Shown here in pieces: positions 1 to 64,000 of a stretch of DNA of 64,000 nt (position 1 is its first letter; each line of letters opens with the position of its first letter). This DNA is from Anaerorhabdus furcosa (lineage in GTDB: Bacteria; Bacillota_I; Bacilli_A; Erysipelotrichales; Erysipelotrichaceae), in NCBI RefSeq assembly GCF_900167375.1, contig NZ_FUWY01000005.1:62001-126000 (forward strand). The letters are read 5' to 3'. The translations under genes were made by a program, and so were the position numbers. Below the pieces are notes generated by a model, which saw only the letters and a list, made by a program, of their open reading frames with translations, had not been told where the DNA came from and made no database searches.

Positions 1-1562
1 TTAAGAAATTAACTCAAACTGTTTATGTAAGAGAAAATATTGGTCTAGATGCAGGTGGATTTCAATTTGGCATAAATATGGTTGGTGAGAAAGAATTGCG
101 AACTGTAGAAGAGTTAGTTTTATTTAATGACACTTTTTATGGACCTTTTTATCATTTTGAAGATATGTTTAACAATGAACGGATAAAGGATAAAGATTTT
201 TGGGGAATAACAGCAAATTATGAATCTACTGATGGAAAGAAAATTTTTAAGACACATATTCAAACATATTTTATGTGTTTTAAAAATTCAATTTTGATCG
301 ATAATGCTTTTTATGATTATTGGAGAAACCTCAATACCAAAACAAATAATTACTTCGATATTGTTTATAAACATGAAATAGTATTAACTGATTACTTCGA
401 AAATTTAGGATTTAGTTGGGGAACTATTGTTGATACAAAGAAGTACAGTGATTCAGATATAAGATTAAATTATAATCCTTATGCTTATTCTGCGCAGGAT
501 TTATTGAAAGATAATTGTCCAATATTAAAACGAAAAATATTTTCGTTAAAAAAAAGTGAAAGTATGGAGGTGTGTGATAGTACTCAACTCATTCAAAGCA
601 TAAATTATATTAAGAAAAACTACGATTATAACATTGATATGATAATGGATGACATCATTAGAAACAACAATGCTATTGATGTACATAATAATTTGTGTTT
701 GGATTTTATAATTAAAACAGAATCTTGTAATTCAAGGAAAGTTAAGAAATTAATCGTGTTTTATTGTAATGATATTCGTTCGTTGGAATTATTTAATGAA
801 TATACAACTGGATTAAAATGTGATGTGTTTCTTATAACTAAAAATGAAGATGTTTGTAAATGTGCCGAAGAACTTAATTTAAAGGATATTTTTATTATTG
901 AATCTACTCATAACAATATTATTCTTGAATTAATTAAGCTTGAAGATAAATTAAAAAAATATGATTATCTTTGCTATGTAGACGATACAATTATCACGAC
1001 AAAAGGAAGTCGCTATTCATATAGAAATAGTGTGTTGAATACAAGATTTAGTAATTTGTTTCAGTGTGAAGGTTATGTTGATAATATAATCGAGTTATTA
1101 CAAAAAGAATATAAACTTAAGCTGGTAACCACAATTGATCAATTTGATTATATAAGTACTGAAAGTGAACGATTTGCCAAGTTAATTTTACAAAATGAAA
1201 TAAAGGCATGTATGCATAAAATAGGTTTTAGTGTGGAAGATGATGCTGACTATGCAACAATTCCAATACAATTTGGATTTTGGATAGATATGAAGTGTTT
1301 CTTAGAACTGAAGAATGCTTATAATCAGCTGTCCAAGTTAAGCGATTTTGAAGCTAAAATTTCGCTTCCAATTATACTTTGCAAAGAATGTAATGTTTCA
1401 TGGGGTACGATTACGAATGAAGATAATGTTTCTTCTTATATAAATAATACTAGTTACATAATAAAATCGAATTCATTTGCTTATGGTGATATAAGGATGA
1501 CAATTTATATGACTTTAAAGAGAGTTAAAAATCAAATATTAAAAATAACAGGGAGATTATAA
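1..1562 (+). CDS. Rhamnan synthesis protein F (RgpF)-like, 5' end missing
   Basis: The reading frame is open from the window edge (first full codon at base 3), so the internal ATG at 78 is not the start. The visible part opens with VRENIGLDAGGFQFG, then LFNDTFYGPF and FWGITANYES, then HIQTYFMCF. This is the order seen in the RgpF family (rhamnose-glucose cell-wall polysaccharide assembly). A second half (about residues 225-470 of the visible part) repeats a related alpha/beta theme. The stop is one base from the SD-preceded rmlC gene, so it is probably in the same operon. The family is linked to rhamnan side-chain or polymer assembly; the exact glycosidic linkage cannot be read. Codon use is very AT-rich, as often seen in polysaccharide loci. 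Confidence 0.8.
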   Translation, partial: KKLTQTVYVRENIGLDAGGFQFGINMVGEKELRTVEELVLFNDTFYGPFYHFEDMFNNERIKDKDFWGITANYESTDGKKIFKTHIQTYFMCFKNSILIDNAFYDYWRNLNTKTNNYFDIVYKHEIVLTDYFENLGFSWGTIVDTKKYSDSDIRLNYNPYAYSAQDLLKDNCPILKRKIFSLKKSESMEVCDSTQLIQSINYIKKNYDYNIDMIMDDIIRNNNAIDVHNNLCLDFIIKTESCNSRKVKKLIVFYCNDIRSLELFNEYTTGLKCDVFLITKNEDVCKCAEELNLKDIFIIESTHNNIILELIKLEDKLKKYDYLCYVDDTIITTKGSRYSYRNSVLNTRFSNLFQCEGYVDNIIELLQKEYKLKLVTTIDQFDYISTESERFAKLILQNEIKACMHKIGFSVEDDADYATIPIQFGFWIDMKCFLELKNAYNQLSKLSDFEAKISLPIILCKECNVSWGTITNEDNVSSYINNTSYIIKSNSFAYGDIRMTIYMTLKRVKNQILKITGRL

Positions 1563-1563
1563 A

Positions 1564-2130
1564 ATGGAAATAATTAAAACTTGTTTTGAAGGTGTTTTAA
1601 TCATAAAACCAAATAGTTTTGTTGATAATCGAGGATTTTTTATGGAAACTTATCAAAAAGATAGATACAGTGAATTAGGAATTTGCTACACATTTGTGCA
1701 ATCCAATTTATCTAGTTCATATAAAAAAGGAACAATTAGAGGAATTCATTGGCAAAATGAACCGTATGCACAAACTAAACTTGTTCAGTGTATAAAGGGA
1801 GAAATCAAAGATATAGTAGTAGATTTGAGAAGAAATAGTCAAACATTTGGCGAATGGATTAGCATTGATTTAAGTGAGAGCAATAGAACGCAGGTGCTTA
1901 TTCCTGATGGTTTTGGGCATGCGTTTATTAGTTTAGTTGATGATGTAATCATTGAATACAAAGTAAATAATAACTACTGTAAAGAATGTGAAAGAACGAT
2001 AAGGTATGATGATCCAACTATAAAAATTGATTGGAATAGTTTTCTAGAAGATTTCACTCCAATATTGAGTGAAAAAGATATGAATGCCTCCTTCTTAAAT
2101 GAGAGTGACATTGATTTTGATAGGGTTTAA
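1564..2130 (+). CDS. rfbC: dTDP-4-dehydrorhamnose 3,5-epimerase
   Basis: This cupin enzyme makes dTDP-4-keto-L-rhamnose from dTDP-4-keto-6-deoxyglucose, the third step of dTDP-L-rhamnose synthesis. Family motifs are in order: DNRGFFMETYQ near the start, RGIHWQ with the catalytic His, KLVQCIKGEIKDIVVDLR, and LIPDGFGHAF. Length (188 aa) is normal. It starts one base after the RgpF-like gene, with the SD GGGAG just inside that gene's end, and is followed by rfbD 11 bases on. The rmlA and rmlB steps are not in the window and probably lie upstream. Confidence 0.95.
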   Translation: MEIIKTCFEGVLIIKPNSFVDNRGFFMETYQKDRYSELGICYTFVQSNLSSSYKKGTIRGIHWQNEPYAQTKLVQCIKGEIKDIVVDLRRNSQTFGEWISIDLSESNRTQVLIPDGFGHAFISLVDDVIIEYKVNNNYCKECERTIRYDDPTIKIDWNSFLEDFTPILSEKDMNASFLNESDIDFDRV

Positions 2131-2141
2131 GGGGACTGAAA

Positions 2142-2996
2142 ATGAAAATTCTTATTACAGGTTCAAATGGATTACTTGCTACAGATATTAGTGAGTGCTT
2201 AAAATCCACAAAACATGAAATATTCGCTTTAGCTAAAAGTGAATTTGATATTACAAACAAAGATAGTATACAAGATAAAGCAAATTCTATTAAGCCAGAT
2301 ATCATTATACATTGTGCTGCTTATACAAAAGTTGACCAAAGTGAGTTAGAGAAAGAAAAGGCATATAGAATAAATGTTGAAGGCACGAAAAATATTGTTG
2401 ATATTTGTTTGTTGCTTAATATACCATTGATTTTTTTTAGCACAGATTATGTTTTTGATGGTAGTGGAAATAAACCATGGAAAGAAAATGATTCAACATC
2501 TCCATGTAATTATTATGGGTACACCAAATTGCTTGCTGAACAAATAATTCAAAGTGAGCTAAAGAAGTACTTTATTCTTCGAATTTCATGGCTTTTTGGT
2601 AATAATGGCATTTCTTTTGTAACAAAGATAATAAAACTTGTCCAGGAGCACAAAGAATTAACAGTGATTGATGATCAAATAGGATCTCCTACCTATACAG
2701 TAGATGTTGCAAATATTGTACAGAAAATGCTAGAGAGTGAGAAGTATGGGATTTATCATTGTGTTAATAGTGGTTATTGTAGTTGGTATGATTTTGCTAC
2801 TGAGATACTTGCTAGAATGGAAAATCAAGTGAAGTTATTACCTATTTCATCTGAGAATTTTAAAAGTTTAGCGAAAAGACCAAAAAATTCAAGGTTAAGT
2901 ACTTCTAAGTTAGAAGAAAATGGATTTGGTAAATTACCTCATTGGAAAGATGCTTTTGAAAGGTATACGATGATAAAAGGTGAATTCAATAATTAA
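2142..2996 (+). CDS. rfbD: dTDP-4-dehydrorhamnose reductase
   Basis: This NAD(P)H-dependent short-chain reductase performs the last step to dTDP-L-rhamnose. The N-terminus MKILITGSNGLLATDI is the Rossmann nucleotide loop, FFSTDYVFDG is the substrate-side motif, and YYGYTK carries the catalytic Tyr-x3-Lys. IGSPTYTVDVA near residue 180 is typical of RmlD. Length (284 aa) fits. An SD (AAGGGGA) precedes the ATG. It is the last gene of the rhamnose block; no convincing terminator follows it, only about 260 bases of AT-rich DNA before yebC. Confidence 0.95.
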   Translation: MKILITGSNGLLATDISECLKSTKHEIFALAKSEFDITNKDSIQDKANSIKPDIIIHCAAYTKVDQSELEKEKAYRINVEGTKNIVDICLLLNIPLIFFSTDYVFDGSGNKPWKENDSTSPCNYYGYTKLLAEQIIQSELKKYFILRISWLFGNNGISFVTKIIKLVQEHKELTVIDDQIGSPTYTVDVANIVQKMLESEKYGIYHCVNSGYCSWYDFATEILARMENQVKLLPISSENFKSLAKRPKNSRLSTSKLEENGFGKLPHWKDAFERYTMIKGEFNN

Positions 2997-3260
2997 AAAG
3001 GGAGATAATTTCATTGGAATTTATCAATATATTTTGATGATGGATTGTTCTATAGATGTCGATAATACTTAAGTTAATAGGGATTACTGAGGTTTTATGA
3101 CATATTTTTTGTATAGATTGCTAATTATTAAATGATTAATTATGATATTCTTTAAATTTTATATTAACTTCATGAAAAACAGTTATCTATAGATATTCTT
3201 TTATTTCTGGATAGTTTTTGATATAATAAACAAGTTAAAAAACGAAGGGTGGCGTAAATT
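2997..3260. other. AT-rich intergenic region between rfbD and yebC
   Basis: No open frame longer than a few codons and no RNA gene is recognisable here. A perfect TATAAT lies at 3222-3227 with a poor -35 (around 3199-3204), giving a plausible yebC promoter. An SD-like GGGAGA just after the rfbD stop is followed by a seven-codon TTG frame only, perhaps a worn remnant of a lost cluster gene. No good T-tailed hairpin was found. Confidence 0.4.
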
Positions 3261-3980
3261 ATGGGTCGTGCACATGAAGTGCGAGCTGCATCAATGGCGA
3301 AAACTGCAGCATTAAAAACGAAAGTATATTCAAGATTTGGTAAAGAATTGTATATGGCAGCAAAAGCGGGGGTTCCAGATCCTGATATGAATCAAGGACT
3401 TAAACGTAAAATTGCAGAAGCAAAAGCAAATCAAGTTCCTGCTGATGTAATTAAACGTGCAATCGACAAAGCGAAAGGATCTTCTAATGAAAACTATGAT
3501 CCTGTACGCTATGAAGGATTTGGTCCTGGAGCTAGTACAATTGTAATTGATTGCCTAACAGATAACGTAAACCGTACAGTTAGTGCTGTAAAAACATGTT
3601 TCAATAAAGCTCATGCAAAAATGGGTGTTGCTGGATGTGTTTCTCATAGCTATGATACAGTCGGTTTGTTCTCATTCCCTTATGAAGATGAAGAAGGAAT
3701 GTTGGATGCTTTGATTAGTGCTGATGTTGAAGTAACTGATTTGGAAATTGAAGAAGGTGTTATGTCAGTTTATACGATACCTACAGACTTTGGTAAAGCT
3801 CAAAAAGCAATTGAAGATTTAATTCCTGATGTAAAATTTGATGTATGTGAAATTACACTATTACCTCAAGAATATGTGCAATTAACAAGCGATGAAGATA
3901 AAGAACTTTGGGAACGTTTAAACAACATGTTGAATGAATGTGAAGATGTTCAATCTATTTATCATAACGTACAAAACTAA
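3261..3980 (+). CDS. YebC/PmpR (TACO1) family protein
   Basis: This family acts on translation or transcription; recent work ties YebC/TACO1 proteins to relief of ribosome stalling, while older annotation calls them transcriptional regulators. The start MGRAHEVRAASMAKTAALK differs from the commoner MGRKWNNIK, but the core motifs are clear: AGVPDPDMNQGLKRKIAEAK, VPADVIKRAIDKAKG, YEGFGPG, and the acidic C-terminal third. Length (239 aa) is usual. The SD AAGGGTGG sits 8 bases before ATG. It is a single-gene unit with a terminator shared with the convergent lipoprotein gene. Confidence 0.9.
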   Translation: MGRAHEVRAASMAKTAALKTKVYSRFGKELYMAAKAGVPDPDMNQGLKRKIAEAKANQVPADVIKRAIDKAKGSSNENYDPVRYEGFGPGASTIVIDCLTDNVNRTVSAVKTCFNKAHAKMGVAGCVSHSYDTVGLFSFPYEDEEGMLDALISADVEVTDLEIEEGVMSVYTIPTDFGKAQKAIEDLIPDVKFDVCEITLLPQEYVQLTSDEDKELWERLNNMLNECEDVQSIYHNVQN

Positions 3981-3985
3981 ACAAA

Positions 3986-4012
3986 AGAACATTCAATTGA
4001 ATGCTCTTTTTT
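3986..4012. terminator. Bidirectional Rho-independent terminator
   Basis: An inverted repeat centred on CATTCAATTGAATG (11 pairs with one A-C mismatch) is followed by a T-run on the plus strand and by TTTTGTTT on the minus strand. It lies between the convergent yebC and lipoprotein genes and probably serves both. Confidence 0.75.
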
Positions 4013-4583
4013 AATATCCTAATAAATAGATTTGGGTTTTAATGGATTTAGTAAATGAGGTAAATAAGTTTGAACCATCAAGAAGAACCCAAGTGTTTCC
4101 GTTTTTTACACATGTAACTTCAAAAGTTTTAGTTAGACTTGGCTTAGCTCGCATGTATGCTTGATGATAGGCTTCTTGAATACGCTGGTCATATATTTCA
4201 GGGTTAGTATGATCTTCAAATGCCTGGATAAAATATTCTAAATAATTTTCCTTTAATTCAATCGTATTGTAATAAGTAATGGATACTTCATACATGACAG
4301 TATCTATCTGTGAGTCAATTGCAGTCCAATCAATCTCCATATTTTTTAGGATCGACATGACTTCTTTTGTTGTTTTGGTGCTATTTGTATAATCGATAAA
4401 TGCTTTGAAATCATCTTGTGTTATTTCGTCTATGGGTTGTTCAAGAAAATCATTCATTTTGTTGAAATTAAATGATTTAAAGGCACTAAAAAAAGCATGC
4501 ATTGTCCCATCGGGTGTTGATGGTTTACTTGCACAACCTACCAGTAATAAACATAAAATCACTAAAATCTTTCTTATCTTCAT
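4011..4583 (-). CDS. Putative lipoprotein of unknown function
   Basis: The protein (190 aa) begins MKIRKILVILCLLLVGCAS, a type II signal peptide with lipobox LVGC and lipidated Cys17. The mature part starts with GTMHAFFSAFKSFNFNKMNDFL, which resembles small NTF2-like or DUF4878-like secreted domains, but the match is too weak to name the family. It is convergent with yebC and divergent from the tagD-like gene. No catalytic motif is seen. Function unknown; membrane-anchored outside the cell by inference. Confidence 0.75.
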   Translation of the reverse strand: MKIRKILVILCLLLVGCASKPSTPDGTMHAFFSAFKSFNFNKMNDFLEQPIDEITQDDFKAFIDYTNSTKTTKEVMSILKNMEIDWTAIDSQIDTVMYEVSITYYNTIELKENYLEYFIQAFEDHTNPEIYDQRIQEAYHQAYMRAKPSLTKTFEVTCVKNGNTWVLLDGSNLFTSFTKSIKTQIYLLGY

Positions 4584-4588
4584 ATTTT

Positions 4589-4616
4589 TTCCACAATCAA
4601 TTTATTTTGATATAAT
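4589..4616 (+). promoter_or_regulatory. Promoter of the tagD-like gene
   Basis: TTCCAC (weak -35), a 16-base spacer and a perfect TATAAT at 4611-4616. Transcription would start near 4623, so translation must use the SD-preceded ATG at 4643 and not the ATG at 4625. Confidence 0.55.
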
Positions 4617-4642
4617 AATTATACATGAATAAGGAGCTAACC

Positions 4643-5038
4643 ATGAAAAGAATTTTAACTTATGGAACATATGATTTATTACATTGGGGACATATCCGTT
4701 TATTAAAGCGTGCAAAAGAGATGGGAGATTATCTAATTGTTGCCTTATCAACAGATGAATTTAATGCGATAAAAGGTAAAAAAGCATACCATCCATATGA
4801 AGAAAGAAAAATGATGTTAGAAGCAATTCGCTATGTTGATTTGGTTATTCCAGAAAATACATGGGAACAAAAAAAAGACGACATACAAAATTATTTTGCT
4901 GACGCCCTTGTTATGGGGGATGATTGGGAAGGTAAGTTTGATGATTTAAAAGAATACTGTGAGATTGTTTACTTACCACGTACCGATGGCATATCAACAA
5001 CTAAAATTAAGCATGATTTAGAAAGCACTACTGAGTAG
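4643..5038 (+). CDS. tagD: Glycerol-3-phosphate cytidylyltransferase (TagD/TarD)
   Basis: This enzyme makes CDP-glycerol from CTP and glycerol 3-phosphate, a precursor of wall teichoic acid or other glycerol-phosphate decorations. It shows the nucleotidyltransferase signature HWGH (residues 14-17) after GTYDLL, and the C-terminal RTDGISTTKIK (RTxGISTT). The start was set at 4643 because AAGGAG (4631-4636) is correctly spaced from it. The product is 131 aa, the normal size. Its 3' end overlaps the convergent tmcAL gene by 11 bases. No other teichoic acid gene is nearby. Confidence 0.92.
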   Translation: MKRILTYGTYDLLHWGHIRLLKRAKEMGDYLIVALSTDEFNAIKGKKAYHPYEERKMMLEAIRYVDLVIPENTWEQKKDDIQNYFADALVMGDDWEGKFDDLKEYCEIVYLPRTDGISTTKIKHDLESTTE

Positions 5039-6155
5039 CGCTTTTTATGTATTGTGGTCCACCAATTTCTTTTTTGATGATTTGATTTCGATGTTCTTCG
5101 TTCATCATAGATGTATAAAGAAGGGTAGTTCTAAATTCGAGTTTGCGATAAGGTGCAGGTATTTGAGCAAACTTACTAGCAACCTTTACTTCCAATGTAG
5201 AAAGATGTTTGAGGAATTCTCTTCCTTGCTCATTAAAAGCGAGAATTCTGATTGTATCAAGAGGTGGTAATTTTTTTACTTCTTCCTTTGTAACGCGATT
5301 TAATAATTGAATACAAGAACGTTGAATCCTTGAGGTTGTGTAACGTCTTGTTGTGGCTTGATTCATGAATTCTTCAAATGTTGCACAATGCATGGCTATA
5401 TTTACAAGGTGATTTTCAATGCCTTCGTTGAATAAGAAGATATTTGATAATTCTTGAGGATTACTTGTGAGTAATATTGTACGTAAATAAGGATAAAAAT
5501 CTTTTAGACGGACAACGGGTGACGTAGTTAATTCATTTCCCATTGGGGTTGTGTTCTCGTAAGAATTCTTGTCAAAGAAAGCCTTGCGTATTGCAGAAGC
5601 ACTTGCGATTTCTTGATGAATTTCTTGGTCGTGGTAATGAACTGTACGTTGTATCGTATAAGGAGTAATTGGGGTGTTTAAAAGCTCTTTTAAGTAAGCG
5701 ACACCTAAAATATCATTGGGTTCCATTTCCTTGGCTAATAAGCCGTATGCCTTTGGAAAACTGTTGCCACTTTGAAGAGATTCTTTCAAGTGATCAACGT
5801 GAATACAAGATTGAGCCATTTCTTGAAGTTCAATCAGATTATTTGATTCACTGCCAAAGACTAATGTATCAATTTGTGCGAGTTTTAAGCAGTCAATTGC
5901 ACCCTTAGCGAAGTGAGAAGCACTTTGAGTAGCGTAAATATAAGGAAGTTCAATAACACAATCTACTCCATATTCAATTGCTTTTCTAGCTCTTTGCCAT
6001 TTATCAAGAATTGCAGGTTCTCCACGTTGTACAAAATTTCCTGACATAACCGCAACTAAAACATCACATTGGCTAAGCTCTCTTGCTTTTTGTATGTGAT
6101 GGGCATGCCCATTATGAAATGGATTATATTCTACAACGATTCCACATATTTTCAT
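5028..6155 (-). CDS. tmcAL: tRNA(Met) cytidine acetate ligase (TmcAL, YlbM family)
   Basis: TmcAL uses ATP and acetate to form N4-acetylcytidine at the wobble base of elongator tRNA-Met. The nucleotidyltransferase loop is VVEYNPFHNGH (HxGH at 14-17), followed by VMSGNFVQRGEPA and the conserved KWQRARKAIEYGVDCVIELP. The C-terminal RNA-binding part contains TSRIQRSCIQLLNR. Length is 375 aa, near the family norm of about 400. The SD CAGGTGA precedes the ATG. It is divergent from the hydrolase gene and convergent with tagD. Confidence 0.93.
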   Translation of the reverse strand: MKICGIVVEYNPFHNGHAHHIQKARELSQCDVLVAVMSGNFVQRGEPAILDKWQRARKAIEYGVDCVIELPYIYATQSASHFAKGAIDCLKLAQIDTLVFGSESNNLIELQEMAQSCIHVDHLKESLQSGNSFPKAYGLLAKEMEPNDILGVAYLKELLNTPITPYTIQRTVHYHDQEIHQEIASASAIRKAFFDKNSYENTTPMGNELTTSPVVRLKDFYPYLRTILLTSNPQELSNIFLFNEGIENHLVNIAMHCATFEEFMNQATTRRYTTSRIQRSCIQLLNRVTKEEVKKLPPLDTIRILAFNEQGREFLKHLSTLEVKVASKFAQIPAPYRKLEFRTTLLYTSMMNEEHRNQIIKKEIGGPQYIKSATQ

Positions 6156-6206
6156 TCTATCACCTGCTTTATTCTATCATAATAATGCCAATGTTTAATA
6201 AAAATA

Positions 6207-6215
6207 TGGTATGAT
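6207..6215 (+). promoter_or_regulatory. Extended -10 promoter of the hydrolase gene
   Basis: TGG-TATGAT forms an extended -10 without a clear -35. The surrounding string TATGGTATGATA recurs upstream of tex; a near copy lies upstream of the AI-2E family gene. Confidence 0.5.
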
Positions 6216-6235
6216 AGTTTAGCGAGGTGAAGATA

Positions 6236-7141
6236 GTGAAAGTTGAATTATCATACAACATATACCGTCCTCAAGAGTATGCTTTAGGTATTATTCAAAT
6301 TATTCATGGAATGAGTGAATATGGACAACGATATGAGAAGTTTGCTCAATACTTATGTAAAAAGGGGTTTGTCGTTATTACTTATGATCATCGCGGTCAT
6401 GGCTCAACTTGTTCAAGTGAAGAAGATCTTGGATTTTTTGACTCTGAAGATGGATGGATAAAACTAATAGAAGATGCTCACTTTATTACGGATGTCGTTA
6501 AAAAAGAATATCCACCCGATGTACCTTTTATCATCTTTGGTCATAGTATGGGATCACTTGTGGCTCGCAGTTACTTGAAACGATATGATTATGAATTAGA
6601 CGGATTAATTCTTAGTGGTGCTCCAAATTATCAAGGTGCTGCACCTTTGGGAATCATGCTTGCAAAACACTTAGCAAAGAAACATGGTGAAAAAGCAAGA
6701 ACACCGATTCTAGAGGAATTAGCCACAGGTCAATTTGCGAAAAAATTCGAAGGCGGCAAGACTAAATTTGATTGGTTAAGCAAGAATCCAGAGAATGTAG
6801 AAGCTTATATCAATGACCCATTGTGTGGATTTCCATTTACAAATAAGGGGTATGAAGATTTATTCCGCTTAATGTGTGACATGCATAAAATAAAAGGATG
6901 GAATTGCACAAATAAAGAATTACCAATTTTCTTCATTGCTGGAGAAGATGATCCTTGCACAGGTGGAAACAAAGGTTTACTAAACTCGATAAATCGGCTA
7001 AAAAAGGTAGGCTATACCAATTTAGCACAGTTAGTCTATCCTGAATTACGCCATGAAATTCTTAATGAAAAAGAACAAGATATTATTTATGAAGATATAT
7101 ATCGATGGATTTGTAAGCATTGCTTAAAGAAGAATGGCTAA
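6236..7141 (+). CDS. Alpha/beta hydrolase, monoacylglycerol lipase/lysophospholipase type
   Basis: A serine hydrolase of the hydrolase-4 family. It shows the oxyanion strand QIIHGMSEYGQRY, the nucleophile elbow GHSMGS (Ser104), the acid in FIAGEDDPCTGG, and the catalytic His in LRHEILNE. There is no signal peptide, so it is probably cytoplasmic and acts on monoacylglycerols or lysophospholipids. The start was set at GTG 6236 because GAGGTGA (6224-6230) is then a normal SD; an in-frame GTG at 6227 lies inside that SD. The product is 301 aa. Substrate is inferred from family only. Confidence 0.85.
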   Translation: MKVELSYNIYRPQEYALGIIQIIHGMSEYGQRYEKFAQYLCKKGFVVITYDHRGHGSTCSSEEDLGFFDSEDGWIKLIEDAHFITDVVKKEYPPDVPFIIFGHSMGSLVARSYLKRYDYELDGLILSGAPNYQGAAPLGIMLAKHLAKKHGEKARTPILEELATGQFAKKFEGGKTKFDWLSKNPENVEAYINDPLCGFPFTNKGYEDLFRLMCDMHKIKGWNCTNKELPIFFIAGEDDPCTGGNKGLLNSINRLKKVGYTNLAQLVYPELRHEILNEKEQDIIYEDIYRWICKHCLKKNG

Positions 7142-7146
7142 AATGA

Positions 7147-7175
7147 TTGACTTTAGAGGTGTCTTTCTCTATAAT
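7147..7175 (+). promoter_or_regulatory. Promoter of the DUF177-rpmF operon
   Basis: TTGACT, 17-base spacer, TATAAT: near-perfect housekeeping sigma-factor consensus, placed 30 bases before the GTG start. Confidence 0.8.
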
Positions 7176-7204
7176 TAATGCGTTAACGAATAGGAGTATG
7201 TTGT

Positions 7205-7714
7205 GTGAAATGGACTAAAACTGAATTGTTAAATTTACAGGGCCAAATTCAATTTGATGAGGACGTAGAATTTGATAAAGATACATTCAAAATGAATGCG
7301 CGTTTAAGAGATTTACACGATATACATGTAAGCGGGGTTGGATACTTTGGTCCTAGTTCAAATGAGTTTGAAGTAGAATTAGAGATTACTGGGATTATGG
7401 AATGTCCGTGTGCCATTACCAATGAGTCAGTGGATGTACCGTTTGATACCTGTTGCCATGAAGTCTTCTCATTTGTCGATACAGATGATGTAGATGTCCA
7501 TGTTGTTAAGAATGAAATCATTGAATTGATTCCTGTTATCTTCCAACTGATTAATCTTGAAGTGCCGCTAAAGGTAGTGAAAGATGGTCCAATTGATTAT
7601 CCAAAAGGTAATGGTTGGCAAATAATGAGTGAAGAAGATTATGAAAAGTCGAAGGGCAGTCAGATTGACCCTCGATTAGCAAAACTGAAAGATTTCAAAA
7701 TCGAAAATGATTAG
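7205..7714 (+). CDS. DUF177 (YceD-like) protein
   Basis: DUF177 proteins sit before rpmF in most bacteria; the family is associated with 23S rRNA accumulation in plants and E. coli, but its biochemistry is unsettled. This one (169 aa) starts at GTG 7205, 8 bases after AGGAG. It shows the acidic beta-rich middle with [11 protein letters not shown], the usual two-Cys signature (CxC), and the C-terminal [10 protein letters not shown], which is diagnostic. It is 11 bases upstream of rpmF with which it shares a promoter and terminators. Confidence 0.9.
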
Positions 7715-7725
7715 GAGGTGCCAAA

Positions 7726-7872
7726 ATGGCTGTACAACAAAGAAGAAATTCTAAAACTAGAAAAAACAAACGTAGAACTCATTTTAAACTAGATGCTCCA
7801 ACTCTAGTAAAATGTCCTTCATGTGGGGAACTTAAGAAACCTCACTTCATGTGCGCTTGTGGAAATAAATAG
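7726..7872 (+). CDS. rpmF: 50S ribosomal protein L32
   Basis: A 48-residue protein starting [20 protein letters not shown], the standard L32 opening. The ATG follows TAGGAGGTG. The C-terminal zinc ribbon begins CPSCGEL (Cys30, Cys33) and ends CACGNK (Cys43, Cys45). Most C+ type L32 proteins have CxxC in the second pair, so the last Cys is one residue early here and the tail is shorter. The rest is intact and the context (DUF177 before, double terminator after) is typical. Confidence 0.95.
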
Positions 7873-7893
7873 TAAGATTCTTACTATTTTTTT
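7871..7893 (+). terminator. Terminator 1 after rpmF
   Basis: AGTAAG/CTTACT stem with a three-base loop overlapping the rpmF stop codon, followed by ATTTTTTTT. Confidence 0.75.
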
Positions 7894-7904
7894 TATGGTA
7901 TTTT

Positions 7905-7930
7905 GACCCTTGGTAAAGGGTCTTTTTTTA
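7905..7930 (+). terminator. Terminator 2 after rpmF
   Basis: Perfect seven-pair stem GACCCTT/AAGGGTC with a GGTA loop and a run of eight T. Together with terminator 1 it insulates the dcw promoter that follows. Confidence 0.9.
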
Positions 7931-8001
7931 TGCTTTTCCACACAAAGAAGTTGAATGATTTTCAAGTAAGTGAAAAAATTAACATTTTGCACAAAAAGGT
8001 G

Positions 8002-8030
8002 TTAACAAATGGTTATGAGTAGGTTATAAT
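8002..8030 (+). promoter_or_regulatory. Promoter of the mraZ (dcw) cluster
   Basis: TTAACA, 17-base spacer, TATAAT ending at 8030. Transcription should start at about 8037, inside the first two MraZ boxes. Confidence 0.85.
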
Positions 8031-8070
8031 GTGGTGGTAAGTGGTGAAAAGTGGTAGATAGTGGGGTGTA
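8031..8070 (+). promoter_or_regulatory. MraZ operator: four GTGG boxes at 10-base period
   Basis: Four tandem units begin GTGGTG, GTGGTG, GTGGTA and GTGGGG at 8031, 8041, 8051 and 8061, exactly one helical turn apart. MraZ of other bacteria binds tandem G-rich boxes ahead of its own gene, and in E. coli the boxes (TGGGN) also repeat every 10 bases. Here the array starts right after the -10, covers the transcription start and leader, and its last box (GTGGGGTG) doubles as the only SD for mraZ. This predicts autorepression of both transcription and translation start region access. Confidence 0.85.
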
Positions 8071-8073
8071 TTT

Positions 8074-8502
8074 GTGTTCATCGGTGAATTCAGACACAAT
8101 CTAGACTCGAAGAAACGAGTGATCATTCCTGCTAAGTTCCGTGAGGAATTAGGAGAACTTTTTATTGTGACACGTGGACTTGATGGATGTTTAACAGTAT
8201 ACACGATGGAACAATGGACTCTTCTACTTGAACAATTAAAGAAACTACCATCTACAAAAAAAGAAACTCGACTATATGTTCGTAGCATTACATCGAAAGC
8301 AACAGAGTGTGAATGTGATGGACAGGGAAGAATTCAATTACCAAGTTACTTAATTAGTGAAGCGGCTATTGAAAAAGAATGTGTTATCGTGGGCGTTGCA
8401 GATCATGTGGAAATTTGGTCACAAACACGCTGGGAAGGCTATCAAGAGGAAAGTGAATCATTTGAAGATGTCGCTGAACAATTGACAGATTTCTTACTAT
8501 AA
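8074..8502 (+). CDS. mraZ: Transcriptional regulator MraZ
   Basis: MraZ is a ring-forming DNA-binding protein that controls the division and cell wall cluster. The 142-residue product has two AbrB-like halves with the conserved DxxxR loops at DSKKR (11-15) and DGQGR (82-86), each followed by an I-P or L-P strand. It starts at GTG 8074. The stop overlaps the rsmH start (TAATG), so translation is probably coupled. Its operator is the four-box array just upstream. Confidence 0.96.
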   Translation: MFIGEFRHNLDSKKRVIIPAKFREELGELFIVTRGLDGCLTVYTMEQWTLLLEQLKKLPSTKKETRLYVRSITSKATECECDGQGRIQLPSYLISEAAIEKECVIVGVADHVEIWSQTRWEGYQEESESFEDVAEQLTDFLL

Positions 8503-9437
8503 TGGAACACATTAGCGTATTACTACAAGAAACTGTTGATGGATTAGCTGTTAAGGAAAATGGCATTTACATTGATGGAACACTTGGCAGAGGTGGACAC
8601 AGCCTAGAGGTAGTTAAGCAACTTAAACAAGGTCATCTATTTGCATTTGATAAAGATCAAAGGGCGATTGATGAATCAAAGATTAGATTAAAAGATTATC
8701 TAGATCATGTAACCTTCATTCATGATGATTTCAAAAATATGAAGAACGATTTAGAAGAATTGGGAATAGATAAAGTTGATGGAATCATGATGGACTTGGG
8801 AGTTTCATCTCCACAGTTCGATGATGCATCACGAGGCTTCAGTTATCGATTTGATGCCAAATTGGATATGAGAATGGATCAAAGTCAAATGTTAAGTGCA
8901 TATGAGGTTGTCAATACGTATGACTTTCATGATTTAGTAAGAATCCTCTACCAATATGGTGAAGAGAAATTTGCGAAGCAAATCGCAAGAAGTATTGAAA
9001 GAAATAGACAAGTTAAACCAATTGAAACGACATTTGAACTTGTGGATGTAATCAAGCAAGCGCTACCAATGAAAGTGCTTAGTAAGAAAGGACATCCTGC
9101 TAAACAAACATTTCAAGCATTACGTTTAGAAGTAAATGGAGAGCTTGAATCACTAAAACAGGGATTAAGAGATGCAACAAGCATGTTAGCGATTGGTGGA
9201 AGATGTTCTATCATTACATTTCATTCTTTAGAGGATCGAATTGTAAAAGAATTATTCAATGAATTGTCAACTGTAGAACAAGTTGATAAACGAATTCCGT
9301 TACTACCAGAACAAATGGAAACTCCTGCGTTCAAGTTAATCAATAAAAAACCAATTTGTGCAAGTGAAGATGAATTAGCGATGAATAATCGATCACATAG
9401 TGCAAAATTAAGGGTATTAGAGAGGGTAAAAGAATAA
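8502..9437 (+). CDS. rsmH: 16S rRNA (cytosine(1402)-N4)-methyltransferase
   Basis: RsmH (MraW) methylates C1402 of 16S rRNA in the P site using S-adenosylmethionine. Motifs: HISVLLQETVDGL at the start, the SAM loop GTLGRGGHS, GIMMDLGVSSPQFD, DMRMDQ, and IITFHSLEDRIVK near the end. Length (311 aa) is normal. It overlaps mraZ by one base and ftsL by one base, so the first three genes are translationally coupled. Confidence 0.97.
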   Translation: MEHISVLLQETVDGLAVKENGIYIDGTLGRGGHSLEVVKQLKQGHLFAFDKDQRAIDESKIRLKDYLDHVTFIHDDFKNMKNDLEELGIDKVDGIMMDLGVSSPQFDDASRGFSYRFDAKLDMRMDQSQMLSAYEVVNTYDFHDLVRILYQYGEEKFAKQIARSIERNRQVKPIETTFELVDVIKQALPMKVLSKKGHPAKQTFQALRLEVNGELESLKQGLRDATSMLAIGGRCSIITFHSLEDRIVKELFNELSTVEQVDKRIPLLPEQMETPAFKLINKKPICASEDELAMNNRSHSAKLRVLERVKE

Positions 9438-9742
9438 TGGCAAAGATTGTTAAAAAGAAAAAAGTCAAAAAATTACGTTTACAAAATTTTACTGTTGTAT
9501 TGTTTTTGTTTGCAGCTTTATCATCACTTGGATCTAGCTTGTTTTTACGCTCTTACAACAATTCTTTGAGTGTGGCTAAACAAAAAATAGACGTAGAAAT
9601 TGCTTCTTATCAAACTGAAAATGAAGCGGTTAAAGTTGAAATTCAAACTTTAAGTTCTCGTGACCGTGTAGAATCAATTGCGAATGATGCAGGTCTTGGT
9701 TTAGACCAAAATAATATCGTTACCATCGCAAACGGAGAATAG
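9437..9742 (+). CDS. ftsL: Cell division protein FtsL
   Basis: A small (101 aa) bitopic protein: a very basic cytoplasmic start (MAKIVKKKKVKKLR), one membrane segment at about residues 18-36, then an extracellular coiled-coil. Position between rsmH and the PBP gene is the hallmark of ftsL; sequence alone is too divergent for a firm call. FtsL works with DivIC/FtsB and FtsQ to activate septal peptidoglycan synthesis. It overlaps rsmH by one base and ends one base before the PBP gene. Confidence 0.85.
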   Translation: MAKIVKKKKVKKLRLQNFTVVLFLFAALSSLGSSLFLRSYNNSLSVAKQKIDVEIASYQTENEAVKVEIQTLSSRDRVESIANDAGLGLDQNNIVTIANGE

Positions 9743-9743
9743 C

Positions 9744-11921
9744 ATGAAAAGAAGCAATCGAATGCTTCTGTTTATATTTACCATTACATTAGTAGTGTCT
9801 CTTTTGATTGCTTCTAATGTTTTTTTAGTATCTGTTGTTAAGGTACATGCAGTAAGTAATACAGATTTAAATGAGTACGCAAATAGTGCAAACATGCGTA
9901 CAGAAATTAAAAAGGCAACACGTGGTTATATTTATGATCGCAATGGCAACATCATTGCTCAAGATAACAAGACTTATAATATTGTTTGTATTCTAGATAA
10001 AAATAGGCCTGCTAAAAAAGGTCAAGTTGCTTATGTTGATGATCCAAGCAAAACTGCAGATGTTTTGTCTGTTCTTTTAGGTGGCGATAAAGAAACAATC
10101 TACAATTTATTATCAAAAGATGTTTACCAAACTGAACTTGGTACAATTGGACGAAATTTATCAAAGGAAAAGAAGGAAGAAATAGAAAGTTATGGACTTA
10201 ATGGGATTGAGTTTACTTCTTCAATTAAGCGTTCTTATCCACTGGGTACATTTGCATCTAGTCTAGTTGGCTTTGCACAATCAGATGAATCAGGTAGTAC
10301 GGTTGGGAAAATGGGAATCGAATTAATATATGATGAAATTTTATCGGGAACTGATGGGTATCGTACATATCAAGCAGATAAAAATGGATTCGTATTACCA
10401 GGAATGAAAGTAACAGAAGTGAGTTCAATTAATGGAAATGATGTAACCTTAACCTTAGATAAAGAAATCCAAGAATCACTTGAACAAGCATTTTTACAAA
10501 CCAATGAAATGTTTAATGCAGATCGTGTTTGGGGAGCTGTCATGGAAGTTGACACAGGTAAAATACTTGCGTGGGGTCAATCACCTTCATTTGATCCAAA
10601 TACCCTTAATATCACGGATTACAATAACTATGGAGCACAACTTCCATATGAACCTGGATCAACCATGAAATCATTTGTATGGGCAGCAGCGATTAACGAA
10701 GGTATGTATGATGGTGAAGCACAAGTGTATTCAGGTCCTTATTGTTATAACTCTAGAGATAAAAATCCATATCGTGTTCAATCAGGAGGAATTCAATGCA
10801 TTACCAATGCAAGTTATAAAAACTGGGGCATGGTAGGATATGATTATGGACTCATTTTATCAAGTAACTCCGTTACAGCTGATTTATTAACAGAAGTAAT
10901 TAATCCAGATATTTATGAAGATTATTTGAATCGTTTCCACTTTTTCCAAGCGGTTGATACGGATGGAATAAGAGAGGAAATTGGTATTAAACATTATGAG
11001 TGGCCAGCTGAAAAAGTAACAGCTTCCTATGGACAAGGATCGACTGTTACAATGCTTCAACTATTACAAGCGTATTCAGCGATTTTTGGTGATGGTAAGA
11101 TGGTGAAACCCTATTTTGTAGAAACAATAAAAGATTCCTATGATAGTCAAAAAATTATTTATCAAGCAGAACCAACGATTGTGGGAGAGCCAATAACAGC
11201 TGAAACGGCTTCACAATTAAGAGATATCTTGTATCGAGTTGTTTATGATACTCAAGGTACAGGAAAACATTACATGATTCCTGAAATTGAAATTTGTGGT
11301 AAAACAGGAACAACACAAGTACTTGTATCGGGATCTTATGCATCAGGAAGGACCATTGCCTCAGTAATGATGGGAATGCCTGCAAATGATCCACAATACA
11401 TTGTTTATTATGCATTTGAAGCAGCATATGATCGTAATGCTCACTATAAAACAGAACCAATTAAAACATTGTTGAGAAAAGTAGCGATGTTAACAAACTT
11501 AACAGCAACAGCAGCTACTACAGAATCGACTGAGTATCCTGAAGAAGGTGAATATCAAAAGAAAGATATTCAAACATATACCATGCCAAATTTGGTAAAT
11601 CATTCTTATGATTATGCAAAATCAAAACTTGAAGGAATGGATGTACCTACCTATGTATTGGGTACAAGCGATACAATCATTGATCAGTTTCCAAAAGCTG
11701 GAGAAAGTGTGTCAACTGGACAAAAAGTTTTTATCTTAACGGACACAGGAGGCTTTTACATGCCAGATTTAGCTGGATGGACTAAGAAAGATGTAACCGC
11801 TCTATGGGAAATCACTGATTTTGGCTTTAAAATAACAGGAAGTGGGCAAGTAGTTTATCAAAATGTTCCTCTGGATGCTTTTGTAACAAGGGACACGGAA
11901 ATTGAAGTTGAACTTCAATAG
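9744..11921 (+). CDS. Division-type class B penicillin-binding protein with PASTA domains
   Basis: A septal transpeptidase (PBP2B/PBP2X/FtsI group) that crosslinks peptidoglycan at the division site. One N-terminal membrane segment (about 7-30) precedes the dimerisation domain (RGYIYDRNGNIIAQ). The active-site motifs are STMK (Ser306), SSN (373-375) and KTG (520-522). After residue about 610 there are two PASTA domains (start YTMPNLVNHSYD; second FYMPDLAGW), which bind peptidoglycan. Length (725 aa) matches PBP2X. It lies downstream of ftsL in the dcw cluster. Confidence 0.95.
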   Translation: MKRSNRMLLFIFTITLVVSLLIASNVFLVSVVKVHAVSNTDLNEYANSANMRTEIKKATRGYIYDRNGNIIAQDNKTYNIVCILDKNRPAKKGQVAYVDDPSKTADVLSVLLGGDKETIYNLLSKDVYQTELGTIGRNLSKEKKEEIESYGLNGIEFTSSIKRSYPLGTFASSLVGFAQSDESGSTVGKMGIELIYDEILSGTDGYRTYQADKNGFVLPGMKVTEVSSINGNDVTLTLDKEIQESLEQAFLQTNEMFNADRVWGAVMEVDTGKILAWGQSPSFDPNTLNITDYNNYGAQLPYEPGSTMKSFVWAAAINEGMYDGEAQVYSGPYCYNSRDKNPYRVQSGGIQCITNASYKNWGMVGYDYGLILSSNSVTADLLTEVINPDIYEDYLNRFHFFQAVDTDGIREEIGIKHYEWPAEKVTASYGQGSTVTMLQLLQAYSAIFGDGKMVKPYFVETIKDSYDSQKIIYQAEPTIVGEPITAETASQLRDILYRVVYDTQGTGKHYMIPEIEICGKTGTTQVLVSGSYASGRTIASVMMGMPANDPQYIVYYAFEAAYDRNAHYKTEPIKTLLRKVAMLTNLTATAATTESTEYPEEGEYQKKDIQTYTMPNLVNHSYDYAKSKLEGMDVPTYVLGTSDTIIDQFPKAGESVSTGQKVFILTDTGGFYMPDLAGWTKKDVTALWEITDFGFKITGSGQVVYQNVPLDAFVTRDTEIEVELQ

Positions 11922-11936
11922 TGTTCTTGATATAAT
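11908..11936 (+). promoter_or_regulatory. Internal promoter for mraY
   Basis: TTGAAC, 17-base spacer, TATAAT; the -35 lies in the last codons of the PBP gene. It would let mraY and later genes be expressed apart from MraZ control. Confidence 0.75.
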
Positions 11937-11968
11937 AAATAGGCTTTAAATTAAGGGGGTTAAGAAAA

Positions 11969-12931
11969 ATGATAATCAGTATGCTAGGCGCATTTCTTGT
12001 AAGCACAGGAATCGTTTTAATCTTAATGCCTTACTATATAAATTTCTTAAAAAAAATAAGTTTCAATCAAGCTGTAAGTGAATATAGCTTAGAAGAATAT
12101 CAACAGAAAGCTAAAACACCAACCATGGGTGGTGTTTTATTTGTGATTGTACCTGTTGTTGTTACCTTCTTGTTTATGCCAAGTGCAATTTTTGATTTAG
12201 ATGTTGCGATTATCTTATTGGCGTTTGTTGGGTATGGCGCAATCGGGTTTATTGATGACTATATCATTGTTATTAAACAAGATAATCAAGGTTTATTAGC
12301 ACGACATAAATTTTTACTTCAAGTAATCTTGGCAGTTATTTTCTTTATTGTTTATCAAAGTCATACATCACTTGATATTATGATTCCTATTATTCATACA
12401 GTTGTTCCATTGGGAGGATTGTATGGTGTTCTTATCTTCTTTATGTTTGTGGGTGGAAGTAATGCAGTTAATTTAACGGATGGGATGGATGGTTTAGCAG
12501 CAGGGTGTAGTGTAATTGCTTTTATTCCATTCTTAATCTTTGCACTGCAAACAAGAAATATTGGTATTGTTGTCTTCGTTGCATCATTACTAGGAGCTTT
12601 AGTTGGTTACTTACGTTATAATATGCATCCAGCAAGAATCTTTATGGGTGATACAGGTTCACTTGCGTTAGGTGGTGCACTTGCTGCTGTTGCAATGGTT
12701 TTAAAACAAGAAGTTGCCTTATTATTTATTGGCGGTGTCTTTGTTTGGGAAACTCTGTGTGTCATCATTCAAATTGGTTCAGTTAAGCTAAGAGGTAAAC
12801 GTGTATTCCGCTATACACCAATTCACTATAGTTTCGTTCTTCAAGGGATGAAAGAAGTGAAGGTAGTTCGCTCATTTTGGATTCTTTCACTAATCTGTGC
12901 AACTTTAGGATTTATTATTGCGGTAATCTAA
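11969..12931 (+). CDS. mraY: Phospho-N-acetylmuramoyl-pentapeptide-transferase
   Basis: MraY transfers phospho-MurNAc-pentapeptide from UDP to undecaprenyl phosphate, giving lipid I at the inner membrane face. The protein (320 aa, about ten membrane segments) has the family motifs TPTMGG, GFIDDYIIVIK (catalytic Asp pair), NLTDGMDGLAAG and HPARIFMGDTGSLALGG. SD AAGGGGG is seven bases before ATG. It is the last dcw gene here; murD, murE, murF, ftsW, murG and ftsQ are not adjacent. Confidence 0.97.
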   Translation: MIISMLGAFLVSTGIVLILMPYYINFLKKISFNQAVSEYSLEEYQQKAKTPTMGGVLFVIVPVVVTFLFMPSAIFDLDVAIILLAFVGYGAIGFIDDYIIVIKQDNQGLLARHKFLLQVILAVIFFIVYQSHTSLDIMIPIIHTVVPLGGLYGVLIFFMFVGGSNAVNLTDGMDGLAAGCSVIAFIPFLIFALQTRNIGIVVFVASLLGALVGYLRYNMHPARIFMGDTGSLALGGALAAVAMVLKQEVALLFIGGVFVWETLCVIIQIGSVKLRGKRVFRYTPIHYSFVLQGMKEVKVVRSFWILSLICATLGFIIAVI

Positions 12932-12993
12932 TGGAAAGTATTAAGATAATGATATAAATAGACTTTGATTGCATGAAGTTAAAGGAGGGGAAT

Positions 12994-13287
12994 ATGCAAG
13001 ATTTTGATATCCATAATTCTCAAATAGAATTAGCTATTGTATTAAAATTACAGCAAATTCAACGTGAAGAATTACCAAATTTAACTTATAAAAATATAGA
13101 AGATGTTCTGTATCAATACAAATGGGTCCATCATCCCCCAAGGTCTTTACATGATGCTGTAAATGATATATTATCTTTAACGGCAGATAAAATTGTAAGA
13201 TACTTGTCAAAAATGGCAATTATAGAGGGTTATAACAAGAATTTATCAGATTATACTGATTTAATAGGAGGAAAGAGTCATGAATAA
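12994..13287 (+). CDS. ComN-like post-transcriptional regulator family protein
   Basis: The 97-residue product has the core NIEDVLYQYKW followed by LHDAVNDILSLTADKIVRYL, which resembles the ComN/YrzD family (post-transcriptional control of comE mRNA in Bacillus subtilis). In B. subtilis that gene also lies close to secDF. The start was set at 12994 because AAAGGAGGGG (12981-12990) immediately precedes it; an ATG at 12973 would put the SD inside the gene. It overlaps secDF by eight bases. Family call rests on both sequence and neighbours. Confidence 0.75.
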   Translation: MQDFDIHNSQIELAIVLKLQQIQREELPNLTYKNIEDVLYQYKWVHHPPRSLHDAVNDILSLTADKIVRYLSKMAIIEGYNKNLSDYTDLIGGKSHE

Positions 13288-15574
13288 AAATACAAAGACA
13301 AAACGCTTAGTTGTATTTTTTGTAACAATTGCAGTCATTGCAGCTGTTATCTTGGGCTTTTCAAATGGGATTTCAAAGCATCTTACTTTGGGGTTAGACC
13401 TACAAGGTGGTTTTGAAATTTTATATGAAGTAAGTCCTTTAGAAGAAGGTGGAACATTACCTGATATGTCAGCTGTTGCTAAAAGTGTCAGCAAACGTGT
13501 CAATGTTTTAGGTGTAAGTGAACCTCAAATTATTATTGAAGGTGATAACCGTATTCGTGTACAACTTGCGGGTGTAGAAAACCAAGATCAAGCACGTCGT
13601 ATGATTTCAGCAACTGCAAATCTTACATTTAGAGATGTGAATGATGAACTACTTGGTGATGCTTCTATCATCCAAGAGGGTGGTGCAACGCTGGCATTCC
13701 AAGATGGAAAACCTGTTGTTTCACTAAAAATTGCTGATACAACTAAATTTGGTGATTTAACAGAAAAAGTATCTACTATGGGTTCTGGTAATAATCTAAT
13801 TGTTACATGGTTGGATTATGAAGATGGTGATTCATACAAAGAAGAAGCAATTAAGCTTCAAAATGGTGGAGAAGCTAAATACATTAGTGCTGCAAGTGTT
13901 ACTCAACGCTTAGATAGTGATGCGATCATTTCGGGAAACTTTACGGAAGCAGAAGCTAGAGAATTAGCTGATTTAATTAGTTCTGGTTCATTGCCTGTAA
14001 AAATGACTGAAATTTCAAGTAATGTTGTTAGTGCTGATTATGGATTAGGAGCTTTAGCATCAACTAGTTTCGCTGGTATTGTGGGTATTGCTTTAGTCTT
14101 TGCATTCATGATTTTCATTTATCGCCTACCAGGAGTTATCGCAAGTATTATGTTAACAGTTTATATTTTCGCTGTATTTGCGATTTATAGTGCAATGGGT
14201 GCAGTATTTACACTTCCAGGAATTGCAGCTTTAGTTCTTGGAGTAGGAATGACTGTAGATGCAAATATCATTACATTTGAGCGTATTCGTGATGAATTGT
14301 ACAAAGGTAGAAGTTTACAAAAAGCTGTAAAAGAAGGTCAAAATTTATCATTCTCGACAATCTTTGATGCTCAATTTACTACATTGCTTGCAGGATTAAT
14401 CATGTATGTGTTTGGAAATGGTGCAGTTAAAGGTTTCGCAACCATGTTGATGATTACAGTTATTTGTACATTGGTTATTAACGTAGCAGTATCTCGTTTC
14501 TTAATGAATCAACTTGTTAATTCAGGTGTTTTAGATAATAAAAAAGGTTGGTTTGGAGTTAAGGTTAGTAAGATTCCAGATGTAACTAAGAATGAAAAAC
14601 AAACTTATTTTGGGCCATTTGATAAAATTGATTTCTTAAAGCATGCTAAGAAGATGATTCTTGTAAGTTGTGCAATATTATCAGTAGCAGTTGTTATGGC
14701 TGGAATTAATACAGCATCAGGAAATGGACCACTTAATCTAGGAATTGATTTCTCAAGTGGGACAAAGATTACTGTAACATCACCTGAAAAAATGAATATG
14801 GCTGATGTTGAAGCTACATTTAAAGATTTAGGTTATGATAAAGTAAAATTCCAAGCATCTGGAGATAATGCAGTTTATGCAACAATCAAAGATGCCCTAA
14901 ATACAGAACAACTAGATGAAATCAAATCAACATTCATGGATATCTATGGTGAGGAACCAGGTGATAACGTGGTTACTCCAGTTGTTGGAAGAGATTTAGT
15001 TAAAAATGCGATTATGCTTAGCTTATTGGCTTGGGTAGCGATGTTAGTTTATATTACATTACGATTTAAATGGGACTATGCTGTAAGCTGTATTGTTGCT
15101 TTACTTCATGACGTAGGTATTGTTATTGCAGTCTTCGTTATCTTCCGTTTAGAATTTAACACTGAGCTTATTTCTGTAATTCTTGCGATTATTGGATACT
15201 CAATTAATAACTCAATCGTTGTGTTTGATCGCGTACGTGAAGATTTAAATAACGCAAAAACTGCAAAATTAACACCTGATTTCTATCGTGGAATTGTAAA
15301 TGAAGCATTGGATAATACGATTGTTCGTTCAGTCTATAGTTCAATCACTACGATACTTCCAATTGTTTGTTTATTAATACTTGGATCAAATGCTATCTTT
15401 ACATTCACATTTGCAATGTTCATTGGACTTATTGCTGGTACATTATCAAGTATCTTTATTGCTCCGCAAATTTGGTTCTATATTCGTACACACATGAAAG
15501 ATAAACCAAAGAAAAAGAAGAATAACAAAAAAGAAGAACTTGAAGAATATACAATCAAAGGTATTAACGCATAA
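13280..15574 (+). CDS. secDF: Fused protein translocase subunit SecDF
   Basis: SecDF uses the proton gradient to help pull secreted proteins out through SecYEG. This 764-residue protein joins SecD and SecF, as in Bacillus. SecD half: LGLDLQGGFEILYEV and the membrane motif GVGMTVDANIITFERIRDEL. SecF half (from about residue 455): LGIDFSSGTKI and IIGYSINNSIVVFDRVRED. Twelve membrane segments are expected, with two large outer domains. The tail is lysine-rich. SD AGGAGG lies in the upstream gene; a strong terminator follows. Confidence 0.97.
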   Translation: MNKNTKTKRLVVFFVTIAVIAAVILGFSNGISKHLTLGLDLQGGFEILYEVSPLEEGGTLPDMSAVAKSVSKRVNVLGVSEPQIIIEGDNRIRVQLAGVENQDQARRMISATANLTFRDVNDELLGDASIIQEGGATLAFQDGKPVVSLKIADTTKFGDLTEKVSTMGSGNNLIVTWLDYEDGDSYKEEAIKLQNGGEAKYISAASVTQRLDSDAIISGNFTEAEARELADLISSGSLPVKMTEISSNVVSADYGLGALASTSFAGIVGIALVFAFMIFIYRLPGVIASIMLTVYIFAVFAIYSAMGAVFTLPGIAALVLGVGMTVDANIITFERIRDELYKGRSLQKAVKEGQNLSFSTIFDAQFTTLLAGLIMYVFGNGAVKGFATMLMITVICTLVINVAVSRFLMNQLVNSGVLDNKKGWFGVKVSKIPDVTKNEKQTYFGPFDKIDFLKHAKKMILVSCAILSVAVVMAGINTASGNGPLNLGIDFSSGTKITVTSPEKMNMADVEATFKDLGYDKVKFQASGDNAVYATIKDALNTEQLDEIKSTFMDIYGEEPGDNVVTPVVGRDLVKNAIMLSLLAWVAMLVYITLRFKWDYAVSCIVALLHDVGIVIAVFVIFRLEFNTELISVILAIIGYSINNSIVVFDRVREDLNNAKTAKLTPDFYRGIVNEALDNTIVRSVYSSITTILPIVCLLILGSNAIFTFTFAMFIGLIAGTLSSIFIAPQIWFYIRTHMKDKPKKKKNNKKEELEEYTIKGINA

Positions 15575-15583
15575 AATAATAAG

Positions 15584-15615
15584 AACTATATTCGTGATGA
15601 ATATAGTTTTTTTTG
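15584..15615 (+). terminator. Terminator after secDF
   Basis: Perfect ten-pair stem AACTATATTC/GAATATAGTT, loop GTGAT, then eight T. Confidence 0.93.
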
Positions 15616-15692
15616 TCATTCTACATGCTAAGTAGGTTTAAAGTAAATCGAGTTAGAATCGCGATAAACTACTTACTTTTTGTGTATTTATT

Positions 15693-15721
15693 TTTAAATT
15701 TGAAGCATTATGAGGTATACT
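15693..15721 (+). promoter_or_regulatory. Promoter of the murL-murD2 genes
   Basis: TTTAAA, 17-base spacer, TATACT. Predicted start near 15728, which rules out the longer in-frame extension from 15613. Confidence 0.55.
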
Positions 15722-15741
15722 ATAGTACGAGAGGTATGCCT

Positions 15742-17106
15742 ATGAATTATACTGAATTAAGACAACAATATCCTAATTTTATTTATCATGACTTTCATAT
15801 TGAAGAGAATGATAGTGAATTTAGAATTACATATGATTTTGAAATAGCAGGCTTGGAATTATTCAATCCAACTTACTTATTTAAAAAAAGAGGAAACCAA
15901 GTTTTTAGTAATAAGAAAATAGTACGAGAACTTGTTTTTTCACTTGGTCTAGTTGAATGCATTAGTTATTGGAAAATCACATGCTCCCCTCATTTAATAA
16001 TTGAATGTGGGAAGCTAAATGATAATCAAATTGCATGGTGGAAGAAACTTTATTTTCATGGTTTAGGAGAATTCTTTTATATTAATCAAATTCAACCAAA
16101 CTTCGATGATTTTATTACATTGAATTGTGTTGGAAAAGAAATTGAAGGTGACATACTAGTACAAGAGTATGTGGGACAATTAATCCCTGTTGGTGGAGGT
16201 AAGGATTCTTTTGTTTCTTTGGAAATATTAAAACCATTATTTGAGGAAAATGATGCGTTTGTTATCAATAAAGTAATGTCTGCGATTCATGCAAGTATTG
16301 CTGCTGGATATGAAGAAAAGTTGGTTTATGTAAGCCGTTCATTAGATGCAAGAATGTTAGAGTTGAATAAGAAAGGTTATTTAAATGGGCATACACCATT
16401 TTCTGCAATGGTTGCTTTTGCATCGACGCTTGCTGCAGTATTAAATCAAAAGAAATACATTTGTTTATCCAATGAAGCAAGTGCTAATGAATCAACTGTC
16501 TTAAATGATACAGTAAATCATCAGTATTCAAAGAGTTATGAGTTTGAAAAAGATTTTAATGAATATAGCCAACAATATTTAGTGCCAGAAATTGAATATT
16601 TCAGTTTACTACGTCCTTTATCAGAACTTCAAATCGCTAAAATCTTCTCTAAATCGGTGCAATATCATTCGGTATTCAAAAGTTGTAATGTAGGAAGTAA
16701 ACAAGAGATTTGGTGTTGTCATTGTGCTAAGTGTTTATTTGTTTATTTACTTATGGCTGCTTATTTAGAAGATGAAGATTGCGTATCTATTTTTGGTCAG
16801 GATATGCTAAATAATGAAGAACTCTATCCAATCCTCATGGAATTATGTGGATTAAGTGAGAATAAACCTTTTGAGTGTGTAGGTACAAGAGAAGAAGTAG
16901 TTGCAGCTATTTCGCTTGGCATTGAAAAACGTGTTAAACAAAATAAACCACTAGGTATTTTGTATCAAAAGTATTTGAATCAAGTTGGAACACTAGAATT
17001 AATTTCACTTGATGAAATTAAAGGTGAATGGAATGATGAACATCAAATTCCAAATCACTTATTGAATTTAGTAAAAGAAAAAGTTGAGGAAGCATTCTAT
17101 GATTAA
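15742..17106 (+). CDS. murL: MurL-like UDP-MurNAc-L-Ala-L-Glu epimerase
   Basis: MurL, first described in Xanthomonas, epimerises the terminal L-Glu of UDP-MurNAc-L-Ala-L-Glu to D-Glu in an ATP-dependent reaction, replacing glutamate racemase. This 454-residue protein has a PP-loop-like ATP site PVGGGKDS (GGGKDS at 151-156), then LSNEASANEST and a Cys-rich stretch (SCNVGSKQEIWCCHCAKC), the layout I recall for MurL. The next gene is a MurD-type ligase overlapping by eight bases, which is the MurD2-MurL pairing. Start set at ATG 15742 by the GAGAGGT SD and the promoter. Assignment is by motif recall and context, not by search. Confidence 0.8.
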   Translation: MNYTELRQQYPNFIYHDFHIEENDSEFRITYDFEIAGLELFNPTYLFKKRGNQVFSNKKIVRELVFSLGLVECISYWKITCSPHLIIECGKLNDNQIAWWKKLYFHGLGEFFYINQIQPNFDDFITLNCVGKEIEGDILVQEYVGQLIPVGGGKDSFVSLEILKPLFEENDAFVINKVMSAIHASIAAGYEEKLVYVSRSLDARMLELNKKGYLNGHTPFSAMVAFASTLAAVLNQKKYICLSNEASANESTVLNDTVNHQYSKSYEFEKDFNEYSQQYLVPEIEYFSLLRPLSELQIAKIFSKSVQYHSVFKSCNVGSKQEIWCCHCAKCLFVYLLMAAYLEDEDCVSIFGQDMLNNEELYPILMELCGLSENKPFECVGTREEVVAAISLGIEKRVKQNKPLGILYQKYLNQVGTLELISLDEIKGEWNDEHQIPNHLLNLVKEKVEEAFYD

Positions 17107-18415
17107 GAGTGGAATTATTCAAGAATTTGAAAATAAGAAAATTGCGATTTGGGGATTTGGCCTTGAAGGCAAATCAACATTTTCTTTTATTCGAAAATAT
17201 CTTCCCAATCTATTTATAACAATAGTAGATGATAATGAAATTGAATTTGATGGACCGCATTGCGTCACACAACTTACTAATAACACGGATTTTAATGATT
17301 TTGATATCATTATGAAAAGTCCAGGTATTGTGATTCATGACAAGAAATTTCCACTTGATAAATGTGTTAGTCAATCCCAATTGTTTTTGAAGTATTATAA
17401 GAAACAAGTCATTGGTATTACAGGTACTAAGGGAAAGAGTACAACAAGTTCATTACTTTATCATGTATTGAGCCTTACTCATCCTTCAGTTTTTTTAGTG
17501 GGAAATATCGGTGTGCCATGTTTTAATATCATCCCAGAATTAAATGAAGATTCAATCGTTGTATTTGAAATTTCATGTCATCAACTTGAATATGCAAAAG
17601 ACTCACCACACATTGGTGTTCTATTGAATTTATTCGAAGAGCATTTAGATCATTATGGTACTTTTGAAAAATATTGTCATGCCAAATCCAATGTATATAG
17701 GCATCAAGAGGATAGTGATATTGCAATCATAAACCAAGATTGTTTAAATTTAGTGCCAACCTGTTCACATGCAATTCTTGCATCGATTAATTCCTCTGGT
17801 GATATTTATGCAGAAGGTACAAAACTAGTGAATCCAAAGGGTACAATTGAAATTGATCCAAACAAGGTAGCACTAATAGGGCATCACAATTATTACAATA
17901 TGGCAATTGTTTATGCCATTGCATCAAATTATTATCATGTGAGTAATCAAGATTTTTTAGATGCGATTGCAACATTTAAAACTTTGCATCATCGTCTAGA
18001 AAATATTGGAACTATCCATGGTGTGCGTTATATTGATGATTCAATTTCTACGATATGTCAATCAACAATCCAAGCAATTACTTCACTTCATGATGTGGAT
18101 ACAGTTTTAGTAGGCGGGTTAGATCGTGGGATTGATTATGTTGAATTAATTGATTTCTTGATAGAAAAACAAGTGCCTCATGTTATTTTTATGTATGCTT
18201 CAGGTGAAAGAATGTTTGGTATTTGGACAGATAAAACAGAAAGAGAAGCAATTTGGGTAAAAGATTTACAAAGCGCTGTTGCTTTAGCGAAACAAATTAC
18301 AACAAAAGGAAAGTCTTGTTTATTATCTCCTGCATCAGCAAGTTATGGCTATTTTAAGAACTTTGAAGAGCGTGGGGATGTATTTAAAGAATTGGTATTG
18401 AATGATGAAATATAA
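17099..18415 (+). CDS. murD2: MurD-type ligase, probable MurD2 (L-glutamate-adding)
   Basis: A Mur ligase of 438 aa: Rossmann-like N-terminus (KIAIWGFGLEGKST), ATP loop GITGTKGKSTT, the middle-domain EISCHQLEYA, and the C-terminal HHRLENIGTIHGVRYIDDS. Ordinary MurD adds D-Glu to UDP-MurNAc-L-Ala; MurD2 adds L-Glu, which MurL then epimerises. The choice of MurD2 rests on overlap with murL and on the absence of murD from the mraY cluster. Start set at ATG 17099 after GAGGA; a TTG at 17084 is less likely. Overlaps recJ by 14 bases. Confidence 0.85.
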   Translation: MIKSGIIQEFENKKIAIWGFGLEGKSTFSFIRKYLPNLFITIVDDNEIEFDGPHCVTQLTNNTDFNDFDIIMKSPGIVIHDKKFPLDKCVSQSQLFLKYYKKQVIGITGTKGKSTTSSLLYHVLSLTHPSVFLVGNIGVPCFNIIPELNEDSIVVFEISCHQLEYAKDSPHIGVLLNLFEEHLDHYGTFEKYCHAKSNVYRHQEDSDIAIINQDCLNLVPTCSHAILASINSSGDIYAEGTKLVNPKGTIEIDPNKVALIGHHNYYNMAIVYAIASNYYHVSNQDFLDAIATFKTLHHRLENIGTIHGVRYIDDSISTICQSTIQAITSLHDVDTVLVGGLDRGIDYVELIDFLIEKQVPHVIFMYASGERMFGIWTDKTEREAIWVKDLQSAVALAKQITTKGKSCLLSPASASYGYFKNFEERGDVFKELVLNDEI

Positions 18416-19994
18416 GAAAATTGAAGTCGATTCAAATGAGATCGAACAAAGACTAAATACTAGCACTTTGGTAAGCAAAGTGGTTGCTTTTCGTAAGTGC
18501 ACTGATGATCAAATCAATCAATTGCTTACCCATCAACCAACTTTGACAAAGAATCCTTCGCATGCCTTAAAGGAAGTATGTCAAAGATTACTTCTTGCTA
18601 AGGAGAACAAAGAAAAAGTATTTGTAGGTGGTGATTATGATGCGGATGGAATTTGTGCTACATCCATCATGGTGGATACACTAAATTTGCTTGAGATTGA
18701 AAATGGCTATTATATACCCAATCGTTTTAAAGAAGGTTATGGGTTACATCCCAATATCGTGCAACTTGCATATGACAAAGGATATCAAATCATTATTACA
18801 GTAGATAATGGTGTTAAGGCATTTGATGCATTGAAACTTGCAAAAGAATTGGGAATCGAAGTGATTATTTTAGATCATCATGAAATTGAAGAAAATCCAG
18901 AATGTGCTTATCTTTTACATCCTGATTTATTTGAAGAACCTTTTAAAGGTTTATCTGGGGCGGGAGTTACGCTGCAAGTTGCAAATGAATTAGTAGGTAG
19001 AAATCACAAACATATTGCTTTAGCATGTGTTGCAACAATGGGCGATATCATGAATCTTTGGGGTGAAAACCGTACGATTGTTCGTTTGGGTTTGGATATT
19101 ATCAATCAGCATCTTGTACCACATATGGATGCTTTATTGGATACAAATTCAAAAGTTACTGAAAAAGACGTTGCGTTTCAAATTGTACCTAAACTTAATG
19201 CCGTAGGACGTCTTCAAGAAATGGCAAATCCAAACAATGTAGTGAAGTTTTTCTTGCAAAACAATCCCAATGAAATAAAACAATTTGCGCTACAGATGAA
19301 TGAATTAAACAACCAAAGAAAACAGATGACACTTCAAATGAATGTACTAGCTGAGAAAAAGAATTTGGATGATGATTTTATCATTGTTCAAGATGAGCGC
19401 TTCCACGAAGGGTTAGTAGGACTTCTTGCGGGGAAACTTGCAGGGAAGTATAAGAAACCATCACTTGTTTTTTGTGAAACAGATGAACTAATAAAAGGGA
19501 GTGGAAGAACAGCGAATGGATTTGACTTGTATAGTTTCTTTGCTGTTGGTTTTGAAGATGAGTTTGTAAATTTTGGTGGGCATAGTGGTGCCATTGGATG
19601 TTCAATCAAAAAAGAAAAGTTTGAGCAATTCAAAGACAAAGTAAAAGAAAAATTTGCTCATATTGAGCCTCAACAAGAAATCCTTGAAGAAGCATGCACT
19701 ATTAGTGCAAATGATCTATCTTTATCAGCTGTTCATGAATACTTAGATTTAGCACCATTTGGACAAGGCTTTGCCGAAGTTATCTTTGCAGTTGATGATT
19801 TGAAAGTGGTTAGTACACAATTAATTAAACAAAAATTCCTGAAAATAAAATTTGAAAATAATATTGAGGCAATCTGGTTTGATGTAGATCCAAGTATCAA
19901 AGTAGAAGAATGTAAAACTGTCTACGCCGAGGTTACAATCAATGAATTTCTAGGACGTAAAAAGTGCTCGTTAATTGTTAAAACAATAGAATAA
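18402..19994 (+). CDS. recJ: Single-stranded-DNA-specific exonuclease RecJ
   Basis: RecJ is a 5'-3' ssDNA exonuclease in recombination and mismatch or base-excision repair. DHH-phosphoesterase motifs: GGDYDADGICATSI, TVDNGVKAFD, LDHHEI, and in the DHHA1 part GSGRTANGFDLYSFF and FGGHSGAIG. At 530 aa it is shorter than Bacillus RecJ (which has an extra C-terminal domain) and close to the minimal core. Two ATGs (18402, 18405) overlap the murD2 end. The order recJ-apt-rel is conserved in many Bacillota. Confidence 0.95.
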   Translation: MMKYKKIEVDSNEIEQRLNTSTLVSKVVAFRKCTDDQINQLLTHQPTLTKNPSHALKEVCQRLLLAKENKEKVFVGGDYDADGICATSIMVDTLNLLEIENGYYIPNRFKEGYGLHPNIVQLAYDKGYQIIITVDNGVKAFDALKLAKELGIEVIILDHHEIEENPECAYLLHPDLFEEPFKGLSGAGVTLQVANELVGRNHKHIALACVATMGDIMNLWGENRTIVRLGLDIINQHLVPHMDALLDTNSKVTEKDVAFQIVPKLNAVGRLQEMANPNNVVKFFLQNNPNEIKQFALQMNELNNQRKQMTLQMNVLAEKKNLDDDFIIVQDERFHEGLVGLLAGKLAGKYKKPSLVFCETDELIKGSGRTANGFDLYSFFAVGFEDEFVNFGGHSGAIGCSIKKEKFEQFKDKVKEKFAHIEPQQEILEEACTISANDLSLSAVHEYLDLAPFGQGFAEVIFAVDDLKVVSTQLIKQKFLKIKFENNIEAIWFDVDPSIKVEECKTVYAEVTINEFLGRKKCSLIVKTIE

Positions 19995-20042
19995 GTAAAT
20001 AGAATAGTGTATAATTGTACTGTTAATTAGGAGGCTACACCG

Positions 20043-20558
20043 ATGAATTTAAAGAATTACATTGCAGAGATTCAAGATTTTCCAATTGAAGGAGTTCTAT
20101 TTCGTGATATCACACCATTAATGAATGATGGAGAAGCTTTTTTTGAAGCTACTCGTCGTATTCAAGAATTTGCAGAAACATGTGGTGCTGAAATTATTGT
20201 AGGACCTGAATCAAGAGGATTTATCTTTGGATGCCCTGTTGCGGTAAATATGAAAATTGGATTTGTACCTGTACGTAAACCAGGTAAACTTCCTCGTAAA
20301 ACGATTAGCTATAAATATGATCTAGAATATGGTTCAAATGAATTGCATATGCATGCTGATTCGATTAAGAAAGGACAAAAAGTTCTTATTGTCGATGATT
20401 TATTGGCTACTGGAGGCACAGTGGAAGCAACAATTAAACTTGTTGAAGAAATGGGTGGAGAAGTAGTTGGTTGTGCATTCTTAATTGAACTATTAGGATT
20501 AGAAGGTCGTAAGGCATTGGGTAATTATAATGTCTTTACGGTCATGTCTTATGAATAA
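20043..20558 (+). CDS. apt: Adenine phosphoribosyltransferase
   Basis: Salvages adenine to AMP with PRPP. The 171-residue type I phosphoribosyltransferase opens with [17 protein letters not shown], carries [10 protein letters not shown] and [10 protein letters not shown], and the PRPP-binding loop [23 protein letters not shown] precedes ATG. A TATAAT at 20010-20015 (no good -35) may give it its own promoter. A terminator separates it from rel. Confidence 0.97.
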
Positions 20559-20563
20559 ATAAT

Positions 20564-20587
20564 CGAAGAGGAATCTTCGGTTTTTTT
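20564..20587 (+). terminator. Terminator between apt and rel
   Basis: CGAAGA/TCTTCG stem with a GGAA loop and a run of T. The rel SD (AAAGGAGG) begins a few bases later, so some read-through may feed rel. Confidence 0.8.
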
Positions 20588-20607
20588 ACAAGAAAGGAGG
20601 AACAAAT

Positions 20608-22818
20608 ATGGCAACAAACACAACGAAAATAATTACAAAAGATGATATCCTAACTGCCTCAAAAGAATATATTCATAATGAAGATAGTTTGAAGATTATC
20701 TCTAAATCAATTGATTATGCAACTGAAAAACATGAAGGTCAATTTCGTAAAAGTGGAGAACCTTATATTATTCATGCGTTGAATGTTGGTTATATTTTAG
20801 CAATACTTCATTGCGGGCCTAGAACGATAGCGGCAGGTTTGCTTCATGATGTACTTGAAGATTGTGATGTTCCTCGTGAAGAATTAGTAAAGCAATTTGA
20901 TGAAGAAGTTACAGGTCTTGTTGAAAGTGTTACAAAGATTGGTAATATTCAATTCAAAGATGAAAAAGAATATTTAGCTGCAAACCATCGAAAAATCTTT
21001 ATTGCGATGGCTCGCGATATACGTGTTATTTTAATTAAACTTGTCGATCGTCTACACAATATGCGTACACTTCAATACATGCCAGAGGAGAAGCAAAAAC
21101 GCATAGCAGCTGAGACACTAGAAGTATATGCACCGATTGCCCATCGCTTGGGTATTAGTGAGATTAAAAATGAATTAGAAGATTTGAGTTTCTTTTATCT
21201 TGATCGTGATATGTATTATCAAATTGCCCACCTTGTTGAAGCGAAGAAAGCTGAACGTGATGAACAAGTTAAGCATATGATTCAAGAAATATCGGAATTA
21301 TTAACATTGAACAAAATTGAATTTAGAATCTTCGGTCGAAGTAAACACTTGTATAGCATTTATAAAAAAATGAAAACAAAAGGTAAACGATTTGAAGAAA
21401 TCCTAGATTTACTTGCGATTCGTATAGTAACGAAGACAGAATTAAACTGTTATGAAATATTAGGTCATATTCATGCAACATATCGTCCAATTCCAGGTCG
21501 CTTAAAAGACTATGTGGCGATGCCTAAGATGAACATGTACCAATCACTGCATACAACAATAGTGGGTGATGAGGGAAGAATCTTTGAAGTACAAATTCGT
21601 ACTGAAAATATGGATTCCATTGCTGAGCAAGGGGTTGCGGCTCACTGGCGTTATAAAGAAGGTTCAAAATATGATTCAAAACGCGAACAAAAAGAAATCG
21701 AACAAAAGTTAACTTGGTTTAAAGACTTTGCAAATTTAACAAGTGATCAAGAAGATGATAATCCAGTTGAATACATGGATCGTCTGCAAAAAGATGTCTT
21801 TGAAGCCAATGTTTATGTCATGACACCCAATGGTCGGGTTATTGATTTGCCAAATGGTTCTACTCCAATCGATTTTGCTTATCGGGTTCATACAGAGGTG
21901 GGACATGCCTGTGTGGGAGCAATTGTAAATGAAACATTAGTTCCATTGAATACGGTATTAAAAACAGGGGATGTAGTTCAAATTCGAACTTCAAAACAAT
22001 TCCCTGGACCAAGTGAAGACTGGTTAAAGGTAGTTAAAACCAATCAAGCAAAAAGTAAGATTAAATCCTACTTGATGCGAAAAGAGGTGGAACGACGCCA
22101 AGAAAAAGTTGATATTGGTGAAGGAATTATTCGTGATGAATTAAGAAAACGTGGCTTTGATGATAAAGAATACATGGAGAAGAAGAAGATTGAAGGTATC
22201 TTCCAACACTTCCAAGTAAGTAATTATATCGATTTCATGTATGCAGTAGCAGTGAAGTCAATTTCCCCACAAAATGTTGTTGAGAAACTGACGAATCAAA
22301 AACGAAGCGTACTTGAAACAAATGCTTTATCAAGATTATTGAACAAAGAACATACACCAAAGAAAACAACATCTAAATCTGGCTTAAAGGTATCGGGTGT
22401 TGATTCTATGATGATGTCTTTGGCGGGTTGTTGTAATCCTGTTTATGGTGATGAAATCATTGGCTATATAACAAAGGGACAAGGAGTTAAAGTTCACCGT
22501 AAAGATTGTCCTAACATCCAAGGTACAAAGAGTAGGCTTATTGAGGTTGAATGGGATGATAATATCTCAAAACAACAATATGAGGCTAATTTAACTTGTT
22601 TATCACATGATCGTAATTTCTTAATTACGGATATTGTGACAGTTGTATCGCAATGTAAAGCCAATTTAATGGGTATTAATTCAGTCGTAAACAGTGAAGA
22701 TTTGACCGCAACGACAAAAATGAATATACTAGTAGATGATATTGATCATCTACAAAATGTCATTGCAAACCTAAAAAAGGTAAATAGTGTCATTTCTGTG
22801 GAAAGACAAATATTATAG
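20608..22818 (+). CDS. relA: Bifunctional (p)ppGpp synthetase/hydrolase Rel
   Basis: Makes and degrades the stringent-response alarmone (p)ppGpp. Domain order over 736 aa: HD hydrolase (HEGQFRKSGEPYIIH, LLHDVLEDC), synthetase (RIFGRSKHLYSIYKKM, MYQSLHTTI, EVQIRT), TGS (ANVYVMTPNGRVIDLPNG), a Cys/His-containing region (MSLAGCCNPVYGD, HRKDCPN), and a C-terminal ACT domain. Both the HD pair and the synthetase motifs are intact, so it should be bifunctional, as is normal for the single long Rel of Bacillota. Confidence 0.97.
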   Translation: MATNTTKIITKDDILTASKEYIHNEDSLKIISKSIDYATEKHEGQFRKSGEPYIIHALNVGYILAILHCGPRTIAAGLLHDVLEDCDVPREELVKQFDEEVTGLVESVTKIGNIQFKDEKEYLAANHRKIFIAMARDIRVILIKLVDRLHNMRTLQYMPEEKQKRIAAETLEVYAPIAHRLGISEIKNELEDLSFFYLDRDMYYQIAHLVEAKKAERDEQVKHMIQEISELLTLNKIEFRIFGRSKHLYSIYKKMKTKGKRFEEILDLLAIRIVTKTELNCYEILGHIHATYRPIPGRLKDYVAMPKMNMYQSLHTTIVGDEGRIFEVQIRTENMDSIAEQGVAAHWRYKEGSKYDSKREQKEIEQKLTWFKDFANLTSDQEDDNPVEYMDRLQKDVFEANVYVMTPNGRVIDLPNGSTPIDFAYRVHTEVGHACVGAIVNETLVPLNTVLKTGDVVQIRTSKQFPGPSEDWLKVVKTNQAKSKIKSYLMRKEVERRQEKVDIGEGIIRDELRKRGFDDKEYMEKKKIEGIFQHFQVSNYIDFMYAVAVKSISPQNVVEKLTNQKRSVLETNALSRLLNKEHTPKKTTSKSGLKVSGVDSMMMSLAGCCNPVYGDEIIGYITKGQGVKVHRKDCPNIQGTKSRLIEVEWDDNISKQQYEANLTCLSHDRNFLITDIVTVVSQCKANLMGINSVVNSEDLTATTKMNILVDDIDHLQNVIANLKKVNSVISVERQIL

Positions 22819-22829
22819 GAGAGAAATTT

Positions 22830-23276
22830 ATGAAAAAATTATTAGCAGTTGCTTTAGTAGCACTTGTTCTTGCAGGTTGCTCAAGCGGATCAAAAACACA
22901 AACATTAGCTTGTAACCAAGCATCTACTGATGCAACAATGGATTCTACATTTGTATTCACTGATGGTGCATTAACAAAACTTGAACAAGTAACAGTAATC
23001 ACAATTCCTGAGGGACAAGCAGAAGCAGTTGCTGCATTAACTACAGCTTTAGATGCTTCTAAAGAACAAATCAATGCAATTGATGGTGCTTCTTATGAAT
23101 ACTCAATTACAGATACAAGTGCAACAATTACTGTGAAATATGACATTACTAAAATGAGTGATGAAACATTACTTGGATTTGGTTTCACAGATGATATGAA
23201 AGTTGATGGAAAATTCAACATTGATAAAATCACTGAAACATACAAAAATATCGGAATTGAATGTACAACAAAATAA
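22830..23276 (+). CDS. Small lipoprotein, possibly DUF1307/YehR-like
   Basis: The 148-residue product begins MKKLLAVALVALVLAGCSSG, a lipoprotein signal peptide with lipobox LAGC. The mature part is a beta-rich domain with EQVTVITIPEG, an acidic middle and a C-terminal KITETYKNIGIECT. This pattern resembles the YehR/DUF1307 family, of unknown function, but I cannot confirm it. SD AGGAGAG precedes ATG. It is eleven bases after rel and may be co-transcribed with it; the hisS promoter begins just after its stop. Confidence 0.75.
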   Translation: MKKLLAVALVALVLAGCSSGSKTQTLACNQASTDATMDSTFVFTDGALTKLEQVTVITIPEGQAEAVAALTTALDASKEQINAIDGASYEYSITDTSATITVKYDITKMSDETLLGFGFTDDMKVDGKFNIDKITETYKNIGIECTTK

Positions 23277-23279
23277 ATC

Positions 23280-23308
23280 TTGTATCGTGACATACTGCAT
23301 GATATAGT
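23280..23308 (+). promoter_or_regulatory. Promoter of the hisS-aspS operon
   Basis: TTGTAT, 17-base spacer, TATAGT, giving a leader of about 240 bases. Confidence 0.7.
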
Positions 23309-23314
23309 AATATA

Positions 23315-23528
23315 AATTCTAAGATAAAGAGGTTATTTAAAGGCTATTGTAGAGAAAGAAACAATTGGTGAAAGTTTCTATAGACTGAATAATAATTGAC
23401 ACTTTTGAGAAGTATTTCTGAACTAAAGTAGGAAATATCGTATTCCGCGTTAAGGATTGAAGTGCATGGAAACATGAACTAAGGTGGTACCACGTAATTA
23501 AGCGTCCTTAGACTAGGGCGCTTTTTAT
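23315..23528 (+). promoter_or_regulatory. T-box riboswitch ahead of hisS-aspS
   Basis: The leader has the conserved T-box AAGGTGGTACCACG at 23481-23494, which forms the antiterminator with uncharged tRNA. It is followed by a nine-pair terminator (23500-23523, AAGCGTCCT/AGGGCGCTT) and a T-run. Stem I contains the distal GGTGAAAG element near 23367 and the putative specifier GACAC at 23398-23402. That string holds overlapping GAC (Asp) and CAC (His) codons. Low charging of the cognate tRNA should raise expression of both synthetases. Confidence 0.93.
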
Positions 23529-23553
23529 ATTCAAAAAAGAAGGAGGAGAAGAT

Positions 23554-24855
23554 ATGGGTTATCAAACAGCAAGAGGAACTTATGATGTATTACCAAGTGA
23601 GGTAAATCGTTGGCATCAAGTTGAAGATTTAATTCAAACGCTTTGTACACTATATGATTACAAAGAAATACGTACACCTATCTTTGAGGATACAAGTGTA
23701 TTTAAAAGAGAAAATGATAGTTCTGATATGGTGAACAAAGAAATGTATTCATTTCAAATAAGTAGTGATTCACTAACATTAAGACCAGAGGGAACTGCCG
23801 GAGTTGTGCGTAGTTTTGTGCAACATAAATTATTTGGTAGTATGGAAATGCCTGCAAAGTTTTATTATGTTGGACCAATGTTTCGTTACGAAAGACCACA
23901 AAAGGGAAGACAACGTCAATTCAATCAATTTGGAATAGAGAACATTGGTATTAAAAGTCCAATGGCAGATGTGGAAACAATTGCCCTAGGATATACCTTA
24001 GTTAAGACAATCGGCTTATCATCAATCAAAGTTTTGTTAAATACATTGGGTGATGATGAAAGTAGAAAAGCTTACCGCGAAGCACTAAGAGAGCATTTTA
24101 AGGATCATGTTGATGAATTGTGCGGTGATTGCAAACGTCGCTATGACCAAAACCCACTTCGTTTACTAGATTGTAAAGTGGATAAAGATCATCCTTCAAT
24201 GAAAGATGTACCACAATTGAAAGATTATTTAACGAAAGAATCAAAAGAATACTTCGAACAAGTTTGTGCTGGGCTAGATGCTTTAGAGATTCCATATGAA
24301 GTAGACCAAAGACTTGTAAGAGGATTGGATTATTATACACATACTGTTTTTGAGGTTGTATCAACGCATGAAGAAGCAGGTAGTCAATCAACAATTTTTG
24401 CTGGTGGACGTTATGATGGTTTAGTTCAATATTTTGGCGGACCAGAAATGTCAGGTGTTGGTTTTGCAATTGGACTTGAACGTTTGCTCTTAATGGCAGA
24501 GGCAGAAAACTGTGAGTTTGAATCAGAACCAAGTTTAGATGTATACGTGATGAGTTTAGGTGAAGTTGGTACCATGCCACTTCAAGTAGCGTCTATTTGT
24601 AGAGCAGCAGGTTATATTACAGATTTGAATTTCATCGAACGTTCTATGAAGAGTCAATTTAAATCAGTGGATCGTAAAGCTGCTAAAGTGTGCATCATTA
24701 TTGGTGAAGATGAAGTTAAAAATAAACAAGTTACATTAAAACACATTGCTTCACAAAATCAAAAAATAGTAAGTTTAGATGAAATAGTAGATACATTGGA
24801 TCATTATTTAAATGAAGAACATGATTGCACATGTCACGAGTGTACAGGAGAATAA
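23554..24855 (+). CDS. hisS: Histidyl-tRNA synthetase
   Basis: Class II synthetase charging tRNA-His. Motifs over 433 aa: YQTARGTYDVLP at the N-terminus, motif 2 LRPEGTAGVVRSFV with FRYERPQKGRQRQFNQ, the His-specific RGLDYYTHTVFEV and FAGGRYDGL, and motif 3 GVGFAIGLERL. The anticodon-binding domain follows. The extreme C-terminus has three Cys and a His (DCTCHECTGE), which is unusual and could bind metal. SD AAGGAGGAG precedes ATG. First gene of the T-box operon. Confidence 0.97.
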   Translation: MGYQTARGTYDVLPSEVNRWHQVEDLIQTLCTLYDYKEIRTPIFEDTSVFKRENDSSDMVNKEMYSFQISSDSLTLRPEGTAGVVRSFVQHKLFGSMEMPAKFYYVGPMFRYERPQKGRQRQFNQFGIENIGIKSPMADVETIALGYTLVKTIGLSSIKVLLNTLGDDESRKAYREALREHFKDHVDELCGDCKRRYDQNPLRLLDCKVDKDHPSMKDVPQLKDYLTKESKEYFEQVCAGLDALEIPYEVDQRLVRGLDYYTHTVFEVVSTHEEAGSQSTIFAGGRYDGLVQYFGGPEMSGVGFAIGLERLLLMAEAENCEFESEPSLDVYVMSLGEVGTMPLQVASICRAAGYITDLNFIERSMKSQFKSVDRKAAKVCIIIGEDEVKNKQVTLKHIASQNQKIVSLDEIVDTLDHYLNEEHDCTCHECTGE

Positions 24856-24858
24856 GAA

Positions 24859-26598
24859 ATGAAAAGAACACATCAAAATGGCGAATTACGCTTAAGTCAT
24901 GCAAATGAAAAAGTAACCCTTGTTGGGTGGGTAGCAAAAAGAAGAAATCTAGGATCACTTGTCTTCATTGATTTAAGAGATCGCTCAGGTATTGTACAAC
25001 TTGTATTTGATGAAACAATGGAAGAATCAGTAAAAGATGTACGAAATGAATATGTACTTCAAGTAGAAGGGATTGTTTCTGAAAGAAAAGATAAGAATCC
25101 AAAACTCGCAACTGGTGAAATTGAAATTAAAGTTGAATCCATTAAAATTATCAATACTGCAGAGACAACACCAATCATTGTTGCAGATGAAACAGATGCT
25201 TTAGAAGATACACGTTTAAAATATCGTTATTTAGATATTCGTCGTAATCAAATAAAAAATAATTTAATACTACGTCATGAGGTATGTTTACTAGTGAGAA
25301 ACTTTCTATCAAAGTTAGGCTTTGTGGAAATTGAAACACCAATTCTATGTAAAAGTACTCCTGAGGGAGCACGTGACTATTTAGTGCCAAGTCGTATTAG
25401 CAATGGTAAATTTTATGCGTTGCCTCAATCACCTCAACTCTATAAACAATTGTTGATGGTAGGGGGAATGGAAAGATATTTTCAAATCGCACGTTGTTTC
25501 CGTGATGAAGATTTACGTGCAGATCGCCAACCGGAATTTACTCAAATTGATATTGAGATGAGTTTTGTGGATGAAGAAGATGTATGGAGTGTAGTTGAAA
25601 GTTTAATGCGTGAAATATTTACGCAAGTAAAAGGAGTAAACTTACCTGAATTTAAGCGTTTAACTTATGTTGAATGTATGAGTCGTTATGGTAGTGATAA
25701 ACCAGATACTCGTTTTGGGTTAGAACTAAATGATGTAACAGAAGTGTTTAAGAATACTTCATTTGAAATCTTTAAGAACATTATCGATGCGAAGGGAATT
25801 ATTAATGCAATCTGCTTGAAAAATGGGGGCGATAAATTCTCTCGTAAAGATTTAGATAAATTACAAGATTATGCAAAAGTATATGGTGCAAAAGCGCTAT
25901 CTTATCTAAAATATAGTAATCAAGAGTTAAGTGGATCAATTGCTAAAGTTGTAAGTGATGATGAAAAAGCGGAATTAATTCGTAAATTTGAATTAGCGGA
26001 AAATGATTTGTTATTATTTATTGCTGATAAAAAGAAAGTTGCTCAAACTGCATTAGGTGCTTTGCGTACTAAACTTGGACATGATTTAGGTTTAATTGAT
26101 GAATCATTATATAATTTCTTATGGGTAACTAATTTCCCAATGTTTGAGTACAATGAAGAAGAAAATCGTTATGTGGCAGCTCATCATCCATTTACATCAC
26201 CTAACTTAGAAGATGTTGATAAATTAATGAGTAATCAAGAAAATTGTTATTCACGTGCTTATGACCTTGTATTAAACGGATATGAATTATTGAGTGGATC
26301 AATTCGTATTCATGACCAAAAGGTACAAGCGAAAGTATTTGAAGCAATTGGTATGTCACAAGAGGAAGCAAAAGATAAATTCGGGTGGTTTATTGAAGCA
26401 TTTAAATATGGTACACCTCCTCATGGTGGAGTAGGGATTGGATTAGAACGTCTTATTATGATTCTATCTGGTACTGATAACATTCGTGATGTAGTTGCAT
26501 TCCCTAAAACTGCAAGTGCTTCTGACTTAATGAGTGAAGCACCAAATTCAGTGGATGAGAAACAATTAAAAGAATTAGGTATAAAGTTGAATAAATAA
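24859..26598 (+). CDS. aspS: Aspartyl-tRNA synthetase
   Basis: Class II synthetase of bacterial type (579 aa) with an N-terminal OB-fold (VTLVGWVAKRRNLGSLVFIDLRDRSG), motif 2 (FRDEDLRADRQPEFTQID), the bacterial GAD insertion domain (about 290-410), and motif 3 (GVGIGLERLIMIL). It starts three bases after hisS, with its SD GGAG inside the hisS end. The hisS-aspS pair under one T-box is common in Bacillota. Whether it is Asp-only or also charges tRNA-Asn depends on genes outside the window. Confidence 0.97.
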   Translation: MKRTHQNGELRLSHANEKVTLVGWVAKRRNLGSLVFIDLRDRSGIVQLVFDETMEESVKDVRNEYVLQVEGIVSERKDKNPKLATGEIEIKVESIKIINTAETTPIIVADETDALEDTRLKYRYLDIRRNQIKNNLILRHEVCLLVRNFLSKLGFVEIETPILCKSTPEGARDYLVPSRISNGKFYALPQSPQLYKQLLMVGGMERYFQIARCFRDEDLRADRQPEFTQIDIEMSFVDEEDVWSVVESLMREIFTQVKGVNLPEFKRLTYVECMSRYGSDKPDTRFGLELNDVTEVFKNTSFEIFKNIIDAKGIINAICLKNGGDKFSRKDLDKLQDYAKVYGAKALSYLKYSNQELSGSIAKVVSDDEKAELIRKFELAENDLLLFIADKKKVAQTALGALRTKLGHDLGLIDESLYNFLWVTNFPMFEYNEEENRYVAAHHPFTSPNLEDVDKLMSNQENCYSRAYDLVLNGYELLSGSIRIHDQKVQAKVFEAIGMSQEEAKDKFGWFIEAFKYGTPPHGGVGIGLERLIMILSGTDNIRDVVAFPKTASASDLMSEAPNSVDEKQLKELGIKLNK

Positions 26599-26604
26599 CA
26601 GAGT

Positions 26605-26633
26605 GTCCTATCAATTTAGATAGGACTTTTTAT
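26605..26633 (+). terminator. Terminator after aspS
   Basis: Perfect eight-pair stem GTCCTATC/GATAGGAC, loop AATTTA, then TTTTTA. Confidence 0.9.
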
Positions 26634-26650
26634 TTGAAAGAGTACTTCAA

Positions 26651-26678
26651 GTGACAAACAAGAAGATAGGACTATAAT
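26651..26678 (+). promoter_or_regulatory. Promoter of the glutathione peroxidase gene
   Basis: GTGACA, 16-base spacer, TATAAT, 20 bases before the SD-preceded ATG. Confidence 0.65.
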
Positions 26679-26698
26679 AAAATTAAAGGAGAAATAGT

Positions 26699-27172
26699 AT
26701 GAAAATATATGATTTAAAAGTTAAGAGTCATGATGGGAAAGAAGTATCTTTGAAAGATTATGAAGGTAAAGTACTACTCGTTGTGAATACTGCAACTCAT
26801 TGTCAACATACTCCTCAATACGTATATTTGAAAGAAATATATGATAAGTTTCATGACCAAGGATTGGAAATATTGGATTTCCCATCTGACCAATTAAATG
26901 GTAAAGCACCTGGAACTAATTCTGAAATTCACGATTTTTGCGTAAAGGAATATAACATTGAGTTTCCTCAATTTGAAAAAATTGAGGTCAATGGTGAAAA
27001 TCAAGCACCATTATATGAATTATTAAAGACACAAAGAGGTGGATTATTCGATGATGAAATTGAATATAATTTCACTAAATTCTTACTAAACCGTGATGGT
27101 GAGGTAATTATGAGATATGAACCAACAATTGATTTCTTAACAATTGAAAGAGATATTAAAGAGTTATTGTAG
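26699..27172 (+). CDS. Glutathione peroxidase family (thioredoxin-type) peroxidase
   Basis: A 157-residue thiol peroxidase that reduces peroxides, most likely with thioredoxin and not glutathione. NTATHCQHTPQY carries the peroxidatic Cys35; DFCVKEYNIEFP carries Cys81, at the place of the resolving Cys of two-Cys enzymes. Oddities: the usual FPCNQF is FPSDQL, and the Trp of WNF is replaced by Tyr (EYNFTKFL). The catalytic Gln and Asn positions are kept. It is a monocistronic unit with own promoter and terminator. SD AAAGGAG. Confidence 0.92.
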   Translation: MKIYDLKVKSHDGKEVSLKDYEGKVLLVVNTATHCQHTPQYVYLKEIYDKFHDQGLEILDFPSDQLNGKAPGTNSEIHDFCVKEYNIEFPQFEKIEVNGENQAPLYELLKTQRGGLFDDEIEYNFTKFLLNRDGEVIMRYEPTIDFLTIERDIKELL

Positions 27173-27173
27173 A

Positions 27174-27201
27174 GAACTGAAGTAATATTCAGTTCTTTTT
27201 A
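27174..27201 (+). terminator. Terminator after the peroxidase gene
   Basis: GAACTGA/TCAGTTC stem of seven pairs, eight-base loop, TTTTT tail. Confidence 0.85.
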
Positions 27202-27214
27202 CATTCTTGACTTC

Positions 27215-27243
27215 TTGCATAGGGTCTAAAAGTAAGGTATAAT
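27215..27243 (+). promoter_or_regulatory. Promoter of pyrH-frr
   Basis: TTGCAT, 17-base spacer, TATAAT. The transcript leader is about 80 bases. Confidence 0.75.
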
Positions 27244-27327
27244 TACAACGGAAATTTAAGGTATTACTTGATCATATATTTGCGATGAGTGAAACCTTTT
27301 CTTTGCGAAAGAGAGGCGGTTATTTCA

Positions 27328-28041
27328 ATGTATCGTAGAGTATTATTGAAGTTAAGTGGTGAGGCTTTATCAGGCAATGGAAACAATTTTGATCCAGAGA
27401 TTCTAAAAAGTTTAGCTGAAGAAATAAAAGAAATTCATGAACAAGGTGTTGATTTAGCGATTGTTGTGGGTGGAGGAAACTTCATTCGTGGTAAAATGGC
27501 ATCAAATCTTGGCATTGACCGTGTACAAGGTGATTATATGGGAATGTTAGCTACTGTGATTAATGCTTTAGCAATTCAAGGAGCATTAGAACAAGCAGGA
27601 GTTCCTACACGAGTACAAACAGCGATTGAAATGAATAAGGTTGCAGAACCATTCATTGTTCGTCGTGCTCTTCGACATCTAGAAAAGGGTCGTGTAGTTA
27701 TTTTTGGTGGAGGAACAGGAAATCCATATTTCTCAACTGATACAACAGCAGCACTTCGTGCATCAGAAATTAAAGCAGATGTTATTTTAATGGCTAAAAA
27801 TGGTGTTGATGGTGTTTATAGTGCAGATCCTAAATTAGATAAAACAGCAATTAAATTTGAACAATTGACTTATATGGATTTAATCCAACAAGAATTACAA
27901 GTAATGGATACAACTGCGACAAGCATGTGTATGGACAATAAAGTAGATTTGGTTGTCTTCAATATGAATGAACGTGGTAATATTAAGAAAGCAGTCATGC
28001 AAGAAAAAATTGGAACAGTAATTAAGAAGGAGATAAAATAA
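27328..28041 (+). CDS. pyrH: Uridylate kinase
   Basis: Phosphorylates UMP to UDP in pyrimidine nucleotide synthesis. The hexameric amino-acid-kinase-fold enzyme (237 aa) starts [16 protein letters not shown], with [10 protein letters not shown] and [14 protein letters not shown] motifs. The start was set at 27328, eight bases after GAGAGGCGG; the frame extends upstream to 27289 without an SD. Stop and frr start overlap (TAATG). Confidence 0.97.
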
Positions 28042-28589
28042 TGGCTTATATCGTACTAGATACAGCAAAAGAAAAAATGGAAAAAGTAATTGCACACTAT
28101 TCTGAAAGTTTAAATACAATTCGTACTGGTCGTGCTAATACAACAATGTTAGATCATGTAGAAGTTGACTACTATGGGTCTCCAACACCAGTAAATCAAA
28201 TCGCAGGCATTACTGTTGTGGAAGGAAGAACTCTAGTTATTAAACCTTATGATGCTTCAAGTTTAAAAAATATTGAAAAAGCTTGTAATGAAGCAGATTT
28301 AGGAATTGCACCACAAAACGATGGAACAGTAGTCCGTTTAACTGTACCAGCACTTACAGAAGAAACAAGAAAAGAAATGTGTAAAAAAGTATCTAAGTTT
28401 GCAGAAGAAGCAAAAGTTCAAGTAAGAAATGTACGTCGTGATGCTAATGAAGCAGCTAAAAAAGATGAAACATTAACTGAAGATCTTGAAAAAGATTGCT
28501 TGGATAGAATTCAAAAAGCAACTGATGAAGCAATCAAAAAGATTGATGATATCGCTGTAACAAAAGAAAAAGAAGTAATGACAATCTAG
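28041..28589 (+). CDS. frr: Ribosome recycling factor
   Basis: RRF splits post-termination ribosomes with EF-G. The 182-residue product has the family strings IRTGRANTTMLDHVEVDYYGSPTPV (seen in part), GTVVRLTVPALTEETRKE and VRNVRRDAN, plus a long C-terminal helix. It overlaps pyrH by one base; pyrH-frr is a conserved pair in nearly all bacteria. A terminator follows. Confidence 0.98.
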   Translation: MAYIVLDTAKEKMEKVIAHYSESLNTIRTGRANTTMLDHVEVDYYGSPTPVNQIAGITVVEGRTLVIKPYDASSLKNIEKACNEADLGIAPQNDGTVVRLTVPALTEETRKEMCKKVSKFAEEAKVQVRNVRRDANEAAKKDETLTEDLEKDCLDRIQKATDEAIKKIDDIAVTKEKEVMTI

Positions 28590-28596
28590 ATTAAAG

Positions 28597-28627
28597 AATA
28601 GTTCATTAATGTGAACTATTTTTTTAT
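28597..28627 (+). terminator. Terminator after frr
   Basis: Nine-pair stem AATAGTTCA/TGAACTATT, loop TTAATG, then seven T. Confidence 0.92.
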
Positions 28628-28669
28628 TTGCAAAAATTTGATGCTTAGTTATGACAAAGAGGATAGAAT

Positions 28670-28894
28670 ATGGAGCAAATACAACTTTTACAAAATGCAA
28701 TAAATTATATTAAAGAACATCTTTTAGAGAGTATTAATTACAAGGATATTGCTTACAAATATGGTTATGAAACACTTGAAAGTTTTTCAAAGGCATTTTC
28801 GCGTTTTTTTTGTGAATTACCAATCATTCATTTCAAAACAGGTATTTTGAATTTGGTGACAGTAGAACTATCATTCATTTGTGAAATATGCTAG
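28670..28894 (+). CDS. Stand-alone AraC-type helix-turn-helix fragment
   Basis: A 74-residue frame with a fair SD (AGAGGA). The first two thirds look like one AraC helix-turn-helix module: NAINYIKEHLLESINYKDIA then YGYETLESFSKAFSRFF. AraC regulators normally have two such modules and an effector domain, so this is either a small protein or the worn start of a longer regulator (perhaps AraC-GyrI type). The last 20 residues are hydrophobic and unlike the family. The uppS promoter lies in its 3' end. No frame continuing the family was found downstream. Confidence 0.5.
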   Translation: MEQIQLLQNAINYIKEHLLESINYKDIAYKYGYETLESFSKAFSRFFCELPIIHFKTGILNLVTVELSFICEIC

Positions 28895-28897
28895 AAT
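28889..28897 (+). promoter_or_regulatory. Extended -10 promoter of uppS-cdsA-dxr
   Basis: TGC-TAGAAT, 24 bases before the uppS ATG; no clear -35. Confidence 0.5.
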
Positions 28898-28920
28898 ATT
28901 TTCATGAGTAAGGTGATGTT

Positions 28921-29622
28921 ATGGATAAAATAAGACATGTCGCTATCATCATGGATGGAAATGGGCGATGGGCTAAACGTCAAAATAAAATGCGTACCCA
29001 AGGACATTATCAAGGATCAGAGAATGTTAGAAATATTGCGATTGCAGCAAACGATGACGGAATAGAAGTTTTAACGTTGTTTGCTTTTTCTACTGAGAAT
29101 TGGAAACGACCTGAAGAAGAAGTGAATTATTTGATGAAATTACCCGCAGTCTTTTTTCAAAAATTCTTAAAAGAATTAATGGAAAAAAATATTCGAATTC
29201 AAATGATAGGACAAATGGAAGGAATTCCAAAAGAAACAGCTAAATTGTTTCAAAAAGCAATTGAAGATACAAAAAATAATACAGGTATGATATTGTGCTT
29301 TGCGATGAATTATGGATCACAAAGAGAAATTCTACTTGCAGCTAAAGCATTTGCACAAGATGTACAATCGGGTAAACAAACATTGGATATTGATGAAAAA
29401 GACTTTGAACAATATTTAATGACAAAAGATTATCCACCGATTGATTTTTTAATACGTACAAGTGGCGAATATCGAATTTCAAATTTTTTATTATGGCAAA
29501 TTGCCTATAGTGAACTTATTTTTGTGGATGAGACTTGGCCAGAATTTACTCCAGAAGAGTTTAATCGTTGTTTAGATGATTTTAAACAACGCGATCGACG
29601 ATTCGGAGGTCTTAAGAAATGA
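28921..29622 (+). CDS. uppS: Undecaprenyl diphosphate synthase (cis-prenyltransferase)
   Basis: Builds the C55 lipid carrier for wall polymers from farnesyl and isopentenyl diphosphate. The 233-residue enzyme has IIMDGNGRWAKR (substrate Asp and phosphate loop), the FAFSTENWKRP box, and the C-terminal DFLIRTSGEYRISNFLLWQ with SELIFVDETWPEF. One difference is GEYRISNF for the common GE-x-RLSNF. It overlaps cdsA by four bases. Confidence 0.97.
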   Translation: MDKIRHVAIIMDGNGRWAKRQNKMRTQGHYQGSENVRNIAIAANDDGIEVLTLFAFSTENWKRPEEEVNYLMKLPAVFFQKFLKELMEKNIRIQMIGQMEGIPKETAKLFQKAIEDTKNNTGMILCFAMNYGSQREILLAAKAFAQDVQSGKQTLDIDEKDFEQYLMTKDYPPIDFLIRTSGEYRISNFLLWQIAYSELIFVDETWPEFTPEEFNRCLDDFKQRDRRFGGLKK

Positions 29623-30401
29623 AGCAAAGGTTAGTTACTGGATTAATTATTGCGCTCATTGCAGTTCCTCCTTTAGTGCTTGGTGGTTTTCCATTACTTT
29701 TACTTGTGTTTGCAGTTAGTGGACTTGCATCCTATGAGATATTGGCGGTGCGAGGAGGTAAAATTAGTTGGGGGTTGGTGTCGTTTTTATTCGCAAGTAC
29801 GTTAGTCATGTACCTAGTACCCATCGATTTTTATATCCCAGCAATTATTGCATTTCTTATCGTCTTGTTTGTAATTCATATTTTCACAAAAGAAATCAGT
29901 ATCGAAGATTTAAGTTATGTATTTGTCATGACAATGATTTTAACACTCGCTGTTAAGGGAATTATCCACATCTATAATTATGGTGGTCTAGTCATGATTT
30001 ATGTAGCACTGGCTTGTTTTGGATGTGATACAGGTGCTTATTTCTTTGGGGTATTTTTTGGAAAGCACAAATTGATTGAAAGAATATCACCGAAGAAAAC
30101 ATGGGAAGGTGCAATTGGTGGCTGGTTAACTGGTGCTGTTGCTTCTTATGCCTTCGCAATGATTTTTATACCCAATATGTTTGATCCAAGTGTAATCTTG
30201 TTTTCATCGCTAACACTACCGATTGTTGCCCAAATTGGTGATTTATCTTTTAGTGCAGTGAAAAGACAATATCATGTAAAAGATTTTGGTTCAATATTTC
30301 CAGGTCATGGAGGAGTATTGGATAGAGTAGATAGCTTATTATTCTGCTTAATGTACTTCCATGCAATTCTATTATTTATTGAGGTTGTGGTGATTATATG
30401 A
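29619..30401 (+). CDS. cdsA: Phosphatidate cytidylyltransferase
   Basis: Makes CDP-diacylglycerol, the branch point of phospholipid synthesis. The 260-residue membrane protein (about seven or eight segments) ends with the CdsA signature: SPKKTWEGAIGG, then GDLSFSAVKRQYHVKDFGSIFPGHGGVLDR. ATGA overlaps link it to uppS before and dxr after, so these three genes are one transcription unit. Confidence 0.97.
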   Translation: MKQRLVTGLIIALIAVPPLVLGGFPLLLLVFAVSGLASYEILAVRGGKISWGLVSFLFASTLVMYLVPIDFYIPAIIAFLIVLFVIHIFTKEISIEDLSYVFVMTMILTLAVKGIIHIYNYGGLVMIYVALACFGCDTGAYFFGVFFGKHKLIERISPKKTWEGAIGGWLTGAVASYAFAMIFIPNMFDPSVILFSSLTLPIVAQIGDLSFSAVKRQYHVKDFGSIFPGHGGVLDRVDSLLFCLMYFHAILLFIEVVVII

Positions 30402-31564
30402 AAAAAATAGTACTTTTAGGAGCTAGTGGTTCCATTGGCTCACAAACAATAGATGTGATAGTATCACATCCTGAAGAATTTGATTTGGTCGCATTTAGTG
30501 TGGGACATAATATAAATAAAGTTCATGAAATATTAGAAAAATTTCCGATGATTCAACACATTGGTGTTGCAGATGAAAAAGATGCTATAGAACTGAAGAA
30601 ACAATATGCAAGCATAGAATTTTATTTTGGTGATAAGGGACTTTGCCAATTAGCAAATCTTGATGGTTATGATACATTCATTAGTGCTATTGTTGGATTT
30701 CGAGGACTTGAACCTTTGTTAGAAGCAATTAAAAAAGTAAAATACATTGCTTTGGCAAACAAGGAAAGTTTAGTAGCAGGAGGTCCATTAATTAAAAAGG
30801 CACTGAATGATTACAATGTAATGTTGTTGCCAATTGATTCAGAGCATTCTGCAATATTGCAATGTTTACAAGGTAATAATATTTCTGAAATTGATCGATT
30901 GATAGTTACTGCTAGTGGTGGTAGTTTTAGAGATAAAACTAGAGCAGAACTTACTAATGTAACAAAAGAGCAAGCATTAAAACATCCAAACTGGAAAATG
31001 GGTGGTCGAATAACAATTGATAGTGCAACAATGGCAAACAAAGGATTTGAAGTTATTGAAGCCCATTATTTATTCGATATACCTTTTGATAAAATTGAAG
31101 TCGTTATTCATTCGGAAAGTGTTGTGCACTCACTTGTACAATATCGTGACCATTCTGTGATTGCTCAAATGGGATCTGCAGATATGAAGATACCAATTCA
31201 ATATGCACTCTCTTATCCAAGACGATTAAAGATGTATGGTGATAAACCCTTTAATTTCATGGACTACCCAGAATTACACTTCCAAATACCTGATTTCGAA
31301 AGATTCCCCTTACTTGCATTAGCTTACGAAGTAGGCAAGAAAGGTGGTAACTTAGGTGCTATTATGAATGGTGCTGATGAAGAAGCCGTTTCCTTATTCC
31401 TTGAAGATAAAATTAAGTTCTTAGAAATAGAAGACTATGTTATTCAAGCAGTTAGGCAATGCCGTTTTATTGAGAACCCTTCATTAGAAGAATTAATAGC
31501 GAGTGACTTAGATTCGAGAGAATTTGTAAGGCAAATGTATGAAGCAAGAGAGACTGTCAAATGA
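30398..31564 (+). CDS. dxr: 1-deoxy-D-xylulose 5-phosphate reductoisomerase
   Basis: The committed step of the MEP isoprenoid pathway, giving MEP from DXP with NADPH. The 388-residue protein opens LGASGSIGSQTIDV (NADPH loop), with ALANKESLVAGG, PIDSEHSAI (metal-binding Asp and Glu), TASGGSFRD, and MGGRITIDSATMANKGFEVIEAH. It overlaps cdsA by four bases. In many genomes rseP follows directly; here a sugar island intervenes. Confidence 0.98.
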   Translation: MKKIVLLGASGSIGSQTIDVIVSHPEEFDLVAFSVGHNINKVHEILEKFPMIQHIGVADEKDAIELKKQYASIEFYFGDKGLCQLANLDGYDTFISAIVGFRGLEPLLEAIKKVKYIALANKESLVAGGPLIKKALNDYNVMLLPIDSEHSAILQCLQGNNISEIDRLIVTASGGSFRDKTRAELTNVTKEQALKHPNWKMGGRITIDSATMANKGFEVIEAHYLFDIPFDKIEVVIHSESVVHSLVQYRDHSVIAQMGSADMKIPIQYALSYPRRLKMYGDKPFNFMDYPELHFQIPDFERFPLLALAYEVGKKGGNLGAIMNGADEEAVSLFLEDKIKFLEIEDYVIQAVRQCRFIENPSLEELIASDLDSREFVRQMYEARETVK

Positions 31565-31576
31565 CAGTTTTTTTTA
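31553..31576 (+). terminator. Terminator overlapping the dxr stop
   Basis: ACTGTC/GACAGT stem around the stop codon, loop AAAT, then eight T. Confidence 0.85.
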
Positions 31577-31587
31577 TTCCAAATTGA

Positions 31588-31613
31588 AAATTTCCACATT
31601 AATATGGAAATTT
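31588..31613. promoter_or_regulatory. 26-base near-perfect palindrome, candidate operator
   Basis: Half-sites AAATTTCCA and TGGAAATTT flank a TTAA centre; only one symmetric pair (97/04) mismatches. There is no T-run, so it is not a terminator. It lies between the dxr terminator and the PRD regulator gene, about 30 bases before a TATAAT at 31644-31649 that may be the regulator's -10. Confidence 0.6.
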
Positions 31614-31680
31614 GAATACGTATAATTAGTGAAAATTATCTCATATAATACAAATAAAGAGATAAAGAATGGAGATATTT

Positions 31681-33657
31681 ATGGTGCAAATTAAGCAACG
31701 TCAACGTAATTTATTTAAATTATTATCTCAGATGAAAGACTACAAACCAACTAGTTTTTTCAGTGTAAATTTCAGAGTATCGGATAAAACAATCTATAAC
31801 GATGTAAATACATTGAATGATCAAATGAGTACTTATGATTTATATATTGATAAACAGCCAAGACATGGATTAAAACTGGTTGGATTAGGAAAAAATATAG
31901 TTCGATTTGAAGAAGAACTCCAATTAATGTCGAGTGATCATCAAGAGAACCATTATCCAACACATCGAAGAATTCAATTGATTAAATGGCTTTTAATTGA
32001 TGATGAAAAATGCAGTTTAGAAGATTTAGAAACTAGATTTTTTATAAGTCAAGCAGCATTAAGAAAAGATATTGATTATCTTCAAAATATATTTGGAGAT
32101 TACAAAATAACTTGTACAACTTCGAAGTCAATATTAAAAGTGAAGGGATCTGAAATCTATATTCAAAGAGCAATCAAAGATTTTGTACAAAACATAAGCA
32201 AAATTGATGATAGTTATGATACATTAACAAGTTTTGATCCTGTTTTAAATATTATGAATCAACTCTTTGGAGAAGAGTTAGTCAATATAGTGAAAGAAGC
32301 AGTGACAACCTATATTATTTCTACCAATGCATTATCAGATTATTATGTACGTTCAATTACATTGACTATTCTCATTATGGTTGCAAGAACCAAAAACAAT
32401 CACCACATTCAATTGAATGATGTTGTTATCGATGATTTAAGTTATTTGGAACCCTACATGATTGTCATAGAGATGCAAGAATATTTCGAGAAAAAATATG
32501 GCTTAACTTTGTTAGAAAGTGATACGAAGTATTTAAGTCAACAAATGTATGCTCATCGTATTGAACCACAAGCAAGAGAAAAGTATTTGAAAGATCAATA
32601 CGTCGATGTTGTCAATCGAATGATGAAGATGATGTCACGTTGCTTACAAACAGATTTAAACAATGATGAGCGATTAAGAGATTCCTTGCTATTCCATTTA
32701 CCACCAATGCTTTATCGATTAAAACGTGGAATAAAAGTAAGTAATCCACTACTTCAAGAAATTAAGAAACAATACATTGTGTTGTTCTCACTTACTTGGT
32801 TTGTTGCGAGTGAATTAGAAAAAGAATTTGATGTTCACTTTGACGATGATGAGATTTCATTCTTATTTATTTACTTCCAAATATCATTGGAGAAACGGCA
32901 TGGAATTCAATTTAAAAATATTGTAATTGTATGTCCCATAGGACTTGCAACTAGTGAATTGATCTTTACAAGAATTAGACAAAACGTTCAACCACAAGAT
33001 AACATCCTAACAATGAATGTTGAAGAGTTACTAAAAACGGAATTAAAGAACATTGATTTGATTATATCAACAGTAAAACTTCCGGATATAAATGTACCAG
33101 TAGTTTATGTTTCACCATTACTAACAGAACACGATTTAAATTTGATTAATGAAATCTATTCGAGTGTGAAGAAAGAGCGAGAGTTAAAAAACATATCCCC
33201 TTTCCATCAAATAGAGCTAGCTCATTTCTTCCACCCAGATTTCATTTTTCACAACAAGAAGTTTAAAACGAAAAATGAATGTCTTGATTACTTAATCAAG
33301 ATTTATCAAAAGAGAAAATACGTTAATGAAGAATTTGCTGAAAGTATTTATGAGCGAGAAAAAATGGGTGATACAAGTATGTACACTGGAGCTGCAATTC
33401 CTCATGCTTCACCAGAGACAGTACTTAAATCACAAATATCAGTTGTAACGCTGAAAGATAAAATCAAATGGGGAAGTCAAGATGTGAACTTAATTGTCTT
33501 TATTGCAGTAGCAAAAGATGATATGGATCGTATTAAAAATGTTTTATCAAAGTTATTAGATATATTGGAATCAACTCAAACGATTGAAAAAATGGTTCAT
33601 GCGTCTAATAAGGAGATATTAGTTGAAATACTTGAAGAATCTTTAAATGGGAGGTAG
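31681..33657 (+). CDS. PRD-containing PTS-linked transcriptional regulator (BglG/ManR type)
   Basis: A 658-residue regulator: N-terminal helix-turn-helix (QRQRNLFKLLSQMK to SDKTIYNDVNTLN), a second HTH (LEDLETRFFISQAALRKDIDYL), two PRD domains (about 180-390), an EIIB-like segment with IVIVCPIGLATSELIF, and a C-terminal EIIA-like domain with GAAIPHASPETV. Phosphorylation of PRD, Cys and His by PTS proteins would control it. It likely activates the sugar operon starting two bases after it. Start set at 31681 after TGGAGAT; ATG 31669 is the alternative. Confidence 0.88.
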   Translation: MVQIKQRQRNLFKLLSQMKDYKPTSFFSVNFRVSDKTIYNDVNTLNDQMSTYDLYIDKQPRHGLKLVGLGKNIVRFEEELQLMSSDHQENHYPTHRRIQLIKWLLIDDEKCSLEDLETRFFISQAALRKDIDYLQNIFGDYKITCTTSKSILKVKGSEIYIQRAIKDFVQNISKIDDSYDTLTSFDPVLNIMNQLFGEELVNIVKEAVTTYIISTNALSDYYVRSITLTILIMVARTKNNHHIQLNDVVIDDLSYLEPYMIVIEMQEYFEKKYGLTLLESDTKYLSQQMYAHRIEPQAREKYLKDQYVDVVNRMMKMMSRCLQTDLNNDERLRDSLLFHLPPMLYRLKRGIKVSNPLLQEIKKQYIVLFSLTWFVASELEKEFDVHFDDDEISFLFIYFQISLEKRHGIQFKNIVIVCPIGLATSELIFTRIRQNVQPQDNILTMNVEELLKTELKNIDLIISTVKLPDINVPVVYVSPLLTEHDLNLINEIYSSVKKERELKNISPFHQIELAHFFHPDFIFHNKKFKTKNECLDYLIKIYQKRKYVNEEFAESIYEREKMGDTSMYTGAAIPHASPETVLKSQISVVTLKDKIKWGSQDVNLIVFIAVAKDDMDRIKNVLSKLLDILESTQTIEKMVHASNKEILVEILEESLNGR

Positions 33658-33659
33658 AC

Positions 33660-34484
33660 ATGTTAGTTAATTCAAAAGAAATCTTAAGTAAAGCGAAACA
33701 AGAAGGTTATGCAGTACCAGCACCAGATTTTATTGATTTAGATAGTGCACGCAGTTATGTACAAGGTGCAGAGAAAGAAGGAAAACCAATCATTCTATCT
33801 TTTGCACAAGCACATAGTAATGTAATTTCTTTAGAAGAAGCTGCATTAATTGGTAAATATATTGCTGAGAATTCAGTTGTACCAATTGTATTGCATTTAG
33901 ATCATGGAACGGATATTGAGTTTATAAAAAAAGGAATTGATTTAGGTTTTACCTCAGTCATGATTGATGCATCAATGGATACATTTGATGAAAATGTTCG
34001 TAAAACAAAAGAAGTTGTTGCTTATGCTCATCCAAGAAATGTAACAGTTGAAGCAGAGATTGGACATGTAGGTAGTGGTGACAATTATGAAAATCATGAT
34101 CATACTGATTCAATTTATACAGAGGTACATGAAGCGATTAAATTTGTTGGATTAACAGATGTTGATTCTTTGGCGGTATCTATTGGAACTGCTCATGGTA
34201 AATATAAAGGAATTCCTCAAATTAATTTTGAAAGATTAAATGAATTAAAAGATGCAGTAAGTGTTCCTCTTGTACTTCATGGAGGATCTGGTTCAGGAGA
34301 TGACAACCTAAAGCGTTGTGCTCATAACGGTATAAGTAAAATTAATATCTTTACCGATTTCTTAGTTGGAGCAATGAATGAAATCAATGAAAAGAAACCA
34401 ACTGAGTATTTTGATTTAAAAGTATGTGCGAATGATGGAATGAAAAAAGTTCTTGAGCACTACTTCAAGGTTTTTTCTAAATAG
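33660..34484 (+). CDS. Class II ketose-bisphosphate aldolase
   Basis: A zinc-dependent aldolase (274 aa) of the Fba/GatY/KbaY group that splits a ketose bisphosphate into dihydroxyacetone phosphate and an aldehyde. Zinc and catalytic motifs: LHLDHGTD (Asp81, His82), EAEIGHVG, IGTAHGKYKG, and LHGGSGSG, with NIFTDF closing the phosphate site. The short length and sequence fit GatY/KbaY or YdjI-like enzymes better than housekeeping FbaA. Substrate is unknown. It is the first enzyme of the PTS operon; SD GGGAGG ends the regulator gene. Confidence 0.88.
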   Translation: MLVNSKEILSKAKQEGYAVPAPDFIDLDSARSYVQGAEKEGKPIILSFAQAHSNVISLEEAALIGKYIAENSVVPIVLHLDHGTDIEFIKKGIDLGFTSVMIDASMDTFDENVRKTKEVVAYAHPRNVTVEAEIGHVGSGDNYENHDHTDSIYTEVHEAIKFVGLTDVDSLAVSIGTAHGKYKGIPQINFERLNELKDAVSVPLVLHGGSGSGDDNLKRCAHNGISKINIFTDFLVGAMNEINEKKPTEYFDLKVCANDGMKKVLEHYFKVFSK

Positions 34485-34497
34485 GAGGAGAGATGAA

Positions 34498-35196
34498 ATG
34501 AGTAAAGTTCAATTACGTAGACCATTCTTTGTGATTAATCCTAAATCATATTTGTATGGTGACAAAATTTTAGAACTTGCAAAGTATGCAGATCAATTGG
34601 CTGCAAAGTATGACTTTGATGTTCTATTTACTGCACAGCACGCAGATTTGAGATTAATTAGTGAAAACACGTCAAAGTTGATTGTAATTGCGCAACACAT
34701 GGATGGAATTAAAGCAGGTAAAGGTATGGGGCACATTCTACCAGAGGGTTGTATTGCTGCTGGTGCAAAAGGAAGCTTTCTAAACCATGCTGAGCATCCA
34801 ATGACAATGCACGAGTTAGCACTTGCGATGCATCGTTTGGATGAACTTGAATTATTAACGATAGTTTGTGCAGATAGTGTAGAGGAAGCAAAGGCAATAG
34901 CAAAATTAAATCCAAATGTCATGGTGTGTGAACCTACAAGCCTTATTGGTACAGGACAAGTAAGTGATGCCAACTACATGAAATCAACAAATGAAGCAGT
35001 TAAAAGTGTTTCCCCAACAACCCAAGTTCTTCAAGCAGCAGGAATTAGCACAGGACAAAATGTATATGATGCAATTGTGATTGGTGCTGATGGCACGGGT
35101 GGAACAAGTGGTATTGTTGCCGCAGATGATCCATTTAAAACATTAGATGAAATGTTTGAAGCTTTGGATAAAGCTCGTACAGATATTAAGGAGTAA
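34498..35196 (+). CDS. Triosephosphate-isomerase family protein, archaeal-type short form
   Basis: A TIM barrel of 232 aa. The catalytic Lys is in INPKSY (N-x-K), the His in LNHAEH, and the Glu in VCEPTSLIGTG, matching the TPI triad. The strings AQHMDGIKAGKGMGHILPE and LQAAGISTGQ resemble archaeal TPI more than bacterial TpiA. In a PTS operon it more likely isomerises another ketose or aldose phosphate (as EryH-like TPI homologues do for tetrulose phosphates) than serves glycolysis. Start set at 34498 after AGGAGGAG. Confidence 0.85.
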   Translation: MSKVQLRRPFFVINPKSYLYGDKILELAKYADQLAAKYDFDVLFTAQHADLRLISENTSKLIVIAQHMDGIKAGKGMGHILPEGCIAAGAKGSFLNHAEHPMTMHELALAMHRLDELELLTIVCADSVEEAKAIAKLNPNVMVCEPTSLIGTGQVSDANYMKSTNEAVKSVSPTTQVLQAAGISTGQNVYDAIVIGADGTGGTSGIVAADDPFKTLDEMFEALDKARTDIKE

Positions 35197-35199
35197 AAA

Positions 35200-35715
35200 A
35201 TGAAAACTTATAAAGAGACAGTCATATTAACATCAAATGGTCAAAGGGTAACGTATCACAACATTACAGATCAAGTAAAAGAAATTGTAAAGAAAAGTGG
35301 TGTTCAAAATGGAATTGTAGTTGTTCAATCTCAACATACGACATGTTCAGTTATCTTTGAAGAATATGTTCATGATAAAGATTATAACGGTGATGAATAC
35401 TTACAAGTTGATTTGAACCGTATTCTAGATCGTATTATCCCAAGAGAACTAACTGACAATATGGATTATCGTTATCCAGGTCCAGAACATCTACAATTCT
35501 TAATTGATTTTGAAGATCCAACATTTCCAAAAGATCCAGGAACTATTCTTAATGGAGATGCCCACATACGTGCCTCTTTCTTTGGAGCTAGTGAAACATT
35601 CATTATTGAAAATCAAAAAATGTTAACAGGTGCGGTTGGCTACATTTATTTCATAGACTGGGACCAAAATAGAGTACGTGATCGTAAATGTCATGTCATG
35701 GTAATGGGTGAGTAG
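35200..35715 (+). CDS. YjbQ-family (UPF0047) protein
   Basis: The 171-residue protein has QSQHTTCSVIFEEY (metal-ligand His and conserved HTT-x-S) and GDAHIRASFFGAS, the two conserved blocks of the YjbQ family, plus the C-terminal RDRKCHVMVMG. The family is annotated as having weak thiamine-phosphate synthase activity in E. coli, but its real role is open. Its place between a TPI paralogue and PTS genes (three and five bases away) suggests a role in sugar phosphate metabolism. The first half is intact and longer than the usual 140 aa by an insert with YPGPEHLQF. Confidence 0.85.
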   Translation: MKTYKETVILTSNGQRVTYHNITDQVKEIVKKSGVQNGIVVVQSQHTTCSVIFEEYVHDKDYNGDEYLQVDLNRILDRIIPRELTDNMDYRYPGPEHLQFLIDFEDPTFPKDPGTILNGDAHIRASFFGASETFIIENQKMLTGAVGYIYFIDWDQNRVRDRKCHVMVMGE

Positions 35716-35719
35716 TTAC

Positions 35720-36199
35720 ATGAGTAATTTACTAAATGATATGTACTTTGATGAAAGTTTAGTTGTGTTGGATTTAGAAGCAAAGAAGAGTGAAGAAGCA
35801 TTAACTAAACTTGCATCAGTACTCCAAGAGAAAGGTGTAGCTAAAGATTCATTTACACCTGCAATTCTAAAAAGAGAAAAAGAGTATCCTACAGGTTTAA
35901 TGTGTGAAGAGCTAGCAGTAGCAATTCCTCACACTGATGCTGAACATGTAAATAAGCAAGCAATTGCGATTGCGATTCTAAAAGAACCAGTACAATTTGT
36001 TCAAATGGGGACAGAGAGTGACATGGTTGATGTAAAAGTGATGTTCATGTTAGCTATTAAAGAACCACACAAACAAATGGATTTCTTACAAGCATTGATG
36101 TTTGCGTTTATGTCAAAAGACAAACTAAGCACACTTGCAAAATGTAAAACAACTCAAGAAGTTGCAGAATGTTTTAAAGGCTTTTTTGAGGAGTTATAA
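35720..36199 (+). CDS. PTS EIIA, galactitol/fructose type
   Basis: A cytoplasmic phosphocarrier (159 aa) with the active-site His in AVAIPHTD (His71), the signature of EIIA-Fru/Gat/Mtl domains. It takes phosphate from HPr and gives it to the EIIB encoded next. Start set at ATG 35720 with SD GGGTGA; a GTG at 35708 overlaps the upstream gene. Located in the order EIIA-EIIB-EIIC with tight spacing. Confidence 0.92.
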   Translation: MSNLLNDMYFDESLVVLDLEAKKSEEALTKLASVLQEKGVAKDSFTPAILKREKEYPTGLMCEELAVAIPHTDAEHVNKQAIAIAILKEPVQFVQMGTESDMVDVKVMFMLAIKEPHKQMDFLQALMFAFMSKDKLSTLAKCKTTQEVAECFKGFFEEL

Positions 36200-36217
36200 A
36201 AGGAAAGGAGAAAACAC

Positions 36218-36502
36218 ATGAAAAATATTTTATTAGCATGCGGATCTGGTATTTGTACTTCAACAGCAGTTCGTGGAAAAATTGAAAAAATTCTTGATGA
36301 AAGCGGATATGCTGGCAAGTATAAAATTAACCAATGTAAAGTAGGGGAAGCAGCAGCGATGTCAGTGAATTATGATTTCCTAATCGCAACAACAATGGCA
36401 CCACAAAATTTAAAGTGCCCATTTGTTCCTGGGGTATGTTTCCTTACTGGTGTTAATACTCAAGCGAGTATTGATGCAATTCTTGATCTGATGAAACAAT
36501 AA
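36218..36502 (+). CDS. PTS EIIB, galactitol type
   Basis: A 94-residue EIIB with the phosphocysteine loop LACGSGICTST (Cys8), as in GatB. It passes phosphate from EIIA to the incoming sugar in the EIIC channel. SD AAAGGAG precedes ATG. The sugar cannot be told from sequence. Confidence 0.93.
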   Translation: MKNILLACGSGICTSTAVRGKIEKILDESGYAGKYKINQCKVGEAAAMSVNYDFLIATTMAPQNLKCPFVPGVCFLTGVNTQASIDAILDLMKQ

Positions 36503-36529
36503 TTCCATTAACAAATAAGGAGGGTATAT

Positions 36530-37891
36530 ATGGATATTATTCTTGATTTTTTCGGCTTTATACAAGGCCTAGGGGTATCTGTAGTAATGCCAATCGTGAT
36601 CACAATACTAGGGATGGCGCTAGGATCAGGATTTGGTAAAAGCTTACGTGCTGGTTTAACAGTGGGTGTGGGTTTTATTGGTTTAAACCTAGTAATTAAT
36701 AACTTATTAGGGACAAGCTTAGCTCCAGCAGTTCAACAAATGGTAGCAAACTTTGGTTTAAATCTTAACGTAATTGACGTTGGATGGCCAGCTTCAGCAG
36801 CAATTGCAATGGGATCAACAGTAGGTATGATCATTATTCCGTTGGGATTAGTTGTAAACATTGTGATGCTTCTTACAAATACAACACAAACAGTTGACGT
36901 TGATATTTGGGATTACTGGCACTTTGCTTTTACAGGTGCTTTAGTTGCTATCTTAACAGATAATTTAGGGCTTGGAATTATTGCAGCTGTTATCAACATG
37001 ATTATAATCATGGTTCTTGGAGATTACACAGCACCAATGGTTGAAGAATCACTTGGTTTACCAGGCGTTTCTCTACCTCATGGATTTACAACAGCTTATG
37101 CTCCAATTGCTATGCTTTTTAACAAAATATTTGACATGATTCCTGGTATTCGTGATATTGATATCAACATGGATAATGTTCAAAAACGTTTCGGTGTATT
37201 TGGTGAACCAATTTTAATTGGTACAGCTTTAGGATTTATCATTGGTGCTCTTGCTGGATATGATATTTCTAAATTACTTGTATTAGGTGTTTCTTTAGGA
37301 GCAGTTCTTGTTCTTATTCCTAAGATGGCTGCTTTACTAATGGAAGGTTTAATTCCAATTAGTGATGCTGCAAGTGATTTCGTTTCAAAGAAATTTAAAA
37401 ACCGTGGAAAGATCTATATTGGTCTTGACTCAGCAGTAGGGGTTGGTCACCCAGTTACATTAGCAATTTCATTCGTATTAGTTCCAATGATGATTTTCTT
37501 AGCAGTTATCATTCCTGGAAACCAAGTATTACCATTTGCTGACTTAGCAGTAGTTCCTTGGATGTTTGTATTAATAACACCAATCGTTCGTGGTAATGGA
37601 TTTAGAGGGATTATTATTGGTATCATCGTTTTAGCTGTTGGTCTATTAATTGCTACTAACTTAGCACCATTAATCACTACAGCTGCATTAAATGTAAACT
37701 TTGCAATGCCAGAGGGTGCAAGCATGATCTCATCAATTTGTGATGGTGCAAACCCATTAACATGGATTCTTGTTCGTCTACATGATTTTGGTATGATTGG
37801 TACTGTAATTGCTGCTGCAGGAGCTCTTGCATTGGCATTCTGGAACCGTATTAGAATTAAAAAAGAAGCTGCTGAAATGCACGCTGAATAA
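36530..37891 (+). CDS. PTS EIIC, galactitol type
   Basis: The membrane channel (453 aa, about eleven hydrophobic segments) of the Gat family. Typical strings are LTVGVGFIGLNLV, DVGWPASAAIAMGS and GNGFRGIIIG. It binds and moves the substrate while EIIB phosphorylates it. Gat-family EIICs carry galactitol, but also arabitol and other polyols or sugars in different bacteria. SD AAGGAGG. A terminator follows. Confidence 0.92.
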   Translation: MDIILDFFGFIQGLGVSVVMPIVITILGMALGSGFGKSLRAGLTVGVGFIGLNLVINNLLGTSLAPAVQQMVANFGLNLNVIDVGWPASAAIAMGSTVGMIIIPLGLVVNIVMLLTNTTQTVDVDIWDYWHFAFTGALVAILTDNLGLGIIAAVINMIIIMVLGDYTAPMVEESLGLPGVSLPHGFTTAYAPIAMLFNKIFDMIPGIRDIDINMDNVQKRFGVFGEPILIGTALGFIIGALAGYDISKLLVLGVSLGAVLVLIPKMAALLMEGLIPISDAASDFVSKKFKNRGKIYIGLDSAVGVGHPVTLAISFVLVPMMIFLAVIIPGNQVLPFADLAVVPWMFVLITPIVRGNGFRGIIIGIIVLAVGLLIATNLAPLITTAALNVNFAMPEGASMISSICDGANPLTWILVRLHDFGMIGTVIAAAGALALAFWNRIRIKKEAAEMHAE

Positions 37892-37904
37892 ATTAAAACA
37901 CATT

Positions 37905-37938
37905 TAGACTCGTGCAGTCATTGTGCGAGTCTATTTTT
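37905..37938 (+). terminator. Terminator after the EIIC gene
   Basis: TAGACTCG/CGAGTCTA stem extended to about twelve pairs with wobbles, then TTTTTC. The next gene's SD (AAGGAGA) follows at once, so termination may be partial. Confidence 0.75.
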
Positions 37939-37952
37939 CAAGGAGAAAGTTC

Positions 37953-38516
37953 ATGAAAGAATATCGTTATAATCGTCAATCATTTTTTATACAAGTAAAG
38001 TTTACAGGTTGGTTTTGTATTGCTATAGCTGTAACAACACTTGTATTTGGTTTAACTGGAACATATGCACCGCTTATGATTTTTCTAAGTCTAGTAGCCC
38101 TTTACACCGCTTGGAATACATTTATTTCAAGAAGCACTGTGGAAATAGTAAGAATGGGTGAAAATGAAATCCAGTTCGAAACTTTTGGAAAAGTAGTAAC
38201 TTATCCAATACAAGATTTAAAAGTTTTTAAAATACGTGAATTCCCATCTTCTGGAAAGATGTATTTAAGAATCAATGATTACAATGCGATAAAAGGACGT
38301 TATTGGATTCAAACAGCACAATTTAATGATGGAAAAGAATTATTCTTAAAGTTAATTGACTTGGAATATAAATTATTTCCAGAAACGCTTAAGTCTCGCG
38401 CTAGAACAGTAAATACAGAATACATTCGTGTTAAGCATCAAAAAGAGTTAGCGAAGAAAGAAGCAAAACAAAATGCATCCTTGGAAAATAGAATTGGAGA
38501 GAACCATGCTAGATAA
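37953..38516 (+). CDS. Membrane protein of unknown function with a PH-like domain
   Basis: A 187-residue protein with two hydrophobic helices at about 15-60 (GWFCIAIAVTTLVFG and APLMIFLSLVALY), then a beta-rich part (VEIVRMGENEIQFETFGKVVTYPIQDLKVFKIREF) like a bacterial PH domain, and a charged Lys/Glu tail. Start set at ATG 37953 after AAGGAGA. It overlaps the following aldolase gene by eleven bases, so it is co-translated with it. I cannot name a family. Confidence 0.7.
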   Translation: MKEYRYNRQSFFIQVKFTGWFCIAIAVTTLVFGLTGTYAPLMIFLSLVALYTAWNTFISRSTVEIVRMGENEIQFETFGKVVTYPIQDLKVFKIREFPSSGKMYLRINDYNAIKGRYWIQTAQFNDGKELFLKLIDLEYKLFPETLKSRARTVNTEYIRVKHQKELAKKEAKQNASLENRIGENHAR

Positions 38517-39150
38517 AGAAAAAAGAGAAGTCATTAAAGCGGGTATGAAATTAGATCGTTATGGTCTGATCGCACTATCTGGTGGTAATGTAAGTCATCG
38601 TTTACCAGATGGTAAAATTTTAGTTACACCAAGTGGAATGATTTATGAAGATATGGTTGAAGATGATGTACTTGTTATGGATATTGATGGACATATCATT
38701 GAAGGTAACCGCAAGCCTAGTGTCGATACAGAAGCATTGTTGTATGTGTTTAAACAAATGCCAGAAGTTAATGCAGTAATTCATACCCATCAACCCTATG
38801 CTACAGCACTTGGTTTAGTTCAAGATGAAATTGTATGCAATTTAACAACGCTTGCTAATGCAACTAGAGGTACAGTTACCGTAGCACCATATAGTTCTGC
38901 TGCTAGCTTGGATATGGGTATTAAAGCAGTAGATAATTTAAATGGTAAATTAGCTGTAGTCTTAAAACATCATGGCGTAATTGCTGTAGGAGATACACTT
39001 AAACAAGCATTATATGCATGTATTTACTTAGAGGAAGCATGTAAAACTATTATTGCTGCTAAGTCTTGCAGCAAAGAAATGGCATTAATGAATGATGAAC
39101 AAATTCAAACTGCTGTAGAAGTTTTTGAGCGATATGGACAAGGAAAATAA
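38506..39150 (+). CDS. Class II aldolase/epimerase, L-fuculose-phosphate type
   Basis: A 214-residue zinc enzyme of the FucA/AraD/adducin family. Substrate-phosphate motifs LSGGNVSHR and VTPSGM, the acid in TEALLYV, and zinc ligands in VIHTHQPYA and LKHHGVIAVG are all present. It could cleave a ketose 1-phosphate, epimerise a pentulose phosphate, or decarboxylate a 3-oxo-tetronate phosphate. With the EIIC operon just before it, a role in the same catabolic pathway is likely. Start set at ATG 38506 after TTGGAGA. Confidence 0.88.
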   Translation: MLDKEKREVIKAGMKLDRYGLIALSGGNVSHRLPDGKILVTPSGMIYEDMVEDDVLVMDIDGHIIEGNRKPSVDTEALLYVFKQMPEVNAVIHTHQPYATALGLVQDEIVCNLTTLANATRGTVTVAPYSSAASLDMGIKAVDNLNGKLAVVLKHHGVIAVGDTLKQALYACIYLEEACKTIIAAKSCSKEMALMNDEQIQTAVEVFERYGQGK

Positions 39151-39424
39151 ATTTTGTCTGTTGAGTTGAAATACAAATAATGTAAAATAATAGTGTACGA
39201 ACTTCATCGTACTAGAAAAGGCAAGAGTACGCGCTCTTGCCTTTTCATTTAGGCTCATCGCTACTCATCATGTCTATCTAGCTATTTTCAAATATAATAT
39301 GTAATTACACGCACAGCTCTATTTCTTTTCTTATGGGAATTTTGTGTGATTTTGTTTTTCATTTGTTCTCGTTTTGTGGTTATGTTAAACTTATGTAGAA
39401 TACTTTAAAGGAGTTGATCATTTA
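39151..39424 (+). other. Intergenic region between the sugar island and rseP
   Basis: Contains a promoter-like TTGAGT-N16-TAAAAT (39161-39188), two hairpins (39195-39245), then about 175 AT-rich bases with no gene. Near the rseP end, TAGAAT at 39396-39401 with TTGTGG 16 bases upstream is a fair rseP promoter. No tRNA or ORF is seen. Confidence 0.5.
39195..39250 (+). ncRNA. Two-hairpin structured element (operon terminator or small RNA)
   Basis: Hairpin 1: GTACGA/TCGTAC with loop ACTTCA. Hairpin 2: twelve perfect pairs AAAAGGCAAGAG/CTCTTGCCTTTT, followed by CATTT. A promoter-like sequence ends seven bases before hairpin 1. The simplest reading is a terminator for the aldolase gene; a short independent RNA of about 55 bases is the alternative. 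Confidence 0.35.
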
Positions 39425-40483
39425 ATGGGAATAATTTATTTTATCCTTGTATTATCAGTAATTATTATCATTCATGAACTAGGACACTTACTTGCTGCAA
39501 AAGCATTTGGTGTTTACTGTTATGAATTTTCATTAGGCATGGGGCCTAAATTATTTTCGATTCAAGGTAAGGAAACAAAATATACACTTCGTTTAATACC
39601 AATTGGTGGTTATGTTGCCATGGCTGGTGAACAAGAAGACGACATGGAATTATATCCAAATATCGATGTACCGAGAAATCGTTCAATCAAAGGCATTGCT
39701 CATTGGAAACGAATTATCGTTATGATTGCGGGAGTGGTCATGAATTTCTTTCTTTGTTGGATTATCGTGAGTGGAATCTTATTGAACAATGGTGCTTATG
39801 CTATATCGCCAAAACCAATTGTTGATTCAGTTGTAGCAGATAGTCCTGCTGAAATAGCTGGAATTGAATCTGGTGACATTATTAAAAAAGTTGTATTTGA
39901 TGATGGAACTGTGATTAAACCAAAAGAATTTAGTGATTTGACTGTTTTTACACAAATGTATTCAGGAAAAATGACATACACAATTGATAGAAATGGTGAA
40001 TTAATGGATTTTGAAGTACAAGGAGTACCAAATGAAATGGGACTATATATAGTCGGCATTGGAGCTCCAACATCAGAAGTTGTAAAAATCAATCTACTTA
40101 ATGCGGGGCAATATAGTTTTGATTATATGGTGAGTATGACACAAGACATTTTCAAATCTTTATCACGTCTAGTGCAAGGAAATGGTCTGGATCAATTATC
40201 AGGACCTGTTGGAATCTATCAGGTAACTGCTCAGCAAGCTTCACAAGGGCTACCTAATTTATTGCTTCTTATTGCACTATTATCATTAAATGTGGGAATA
40301 TTTAACCTATTACCTTTGCCAGTACTTGATGGAGGTAGAATTCTTCTAGTGCTTGTTGAAATTGTTATAGGTAAGCCACTAAACAAGAAATTTGAAATTG
40401 GAATTATGACAGCAAGTATGGTATTATTGTTCGGGTTGATGATTTTTGCAACTTGGCAAGATATTTTAAGAATATTTAATTAG
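39425..40483 (+). CDS. rseP: Site-2 protease RseP/RasP family
   Basis: An intramembrane zinc metalloprotease (352 aa) that cuts anti-sigma factors and remnant signal peptides. HELGH (17-21) is in the first membrane segment, followed by GMGPKLFSIQGKETKYTLRLIPIGGYV. A PDZ domain spans about 125-200 (SPAEIAGIESGDIIKK), and the third zinc ligand lies in LLPLPVLDGGRILL. SD AAAGGAGTTG. It forms an operon with the DUF368 gene. It usually follows dxr; here 7.5 kb of sugar genes separate them. Confidence 0.96.
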   Translation: MGIIYFILVLSVIIIIHELGHLLAAKAFGVYCYEFSLGMGPKLFSIQGKETKYTLRLIPIGGYVAMAGEQEDDMELYPNIDVPRNRSIKGIAHWKRIIVMIAGVVMNFFLCWIIVSGILLNNGAYAISPKPIVDSVVADSPAEIAGIESGDIIKKVVFDDGTVIKPKEFSDLTVFTQMYSGKMTYTIDRNGELMDFEVQGVPNEMGLYIVGIGAPTSEVVKINLLNAGQYSFDYMVSMTQDIFKSLSRLVQGNGLDQLSGPVGIYQVTAQQASQGLPNLLLLIALLSLNVGIFNLLPLPVLDGGRILLVLVEIVIGKPLNKKFEIGIMTASMVLLFGLMIFATWQDILRIFN

Positions 40484-40491
40484 GAGAGAAC

Positions 40492-41364
40492 ATGGAAACA
40501 ATCAAATATGTAGTTTTTGGGATTTTGATGGGGATTGCAAATGTAATTCCAGGTGTAAGTGGAGGTACGATTGCAATCATATTAAACTTTTATGATCGTC
40601 TAATGGAATCTATTACACTAAACTTTAAAGTTATTAAGAGAAATTTACCATTCTTGATTCCGCTAGCATTAGGTCTTGCGATTGGTATCGTTGGATTAAG
40701 TAAAATTATGTCTTATTTATTAAATAACTTTACAACACAAACCTATTTTGGTTTTATTGGAATTGTCCTTGGAAGTTTACCTTTAATTTTTTATAAAGCA
40801 AAAGGTCCTACAAAGAAAATTAAACCAGCAAACTGGATTCCATTTGTTATAGCACTTGGTTTAATGATTTATCTAGCATTTATGAATGGTGATAAAGAAT
40901 CTGCTAAAGCATTAGTGAGATATACAACATTGAATTTTGAATCATTCATTGTTTGTTTTGGTGCCATGGCTATCGCAACAGTTACAATGATTATTCCAGG
41001 TATTAGTGGCTCATTAATTCTAATTATTATGGGAATGTATGGAACTATTTATGGTTTCGCAATTGCTGAATTTAATATCCCATTATTAATTCCTTGTGGA
41101 TTAGGTGCTGTAGTAGGGATACTGGGTGGTGCTAAAGTAGTTCGATACTTACTTAGCAAATATGAACAATTAACTTATATGGCTATTCTAGGTTTATTAC
41201 TAGGCTCATTTGTACAATTGTATATGTTAAGTGGCATTGTACTTGAAATCAATACAACACTAATTGTTTCACTTGTTGTTGCAGTAATCACATTTACAAT
41301 TATCTACTGGTTCTCATCACAAGAAATGAAAAGAGATAGGTTAGAAGAAGCTACAACTAAATAA
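40492..41364 (+). CDS. popT: DUF368 membrane protein, PopT-type undecaprenyl phosphate translocase
   Basis: A polytopic protein (290 aa, about eight segments) with the duplicated DUF368 motifs ANVIPGVSGGTIAII and MIIPGISGSLILII. DUF368 proteins (PopT) are known to recycle undecaprenyl phosphate across the membrane in Vibrio and Staphylococcus. This fits the neighbours: uppS and dxr make the same lipid. It starts eight bases after rseP and has its own terminator. Confidence 0.9.
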   Translation: METIKYVVFGILMGIANVIPGVSGGTIAIILNFYDRLMESITLNFKVIKRNLPFLIPLALGLAIGIVGLSKIMSYLLNNFTTQTYFGFIGIVLGSLPLIFYKAKGPTKKIKPANWIPFVIALGLMIYLAFMNGDKESAKALVRYTTLNFESFIVCFGAMAIATVTMIIPGISGSLILIIMGMYGTIYGFAIAEFNIPLLIPCGLGAVVGILGGAKVVRYLLSKYEQLTYMAILGLLLGSFVQLYMLSGIVLEINTTLIVSLVVAVITFTIIYWFSSQEMKRDRLEEATTK

Positions 41365-41374
41365 ATATATAAAG

Positions 41375-41398
41375 CACGTGTGTAAACATGTGTTTTTT
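41375..41398 (+). terminator. Terminator after popT
   Basis: CACGTGT/ACATGTG seven-pair stem (one G-T), GTAA loop, six T. Confidence 0.85.
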
Positions 41399-41430
41399 CG
41401 TTTATAATGGAAGTATTAGGAGGCGAAACA

Positions 41431-41682
41431 ATGTTAGAATTTCGTTATGATGTACAATTATTAATTGAAGGTAATGATTTAAATGAAGATGGTATCAATG
41501 ATTATTTTAATAATAATTTTAAAGGCGATTGCTTACTTGCAGTAGGCGATGAAGAGTTAATCAAAATTCATTTTCATACAAATGAACCATGGCTTGTTTT
41601 AGAATATTGCAGTACTTTAGGAGAAATCTACGATATTGTTGTAGAAGATATGGATAGGCAATCAAGAGGATTGCATGGCTAA
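41431..41682 (+). CDS. Stand-alone FakA C-terminal-like domain
   Basis: The 83-residue protein starts MLEFRYDVQLLIEG and contains LLAVGDEELIKIHFHTNEPWLVLEYCSTLGEI (in two blocks). This matches the C-terminal part of FakA/YloV (fatty acid kinase; DhaK-like with a DegV partner), where the sequence K-x-H-x-H-T-N-x-P is conserved. The kinase domain (DhaL) is absent and there is no frame for it upstream. Start set at 41431 after AGGAGG; a TATAAT at 41403-41408 excludes the ATG at 41407. Role unknown; it may modulate FakA or FakB. Confidence 0.78.
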   Translation: MLEFRYDVQLLIEGNDLNEDGINDYFNNNFKGDCLLAVGDEELIKIHFHTNEPWLVLEYCSTLGEIYDIVVEDMDRQSRGLHG

Positions 41683-41716
41683 TTTTACTAATACAAGAAA
41701 ATGATATAGTTTTAAC

Positions 41717-41755
41717 TTGAATTTAGTTTTTAACTAAACTTCAATGTGCTAAACT
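41717..41755 (+). promoter_or_regulatory. galE promoter with bulged inverted repeat
   Basis: TTGAATTTAGT (41717-41727) and ACTAAACTTCAA (41733-41744) pair with one bulged base just upstream of an extended -10, TGC-TAAACT (41747-41755). The repeat could be an operator or an early terminator without a good T-run. Confidence 0.5.
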
Positions 41756-41775
41756 AATACAAGGAGGATTCTTAT

Positions 41776-42789
41776 ATGAAAACAATTTTAGTTACAGGTG
41801 GTACAGGATATATTGGAAGCCATACATGTGTTGAATTAATTAATGCTGGCTATGATGTTGTTGTGTTAGATAACTTATACAATTCTAAAAAAGTAGTTCT
41901 AGATAGAATTGAAACAATTACAGGAAAGAAACCAAAATTTTATGAAGTTGATATTTTAGATAGAGCTGGGTTAGATAAAGTATTTAAAGAAAATAAAATT
42001 GATGCAGTAATCCACTTTGCAGGATACAAAGCAGTGGGAGAATCATGTGTTATTCCACTTACTTATTATAAAAACAATATTTCAGGTAGTGTAAATCTTT
42101 ATGAAGCAATGAAAGATGCTGGAGTTATGACAGTTGTATTTAGTTCAAGTGCAACAGTATATGGTGATCCTGCTTCTGTTCCAATTAAGGAAGATTTTCC
42201 ATTAAGTACTACAAATCCATATGGTACAACGAAGTTATACAATGAAAGAATTCTAGAAGATGTATCAACTTCTGATGAAGAATGGAGTGTTATGTTACTT
42301 CGTTACTTTAATCCAATTGGTGCACATAAAACAGGATTGCTTGGAGAAACACCAAATGGTATCCCAAATAATTTAGTTCCTTATGTTGCACAAGTAGCAA
42401 CAGGGCAACGTGAATACTTACGTGTATGGGGTAATGATTATAATACGGTGGATGGAACAGGTGTACGTGATTACATCCATGTTGTTGATTTAGCTTTGGG
42501 CCATATTAAAGCTGTTGAATATGCATTAGAACACAAAGGTGTTGAAAAAGTTAATTTAGGAACAGGTATTGGTTATTCAGTTCTTCAAGTAAAAGATGCA
42601 TTTGCAAAAGCAAGTGGTAAAGAAATTCCATATCAAATTATGGAAAGAAGACCTGGTGATATTGCTACATGTTATGCTGATACAGAAAAAGCGAAAGAAG
42701 TTCTTGGATGGACAGCACAATATGGTATTGATGAAATGTGTCAAGATGGTTGGAACTTCACACTAAAGAATCCAAACGGTATTGAGTAA
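41776..42789 (+). CDS. galE: UDP-glucose 4-epimerase
   Basis: Interconverts UDP-glucose and UDP-galactose (often also the N-acetyl forms). The 337-residue SDR enzyme has the NAD loop VTGGTGYIGSHT, HFAGYKAVGES, catalytic SSSATVYG and YGTTK, RYFNPIGAH and GTGVRDYIHVVDLA. SD AAGGAGG. Monocistronic between its own promoter and terminator. It could feed envelope sugar synthesis. Confidence 0.97.
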   Translation: MKTILVTGGTGYIGSHTCVELINAGYDVVVLDNLYNSKKVVLDRIETITGKKPKFYEVDILDRAGLDKVFKENKIDAVIHFAGYKAVGESCVIPLTYYKNNISGSVNLYEAMKDAGVMTVVFSSSATVYGDPASVPIKEDFPLSTTNPYGTTKLYNERILEDVSTSDEEWSVMLLRYFNPIGAHKTGLLGETPNGIPNNLVPYVAQVATGQREYLRVWGNDYNTVDGTGVRDYIHVVDLALGHIKAVEYALEHKGVEKVNLGTGIGYSVLQVKDAFAKASGKEIPYQIMERRPGDIATCYADTEKAKEVLGWTAQYGIDEMCQDGWNFTLKNPNGIE

Positions 42790-42815
42790 GAGAGTAAAAT
42801 CTCTTACTTTTTTTT
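42786..42815 (+). terminator. Terminator after galE
   Basis: GTAAGAGA/TCTCTTAC perfect eight-pair stem, loop GTAAAA, then eight T; the stem begins in the stop codon region. Confidence 0.93.
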
Positions 42816-42886
42816 GAATAAAATTCACATAAATTTCAGTATACTTAATAAGGATTATGATATAATTATTGTGTGGAGGTATGTTT

Positions 42887-43864
42887 ATGGAAAATAATAA
42901 ATTCAATAAATCAAAACTATACCTATGTATCGGCATTGCAATACTTATTATCGCAATTAGCGCGTTTTTTATAATTCAATTAAATAGTAAACCTACAAAA
43001 CCAAATAATCAGTTAATTGGTGATGTTACTATGGCAGAGGGTAGTCAAAATAAACCAGGTGAAATAACAGATGGTGAATACAAAATCGATTTAATGAATT
43101 CAGTGGTATTTAATTTAAAAGATACTGATTTTAAATTTGTGATTGCCAAAATAAGAGTTCAATCAAGTAATGCTATCAACTTAAAATTAAATCACTTTAC
43201 AACAAGTGAAGGAATTGCGTTAGATCAAGTAGATTCTTACATTAAAACACTTGAAGATAAATCTTTGTTCTTAGGAAAACAAAATGTATGGTTCGAAATA
43301 TTATCCAATGAACCTACAACAATGGTAAATATCTTCATTCCAGTAAAAGATAAAAATGCAAAAGAAATCATTCTTAAAAATGATTTAGGTGCAGATGAAA
43401 TTACAATTAATTTATCAACTGCTAAAGGTACCGCTGAGATGCTTCAATACAAAGCAGATGATATCATCACGGATGGTAGAACATATCAAATGACAGTATC
43501 AAGTGCATATCCAATCACAGGAGATACAATGACTCAAAATGGACAAGAGTTCTTATTACCATCTACTGTAGAGGTATACTCATTCAATATTGAAGCAGTA
43601 TCTTTATGGGGAGATAAAATTGTGATTGAAGAAGCACAATATATACCTACAGATTCAAAAGAAACATTTACAGCCTTAGATAGTTCGATTCAATCAATGA
43701 AGTATTCAAATATCATAGGCAAAGAAATTAATGAAAAGGATAGCGGCGACTTATTCTTTGTGGCATATAGTCCAATTGAGAGTCCTGTTACATATAAAGG
43801 TGTATTAAAACTAAAAGTTCAAGGACAAGATTCTTGGATTACAATCAATGTAGATCTTAACTAA
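42887..43864 (+). CDS. Membrane-anchored extracellular protein of unknown function
   Basis: A 325-residue protein with a short cytoplasmic start, one membrane helix (about 12-33, LYLCIGIAILIIAISAFFII), a low-complexity linker, then two beta-rich regions with alternating hydrophobic and polar strands. No catalytic motif was recognised. It is twelve bases upstream of the secreted glucosaminidase gene and likely shares its operon, so a role at the cell surface is probable. Start set at ATG 42887 (SD TGGAGGT); TATAAT at 42861-42866 is the probable -10. Confidence 0.72.
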   Translation: MENNKFNKSKLYLCIGIAILIIAISAFFIIQLNSKPTKPNNQLIGDVTMAEGSQNKPGEITDGEYKIDLMNSVVFNLKDTDFKFVIAKIRVQSSNAINLKLNHFTTSEGIALDQVDSYIKTLEDKSLFLGKQNVWFEILSNEPTTMVNIFIPVKDKNAKEIILKNDLGADEITINLSTAKGTAEMLQYKADDIITDGRTYQMTVSSAYPITGDTMTQNGQEFLLPSTVEVYSFNIEAVSLWGDKIVIEEAQYIPTDSKETFTALDSSIQSMKYSNIIGKEINEKDSGDLFFVAYSPIESPVTYKGVLKLKVQGQDSWITINVDLN

Positions 43865-43876
43865 GGGGGATAGAAC

Positions 43877-46800
43877 ATGAATAAATTAGCAAAGTATATT
43901 CTTAGCATGACATTAGCGTTTTCTTCTTTAGTTATGCTACAAAGTCCAATTATAACACCAGTTGAAGTTCAAGCAGATGTTACAAGTCTTGCGTGTGGCA
44001 CACAATATGAAGTTGCAGTAGCAAATACTAATGGAACATTTACTAAAATGTCTTGTCATAATTCTTTCTCTGATGCCCAAAACACAATGTGGGGTTATGG
44101 TGATGATGCAGTAGTTAGACATCATGCAAGCAAGAGCCCAATGAAAATTGTAGCAATGAGTACTGGAGTTGCAATTACATATCCAATGCGTTCTGGAAGT
44201 TCAACAATGAACATTACACAAGATGTAAATCATCAATATCGTAAGGTTTCTTATGTGACGAAACATAGAGAAATGCGATATGAAGGAACATACAGCTACA
44301 ATGGTTCTGGAAATGGTACGATTAAGGTTAATCTTACTGGATTTAGTGGTTTAGCTGATTTAATTAATGTAGATCTTGTTCCATATGCATTTTTAGGTGG
44401 AAATATTACAATTCCTTTGGGTGGGAATGATACGACTGCAGCTAATGAGCAACCTTTTTGGACGCGTATTTATCAAACGCATTATACAGTATCTAACAAA
44501 GAATTAACTTTTATAGCTCATAGCGGGTGGTCAGGTAATGGATGGCCAGAAAAATATGTGATGACTGTTGGTTTAGCTGCAGATTGGATGACTGATGGAA
44601 CTACGTACTATAGCTACGATGGTTATAATTTCTATTCAGATGCAAAGTATAGAAATAAAGTAGGAACCTATTATAATTATTATCAATTTTTACCAAGTAG
44701 AACAAAATCTAATATTCCTGCATCTGTTTTTGACAACTTCTTGATTTCAGTAAAGGGCTCTGGAACTAACAGTAAAATGAAGAACCAAGGTCAAACATTC
44801 ATTAATGCGCAAAATACATATGGAATGAATGCGTTACTTATATATTCACTTGCATGTTTAGAATCAGCATATGGAACTAGTAATTTTGCGATGGATAGAA
44901 ATAATTTGTTTGGTTGGAATGCGTTTGATAGTAGTCCTGGAAGTGCTTCAAGCTTTCCTTCAGTTGAAGCGGCAATTAATGAGCATATGGGGATTAATTT
45001 AAGGGGTTATACAAATATTGAAGATTCAAGATTCTTTGGTTCTCATGTTGGAAACAAAGGTTCTGGATTTAATGTTAAATATGCAGCAGATCCATACTGG
45101 GGATATAAAATAGCAGCGATTGCATATAGTATTGATAAAGCAGCAGGATTTGCGGATTTAAATAAATATTCGATTGGTGTTATCAATACATATGGTGTCA
45201 ATATTTTAAAATCACCAGGAGGTGCAACACTATTTAACTCAGCATATGGTGCAACATATCAAGAAAACTTTACTGTAGCAATTTTGGGTAATGAATCGAA
45301 TCATTATAAGATACAATCAACCAATCCTGTATCGGGTGGAAATATTGTAACTGGTTCAACAAAAGGTTTAGTTACTTATGATTGGAATAGTAGTGTTGGA
45401 TATCTTCCAACAAATTATTTAAGCATGACAGGAAACAGTGCTCCAGTTCAACCTAGTGGAACAACGCCGACTGGAGATTTTGTAAATGCAATAAATACAG
45501 CAACATTTAAAGATGGAACATTAGTGTTAGAGGGTAATGCGTATCGTCCAGGTATTTATGTTACTGATAAAAATACAGTTAAACAAACATTGATTGTTAA
45601 TGACAATTTGTTTAATAAAACGGAGATGGCATTGACTTCAACTGTAACAGATAATGATAAAGTTAAGTACAGTGCAACGATTGATTTATCAAAATTAACT
45701 AAAGGAGATTATTACTTTAAAATTCGAACTGAGTATTCAACACTTACTGAATACAATCAAGAAATTGGTATTGAAAAACTAAGCACTTATCCAGAAGAAT
45801 TTACATTTAACAATGTTAAGTATAAATTGTATGCATTTGGTGATATGGTGAAATTATCTGTAGGACAATCTTCTACATCCCCAGATCCTACACCAACCAT
45901 ACCAGCAGAAGTTCCTAATGTTTTAAAACATGATATAAGTAAGTTCAATCGTGTAGATAATAATTTACAGATTGAAGGATTTGCATTTATTACTGGTATT
46001 AATGCAGACGATAAGGTAAATATTAAACATGAAGTTTATTTCATGAATTTAGAAACAAAAGAAGTATTGCCATTTGTTACAGAAACGAAGACATTAAGTA
46101 CACCTATTGCACTTGGTGATGGCTATACTTATTCGAAGATTGGATTTAGTGGAACATTTGATACATCAACATTACCAACTGGAAATTTTGTTCTTTACGT
46201 TAAGGTAACTGAGAATAACATTGAGAAAAAAGCGGAAGTGGTGAATTATTATACATCGGTAGTACCAGAAAATATTACTACGGATAATAAGAATATTAGA
46301 TTCTTAATTAGCCCTTCATTTAATTTCCGATACGAAATGCGTAATGATAATATCAAGATTGACGCTTCAATAATTAAGAAACCAACAATTAATCCTACAG
46401 TATTTGATTTTACAAATTTGAAATTAACAGATTCAAAATTAAGTGTTGAAGGTGTATCGTGGATTAGTGGAGTGGATACCATTAAAACAAATAATCCTGC
46501 ATATAAATTATTACTTGTTGACGAGAGTGGAGCAATCGTTGAAAACGCACTTACAAACAAAGCTTGTGCAGTTGATTATGGCAAAACATTGAAATATAAA
46601 TATAGCACAGCAGATGCATGTTTCAGTGGTGAATACGATTTAAGTAAACTTGCTAATGGAACATACACAATCATGTTAGATTTATCTGCAAGTAGTTATC
46701 GAGATATTATTGAAATGTATGATTATTACAATAGAGCTAACCAAAAAGTCACATATAATGGAAAAGTTTATGAAATTAAAGTATCATCTATTCGTTGTCG

Positions 46801-46942
46801 TTTAACACTTACTATTTCTGATGAAAACAGTACACCTGTTATCACAGACAATCCAGATAGCGCTGAAGAAATAAAAGATGTTCCAAATGATGAAATGTTA
46901 CCTATGAGTGCACCAGTATTTATAGGTGAAGAGAAGCAATAA
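43877..46942 (+). CDS. Secreted peptidoglycan N-acetylglucosaminidase with C-terminal repeat domains
   Basis: A 1021-residue exported wall hydrolase. Signal peptide to about residue 34 (VEVQADV). The glucosaminidase domain (about 290-420) has ALLIYSLACLESAYGTSNFA with catalytic Glu329, then NNLFGWNAFDSSPGSASSF, typical of LytD/LytG-like GH73. An SH3-like part follows (about 430-515). The C-terminal half holds three similar beta-sandwich units of about 120-150 residues (near 537, 690 and 840), each opening with a L-x-V/I-x-G motif (LVLEGNAY, LQIEGFAF, LSVEGVSW). A short acidic, Pro-containing tail ends the protein with no LPxTG motif. SD AAGGGGG. Confidence 0.88.
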   Translation: MNKLAKYILSMTLAFSSLVMLQSPIITPVEVQADVTSLACGTQYEVAVANTNGTFTKMSCHNSFSDAQNTMWGYGDDAVVRHHASKSPMKIVAMSTGVAITYPMRSGSSTMNITQDVNHQYRKVSYVTKHREMRYEGTYSYNGSGNGTIKVNLTGFSGLADLINVDLVPYAFLGGNITIPLGGNDTTAANEQPFWTRIYQTHYTVSNKELTFIAHSGWSGNGWPEKYVMTVGLAADWMTDGTTYYSYDGYNFYSDAKYRNKVGTYYNYYQFLPSRTKSNIPASVFDNFLISVKGSGTNSKMKNQGQTFINAQNTYGMNALLIYSLACLESAYGTSNFAMDRNNLFGWNAFDSSPGSASSFPSVEAAINEHMGINLRGYTNIEDSRFFGSHVGNKGSGFNVKYAADPYWGYKIAAIAYSIDKAAGFADLNKYSIGVINTYGVNILKSPGGATLFNSAYGATYQENFTVAILGNESNHYKIQSTNPVSGGNIVTGSTKGLVTYDWNSSVGYLPTNYLSMTGNSAPVQPSGTTPTGDFVNAINTATFKDGTLVLEGNAYRPGIYVTDKNTVKQTLIVNDNLFNKTEMALTSTVTDNDKVKYSATIDLSKLTKGDYYFKIRTEYSTLTEYNQEIGIEKLSTYPEEFTFNNVKYKLYAFGDMVKLSVGQSSTSPDPTPTIPAEVPNVLKHDISKFNRVDNNLQIEGFAFITGINADDKVNIKHEVYFMNLETKEVLPFVTETKTLSTPIALGDGYTYSKIGFSGTFDTSTLPTGNFVLYVKVTENNIEKKAEVVNYYTSVVPENITTDNKNIRFLISPSFNFRYEMRNDNIKIDASIIKKPTINPTVFDFTNLKLTDSKLSVEGVSWISGVDTIKTNNPAYKLLLVDESGAIVENALTNKACAVDYGKTLKYKYSTADACFSGEYDLSKLANGTYTIMLDLSASSYRDIIEMYDYYNRANQKVTYNGKVYEIKVSSIRCRLTLTISDENSTPVITDNPDSAEEIKDVPNDEMLPMSAPVFIGEEKQ

Positions 46943-46975
46943 AAAAGTTGGAATTTAAATTCCAACTTTTTATTT
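46942..46975. terminator. Bidirectional terminator between convergent genes
   Basis: Perfect palindrome: AAAAAGTTGGAA/TTCCAACTTTTT with loop TTTAAA, T-rich on either strand. Serves the glucosaminidase and PASTA genes. Confidence 0.93.
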
Positions 46976-48969
46976 TATTCTTTAACTAAAATTTTTACAG
47001 TGACTTGAGTAGAAATTAATACGTCTGGTGTATTTGCAGCAATACTGATTTCAAGAACCATGAAATTTGGTCTTGGATCTTCAGTCGTGGTAGATTCTGT
47101 TACAAATGAAATATTTGCGAATGGACTTAGTGCTGTTTTAACTTTTGATTTAGTTTCATCAAGTGTTGAGCCATTCAATGTTGAAAGACTGTAATTAGGG
47201 AATGTTGCTTTTGCATTAGCGGGATCATTTCCTTTTGATGTTACATATTCAATTGTTTGGCCTGGCCAGAAGTTAGAACCTGTTTGGTTACGAATAATAT
47301 TACCGTTACCTACCGTTTCAGAATATTCAGAGCCAACTTTGCTAGCTGTTAAGCCAAGTCCCTTAATATAGTTAATGAAGTCTGTTTCACTCATATTTTC
47401 TTTGAGTTCAACAGTAATTGGACTACCTTTTGAAACTTTACATGTTACTGTTTTAGAACCTTTAGTACATCCAAATGTTAAGCCACTCTTTACAGAAGTA
47501 TTTTGTTCAGGTGCAGAGAAAGTAATTGACCATCCTGCTCCAATACCATTTGCAGTATCTATAATTGCTTTAGCATCAGCTGTTGATTTACCATCAAATG
47601 TAGAAACATCAGGATCATATTTTCCTCTTGATAATACATAATTAATAGATGTTCCAACTGTTTTAGATCCAGTATCATTTGATACAATATATCCTGATGT
47701 ATAATCGCTATATCGATCAGTTCCTTTAGAACCAACTTTCATGCCTAAGCCTTCAACATATTTTTTGAAATCATCATATGATGCACCAGCCTTACTCTCA
47801 ACATTTACTGATTTAAGGCGTGCTACTTTAATTGTTATTGTAGTTCCTGTATCAACAGTTGTTGCACTAGATACAGTTTTGCTATTGATGATTTGTTCAA
47901 TAATTGTTCCAGGTGTTTTATCACTATCTACTTCAGTGACAGTGACTTTTAAATTTGCTGATTTTTTATTTAATGAATCAATGTGTGCATTGAAACTATC
48001 TTTAGATTTATTTGTATAGTTCTCTATGATAGGTTTGCCAATAGAAAGTTTAACTGTCATTGTAGCACCAGATTTCATATTGCCTGAATTAGGAGTATTA
48101 GAAATTACAGTACCATTTGCGATTTTATTGTCATAAGTTTCTTCGTATGAAATTTTTATGTTGTTTGTTTTTGCCCAAGCATCAACATCTTTCTTAGTTT
48201 TTCCATCAAACTTCACAGCAGCAGTACCTTTACCAGTTGACATTGTTACTGTAATTTTGCCACCAGTCTTTGTAGTTGCTCCAGCTTTTGGATCTTGTGA
48301 TATTACTTTACCAGAAGCGATTGTTTCACTTGCTTCTTCTTTAAATGTAACGGTTATGTTGTTTGTTTTACCCCAAGCTTGAATGTTTGCTTTTGTATAG
48401 TCTTTGAAGTCTGGCATTGTTACTTCAATGCCAACTGATTCTGTTCCAACTGAGATAGAAATTAATACTGGGGTGCTTCTACGAACTTCTTTTTCTGTTA
48501 TATTACTCTTAATGAAATAATCTTTTTTGATTTTAGGATCTGGAATATATTCATAAGTAACATCTGTGAATTTATTTTCAAGGAACCATGCTTCGATTTG
48601 ATCGTGAGTCATATCTTTGAAATCAGGTAGGGTTACGATTAAATCAGGATCTGGTCCATTTGATAATGTGATTGTAAGAACATCATCTTTCTTTAAAGTT
48701 TCTCCTCCAACAATACTTTGTGAAGTAACTTGATCTTTAATGATTGATTCATTGAATTCATAATTGAATAAAACTTGATCGGTTGTTAAATCGTTCTCTA
48801 CTACCCAAGCATCTACATCAATTTTTGTTTTATTAGTAAAGTCAGGTATCTCAATCTTTTTTGTAGGGAATAAAAAGAATATTGCAACAATGGCAATCGT
48901 TAATAATATTAGTATTCCGGCTGCAACCATAAGGCCGATAGTTTTCTTATCTCTGAAATTTATGTTCAT
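46975..48969 (-). CDS. Kinase-less membrane protein with tandem PASTA domains
   Basis: A 664-residue protein: short cytoplasmic start, one membrane helix (about 12-34), then only PASTA-type units to the end, about eight or nine of them. Clear units start at IEIPDF, VTLPDFKDMT, VTMPDFKDYT and later VKFDGKTKKDVDAWA and VSTFDGKSTADA; most end in the LSxG pattern (ITLSNG, VTMSTG). It looks like the outer part of a PknB-type Ser/Thr kinase without the kinase. PASTA domains bind muropeptides or lipid II, so it may be a wall sensor or scaffold. Later units are divergent. Confidence 0.88.
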   Translation of the reverse strand: MNINFRDKKTIGLMVAAGILILLTIAIVAIFFLFPTKKIEIPDFTNKTKIDVDAWVVENDLTTDQVLFNYEFNESIIKDQVTSQSIVGGETLKKDDVLTITLSNGPDPDLIVTLPDFKDMTHDQIEAWFLENKFTDVTYEYIPDPKIKKDYFIKSNITEKEVRRSTPVLISISVGTESVGIEVTMPDFKDYTKANIQAWGKTNNITVTFKEEASETIASGKVISQDPKAGATTKTGGKITVTMSTGKGTAAVKFDGKTKKDVDAWAKTNNIKISYEETYDNKIANGTVISNTPNSGNMKSGATMTVKLSIGKPIIENYTNKSKDSFNAHIDSLNKKSANLKVTVTEVDSDKTPGTIIEQIINSKTVSSATTVDTGTTITIKVARLKSVNVESKAGASYDDFKKYVEGLGMKVGSKGTDRYSDYTSGYIVSNDTGSKTVGTSINYVLSRGKYDPDVSTFDGKSTADAKAIIDTANGIGAGWSITFSAPEQNTSVKSGLTFGCTKGSKTVTCKVSKGSPITVELKENMSETDFINYIKGLGLTASKVGSEYSETVGNGNIIRNQTGSNFWPGQTIEYVTSKGNDPANAKATFPNYSLSTLNGSTLDETKSKVKTALSPFANISFVTESTTTEDPRPNFMVLEISIAANTPDVLISTQVTVKILVKE

Positions 48970-49033
48970 ATGTTCACCTCAATTTAATTATAGCATAGTT
49001 CAATAAATTTAAAACCAAATTTAGAGGAAGATA

Positions 49034-49042
49034 TGGTATGAT
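49034..49042 (+). promoter_or_regulatory. Extended -10 promoter of tex
   Basis: TGG-TATGAT inside TATGGTATGATA, the same string as upstream of the lipase-like gene. Confidence 0.5.
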
Positions 49043-49068
49043 AATACGTGGCTAAAGGAGACAAAAAA

Positions 49069-51195
49069 ATGGAACATTTAATAACACCGATCGCGCAAGA
49101 ATTAAATATAGGAGTAGATCAAATAAAAAATACATTGAAACTTCTTGAAGAGGGAAGTACTGTTCCCTTTATTGCACGATACAGAAAAGAAATGACTAAA
49201 GGATTGGATGAAGAACAAATTCAATACATTCAAAAACAATATGATTATCAAGTAAACTTAGAAAAACGTAAAGAAGATGTATTACGTATTATTGAAACAC
49301 AAGGTAAGTTAACTGAAGAAATTAAAAAAGAAGTATTAGCGTGTACCAAATTATCTCAAGTAGAAGATATTTATCGTCCATATCAACAAAAACGTAAGAC
49401 ACGTGCTACTGATGCAATCGCTAAGGGATTAGAACCACTTGCGGATTGGATTTATAAATGTCCTACGCAAGGGAATGTACTTGAAGAAGCGCAAAAGTAT
49501 ATCAATGATAAAGTAGACACTGTTGAGGAAGCGATTCAAGGTGCTAAAGATATAATAGCTGAGCGTGTGAGTGATAATGCAAAGTTGCGTTGGAAAGTTC
49601 AAGATTCAGTTAATCGTTATGGAAAAATTGTAACAAAGGCGAAAAAGAAACATGGCGATGAGAATAAAGTATATAAAATGTATTATGAATTCACGGATCG
49701 AGTAGGATATATTGCAAGTCATCGTATCATGGCAATAGATCGTGCAGAAAAAGAAAAAGTAATTACAGTTTCTATGGATTATGATCAAAACTATTTAATT
49801 AAATATGCGATTCGTGGTATTACTCGCGATAAAGCAACAGTTGTGCAAGAGATAATAGAAGATGCAACTGCTGATGGATGCAAGCGTTTATTATTCCCAA
49901 GTGTTGAACGTGAAATTAGAAATGAGTTAAGTGAAAAAGCACAAAATCAATCCATTGAAATTTTTTCTATGAATGTTGAAAAATTATTAATGCAACCACC
50001 TTTAATTGGAAAAATGGTACTTGGTTTTGACCCAGCATTTAGGACTGGTTGTAAGCTTGCTGTATTAGATAATACTGGAAAATTATTAAAGATATCTGTT
50101 ATCTATCCTCATGCTCCTGTCAATAAAAAAGAAGAAGCAGAGAAAACATTGTTAGCGTTATTTAAAGAATTCCCAATTGAGATTGTAGCGATTGGGAATG
50201 GTACAGCATCAAGAGAATCTGAAAGTTTTGTAGCAGATGTAATCAGTAAGAATAAATTAAATGTACAATACACTCTTGTAAGTGAAGCAGGAGCTTCTGT
50301 TTATAGTGCTAGTGAACTTGCACGTGCAGAATTTCCTGATTTGCATGTTGAACAACGCTCTGCTGTATCAATTGGTCGTCGTATTCTCGATCCACTCTCT
50401 GAATTAATTAAGATTGATCCAAAAAGTATTGGGGTTGGTCAATATCAACATGATTTACCACAAAAACAATTAACTGAACGTTTGGATTTTGCGATTTTAA
50501 AATCAGTAAATCGAGTTGGAGTTGATATCAATACAGCTAGTCAAGAATTGTTGATGCATATTTCAGGTCTTAATAAAACAAGCGCAAAAGCAATTGTTGA
50601 ATACCGTAATCAAAATGGTAGATTTAACACCAGAGAGCAAATTAAAGATGTTAAGAAAATGGGAGATAAAACATTCCAACAATGTGCTGGATTCTTACGA
50701 GTACAAGGAGGAAATAACCCGTTAGACCAAACCGGAATACACCCTGAAAGTTATTTAGTTGCACAAAAGCTTATGGAGAAATATAATATAAATGAGTTAG
50801 GTCAAGCAGAAAACTTGAACATTGACATCATTGAAGAAGCGAAAACATTTGGAATTGATGAATACACTTTACAAGATATTGTTGATTCAATTCGTCAACC
50901 ATTACGTGATTATCGTGAAAAATATGATGGACCATTACTTAGAAATGATGTTCTTGAAATTGAACATTTGCATGTTGGTGATCAATTAGAAGGCGTTGTA
51001 AGAAATGTAGTTGATTTCGGTGCCTTTGTAGATATTGGACTTCATGAAGATGGCTTAGTACACATTTCAAAGATGAGTACAGAACGTATATCTCATCCAA
51101 GTGAAATCGTATCAGTTGGTGATATTGTTCAAGTATGGGTAAGTGCTATTGATACAGAACGCCAAAAAGTTCAATTAAGCTTGATTAAACTATAA
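49069..51195 (+). CDS. tex: Tex family S1 RNA-binding protein
   Basis: Tex is a nucleic-acid-binding protein tied to transcription or translation quality control. The 708-residue product has the N-terminal helical Tex domain (TVPFIARYRKEMTKGLDE), a YqgF-like RNase H fold (VLGFDPAFRTGCKLAVLDNTG), helix-hairpin-helix motifs (GVDINTASQELLMHISGL), and a C-terminal S1 domain (GVVRNVVDFGAFVDIGLHEDGLVHIS). Start set at ATG 49069, eight bases after AAAGGAG; a GTG at 49048 would overlap that SD. Confidence 0.96.
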   Translation: MEHLITPIAQELNIGVDQIKNTLKLLEEGSTVPFIARYRKEMTKGLDEEQIQYIQKQYDYQVNLEKRKEDVLRIIETQGKLTEEIKKEVLACTKLSQVEDIYRPYQQKRKTRATDAIAKGLEPLADWIYKCPTQGNVLEEAQKYINDKVDTVEEAIQGAKDIIAERVSDNAKLRWKVQDSVNRYGKIVTKAKKKHGDENKVYKMYYEFTDRVGYIASHRIMAIDRAEKEKVITVSMDYDQNYLIKYAIRGITRDKATVVQEIIEDATADGCKRLLFPSVEREIRNELSEKAQNQSIEIFSMNVEKLLMQPPLIGKMVLGFDPAFRTGCKLAVLDNTGKLLKISVIYPHAPVNKKEEAEKTLLALFKEFPIEIVAIGNGTASRESESFVADVISKNKLNVQYTLVSEAGASVYSASELARAEFPDLHVEQRSAVSIGRRILDPLSELIKIDPKSIGVGQYQHDLPQKQLTERLDFAILKSVNRVGVDINTASQELLMHISGLNKTSAKAIVEYRNQNGRFNTREQIKDVKKMGDKTFQQCAGFLRVQGGNNPLDQTGIHPESYLVAQKLMEKYNINELGQAENLNIDIIEEAKTFGIDEYTLQDIVDSIRQPLRDYREKYDGPLLRNDVLEIEHLHVGDQLEGVVRNVVDFGAFVDIGLHEDGLVHISKMSTERISHPSEIVSVGDIVQVWVSAIDTERQKVQLSLIKL

Positions 51196-51205
51196 GGAGA
51201 AGGAT

Positions 51206-51667
51206 ATGAATAAAAAATACGATGAACACAAATCATCAATCTTAGGATTAGAAGCAAATGTAGTAAGTTTATTAATTTACTTAGTACCATTTTTAATTGG
51301 AGTTTTCTCATATGGAGGTATCTGGGGTAACTTTACTTGGATTATTCCTTTGCTTGCATTAATCTTTGAAAAAGATAGTAAATTAGTTAAATTCCATGCT
51401 TGGCAAGCATTATTAATGACATTATTCTATGGTGCATTAGGTGTAATTACAACAGTAGTAGGAACAACAGTTTCAATTACTTCAATTATTGCTGGAAGTG
51501 CTGGAGGAGTTGTTTCTGGAATGGGTATTATCTTGGTAGTTGGAGTTATTTCAATCATCATCGCAATTCTAGAAATTATTGCAGCAGTAAAGGCATATGG
51601 ATGGGTTTCTTATCGTTTACCAATTATTGGAAAATGGTCTAGTAACTTAGCACACGAAAATGAATAA
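51206..51667 (+). CDS. DUF4870-like small membrane protein
   Basis: A 153-residue protein with about four membrane helices and the string KDSKLVKFHAWQALLMTLFY, which matches the conserved F-H-A-x-Q-A block of DUF4870/Tic20-like proteins. It starts eleven bases after tex, with SD AAGGAGAAGG, and shares its terminator. Function unknown. Confidence 0.8.
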   Translation: MNKKYDEHKSSILGLEANVVSLLIYLVPFLIGVFSYGGIWGNFTWIIPLLALIFEKDSKLVKFHAWQALLMTLFYGALGVITTVVGTTVSITSIIAGSAGGVVSGMGIILVVGVISIIIAILEIIAAVKAYGWVSYRLPIIGKWSSNLAHENE

Positions 51668-51670
51668 ATA

Positions 51671-51710
51671 AAAATGGTATCTCAATTTAAGTGAGATACC
51701 ATTTTTTTAT
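51671..51710. terminator. Bidirectional terminator
   Basis: Fourteen-pair stem AAAATGGTATCTCA/TGAGATACCATTTT with a seven-base loop, T-runs on both strands, between convergent genes. Confidence 0.95.
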
Positions 51711-51711
51711 G

Positions 51712-52242
51712 TTATTTTTTTTTCATTTTTGCATAAGCAATGAAGTGAATCCCTGAGAAAACTAATGCGCCACAGGCTAATGCAATGTTAGCAATCATTA
51801 ATATATTTGATAATTCCATTTGTAAACCATTGATTACCAATAAGATTGCAAATGCGATATAGAGTATTCCAGATAAAAGTATTTTATTTGGGTTACCATT
51901 TTTTACCATTTGATCAATGAATGTTAGGTTTTCATAAGGCTTAAAATTAGTGATTTGAACCAGTGAAGGAATGAATTTAGCACGATATCTATATTCCAAG
52001 AAAATCGCAAATAATGCTCCAACACCAAGGCATACCCATAAATTAGCTAGAAAATTTACTGCTAGAATAATACCAATGATGATATATAGATAACGATTCT
52101 TATAAAGACTAAATGATTTCTCATCTTTGGCTTGTATCAAGTATCCGATACCTGTGTTTTTGTTGTAAAGAATGTTTCTACCTTTTTCATCTTGATAAAT
52201 ATTTCTCCCTGAGACAATACTAGATTTCTTATTTGTAGACAT
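51712..52242 (-). CDS. Membrane protein of unknown function
   Basis: A 176-residue protein: about 50 polar residues (KSSIVSGRNIYQDEKGRNIL), two close membrane helices (about 55-95), a soluble loop with PSLVQITNFKPYENLTFID, then two more helices and a short Lys tail (AKMKKK). The start was set at the ATG (minus, 52242) preceded by GGAGGG; a longer version to 52269 lacks this SD. No family recognised. It is 55 bases downstream of nagA on the same strand and could be read through from it. Confidence 0.7.
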   Translation of the reverse strand: MSTNKKSSIVSGRNIYQDEKGRNILYNKNTGIGYLIQAKDEKSFSLYKNRYLYIIIGIILAVNFLANLWVCLGVGALFAIFLEYRYRAKFIPSLVQITNFKPYENLTFIDQMVKNGNPNKILLSGILYIAFAILLVINGLQMELSNILMIANIALACGALVFSGIHFIAYAKMKKK

Positions 52243-52297
52243 TTGATTCCCTCCGTACCCCAATATCATACTTTAAATTTATTGAATTGAAAAGGGG

Positions 52298-53437
52298 CTA
52301 GATGCTTTCTTTACCTCTACAATATGTTTGTACAACTGAGTAGTCATCATTTAATACAACTAAGTCAGCATCATAACCGGCACCAATCTTTCCTTTACGA
52401 TGATCAATTTTTAATAAACGTGCAGGATTTAGCGTACAAGCATTTAATGCAGCATCAAATGGAACTTGTGCTTCTTCAACTAGAATTCTCAAGCCTTCGT
52501 TAATACGTAATGTACTACCTGCTAAGTTTTTAGTTGATGTTAAGTGAGCACTTCCATCTGGATAAATTTCAATTTCGTTACCACCAAAGATAAATTTACT
52601 ACCAGCAGGTGATCCTTTTGCCATTAAAGCATCAGATACCATGATGGTATAATCTCTTCCTTTAGAATTGAATAAGATATTTAATGCAGCAGGTGTTGAG
52701 TGGTTACCATCACAAATAACTTCACCAAATACATCTCTAAATCTAAATGCAGCACCAATTAATCCATTGTTTCTATGGTTGAAAGGTGACATACCATTGT
52801 AGATATGAGTCATTGATTTAGCACCATTAGCAACTGCAAGAACTGCTTGTTCATAGGTTGCAGCACTGTGTCCAATACTTACCACAACATCATTTTCATT
52901 GCAATAATGAGTTAATGCAAAATCTTCATCTGTTTCTGTTGCAAGTGTCATAATTTTAATAAGACCTTTTGCCGCTTTTTGATACTCCTTGAATTGTTCT
53001 ACAGTTGGTGGAACAATGTATTGTTCAGGTTGAGCTCCTTTGTATACCATATCAAGATAAGGTCCTTCAAAGTGGATTCCTAAGATTTCTGCTCCTTCAT
53101 AACCTTCATCATTGACTTTGGCTACATTTGCTACAGCACCAGTTAAAACATCAACACTTTGTGTAATTGTAGTTGGACATAGTCCAGTTACACCTTCATT
53201 AGGTATATTCTTAAGCCAGTTTCTTAATCCTTCTTCAGTTGCATCATTGGTATCAAAACCATATGCTCCATGACAATGGATATCTAAGAAACCAGGTACA
53301 ATACGTTTCGACTCATAATCTTGATCAACTTCTTTTGTACCATAAGGTAATACGGCCTTTACTTTTTTATCTACTACTTCAATTTGAGCTGGGATAAATT
53401 GGCCTGAAACCCAAACTCTTTTACTTTGAATGATCAT
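52298..53437 (-). CDS. nagA: N-acetylglucosamine/galactosamine-6-phosphate deacetylase
   Basis: Removes acetate from GlcNAc-6-P or GalNAc-6-P. The 379-residue amidohydrolase has DIHCHGAYGFD (metal ligands HxH), ILGIHFEGPYLD, VVSIGHSAATYEQA, MTHIYNGMSPFNHR and the catalytic VSDALMAKGSP. Being divergent from agaS suggests GalNAc-6-P (AgaA role) as a main substrate, though NagA enzymes often take both. SD GGGAGG. Confidence 0.96.
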   Translation of the reverse strand: MIIQSKRVWVSGQFIPAQIEVVDKKVKAVLPYGTKEVDQDYESKRIVPGFLDIHCHGAYGFDTNDATEEGLRNWLKNIPNEGVTGLCPTTITQSVDVLTGAVANVAKVNDEGYEGAEILGIHFEGPYLDMVYKGAQPEQYIVPPTVEQFKEYQKAAKGLIKIMTLATETDEDFALTHYCNENDVVVSIGHSAATYEQAVLAVANGAKSMTHIYNGMSPFNHRNNGLIGAAFRFRDVFGEVICDGNHSTPAALNILFNSKGRDYTIMVSDALMAKGSPAGSKFIFGGNEIEIYPDGSAHLTSTKNLAGSTLRINEGLRILVEEAQVPFDAALNACTLNPARLLKIDHRKGKIGAGYDADLVVLNDDYSVVQTYCRGKESI

Positions 53438-53462
53438 ATAATAATCCTCCCTTTATTGTTTA

Positions 53463-53491
53463 ATTATATTTTAGTCCTTTTTGAATGTCTA
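53463..53491 (-). promoter_or_regulatory. nagA promoter
   Basis: On the minus strand: TAGACA (-35), 17-base spacer, TATAAT (-10). Its -35 faces the agaS promoter 45 bases away, leaving room for a shared operator. Confidence 0.75.
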
Positions 53492-53536
53492 TGTTTATAC
53501 TTTTTAACAATGAAATTACATGTTTTAACTAAAATG

Positions 53537-53565
53537 TTGTACTTTGGATGGGTGGTGTCTATAAT
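53537..53565 (+). promoter_or_regulatory. agaS promoter
   Basis: TTGTAC, 17-base spacer, TATAAT, 27 bases before the ATG. The 45 bases between it and the nagA promoter contain AT-rich near repeats (TTTTAACAA, TTTTAACTA). Confidence 0.75.
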
Positions 53566-53591
53566 GAGGATGTAAAAAAGGAGGAATTACC

Positions 53592-54764
53592 ATGACTATT
53601 TTCGGATTCACACAAGAAGAACTACAAGCAAAATCTACAACATTTACTGCAACTGAGATTCATCAACAACCTGCTACTTGGAAAAAAACAATCAACCAAG
53701 TAAAAGAAATGAAAGATCAAATTCAAACATTTTTAAATCAAGTATTAACTCAAGAGGATTATGACATCATTTTAACAGGTGCTGGCACAAGTGAATTTGT
53801 AGGGAATACTTTATTCTCTTATTTAAACAAGAGCACTAATTATAAAACAAAATCATATGCAACAACAGATATTACTGCTACACCTGAAAACTACATTTCT
53901 CAAACAAAGCCTACATTATTGATTAGCTTTGGTCGTTCAGGTAATTCACCAGAATCAATTGGTGCAGTAGATGCTGCTGAAGCAGTTACTAGCAATATTT
54001 ACCATTTATTTGTTACATGTAACAAAAATGGTGCTTTATCAAAACGTGCAGAAGGAAAATCAAATTGCTTAGCAATCAACCTTACTGATGAAACTCATGA
54101 CCAATCATTCGCAATGACTTCATCATTCACAAACATGTACTTAGCTACATTATTAAGTTTCAACTTAACAAATTTAGATGAAACTGTAAAAGCAGTAGAA
54201 GATGTAATCGCATGTGCTACAAAGATGGTTGAAACTGACTATACAGTGTGTGCAGATGTAGTAAAAGCTTATGACTTCAAACGTATTGTTTATTTAGGAA
54301 GCAATGCTTTAAAAGGAATTGCACAAGAATCATCATTAAAGCTACTCGAACTTACTGCTGGTCAAATTGTAACTATGTATGATACACCTCTTGGATTTAG
54401 ACATGGACCAAAATCTATTATTGATAATGATACATTAACTGTGATTTATTTAAGTGATGAAGCATATACTCGTCAATATGAAATTGATTTAATTAAAGAG
54501 ATGAGTGGTCAACGCAAAGGAAACAAAATATTTGCAGTATGCAATACACCTTGTGAAGAAGTTAAGGCACTTACAGATTTCTATTATTGCTATAATGGTT
54601 CAAATCATGATAATATTTTCTTAGGTTTAGAATATATTGTCGTTGCACAAATACTTGCACTATTCAAATCTTTATCATTGGATATTACACCAGATAATCC
54701 ATGTCCAAGTGGAGAAGTTAATCGTGTAGTAAAAGGCGTAACTTTATATCAATATTCTAAATAG
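53592..54764 (+). CDS. agaS: Galactosamine-6-phosphate deaminase/isomerase AgaS
   Basis: AgaS converts galactosamine 6-phosphate to tagatose 6-phosphate and ammonia. The 390-residue protein has two SIS (sugar isomerase) domains. The first shows ILTGAGTSEFVGN and LISFGRSGNSPESIGA; the second shows VYLGSNALKGIAQESSLKLLELTAGQI with the DTPLGFRHGPKSII motif typical of AgaS. SD AAGGAGG. It is followed ten bases later by the EIIA gene. Confidence 0.93.
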   Translation: MTIFGFTQEELQAKSTTFTATEIHQQPATWKKTINQVKEMKDQIQTFLNQVLTQEDYDIILTGAGTSEFVGNTLFSYLNKSTNYKTKSYATTDITATPENYISQTKPTLLISFGRSGNSPESIGAVDAAEAVTSNIYHLFVTCNKNGALSKRAEGKSNCLAINLTDETHDQSFAMTSSFTNMYLATLLSFNLTNLDETVKAVEDVIACATKMVETDYTVCADVVKAYDFKRIVYLGSNALKGIAQESSLKLLELTAGQIVTMYDTPLGFRHGPKSIIDNDTLTVIYLSDEAYTRQYEIDLIKEMSGQRKGNKIFAVCNTPCEEVKALTDFYYCYNGSNHDNIFLGLEYIVVAQILALFKSLSLDITPDNPCPSGEVNRVVKGVTLYQYSK

Positions 54765-54773
54765 GAGGAAAAT

Positions 54774-55208
54774 ATGATCGGAATTATTATTACTGGCCAT
54801 GGCAATTTTGCAACTGGCTTAACAAGTTCAGTTAAATTAATAGCTGGATTACCTGAAAAATATGAAGCTGTTGACTTTGTTCAAGAAGACTCAGTGGAAG
54901 ATTTAGAAAACAAATTGAATGCAGCAATCGATAACTTAAAAGATTGTGAAAGCATCATGATGTTTACTGATTTAGTTGGTGGATCACCATTTAAAACATC
55001 TGTAGAAATCTCAATGAAAAGAGAAGAAAAAATTATCGTTCTAGGTGGTACAAACCTTGGAATGATTATTGAAACATCAATGGCTAGAGGGTTTATGGAA
55101 GATGCTGAAGCACTTGCAGATATGGCTGTTAATACAGGTAAAGATCAAGTTATCAAATATGCTTACGTTGAAAAAACTGAAGAAATAATTGATGGAGATG
55201 GTATTTAA
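54774..55208 (+). CDS. agaF: PTS EIIA, mannose type (AgaF)
   Basis: A 144-residue EIIA-Man domain with the phosphorylated His9 in ITGHGNFATG and the second family motif MMFTDLVGGSPF and GGTNLGMI. It passes phosphate from HPr to the EIIB encoded at 56609. Its separation from the other PTS genes by a regulator on the other strand is unusual, but its operon partner agaS supports the GalNAc role. SD AGGAGG. Confidence 0.92.
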   Translation: MIGIIITGHGNFATGLTSSVKLIAGLPEKYEAVDFVQEDSVEDLENKLNAAIDNLKDCESIMMFTDLVGGSPFKTSVEISMKREEKIIVLGGTNLGMIIETSMARGFMEDAEALADMAVNTGKDQVIKYAYVEKTEEIIDGDGI

Positions 55209-55235
55209 AAAACGAAGAGAAATCTTCGTTTTTTT
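55207..55235. terminator. Bidirectional terminator
   Basis: AAAAAACGAAGA/TCTTCGTTTTTT, GAAA loop; serves agaF and the convergent AraC gene. Confidence 0.93.
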
Positions 55236-56400
55236 ATTGATCATCATAAATCTTCTTTGCGTATTCGCTAGGTGTAATATTGTATCGATGAGTAAACTTT
55301 CTTGAGAAGTAGTGAATGGAATTAAATCCTAACATTGAAGAGATTTCACTGATGGTGTTTTCAGACTTTTTAATCAGTACTTTACTCTTTGCAAGTTTTG
55401 CTTCATTAATGTATTGTTTTGGTGCTACTTTTAAATTATCCTTGAATAGATTTTGTAGACTTGATCGACTAATTGAAAAGTGATCACAAATATCATCAAC
55501 AGGTAATGGCTCATAAATCTTTTGATTAATATAAGCAAGTATTTCTTCCAACAATTCATTTTCGAAATGTTGATGAATAGGGGTTGATGGTTTGGTGATG
55601 TGTTCTTCTAAATCATATTGAAGTAGATGTAATATTAATTCTTGTATAAAAGAAATCATCAAGTCCTTTGCATAAGGTAAAGGTGATGTTGTCATTTTTA
55701 CAAATTTATCTAAGATTTGATAATACTCACGAGGACAATGGAATACACGATTAATAATTGATGAATAATCTTGAATATTGGATTCAAATATAATTGTTAG
55801 GTAACTACAAGGTTCATTGGATGTAATTTCCTGTGTATGATATTGATTGGGTCCATATAAAAGTAAATCATAATTTTTTAAGGTATAGTCAGTACCTTCA
55901 ACATTAGTTTCTAATTCACCAGAATCGACAAAGGTTAATTCGAAATAGCGATGTGATTCACCATAAAATTTATAACCAGGAGATTTTACCATGTAATAAT
56001 AAGCACAGATTTCGCTCACCATTAGTTTTGGTTGAATTGGCTCGTAGATGATAGGACTAGAAGCATCCAAAGTAGTTCGAGTCGTATTTGTGGGGGTATA
56101 TAAGTTAATGGTAGATGAAGAAGTGAGCGTGATAAAAGAAAAATATTCTCCTGCATAAATTTTGAAATTACGATGAATAACAAATAATTGGGGTATGTAG
56201 GAATTGTCTTTATCTGCGATAGCGACGATTGCCATACCATCAACTGTTTCAACGTAAACATCTTGACTATATGCATAAAGTGTAGAAATAACCTTATTTG
56301 TAACTTTAAATTTTTTCTTTTTTAAGTCTTTATTTGTTCTAAATGAATCAGTTATCTTACCAAATTTAAGAAAGTAAGCACTCGTTGTTTTGTTATACAT
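55234..56400 (-). CDS. AraC family transcriptional regulator with extra N-terminal domain
   Basis: A 388-residue regulator. The C-terminal 100 residues are a full AraC double HTH (DDICDHFSISRSSLQNLFK and ISEISSMLGFNSIHYFSRKF). The middle (about 140-250) is a cupin-like sensor (RYFELTFVDSGELETNVEG, LLLYGPNQYHTQEI). The first 130 residues form an additional beta-rich domain I do not recognise. It lies between agaF and the EIIB-C-D genes, divergent from the latter, so it likely activates the GalNAc PTS operon; known aga loci more often use DeoR or GntR types. Confidence 0.85.
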   Translation of the reverse strand: MYNKTTSAYFLKFGKITDSFRTNKDLKKKKFKVTNKVISTLYAYSQDVYVETVDGMAIVAIADKDNSYIPQLFVIHRNFKIYAGEYFSFITLTSSSTINLYTPTNTTRTTLDASSPIIYEPIQPKLMVSEICAYYYMVKSPGYKFYGESHRYFELTFVDSGELETNVEGTDYTLKNYDLLLYGPNQYHTQEITSNEPCSYLTIIFESNIQDYSSIINRVFHCPREYYQILDKFVKMTTSPLPYAKDLMISFIQELILHLLQYDLEEHITKPSTPIHQHFENELLEEILAYINQKIYEPLPVDDICDHFSISRSSLQNLFKDNLKVAPKQYINEAKLAKSKVLIKKSENTISEISSMLGFNSIHYFSRKFTHRYNITPSEYAKKIYDDQ

Positions 56401-56461
56401 AGTATCACCCGGTCAAATTATACACTATTTTTCACTAAATCATCACAATTTGTTATCAAAC

Positions 56462-56505
56462 TTGAAAATTAGTACTAAAAAGTGCAAATGCAATATTGAA
56501 AATTA
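56462..56505. promoter_or_regulatory. Direct repeats, candidate AraC binding sites
   Basis: Exact ten-base repeat TTGAAAATTA at 56462-56471 and 56496-56505, starts 34 bases apart, in the gap between the AraC gene and the PTS promoter. AraC proteins typically bind direct repeats next to a weak -35, which is the case here. Confidence 0.5.
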
Positions 56506-56530
56506 TAAAACATTTTCATGTAAATTGAAC

Positions 56531-56558
56531 TATAATGTGGATATAGAAAGCGTTTACT
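56531..56558 (+). promoter_or_regulatory. PTS operon -10 and overlapping cre-like site
   Basis: TATAAT at 56531-56536 (no good -35), then TAGAAAGCGTTTACT at 56544-56558. This matches the CcpA cre consensus WTGNAANCGNWNNCW at 14 of 15 positions and falls just after the predicted transcription start. Glucose repression by CcpA as a roadblock is expected. Confidence 0.75.
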
Positions 56559-56608
56559 TCTTGGGAAGGGGATAGATGCGTTCTTAAAATGAAGGGGAGG
56601 ATAAGAAA

Positions 56609-57085
56609 ATGCCAAACATTTTATTAACTCGAATTGACAATCGTTTGATTCATGGGCAAGTTGCAACGCAATGGACTAGTTCTATCGGAGCTAATTTATT
56701 ATTAGTTGCAAATGATGATGTTGCTGAAAACACATTCCGTCAAGGATTGATGGATATGGCTGCACCTAGCTATGCACAAACTCGTTATTGGACAATTCAA
56801 AAAACAATCGACACAATTCACAAAGCTTCGGATGCTCAAAAAATCTTTATCGTATGTGAGAATCCACAGGATGTTTTAAAACTAGTTGAAGGTGGAGTGC
56901 CTATCAAAAAGTTAAACATTGGAAACATGCATATGTCAGAAGGTAAAAAGCAAGTAGCTGGTTCAGTTGCTGTTGATGATGCTGATGTTGAAGCTTTCAA
57001 AAAGCTACGCGACTTAGGTGTTGAACTTGAAATTCGTAAAGTTCCATCTATGTCTGCAGAAGACACAGAAAAACTATTCAAATAA
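56609..57085 (+). CDS. PTS EIIB, mannose/sorbose type (AgaV-like)
   Basis: A 158-residue EIIB with TRIDNRLIHGQVATQW, where His15 is the phosphorylated residue of the Man family. The C-terminus KVPSMSAEDTEKL is normal. First gene of the EIIB-EIIC-EIID operon. SD AGGGGAGG. Codons are biased toward C-ending forms here and in the next two genes, suggesting strong expression. Confidence 0.93.
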   Translation: MPNILLTRIDNRLIHGQVATQWTSSIGANLLLVANDDVAENTFRQGLMDMAAPSYAQTRYWTIQKTIDTIHKASDAQKIFIVCENPQDVLKLVEGGVPIKKLNIGNMHMSEGKKQVAGSVAVDDADVEAFKKLRDLGVELEIRKVPSMSAEDTEKLFK

Positions 57086-57109
57086 TCTAAAGAAAGGTGA
57101 TAGTAAAAC

Positions 57110-57913
57110 ATGGAATTTAATATTATTCAAATTTTACTAGTTGGAGTTATCGGTTTCCTTGGAGGAATCGACCAATTTAGTTTCCTTGAATCATTGTATC
57201 GTCCAATTGTTATGGGTCCTATCGTAGGTGCTATTCTTGGTAACTTCGATCTAGGTCTTAAAATTGGTGCTTCTTATGAACTACTTATGATTGGTAGTAT
57301 GCCAATCGGTGGAGCTCAACCTCCTAATGCTGTACTTGGAGGAATTATGGCGGTTGTATTCGCAATCGCATTAAACCAACCAAATTTTGAATCTGCTCTT
57401 GCTCTTGCAGTTCCTTTCGGACTTCTTGGACAACAAGCTGTTAACATTTGGTTCACTGTTTCTGCTCCTGCTATGGCTAAAGCTGATAGTATGGCTGCAA
57501 AAGGTGATGCAAAAGGTATCGAACGTCTTAACATTATGTTAATGCTAGGTATCGGATGTCTATTCGGTATTCTTGCAATGATCGGTGCTGGAGCTGGTCA
57601 AGCTGTAGGTCAAACATTATCTGAAGCTGTACCTGCATGGGTATGGGCAGGTCTTGGAGCTGCAGGTGGAATGATGCGTTTCGTTGGATTCGCTGTATTA
57701 ATGAAAGTTATGATTTCTGGAGAATTCTGGACAATCTTAATTGCTGGATTCGCTTCAGCAACATTAATCGACAAAGCAATGGGTACTGGTGCTTATACAT
57801 TAGTTATCGTTGCTATTCTTGGTGGAGCATTAGCTTACTATGACTTCCAAATCAATACGAAGATCAAAGCAAATGCTGGTTCAGCAAAGGAGGATTATAG
57901 TGATGGCATCTAA
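57110..57913 (+). CDS. PTS EIIC, mannose/sorbose type (AgaW-like)
   Basis: A 267-residue membrane protein of the EIIC-Man group: GVIGFLGGIDQFSFLESLYRPIVMGPIVGAILGN (in parts), then MIGSMPIGGAQPPNAVLGGI, which is characteristic. It forms the sugar channel with EIID. It overlaps EIID by eleven bases. Substrate is inferred as GalNAc from the surrounding genes. Confidence 0.93.
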   Translation: MEFNIIQILLVGVIGFLGGIDQFSFLESLYRPIVMGPIVGAILGNFDLGLKIGASYELLMIGSMPIGGAQPPNAVLGGIMAVVFAIALNQPNFESALALAVPFGLLGQQAVNIWFTVSAPAMAKADSMAAKGDAKGIERLNIMLMLGIGCLFGILAMIGAGAGQAVGQTLSEAVPAWVWAGLGAAGGMMRFVGFAVLMKVMISGEFWTILIAGFASATLIDKAMGTGAYTLVIVAILGGALAYYDFQINTKIKANAGSAKEDYSDGI

Positions 57914-58736
57914 TTTAGCAAATAACTATAAAAATACTACGCCTGCGCAACCTCTTGATAGAAAAACTCTTAACAAGATGGTTTGGCGTTCATTATTCTT
58001 ACAAATGTCTTTCAACTTTGAACGTATGCAAGCTGCTGGTTGGTTATACGGAATTCTTCCAGGTTTGGAAAAAATCCATACTGACAAAGAAGATCTTGCA
58101 CTTTCAATGCAACATAACTTAGACTTCTTTAACACTCACCCATTCTTAGTAACATTCGTTATGGGTATCGTTCTTTCATTAGAACAACAAAAAGCTGACG
58201 TTACAACAATTCGTGCTGTACGTGTAGCTGCAATGGGACCTTTAGGTGGTATCGGAGATGCAATCTTCTGGTTAACATTAGTTCCAATCGCTGCTGGTAT
58301 CGGTGCTAACTTATCTCTTGAAGGAAATATTTTAGGACCTATCCTATTCTTAGTTTTATTCAATGCAGTTCAATTCGGAGTTCGTTACGGATTAATGTAT
58401 TGGTCATATGACTTAGGAAGCAAAGCAATTGAAGCTTTAACTAAAAACGCAAAAGAATTCACTCATGCTGCTTCATTATTAGGTATCTTCGTTGTAGGTG
58501 CTTTAATTTCTAACATGGGTGGTACTACAATTGCATTAACAATTCCTAATGGAGATTCTCCTATCGTATTACAAACTGTATTAGATAGTATTTTCCCTAA
58601 ATTAATCCCTCTTGGATTAACAATGTTAATGTATTGGCTAATCGCTAAGAAGAACTTTACAGTTATTAAATGTATCCTTCTTCTATTAGCTCTTGGTATT
58701 ATTGGAGCTATTCCATTTATTGGTTTATTCGCTTAA
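57903..58736 (+). CDS. PTS EIID, mannose/sorbose type (AgaE-like)
   Basis: EIID is found only in Man-family PTS and completes the channel. This 277-residue protein has FLQMSFNFERMQAAGWLYGILP, then MGPLGGIGDAIFWLTLVPI, the family hallmarks, and a membrane-spanning C-terminus. Start set at ATG 57903, after AAAGGAGG (57886-57893), inside the end of EIIC; the frame extends upstream to 57840 without an SD. Confidence 0.94.
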   Translation: MASNLANNYKNTTPAQPLDRKTLNKMVWRSLFLQMSFNFERMQAAGWLYGILPGLEKIHTDKEDLALSMQHNLDFFNTHPFLVTFVMGIVLSLEQQKADVTTIRAVRVAAMGPLGGIGDAIFWLTLVPIAAGIGANLSLEGNILGPILFLVLFNAVQFGVRYGLMYWSYDLGSKAIEALTKNAKEFTHAASLLGIFVVGALISNMGGTTIALTIPNGDSPIVLQTVLDSIFPKLIPLGLTMLMYWLIAKKNFTVIKCILLLLALGIIGAIPFIGLFA

Positions 58737-58781
58737 TTCAGTAAATACAAGTAGAGTACAATAATCCACAACCTTCATATG

Positions 58782-58815
58782 AAAAGGTGTTCGCATTTGC
58801 GGCACCTTTTTTGTA
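58782..58815 (+). terminator. Terminator after the EIID gene
   Basis: AAAAGGTG/CACCTTTT outer stem with an inner CGC/GCG stem, then TTTTTTG. Confidence 0.88.
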
Positions 58816-58840
58816 TTCTTTTCACAATTTAGATTATACT
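58811..58840 (+). promoter_or_regulatory. Promoter of the YcaQ-like gene
   Basis: TTGTAT (in the T-run of the terminator), 18-base spacer, TATACT. Confidence 0.6.
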
Positions 58841-58861
58841 AATAGTAAGAAAAGGTGACCT

Positions 58862-60028
58862 ATGAAAATGATTAAACTCACTAAGAAACAAGCAAGACAG
58901 TTTTTATTGATTAAGCATGGCTTAATCGGTGATTATAAGTTTGTAGGAAAAGAAGGAATTCTTAATTATACAAAACAAGTTGGGTGTATACAATATGATC
59001 CAATTGATGCTTGTGGTAAAAATGCAGATTTGGTTTTATTATCTAAAGTTAAAGGGTATAAGAAAAAAATGCTTGATGAATTGCTATATCAAGATCGAAA
59101 ATTAATAGACTATTTTGATAAGAATTTAGCTATTTTTTGTGATAATGATTGGATCTATTTAAAACGCAAGAAGAAGACATATGACTTTTTAACTAGGCAT
59201 AACAAAAATGTTGAAATGGCATGCGATTTAGTAAAGAAAACAATTAAAGAAAATGGTCCAATGTCAGCATCTGATTTTAAGAATAAGGAACAAATTACAT
59301 GGACATGGGGTAATAAATCTAGTTTGTCACGTGCTTGTCTTGAACATTTATATTATATTGGTGAACTAGGCATACATCATAAGAAGGGGACAATAAAGTA
59401 TTATGATTTGATTGAAAACTGCATATCAATCAAAATACTCAATAAACCCGATCCCAATAAAACAGAAATAGATTATTTAAAATGGAATGTATTGCGTAGA
59501 ATTAGTGCAGTTGGAATGTTATGGAATAAAGCATCTGATGCTTACTTATGTATAGAAAATTTGAAAGCGAATAAAAGAAATGAAGTGTATCAAGAACTCC
59601 TTAAGGATAAAAAAATAATTCAATTTGAAGTTGAAGGGTGCAAAGAAAGTCTTTATTGCTTATCCACTGATTTGTATTTAATAAAGGAAGTAATAAAAAA
59701 TCCTAAGCTTAAGAAAAGGTGTGAGTTTATTGCTCCACTTGATAACATGATGTGGGATCGTAACTTAATTAGAGAACTATTTGAATTTGATTATAAATGG
59801 GAAATTTATACACCACAATCACAAAGAAAATATGGATACTATGTTTTACCTATTTTGTATGGTGATATATTTGTAGGGCGAATAGAAGCAGGATATACAA
59901 AGAAAAATAAATTACTTGAAGTCAAGAATATTTGGTTTGAATCTAGCATAAAGCCAAGCAAAAAATTAGAATCAGAAATAGCAAAACATATTAAGAAATT
60001 GGAAAAATTTAATCAAGAAGAATTATAG
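58862..60028 (+). CDS. YcaQ/AlkX family winged-helix DNA glycosylase-like protein
   Basis: The family (HTH_42) unhooks DNA interstrand crosslinks and bulky alkyl-purines. The 388-residue product has the catalytic-loop motif GCIQYDPID (Q-hydrophobic-D, as in AlkX/YcaQ, versus Q-x-Q in AlkZ), and the C-terminal FIAPLDNMMWDRNLIRELFEF, YKWEIYTPQSQRKYGYYVLPILYGD and VGRIE. ATG 58862 has SD AAAGGTGA. It is very Lys-rich and AT-rich compared with neighbours, sits alone within the GalNAc genes, and may be a recent arrival. Confidence 0.85.
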   Translation: MKMIKLTKKQARQFLLIKHGLIGDYKFVGKEGILNYTKQVGCIQYDPIDACGKNADLVLLSKVKGYKKKMLDELLYQDRKLIDYFDKNLAIFCDNDWIYLKRKKKTYDFLTRHNKNVEMACDLVKKTIKENGPMSASDFKNKEQITWTWGNKSSLSRACLEHLYYIGELGIHHKKGTIKYYDLIENCISIKILNKPDPNKTEIDYLKWNVLRRISAVGMLWNKASDAYLCIENLKANKRNEVYQELLKDKKIIQFEVEGCKESLYCLSTDLYLIKEVIKNPKLKKRCEFIAPLDNMMWDRNLIRELFEFDYKWEIYTPQSQRKYGYYVLPILYGDIFVGRIEAGYTKKNKLLEVKNIWFESSIKPSKKLESEIAKHIKKLEKFNQEEL

Positions 60029-60035
60029 GAAAAGA

Positions 60036-60062
60036 AAACGACAGCCATTGACTGTCGTTTCA
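60036..60062. terminator. Terminator between convergent genes
   Basis: Nine-pair stem AAACGACAG/CTGTCGTTT; on the minus strand it is followed by TTCTTTTCC-type T-rich DNA, so it mainly serves kbaZ. Confidence 0.75.
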
Positions 60063-60065
60063 TGT

Positions 60066-61382
60066 TTAACCTAGTTTTTGTTGTTGTGTAGCGTATAAAT
60101 ATTCATCCATACAGTTAGCAACGCGGTCTTTAATTAAAGCCTCAGCAGTGCATGGGATGATTCCTTCACGTACTTTAGTATATTGGATTGGCATGTATTG
60201 ACTTAACAATGAATAAGGAATACCTGCAGTATTGATATTTGTAATTAATAATTCAAGAGCAGCTTGTACCTTTTCATTTGGCAAGTAATAACGGCAACGA
60301 TCAGAGAAACTGTATTTACGTTTAAATGCTAATTGTTGTGCGTTACCATGATAATGTTTTTGCCAGTTACCTGGTTCATTGACCATAACTTCTTCTAATA
60401 CTTCAATAAATTTAGAAGTTTTTGTTTTAGTTCCTTTAAATAATTCTTCTTCAATTTTAGCAAGAGCAAACATTCCTTCACGTGCTGCAAAGGTTAAGCC
60501 TGGACCTACTTTAAGAATAGCAATACCATCTTCTACCATTTGTTTTAAAGCAATTTTAGTTTGGTAATCTGTAGAATGTCCTTCAAATACCAAATTCTTA
60601 TATGATTTTAATGAATTGGTCAGTTTCTTAGCTTCTTTGCGGTTGTATTCAATAACAGTAGCATCACCAAATTCAACTCCAGGTTGAACTACAACAGCAA
60701 TTACATGTTTCCATGCATCTTTTAATCCCTTTGCAAGGAATGCTTTGTTGAAAGTATCAATTGTTGTTTTGCAATCTTTTACTTTTGTAACTGCTACACC
60801 ATCTTCTTCCTCTTGTGCCCCCCCTGGAATAGGTACTTCAGAACCTACGATGAATACAGGATGTAAAGCATTCGGATTTTTTGCTTGAAGTTTTGCGAAA
60901 GCTAACTCTGCAACTTCAGCAAGTTCAGCACCACGACGTGCGATGACTTCAGTTGATAGCATTGCTTGTTGATCATCATCAGCCACTCTCATTGAAGTAT
61001 CAATATGAATTTTTGTAAATCCAGCTAATACATATAATTCAATTAATTTCTTAGCCTCTTTCATGGCTTCTTTTTCATTGAGGTGAGTCCAAGTTAATGG
61101 GCCTAAATGATCTCCACCAAGAATGATGCGTTCCATTGGAAAGCCAACTTTTTTCGCAATTTTTTCAACGAATTTCAAGAAGTCTTTTGGTTTCATTCCA
61201 GTATAACCACCATATTGGTTAACTTGGTTACTTGTTGCTTCAATCAATACGACTGATTTAGTTTGTTTGCCTCTTTCAAGAGCAGCTTCAATAACAAATT
61301 CGTTAGCGCTACATACTGAATAAATTCCAACAGGTAAACCTTTCTTTTGTAAATTAATCATTTGTAATAAAGGATGTTTCAT
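60066..61382 (-). CDS. kbaZ: Tagatose-1,6-bisphosphate aldolase KbaZ/GatZ-type subunit
   Basis: A 438-residue TIM-barrel protein of the GatZ/KbaZ family, needed for full activity or stability of the class II aldolase GatY/KbaY. Motifs: GIYSVCSANEFVIEAA, LIEATSNQVNQYGGYTGM, ILGGDHLGPLTW, IHIDTSMRVADD and FEGHSTDYQT. The catalytic partner is not adjacent; the GatY-like aldolase at 33660 is a candidate. It is the final step of the GalNAc pathway encoded by nagA, agaS and the PTS genes. SD GGGAGA. Confidence 0.94.
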   Translation of the reverse strand: MKHPLLQMINLQKKGLPVGIYSVCSANEFVIEAALERGKQTKSVVLIEATSNQVNQYGGYTGMKPKDFLKFVEKIAKKVGFPMERIILGGDHLGPLTWTHLNEKEAMKEAKKLIELYVLAGFTKIHIDTSMRVADDDQQAMLSTEVIARRGAELAEVAELAFAKLQAKNPNALHPVFIVGSEVPIPGGAQEEEDGVAVTKVKDCKTTIDTFNKAFLAKGLKDAWKHVIAVVVQPGVEFGDATVIEYNRKEAKKLTNSLKSYKNLVFEGHSTDYQTKIALKQMVEDGIAILKVGPGLTFAAREGMFALAKIEEELFKGTKTKTSKFIEVLEEVMVNEPGNWQKHYHGNAQQLAFKRKYSFSDRCRYYLPNEKVQAALELLITNINTAGIPYSLLSQYMPIQYTKVREGIIPCTAEALIKDRVANCMDEYLYATQQQKLG

Positions 61383-61529
61383 AGTGAGATATCTCCCTTC
61401 AATCTATACTACAAGTTTATCATATTTTATTTAATTTACCTTATCTAAACCATTAAATCATTTGTAAATTTTGGTAACATCTTAGGAATTCAAACTATTT
61501 TTTTTAATAATCAGTTGAGGTGATTAAAT

Positions 61530-62207
61530 ATGGCACTTGTTCGAGAAATACCCATTGATGAAAGACCAAGAGAAAAAGCAATGAGTTTTGGAGTAAAAAC
61601 ATTAACGAATGTTGAACTATTAGCTATTCTAATTCGAAATGGATATCAAGGATATTCAAGTTTAAAAATTGCAGAAGAGTTATTAAAAAAAGCAAACGGA
61701 ATTGGGGGATTAACTAAACTCTCGAATCATGAATTAACTTCAATCAAGGGTATTAAAAAAATAAAAGCATTGGAGTTAATCGCGTGCATCGAACTTGCAC
61801 GAAGAATATCATATGAGGATGTTAAGAAAAAGGATGTGATTAAAGATCCAAGTAATTTAATTGAATGGCTAAAAAATGAAATAGGAAGTGAGACACAAGA
61901 AAATTTTTTAGTTGTCTATTTAAATGTTAAAAATCATGTGATTACCTATCGTATTTTATTTAAGGGAACATTGGATTGTAGTTTAGTCCATCCAAGAGAG
62001 ATTTTCAAAGAAGCATTGCTACATTCCTCAAGTAAAATTCTACTTGTGCATAATCATCCATCCTCTGATATTGAACCATCCATTGCGGATATTGAAATGA
62101 CACAACAAATTGTTGAATGTGGTGATATGATGGGCATTATTGTACTCGATCATATCATCGTATCAAATCATTCACATCTTAGTTTTAGAGCGAAAGGACT
62201 ATTATGA
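61530..62207 (+). CDS. radC: RadC family JAMM-domain protein
   Basis: A 225-residue protein: N-terminal REIPIDERPREKAM, a helix-hairpin-helix region (LSNHELTSIKGIKKIKALELIACIELARR, in parts) and a C-terminal JAMM metalloprotease-like motif HNHPSSDIEPSIADIEMT with ILLV before it. Despite the name, a repair role is unproven. SD TTGAGGTGA. Gene order with an AI-2E family protein downstream is unremarkable. Confidence 0.95.
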   Translation: MALVREIPIDERPREKAMSFGVKTLTNVELLAILIRNGYQGYSSLKIAEELLKKANGIGGLTKLSNHELTSIKGIKKIKALELIACIELARRISYEDVKKKDVIKDPSNLIEWLKNEIGSETQENFLVVYLNVKNHVITYRILFKGTLDCSLVHPREIFKEALLHSSSKILLVHNHPSSDIEPSIADIEMTQQIVECGDMMGIIVLDHIIVSNHSHLSFRAKGLL

Positions 62208-62231
62208 AATCTTTTAAATAAGATACAAGCA

Positions 62232-62240
62232 TGGTATGAT
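62232..62240 (+). promoter_or_regulatory. Extended -10 promoter of the AI-2E family gene
   Basis: TGG-TATGAT, third example in the window of this ATGGTATGATA string; TTTTAA 17 bases upstream is a poor -35. Confidence 0.5.
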
Positions 62241-62257
62241 AATATAGGGAGATATCT

Positions 62258-63358
62258 ATGAAATGGGTTATTAATTTTAGGGACAAAATTCAAAATAATA
62301 TATCATTAACAGCTATACTTAAAGTTGTAGCAATTTTATTAATTGTTTACTTACTTTCAGTAACATCCTATGTGTGGATGTCAATTGCTCATACGATACT
62401 ACAAATTGCTTTACCATTTATTATTGGATTTATCATTGCTTATTTATTGCATCCATTAATTGAAAAAATGGAAAAATTTGGTATTAGCAGAAAATTGGTA
62501 ATTCCTGTTTTGTTTGTAATCATTATTGTGGCACTAAGCACGCTCATCTTTACAATTAGTCCAACCATATACAATCGTGTGGTAAGTTTTATTAATAGCA
62601 TTGGACAGGGTGTTAACTCTTTATTTGATATCTATAAAAATCTAAGTGAAAGTGATCCATCACCTTTACTTCAAGCGATGCTTCAACAATTTAACTTATT
62701 GATGAATGAATCAAAAACATGGTTACCTAACTTTAGTACACTTATTCCGCAAGTATTTAACGGATTCATTGGATTTTTAACGAATATGATTTTAACGGTA
62801 ATTATTTCATTTTATTTCTTATTTGATTATGAAAAGATTACATCTTATATTGATTATATGAGTGAAGGACTTAATCCTGATTTACCAAAAATATACAATT
62901 TGATTGATAATCGAATTGGTGCCTATTTGCATGGTTTAGTTATTTTAATGATAATTAAATTTATCGAATATAGTATTCTTTATAATATGGTAGGACACAA
63001 AGATTGGATTATCATTGCATTGTTAACATCAATTGGTTTAATTATTCCATATTTTGGTGCAACTGTTGCGAATTTAATAGGTATATTAACTGCATTAACG
63101 CTACCAACAAGCAATGTCGTTATTCTTATTATCGGTATTTTGATTTTGTCTAACTTTGATGCTTATATTATTGGTCCATTAGTACATCTGAAAAACAGTC
63201 AAATACAGCCATTGTGGACGCTATTTAGCATAATCGCAGGGGGTATTTGTTTGGGGTCACTAGGTGTTATGATATCTGTACCGGTATTTATGATTTGTAA
63301 AGTACTCGTCAATTTTTATCGAGAAAAAAGTAATAATGAAGTCGTAGATGGAATGTGA
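62258..63358 (+). CDS. AI-2E family membrane transporter
   Basis: A 366-residue integral membrane protein (about seven or eight helices) of the AI-2E/PF01594 family. It shows PFIIGFIIAYLLHPLIEKMEKFGISR near residue 55 (in parts), and the later IPYFGATVANLIGIL and QIQPLWTLFSIIAGG, the conserved family blocks. Some members export small solutes or sodium, and TqsA exports AI-2; substrate here is unknown. SD AGGGAGA. Confidence 0.92.
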   Translation: MKWVINFRDKIQNNISLTAILKVVAILLIVYLLSVTSYVWMSIAHTILQIALPFIIGFIIAYLLHPLIEKMEKFGISRKLVIPVLFVIIIVALSTLIFTISPTIYNRVVSFINSIGQGVNSLFDIYKNLSESDPSPLLQAMLQQFNLLMNESKTWLPNFSTLIPQVFNGFIGFLTNMILTVIISFYFLFDYEKITSYIDYMSEGLNPDLPKIYNLIDNRIGAYLHGLVILMIIKFIEYSILYNMVGHKDWIIIALLTSIGLIIPYFGATVANLIGILTALTLPTSNVVILIIGILILSNFDAYIIGPLVHLKNSQIQPLWTLFSIIAGGICLGSLGVMISVPVFMICKVLVNFYREKSNNEVVDGM

Positions 63359-63387
63359 TATAATCTTGAAGAGAAAAGAGGAAGTAC

Positions 63388-64000
63388 ATGAAGAAAAAAA
63401 TATATCTTGTCCTAGCATTAGGATTACTTATAGCATCACTTTCGGGGTGTGCTGTTAAGAAAAATCAAGTTGCGTACACTGTCTATCCAGTTGGATATTT
63501 AGCGAATCGTATCATTGGTGATAAACTTCAAGTAGTTTCTATCCAAAATGATGAGATTGTACAACGTGCAACACTTGTGGATGACTATGAAAATCAATTA
63601 GAATTATCACAAAATCTATTTCATATCGGTACTTTGGAACCTTATTTAACAGTAAATAGTGAACAAATAAAGAAAACAAAAGTGGGTACAAATGATTTGT
63701 CTGTATTAAACGCAATTTATAAATTTCAACGTTATACACCAGTCAATGTTGATGGAACAACGACTTATATTGAATCTTCTTACTATAAAGGAGAAACATT
63801 TGAAACAATCGATTCCTATGAAAAAGATTTATATTTATGGATGGATCCTATTGCAATGTTGAGTATGGCAAAGGATATTACAAAATGGTTATCTACAAAT
63901 TATGAAGAAGATTCAAAGTATTTTAACGAAAACTTAGTGAATCTAGAGAAAGATTTAGTTCAATTGGATGCAGAGTATCAAAAATTAGCGACGAAGTTAG
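63388..64000 (+). CDS. Metal ABC transporter substrate-binding lipoprotein, 3' end missing
   Basis: Open to the window edge (204 codons visible). It starts MKKKIYLVLALGLLIASLSGCAV with lipobox LSGC and SD AGAGGAAG. The segment YTVYPVGYLANRIIGDKLQV and the string LYLWMDPIAMLSMAKDITKWL resemble zinc/manganese-binding proteins of the TroA/ZnuA superfamily (W-x-DP followed by A-x-x-I). The usual N-terminal metal-ligand His is not obvious; a His is in NLFHIGTLEPYL. Permease and ATPase genes would be outside the window. Confidence 0.8.
   Translation, partial: MKKKIYLVLALGLLIASLSGCAVKKNQVAYTVYPVGYLANRIIGDKLQVVSIQNDEIVQRATLVDDYENQLELSQNLFHIGTLEPYLTVNSEQIKKTKVGTNDLSVLNAIYKFQRYTPVNVDGTTTYIESSYYKGETFETIDSYEKDLYLWMDPIAMLSMAKDITKWLSTNYEEDSKYFNENLVNLEKDLVQLDAEYQKLATKL

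Follow-up and report, generated by a model that had tools for sequence, protein, structure and literature searches.

Within the window, the 64,000-nucleotide stretch of the Anaerorhabdus furcosa genome analysed here, a murL gene is directly followed by a gene for a MurD2-type ligase. The original prediction had described a 454-aa protein with GGGKDS and SNEASANEST motifs that overlaps a ligase gene by eight bases, and both the motifs and the overlap (17099–17106) are present in the open reading frames. The features of the pair are given below; counts for MurL refer to 57 homologues, and those for the ligase to a residue comparison of 53 MurL-linked ligases with 45 canonical MurD proteins of the window's order.

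15742–17106, plus strand: murL, 454 aa; full-length match to the MurL model, predicted QatC/QueC fold
16192–16209, plus strand: PP-loop GGGKDS, residues 151–156; G151–G153, D155 and S156 invariant (57/57)
16468–16497, plus strand: SNEASANEST block, residues 243–252; E245 in 57/57, N244 in 55/57, E250 in 54/57
16684–16734, plus strand: four cysteines C315, C325, C328 and C331 (C-x9-CxxCxxC), each invariant (57/57); pattern of the QueC/QatC zinc site
17099–18415, plus strand: MurD2-type ligase, 438 aa; assigned by MurD family profile, residue signature and tree
17429–17431, plus strand: K111 (E. coli N113), in GTKGKS against canonical GxNGKT; K in 53/53 MurL-linked, N in 45/45 canonical
17639–17641, plus strand: E181 (E. 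coli D182, X. oryzae MurD2 E197); E in 47/53 MurL-linked, D in 45/45 canonical
18044–18046, plus strand: I316 (E. coli K319); I in 51/53 MurL-linked, K in 45/45 canonical
18125–18127, plus strand: R343 (E. coli K348, X. oryzae MurD2 R358); R in 53/53 MurL-linked, K in 45/45 canonical

The gene coordinates also bear out two positional claims, that the pair lies between secDF and recJ and that murD is absent from the mraY cluster: secDF (13280–15574) lies upstream of murL, recJ (18402–19994) lies downstream of murD2 and is overlapped by its 3′ end by 14 bases, and mraY (11969–12931) has no adjoining murD. Relatives likewise carry the pair flanked by secDF and recJ, so this is a conserved locus of the lineage, and the order secDF, murL, murD2, recJ, apt, relA is found again in several genera; in three others (g15, g20 and g22) the pair is located elsewhere. 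Pairwise identities of MurL and MurD2 follow those of SecDF, RecJ and RelA (rho 0.57–0.82), consistent with descent in place within the secDF–recJ lineages. A terminator scan 5′ of murL found none at its GC threshold. Between secDF and murL, at about 15583–15616, there is an AT-rich hairpin (AACTATATTC/GAATATAGTT) followed by T8, a possible terminator, such that murL, murD2 and recJ may begin their own transcript.

First, the upstream protein, proposed at the outset to be MurL-like, matches the NCBIfam model NF041275 over its full length (residues 9–446 on model positions 6–445 of 447; E = 2.9e-74, 250 bits), which disposes of one case against the original prediction, a lack of MurL homology. 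This score is under the model's curated equivalog cut-off of 700 bits, which X. sacchari MurL (836 bits) alone among the controls exceeded; the MurL-type proteins of Saprospiraceae, Saccharibacteria, Petrocella and Pseudonocardia scored 218–323 bits, which makes the cut-off a tight Xanthomonadales threshold. Identity between the window's MurL and that of Xanthomonas is only about 29–33%. Against PDB sequences, phmmer returned no match, and a profile search gave weak PP-loop matches only.

A structural model of the window's MurL built on a 16-sequence alignment (pLDDT 91.6, pTM 0.91) found its best structural match in QatC (Z 19.2, 324 residues, 3.5 Å, over residues 9–412), which also came first with Foldseek, followed by QueC (2pg3, Z 13.5) and Cap9 (Z 12.3), with the next PP-loop group, LarE, NcsA and TtuA, well below at about 8.4. 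QatC, a component of the qatABCD anti-phage defence system (PDB 9y01/9y02; PMC13279940), shares with MurL the PP-loop and a four-cysteine zinc pattern, its own zinc being bound by C334, C354, C357 and C360, and in both proteins extensions flank the QueC core on both sides. The two differ in that they are only about 10% identical and that QatC has a partner, QatB, whereas MurL, by analogy, would act on a nucleotide precursor. With QueC, the 7-cyano-7-deazaguanine synthase, MurL is predicted to share the carboxylate-activating ATP pyrophosphatase core; QueC has neither the N- nor the C-terminal extension, and its family's PP-loop is of the SGGxDS type, the first serine of which is a glycine in MurL (GGGKDS). 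Profile alignments of MurL with QueC bring the motifs into register at probabilities of 9% and 2.5%, by themselves too low to settle kinship, with a score of 12.2 against about 4.5 for the best of 30 column-shuffled controls. Taken together, the predicted fold, the PP-loop and the cysteine pattern match those of a QueC-family PP-loop enzyme. The openly accessible papers searched included none naming MurL together with QueC. PADLOC matched neither MurL nor MurD2, so that, for all the QatC-like fold, nothing points to a defence system.

Second, the ligase is a member of the MurD family, scoring 291 bits against TIGR01087 (murD), above the cut-off of 212. The model is blind to the distinction between MurD and MurD2, because X. 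sacchari MurD2 passes it too, at 298 bits. In X. oryzae MurD2, mutagenesis tied L-Glu use to E197 and R358 (E. coli D182 and K348), whose double mutation switches the enzyme to D-Glu, while P433A leaves specificity unchanged; in E. coli MurD, K319T permits L-Glu (PMC8788868). The four signature residues (E, R, I and K) are all common to the window's ligase and X. sacchari MurD2 and distinguish both from the canonical MurD of murI-bearing relatives; at E. coli positions 414 and 416 the ligase has A and Y, as against P and F in Xanthomonas MurD2. A tree from a short search, with long Xanthomonas and E. coli branches, separates all MurL-linked ligases together with Xanthomonas MurD2 from E. coli MurD plus the canonical MurD proteins, at SH-aLRT 98. 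The ligase is thus, judging from its residues and its place in the tree, probably an L-Glu-using MurD2.

Third, the remainder of the genome (2.41 Mb, 11 contigs, 95.7% complete) offers no evident alternative supply of D-Glu. The case that would have spoken against the original prediction, an ordinary murD together with murI elsewhere, was looked for by searching the genome for murI, dat and a second murD, and none was found; nor was any member of the Asp/Glu racemase superfamily or any class IV (D-amino-acid-type) aminotransferase. The ligase is the sole MurD, three weaker Mur-ligase matches being MurE, MurF and MurC. A murI missed in a genome of this completeness is possible but unlikely, because the mutual exclusion of MurL and murI holds across the order. 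Could the ligase nevertheless be an ordinary D-Glu-adding MurD, with the first protein a new kind of free glutamate racemase or other D-Glu supplier? TIGR01087 does rate the ligase as murD, although X. sacchari MurD2 is rated likewise, and the genome has no other D-Glu source that we could find; however, K348R, K319I (or V/L) and N113K distinguish every MurL-linked ligase from the canonical MurDs in sister genomes, as D182E does for 47 of the 53, and X. oryzae MurL showed no racemase activity on free glutamate, and we therefore hold this explanation to be highly improbable.

The distribution of the genes across the order argues in the same direction as the MurD2–MurL reading. MurL occurs in 41 of 196 genomes and strong murI (E below 1e-20) in 144, and the two are together in none (Fisher p 1.9e-32, uncorrected for relatedness). 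Eight MurL genomes have weak racemase matches only; the one case checked, in G152, proved to be an Asp/cysteate racemase. A single genus, g8, holds both states, with murI adjoining a canonical murD in its racemase-bearing genomes. Of 392 genomes sampled from the phylum, only two from outside the window's family clearly have MurL, and both belong to a single further family of the class. Fifteen more distant MurL loci come from sources that include Clostridia, Bacilli, Saprospiraceae, Saccharibacteria and Gracilibacteria (Patescibacteria) MAGs, and in 13 of them a MurD-like gene directly follows murL, the exceptions being one locus whose contig ends there (L016) and one, L019, read with code 25. 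The route had been called rarely noted in Bacillota: the lineage does lie outside the taxa named in reviews, but with 41 of 196 genomes and the distant loci the trait is no one-off.

Several further observations accompany this survey. The Gracilibacteria MurL homologue of L019 has an open frame only with code 25, in which TGA encodes a residue, and no adjoining MurD was found. On Pseudonocardia plasmids (L053 and L054) there is a MurL homologue (about 322 bits) but no MurD2; the homologue faces a WD40-repeat gene, near a sigma-factor gene, and is possibly a paralogue with another substrate. A record from human faeces labelled “UNVERIFIED: Bacteriophage sp.” (L055, MT836755.1) contains murL together with a murD2-like gene and an ORF resembling an elongation factor, and is probably a bacterial contig mislabelled as phage; a search of IMG/VR for MurL found none. 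Six MurL-bearing genomes (G102, G148, G153, G159, G170 and G190) have a D-aminotransferase-like gene at about 200–250 bits, below the cut-off, of which the window's genome has none. Two genomes given as 98–99% complete (G041 and G062) have no match to murD, murI or MurL, reflecting either wall-less organisms or a data artefact.

The MurD2–MurL pathway is known in X. oryzae (XOO_1320/XOO_1319) and in the actinobacteria Micromonospora and Salinispora (Feng et al. 2017, as reviewed in PMC8788868 and PMC5808125). The window resembles the Xanthomonas system in its two protein families, in having murL ahead of murD2 (with an overlap in X. sacchari as well), in the MurD2 determinants at E. coli positions 182 and 348, and in the absence of murI and dat; it differs in its low-GC Bacillota host, outside the taxa covered by those reviews, in its divergent MurL and in its locus between secDF and recJ. 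We conclude that a working MurD2–MurL module very probably replaces both glutamate racemase and canonical MurD here. As an interpretation, the proposal that L-Glu is added and then epimerised on the nucleotide precursor, with no racemase, largely holds, given the MurL match, the MurD2 residues and the lack of murI.

How might the inversion proceed? QueC enzymes use ATP for carboxylate activation. X. oryzae MurL uses one ATP, releases AMP and works from L to D only; adenylation of the alpha-carboxylate was proposed, but the authors, seeing no known domain, described the mechanism as unclear. The predicted QueC-family fold offers such a domain and gives the mechanism a concrete form. MurD2 would attach L-Glu to the wall precursor, whereupon MurL, with ATP, would adenylate the alpha-carboxylate of that glutamate and acidify the alpha-hydrogen; the alpha-carbon would then be deprotonated and reprotonated on the opposite face, and the acyl-adenylate hydrolysed to give the D-Glu precursor, AMP and PPi. 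MurE, MurF, MraY and the remaining wall enzymes would keep their usual roles. Substrate stereospecificity, epimerisation, chemistry and the identity of stem-peptide residue 1 are what we infer here, with high confidence in the pathway function in the window's lineage and moderate confidence in the chemistry.

Finally, four relatives have kept the ligase without its partner. Loci L106 (genome G014), L141 (G045), L140 (G139) and L142 (G085) each have a ligase with the MurD2 signature between secDF and recJ. Searches of G014 (one contig) and G045 by HMM, by protein and with the A1 profile found no MurL, and there was no murI, no gene of the Asp/Glu racemase family and no dat match; G085 and G139 likewise have MurD2 without MurL or murI, but do possess an Asp/Glu-type racemase. 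MurD2 and MurL are therefore not strictly inseparable. On the ligase tree the four nest in two places within the MurL-linked clade, which implies at least two losses of MurL that left the MurD2 signature in place. In L140 (6826–7497), L142 (9559–10263) and, with a broken frame, L106 (about 10139–10823), a gene for an HAD-type phosphatase separates secDF from murD2; it was rejected as a MurL substitute because G045 lacks it and because several MurL-bearing relatives have a gap of about that size before intact murL. A tentative scenario, which we think somewhat doubtful as a whole, is that the family swapped murI and murD for MurD2–MurL wholesale and afterwards lost MurL at least twice, keeping the L-Glu-type MurD2, with at least two of the four genomes left without a known source of D-Glu. 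If so, the MurL-less sister lineages would need a third glutamate-inverting route, or would carry L-Glu in the stem peptide. These genomes, which retain MurD2 and wall genes and may have another route, together with the Pseudonocardia plasmids carrying the MurL homologue without MurD2, lend something to the idea that the pair is accessory, acting on a peptide or another nucleotide sugar while wall D-Glu comes from an undetected enzyme or the host; as the window's genome has no MurD besides this ligase and MurL takes the place of murI across the order, we consider this very unlikely.

What is new is thus a MurD2–MurL pathway in a Bacillota lineage, apparently undescribed for this group, and its by-products, the structural assignment for MurL and the MurL-less relatives, are more interesting than pathway membership itself. 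Placement in the QueC family gives MurL, whose sequence matches no solved homologue, a testable catalytic model, and the genomes with MurD2 and without MurL point to a gap in knowledge of how D-Glu is formed. The finding carries a supposedly narrow, pathogen-specific wall pathway into the Bacillota, to a lineage in which it is common, and this bears on the idea of narrow-spectrum inhibitors of MurD2 and MurL.
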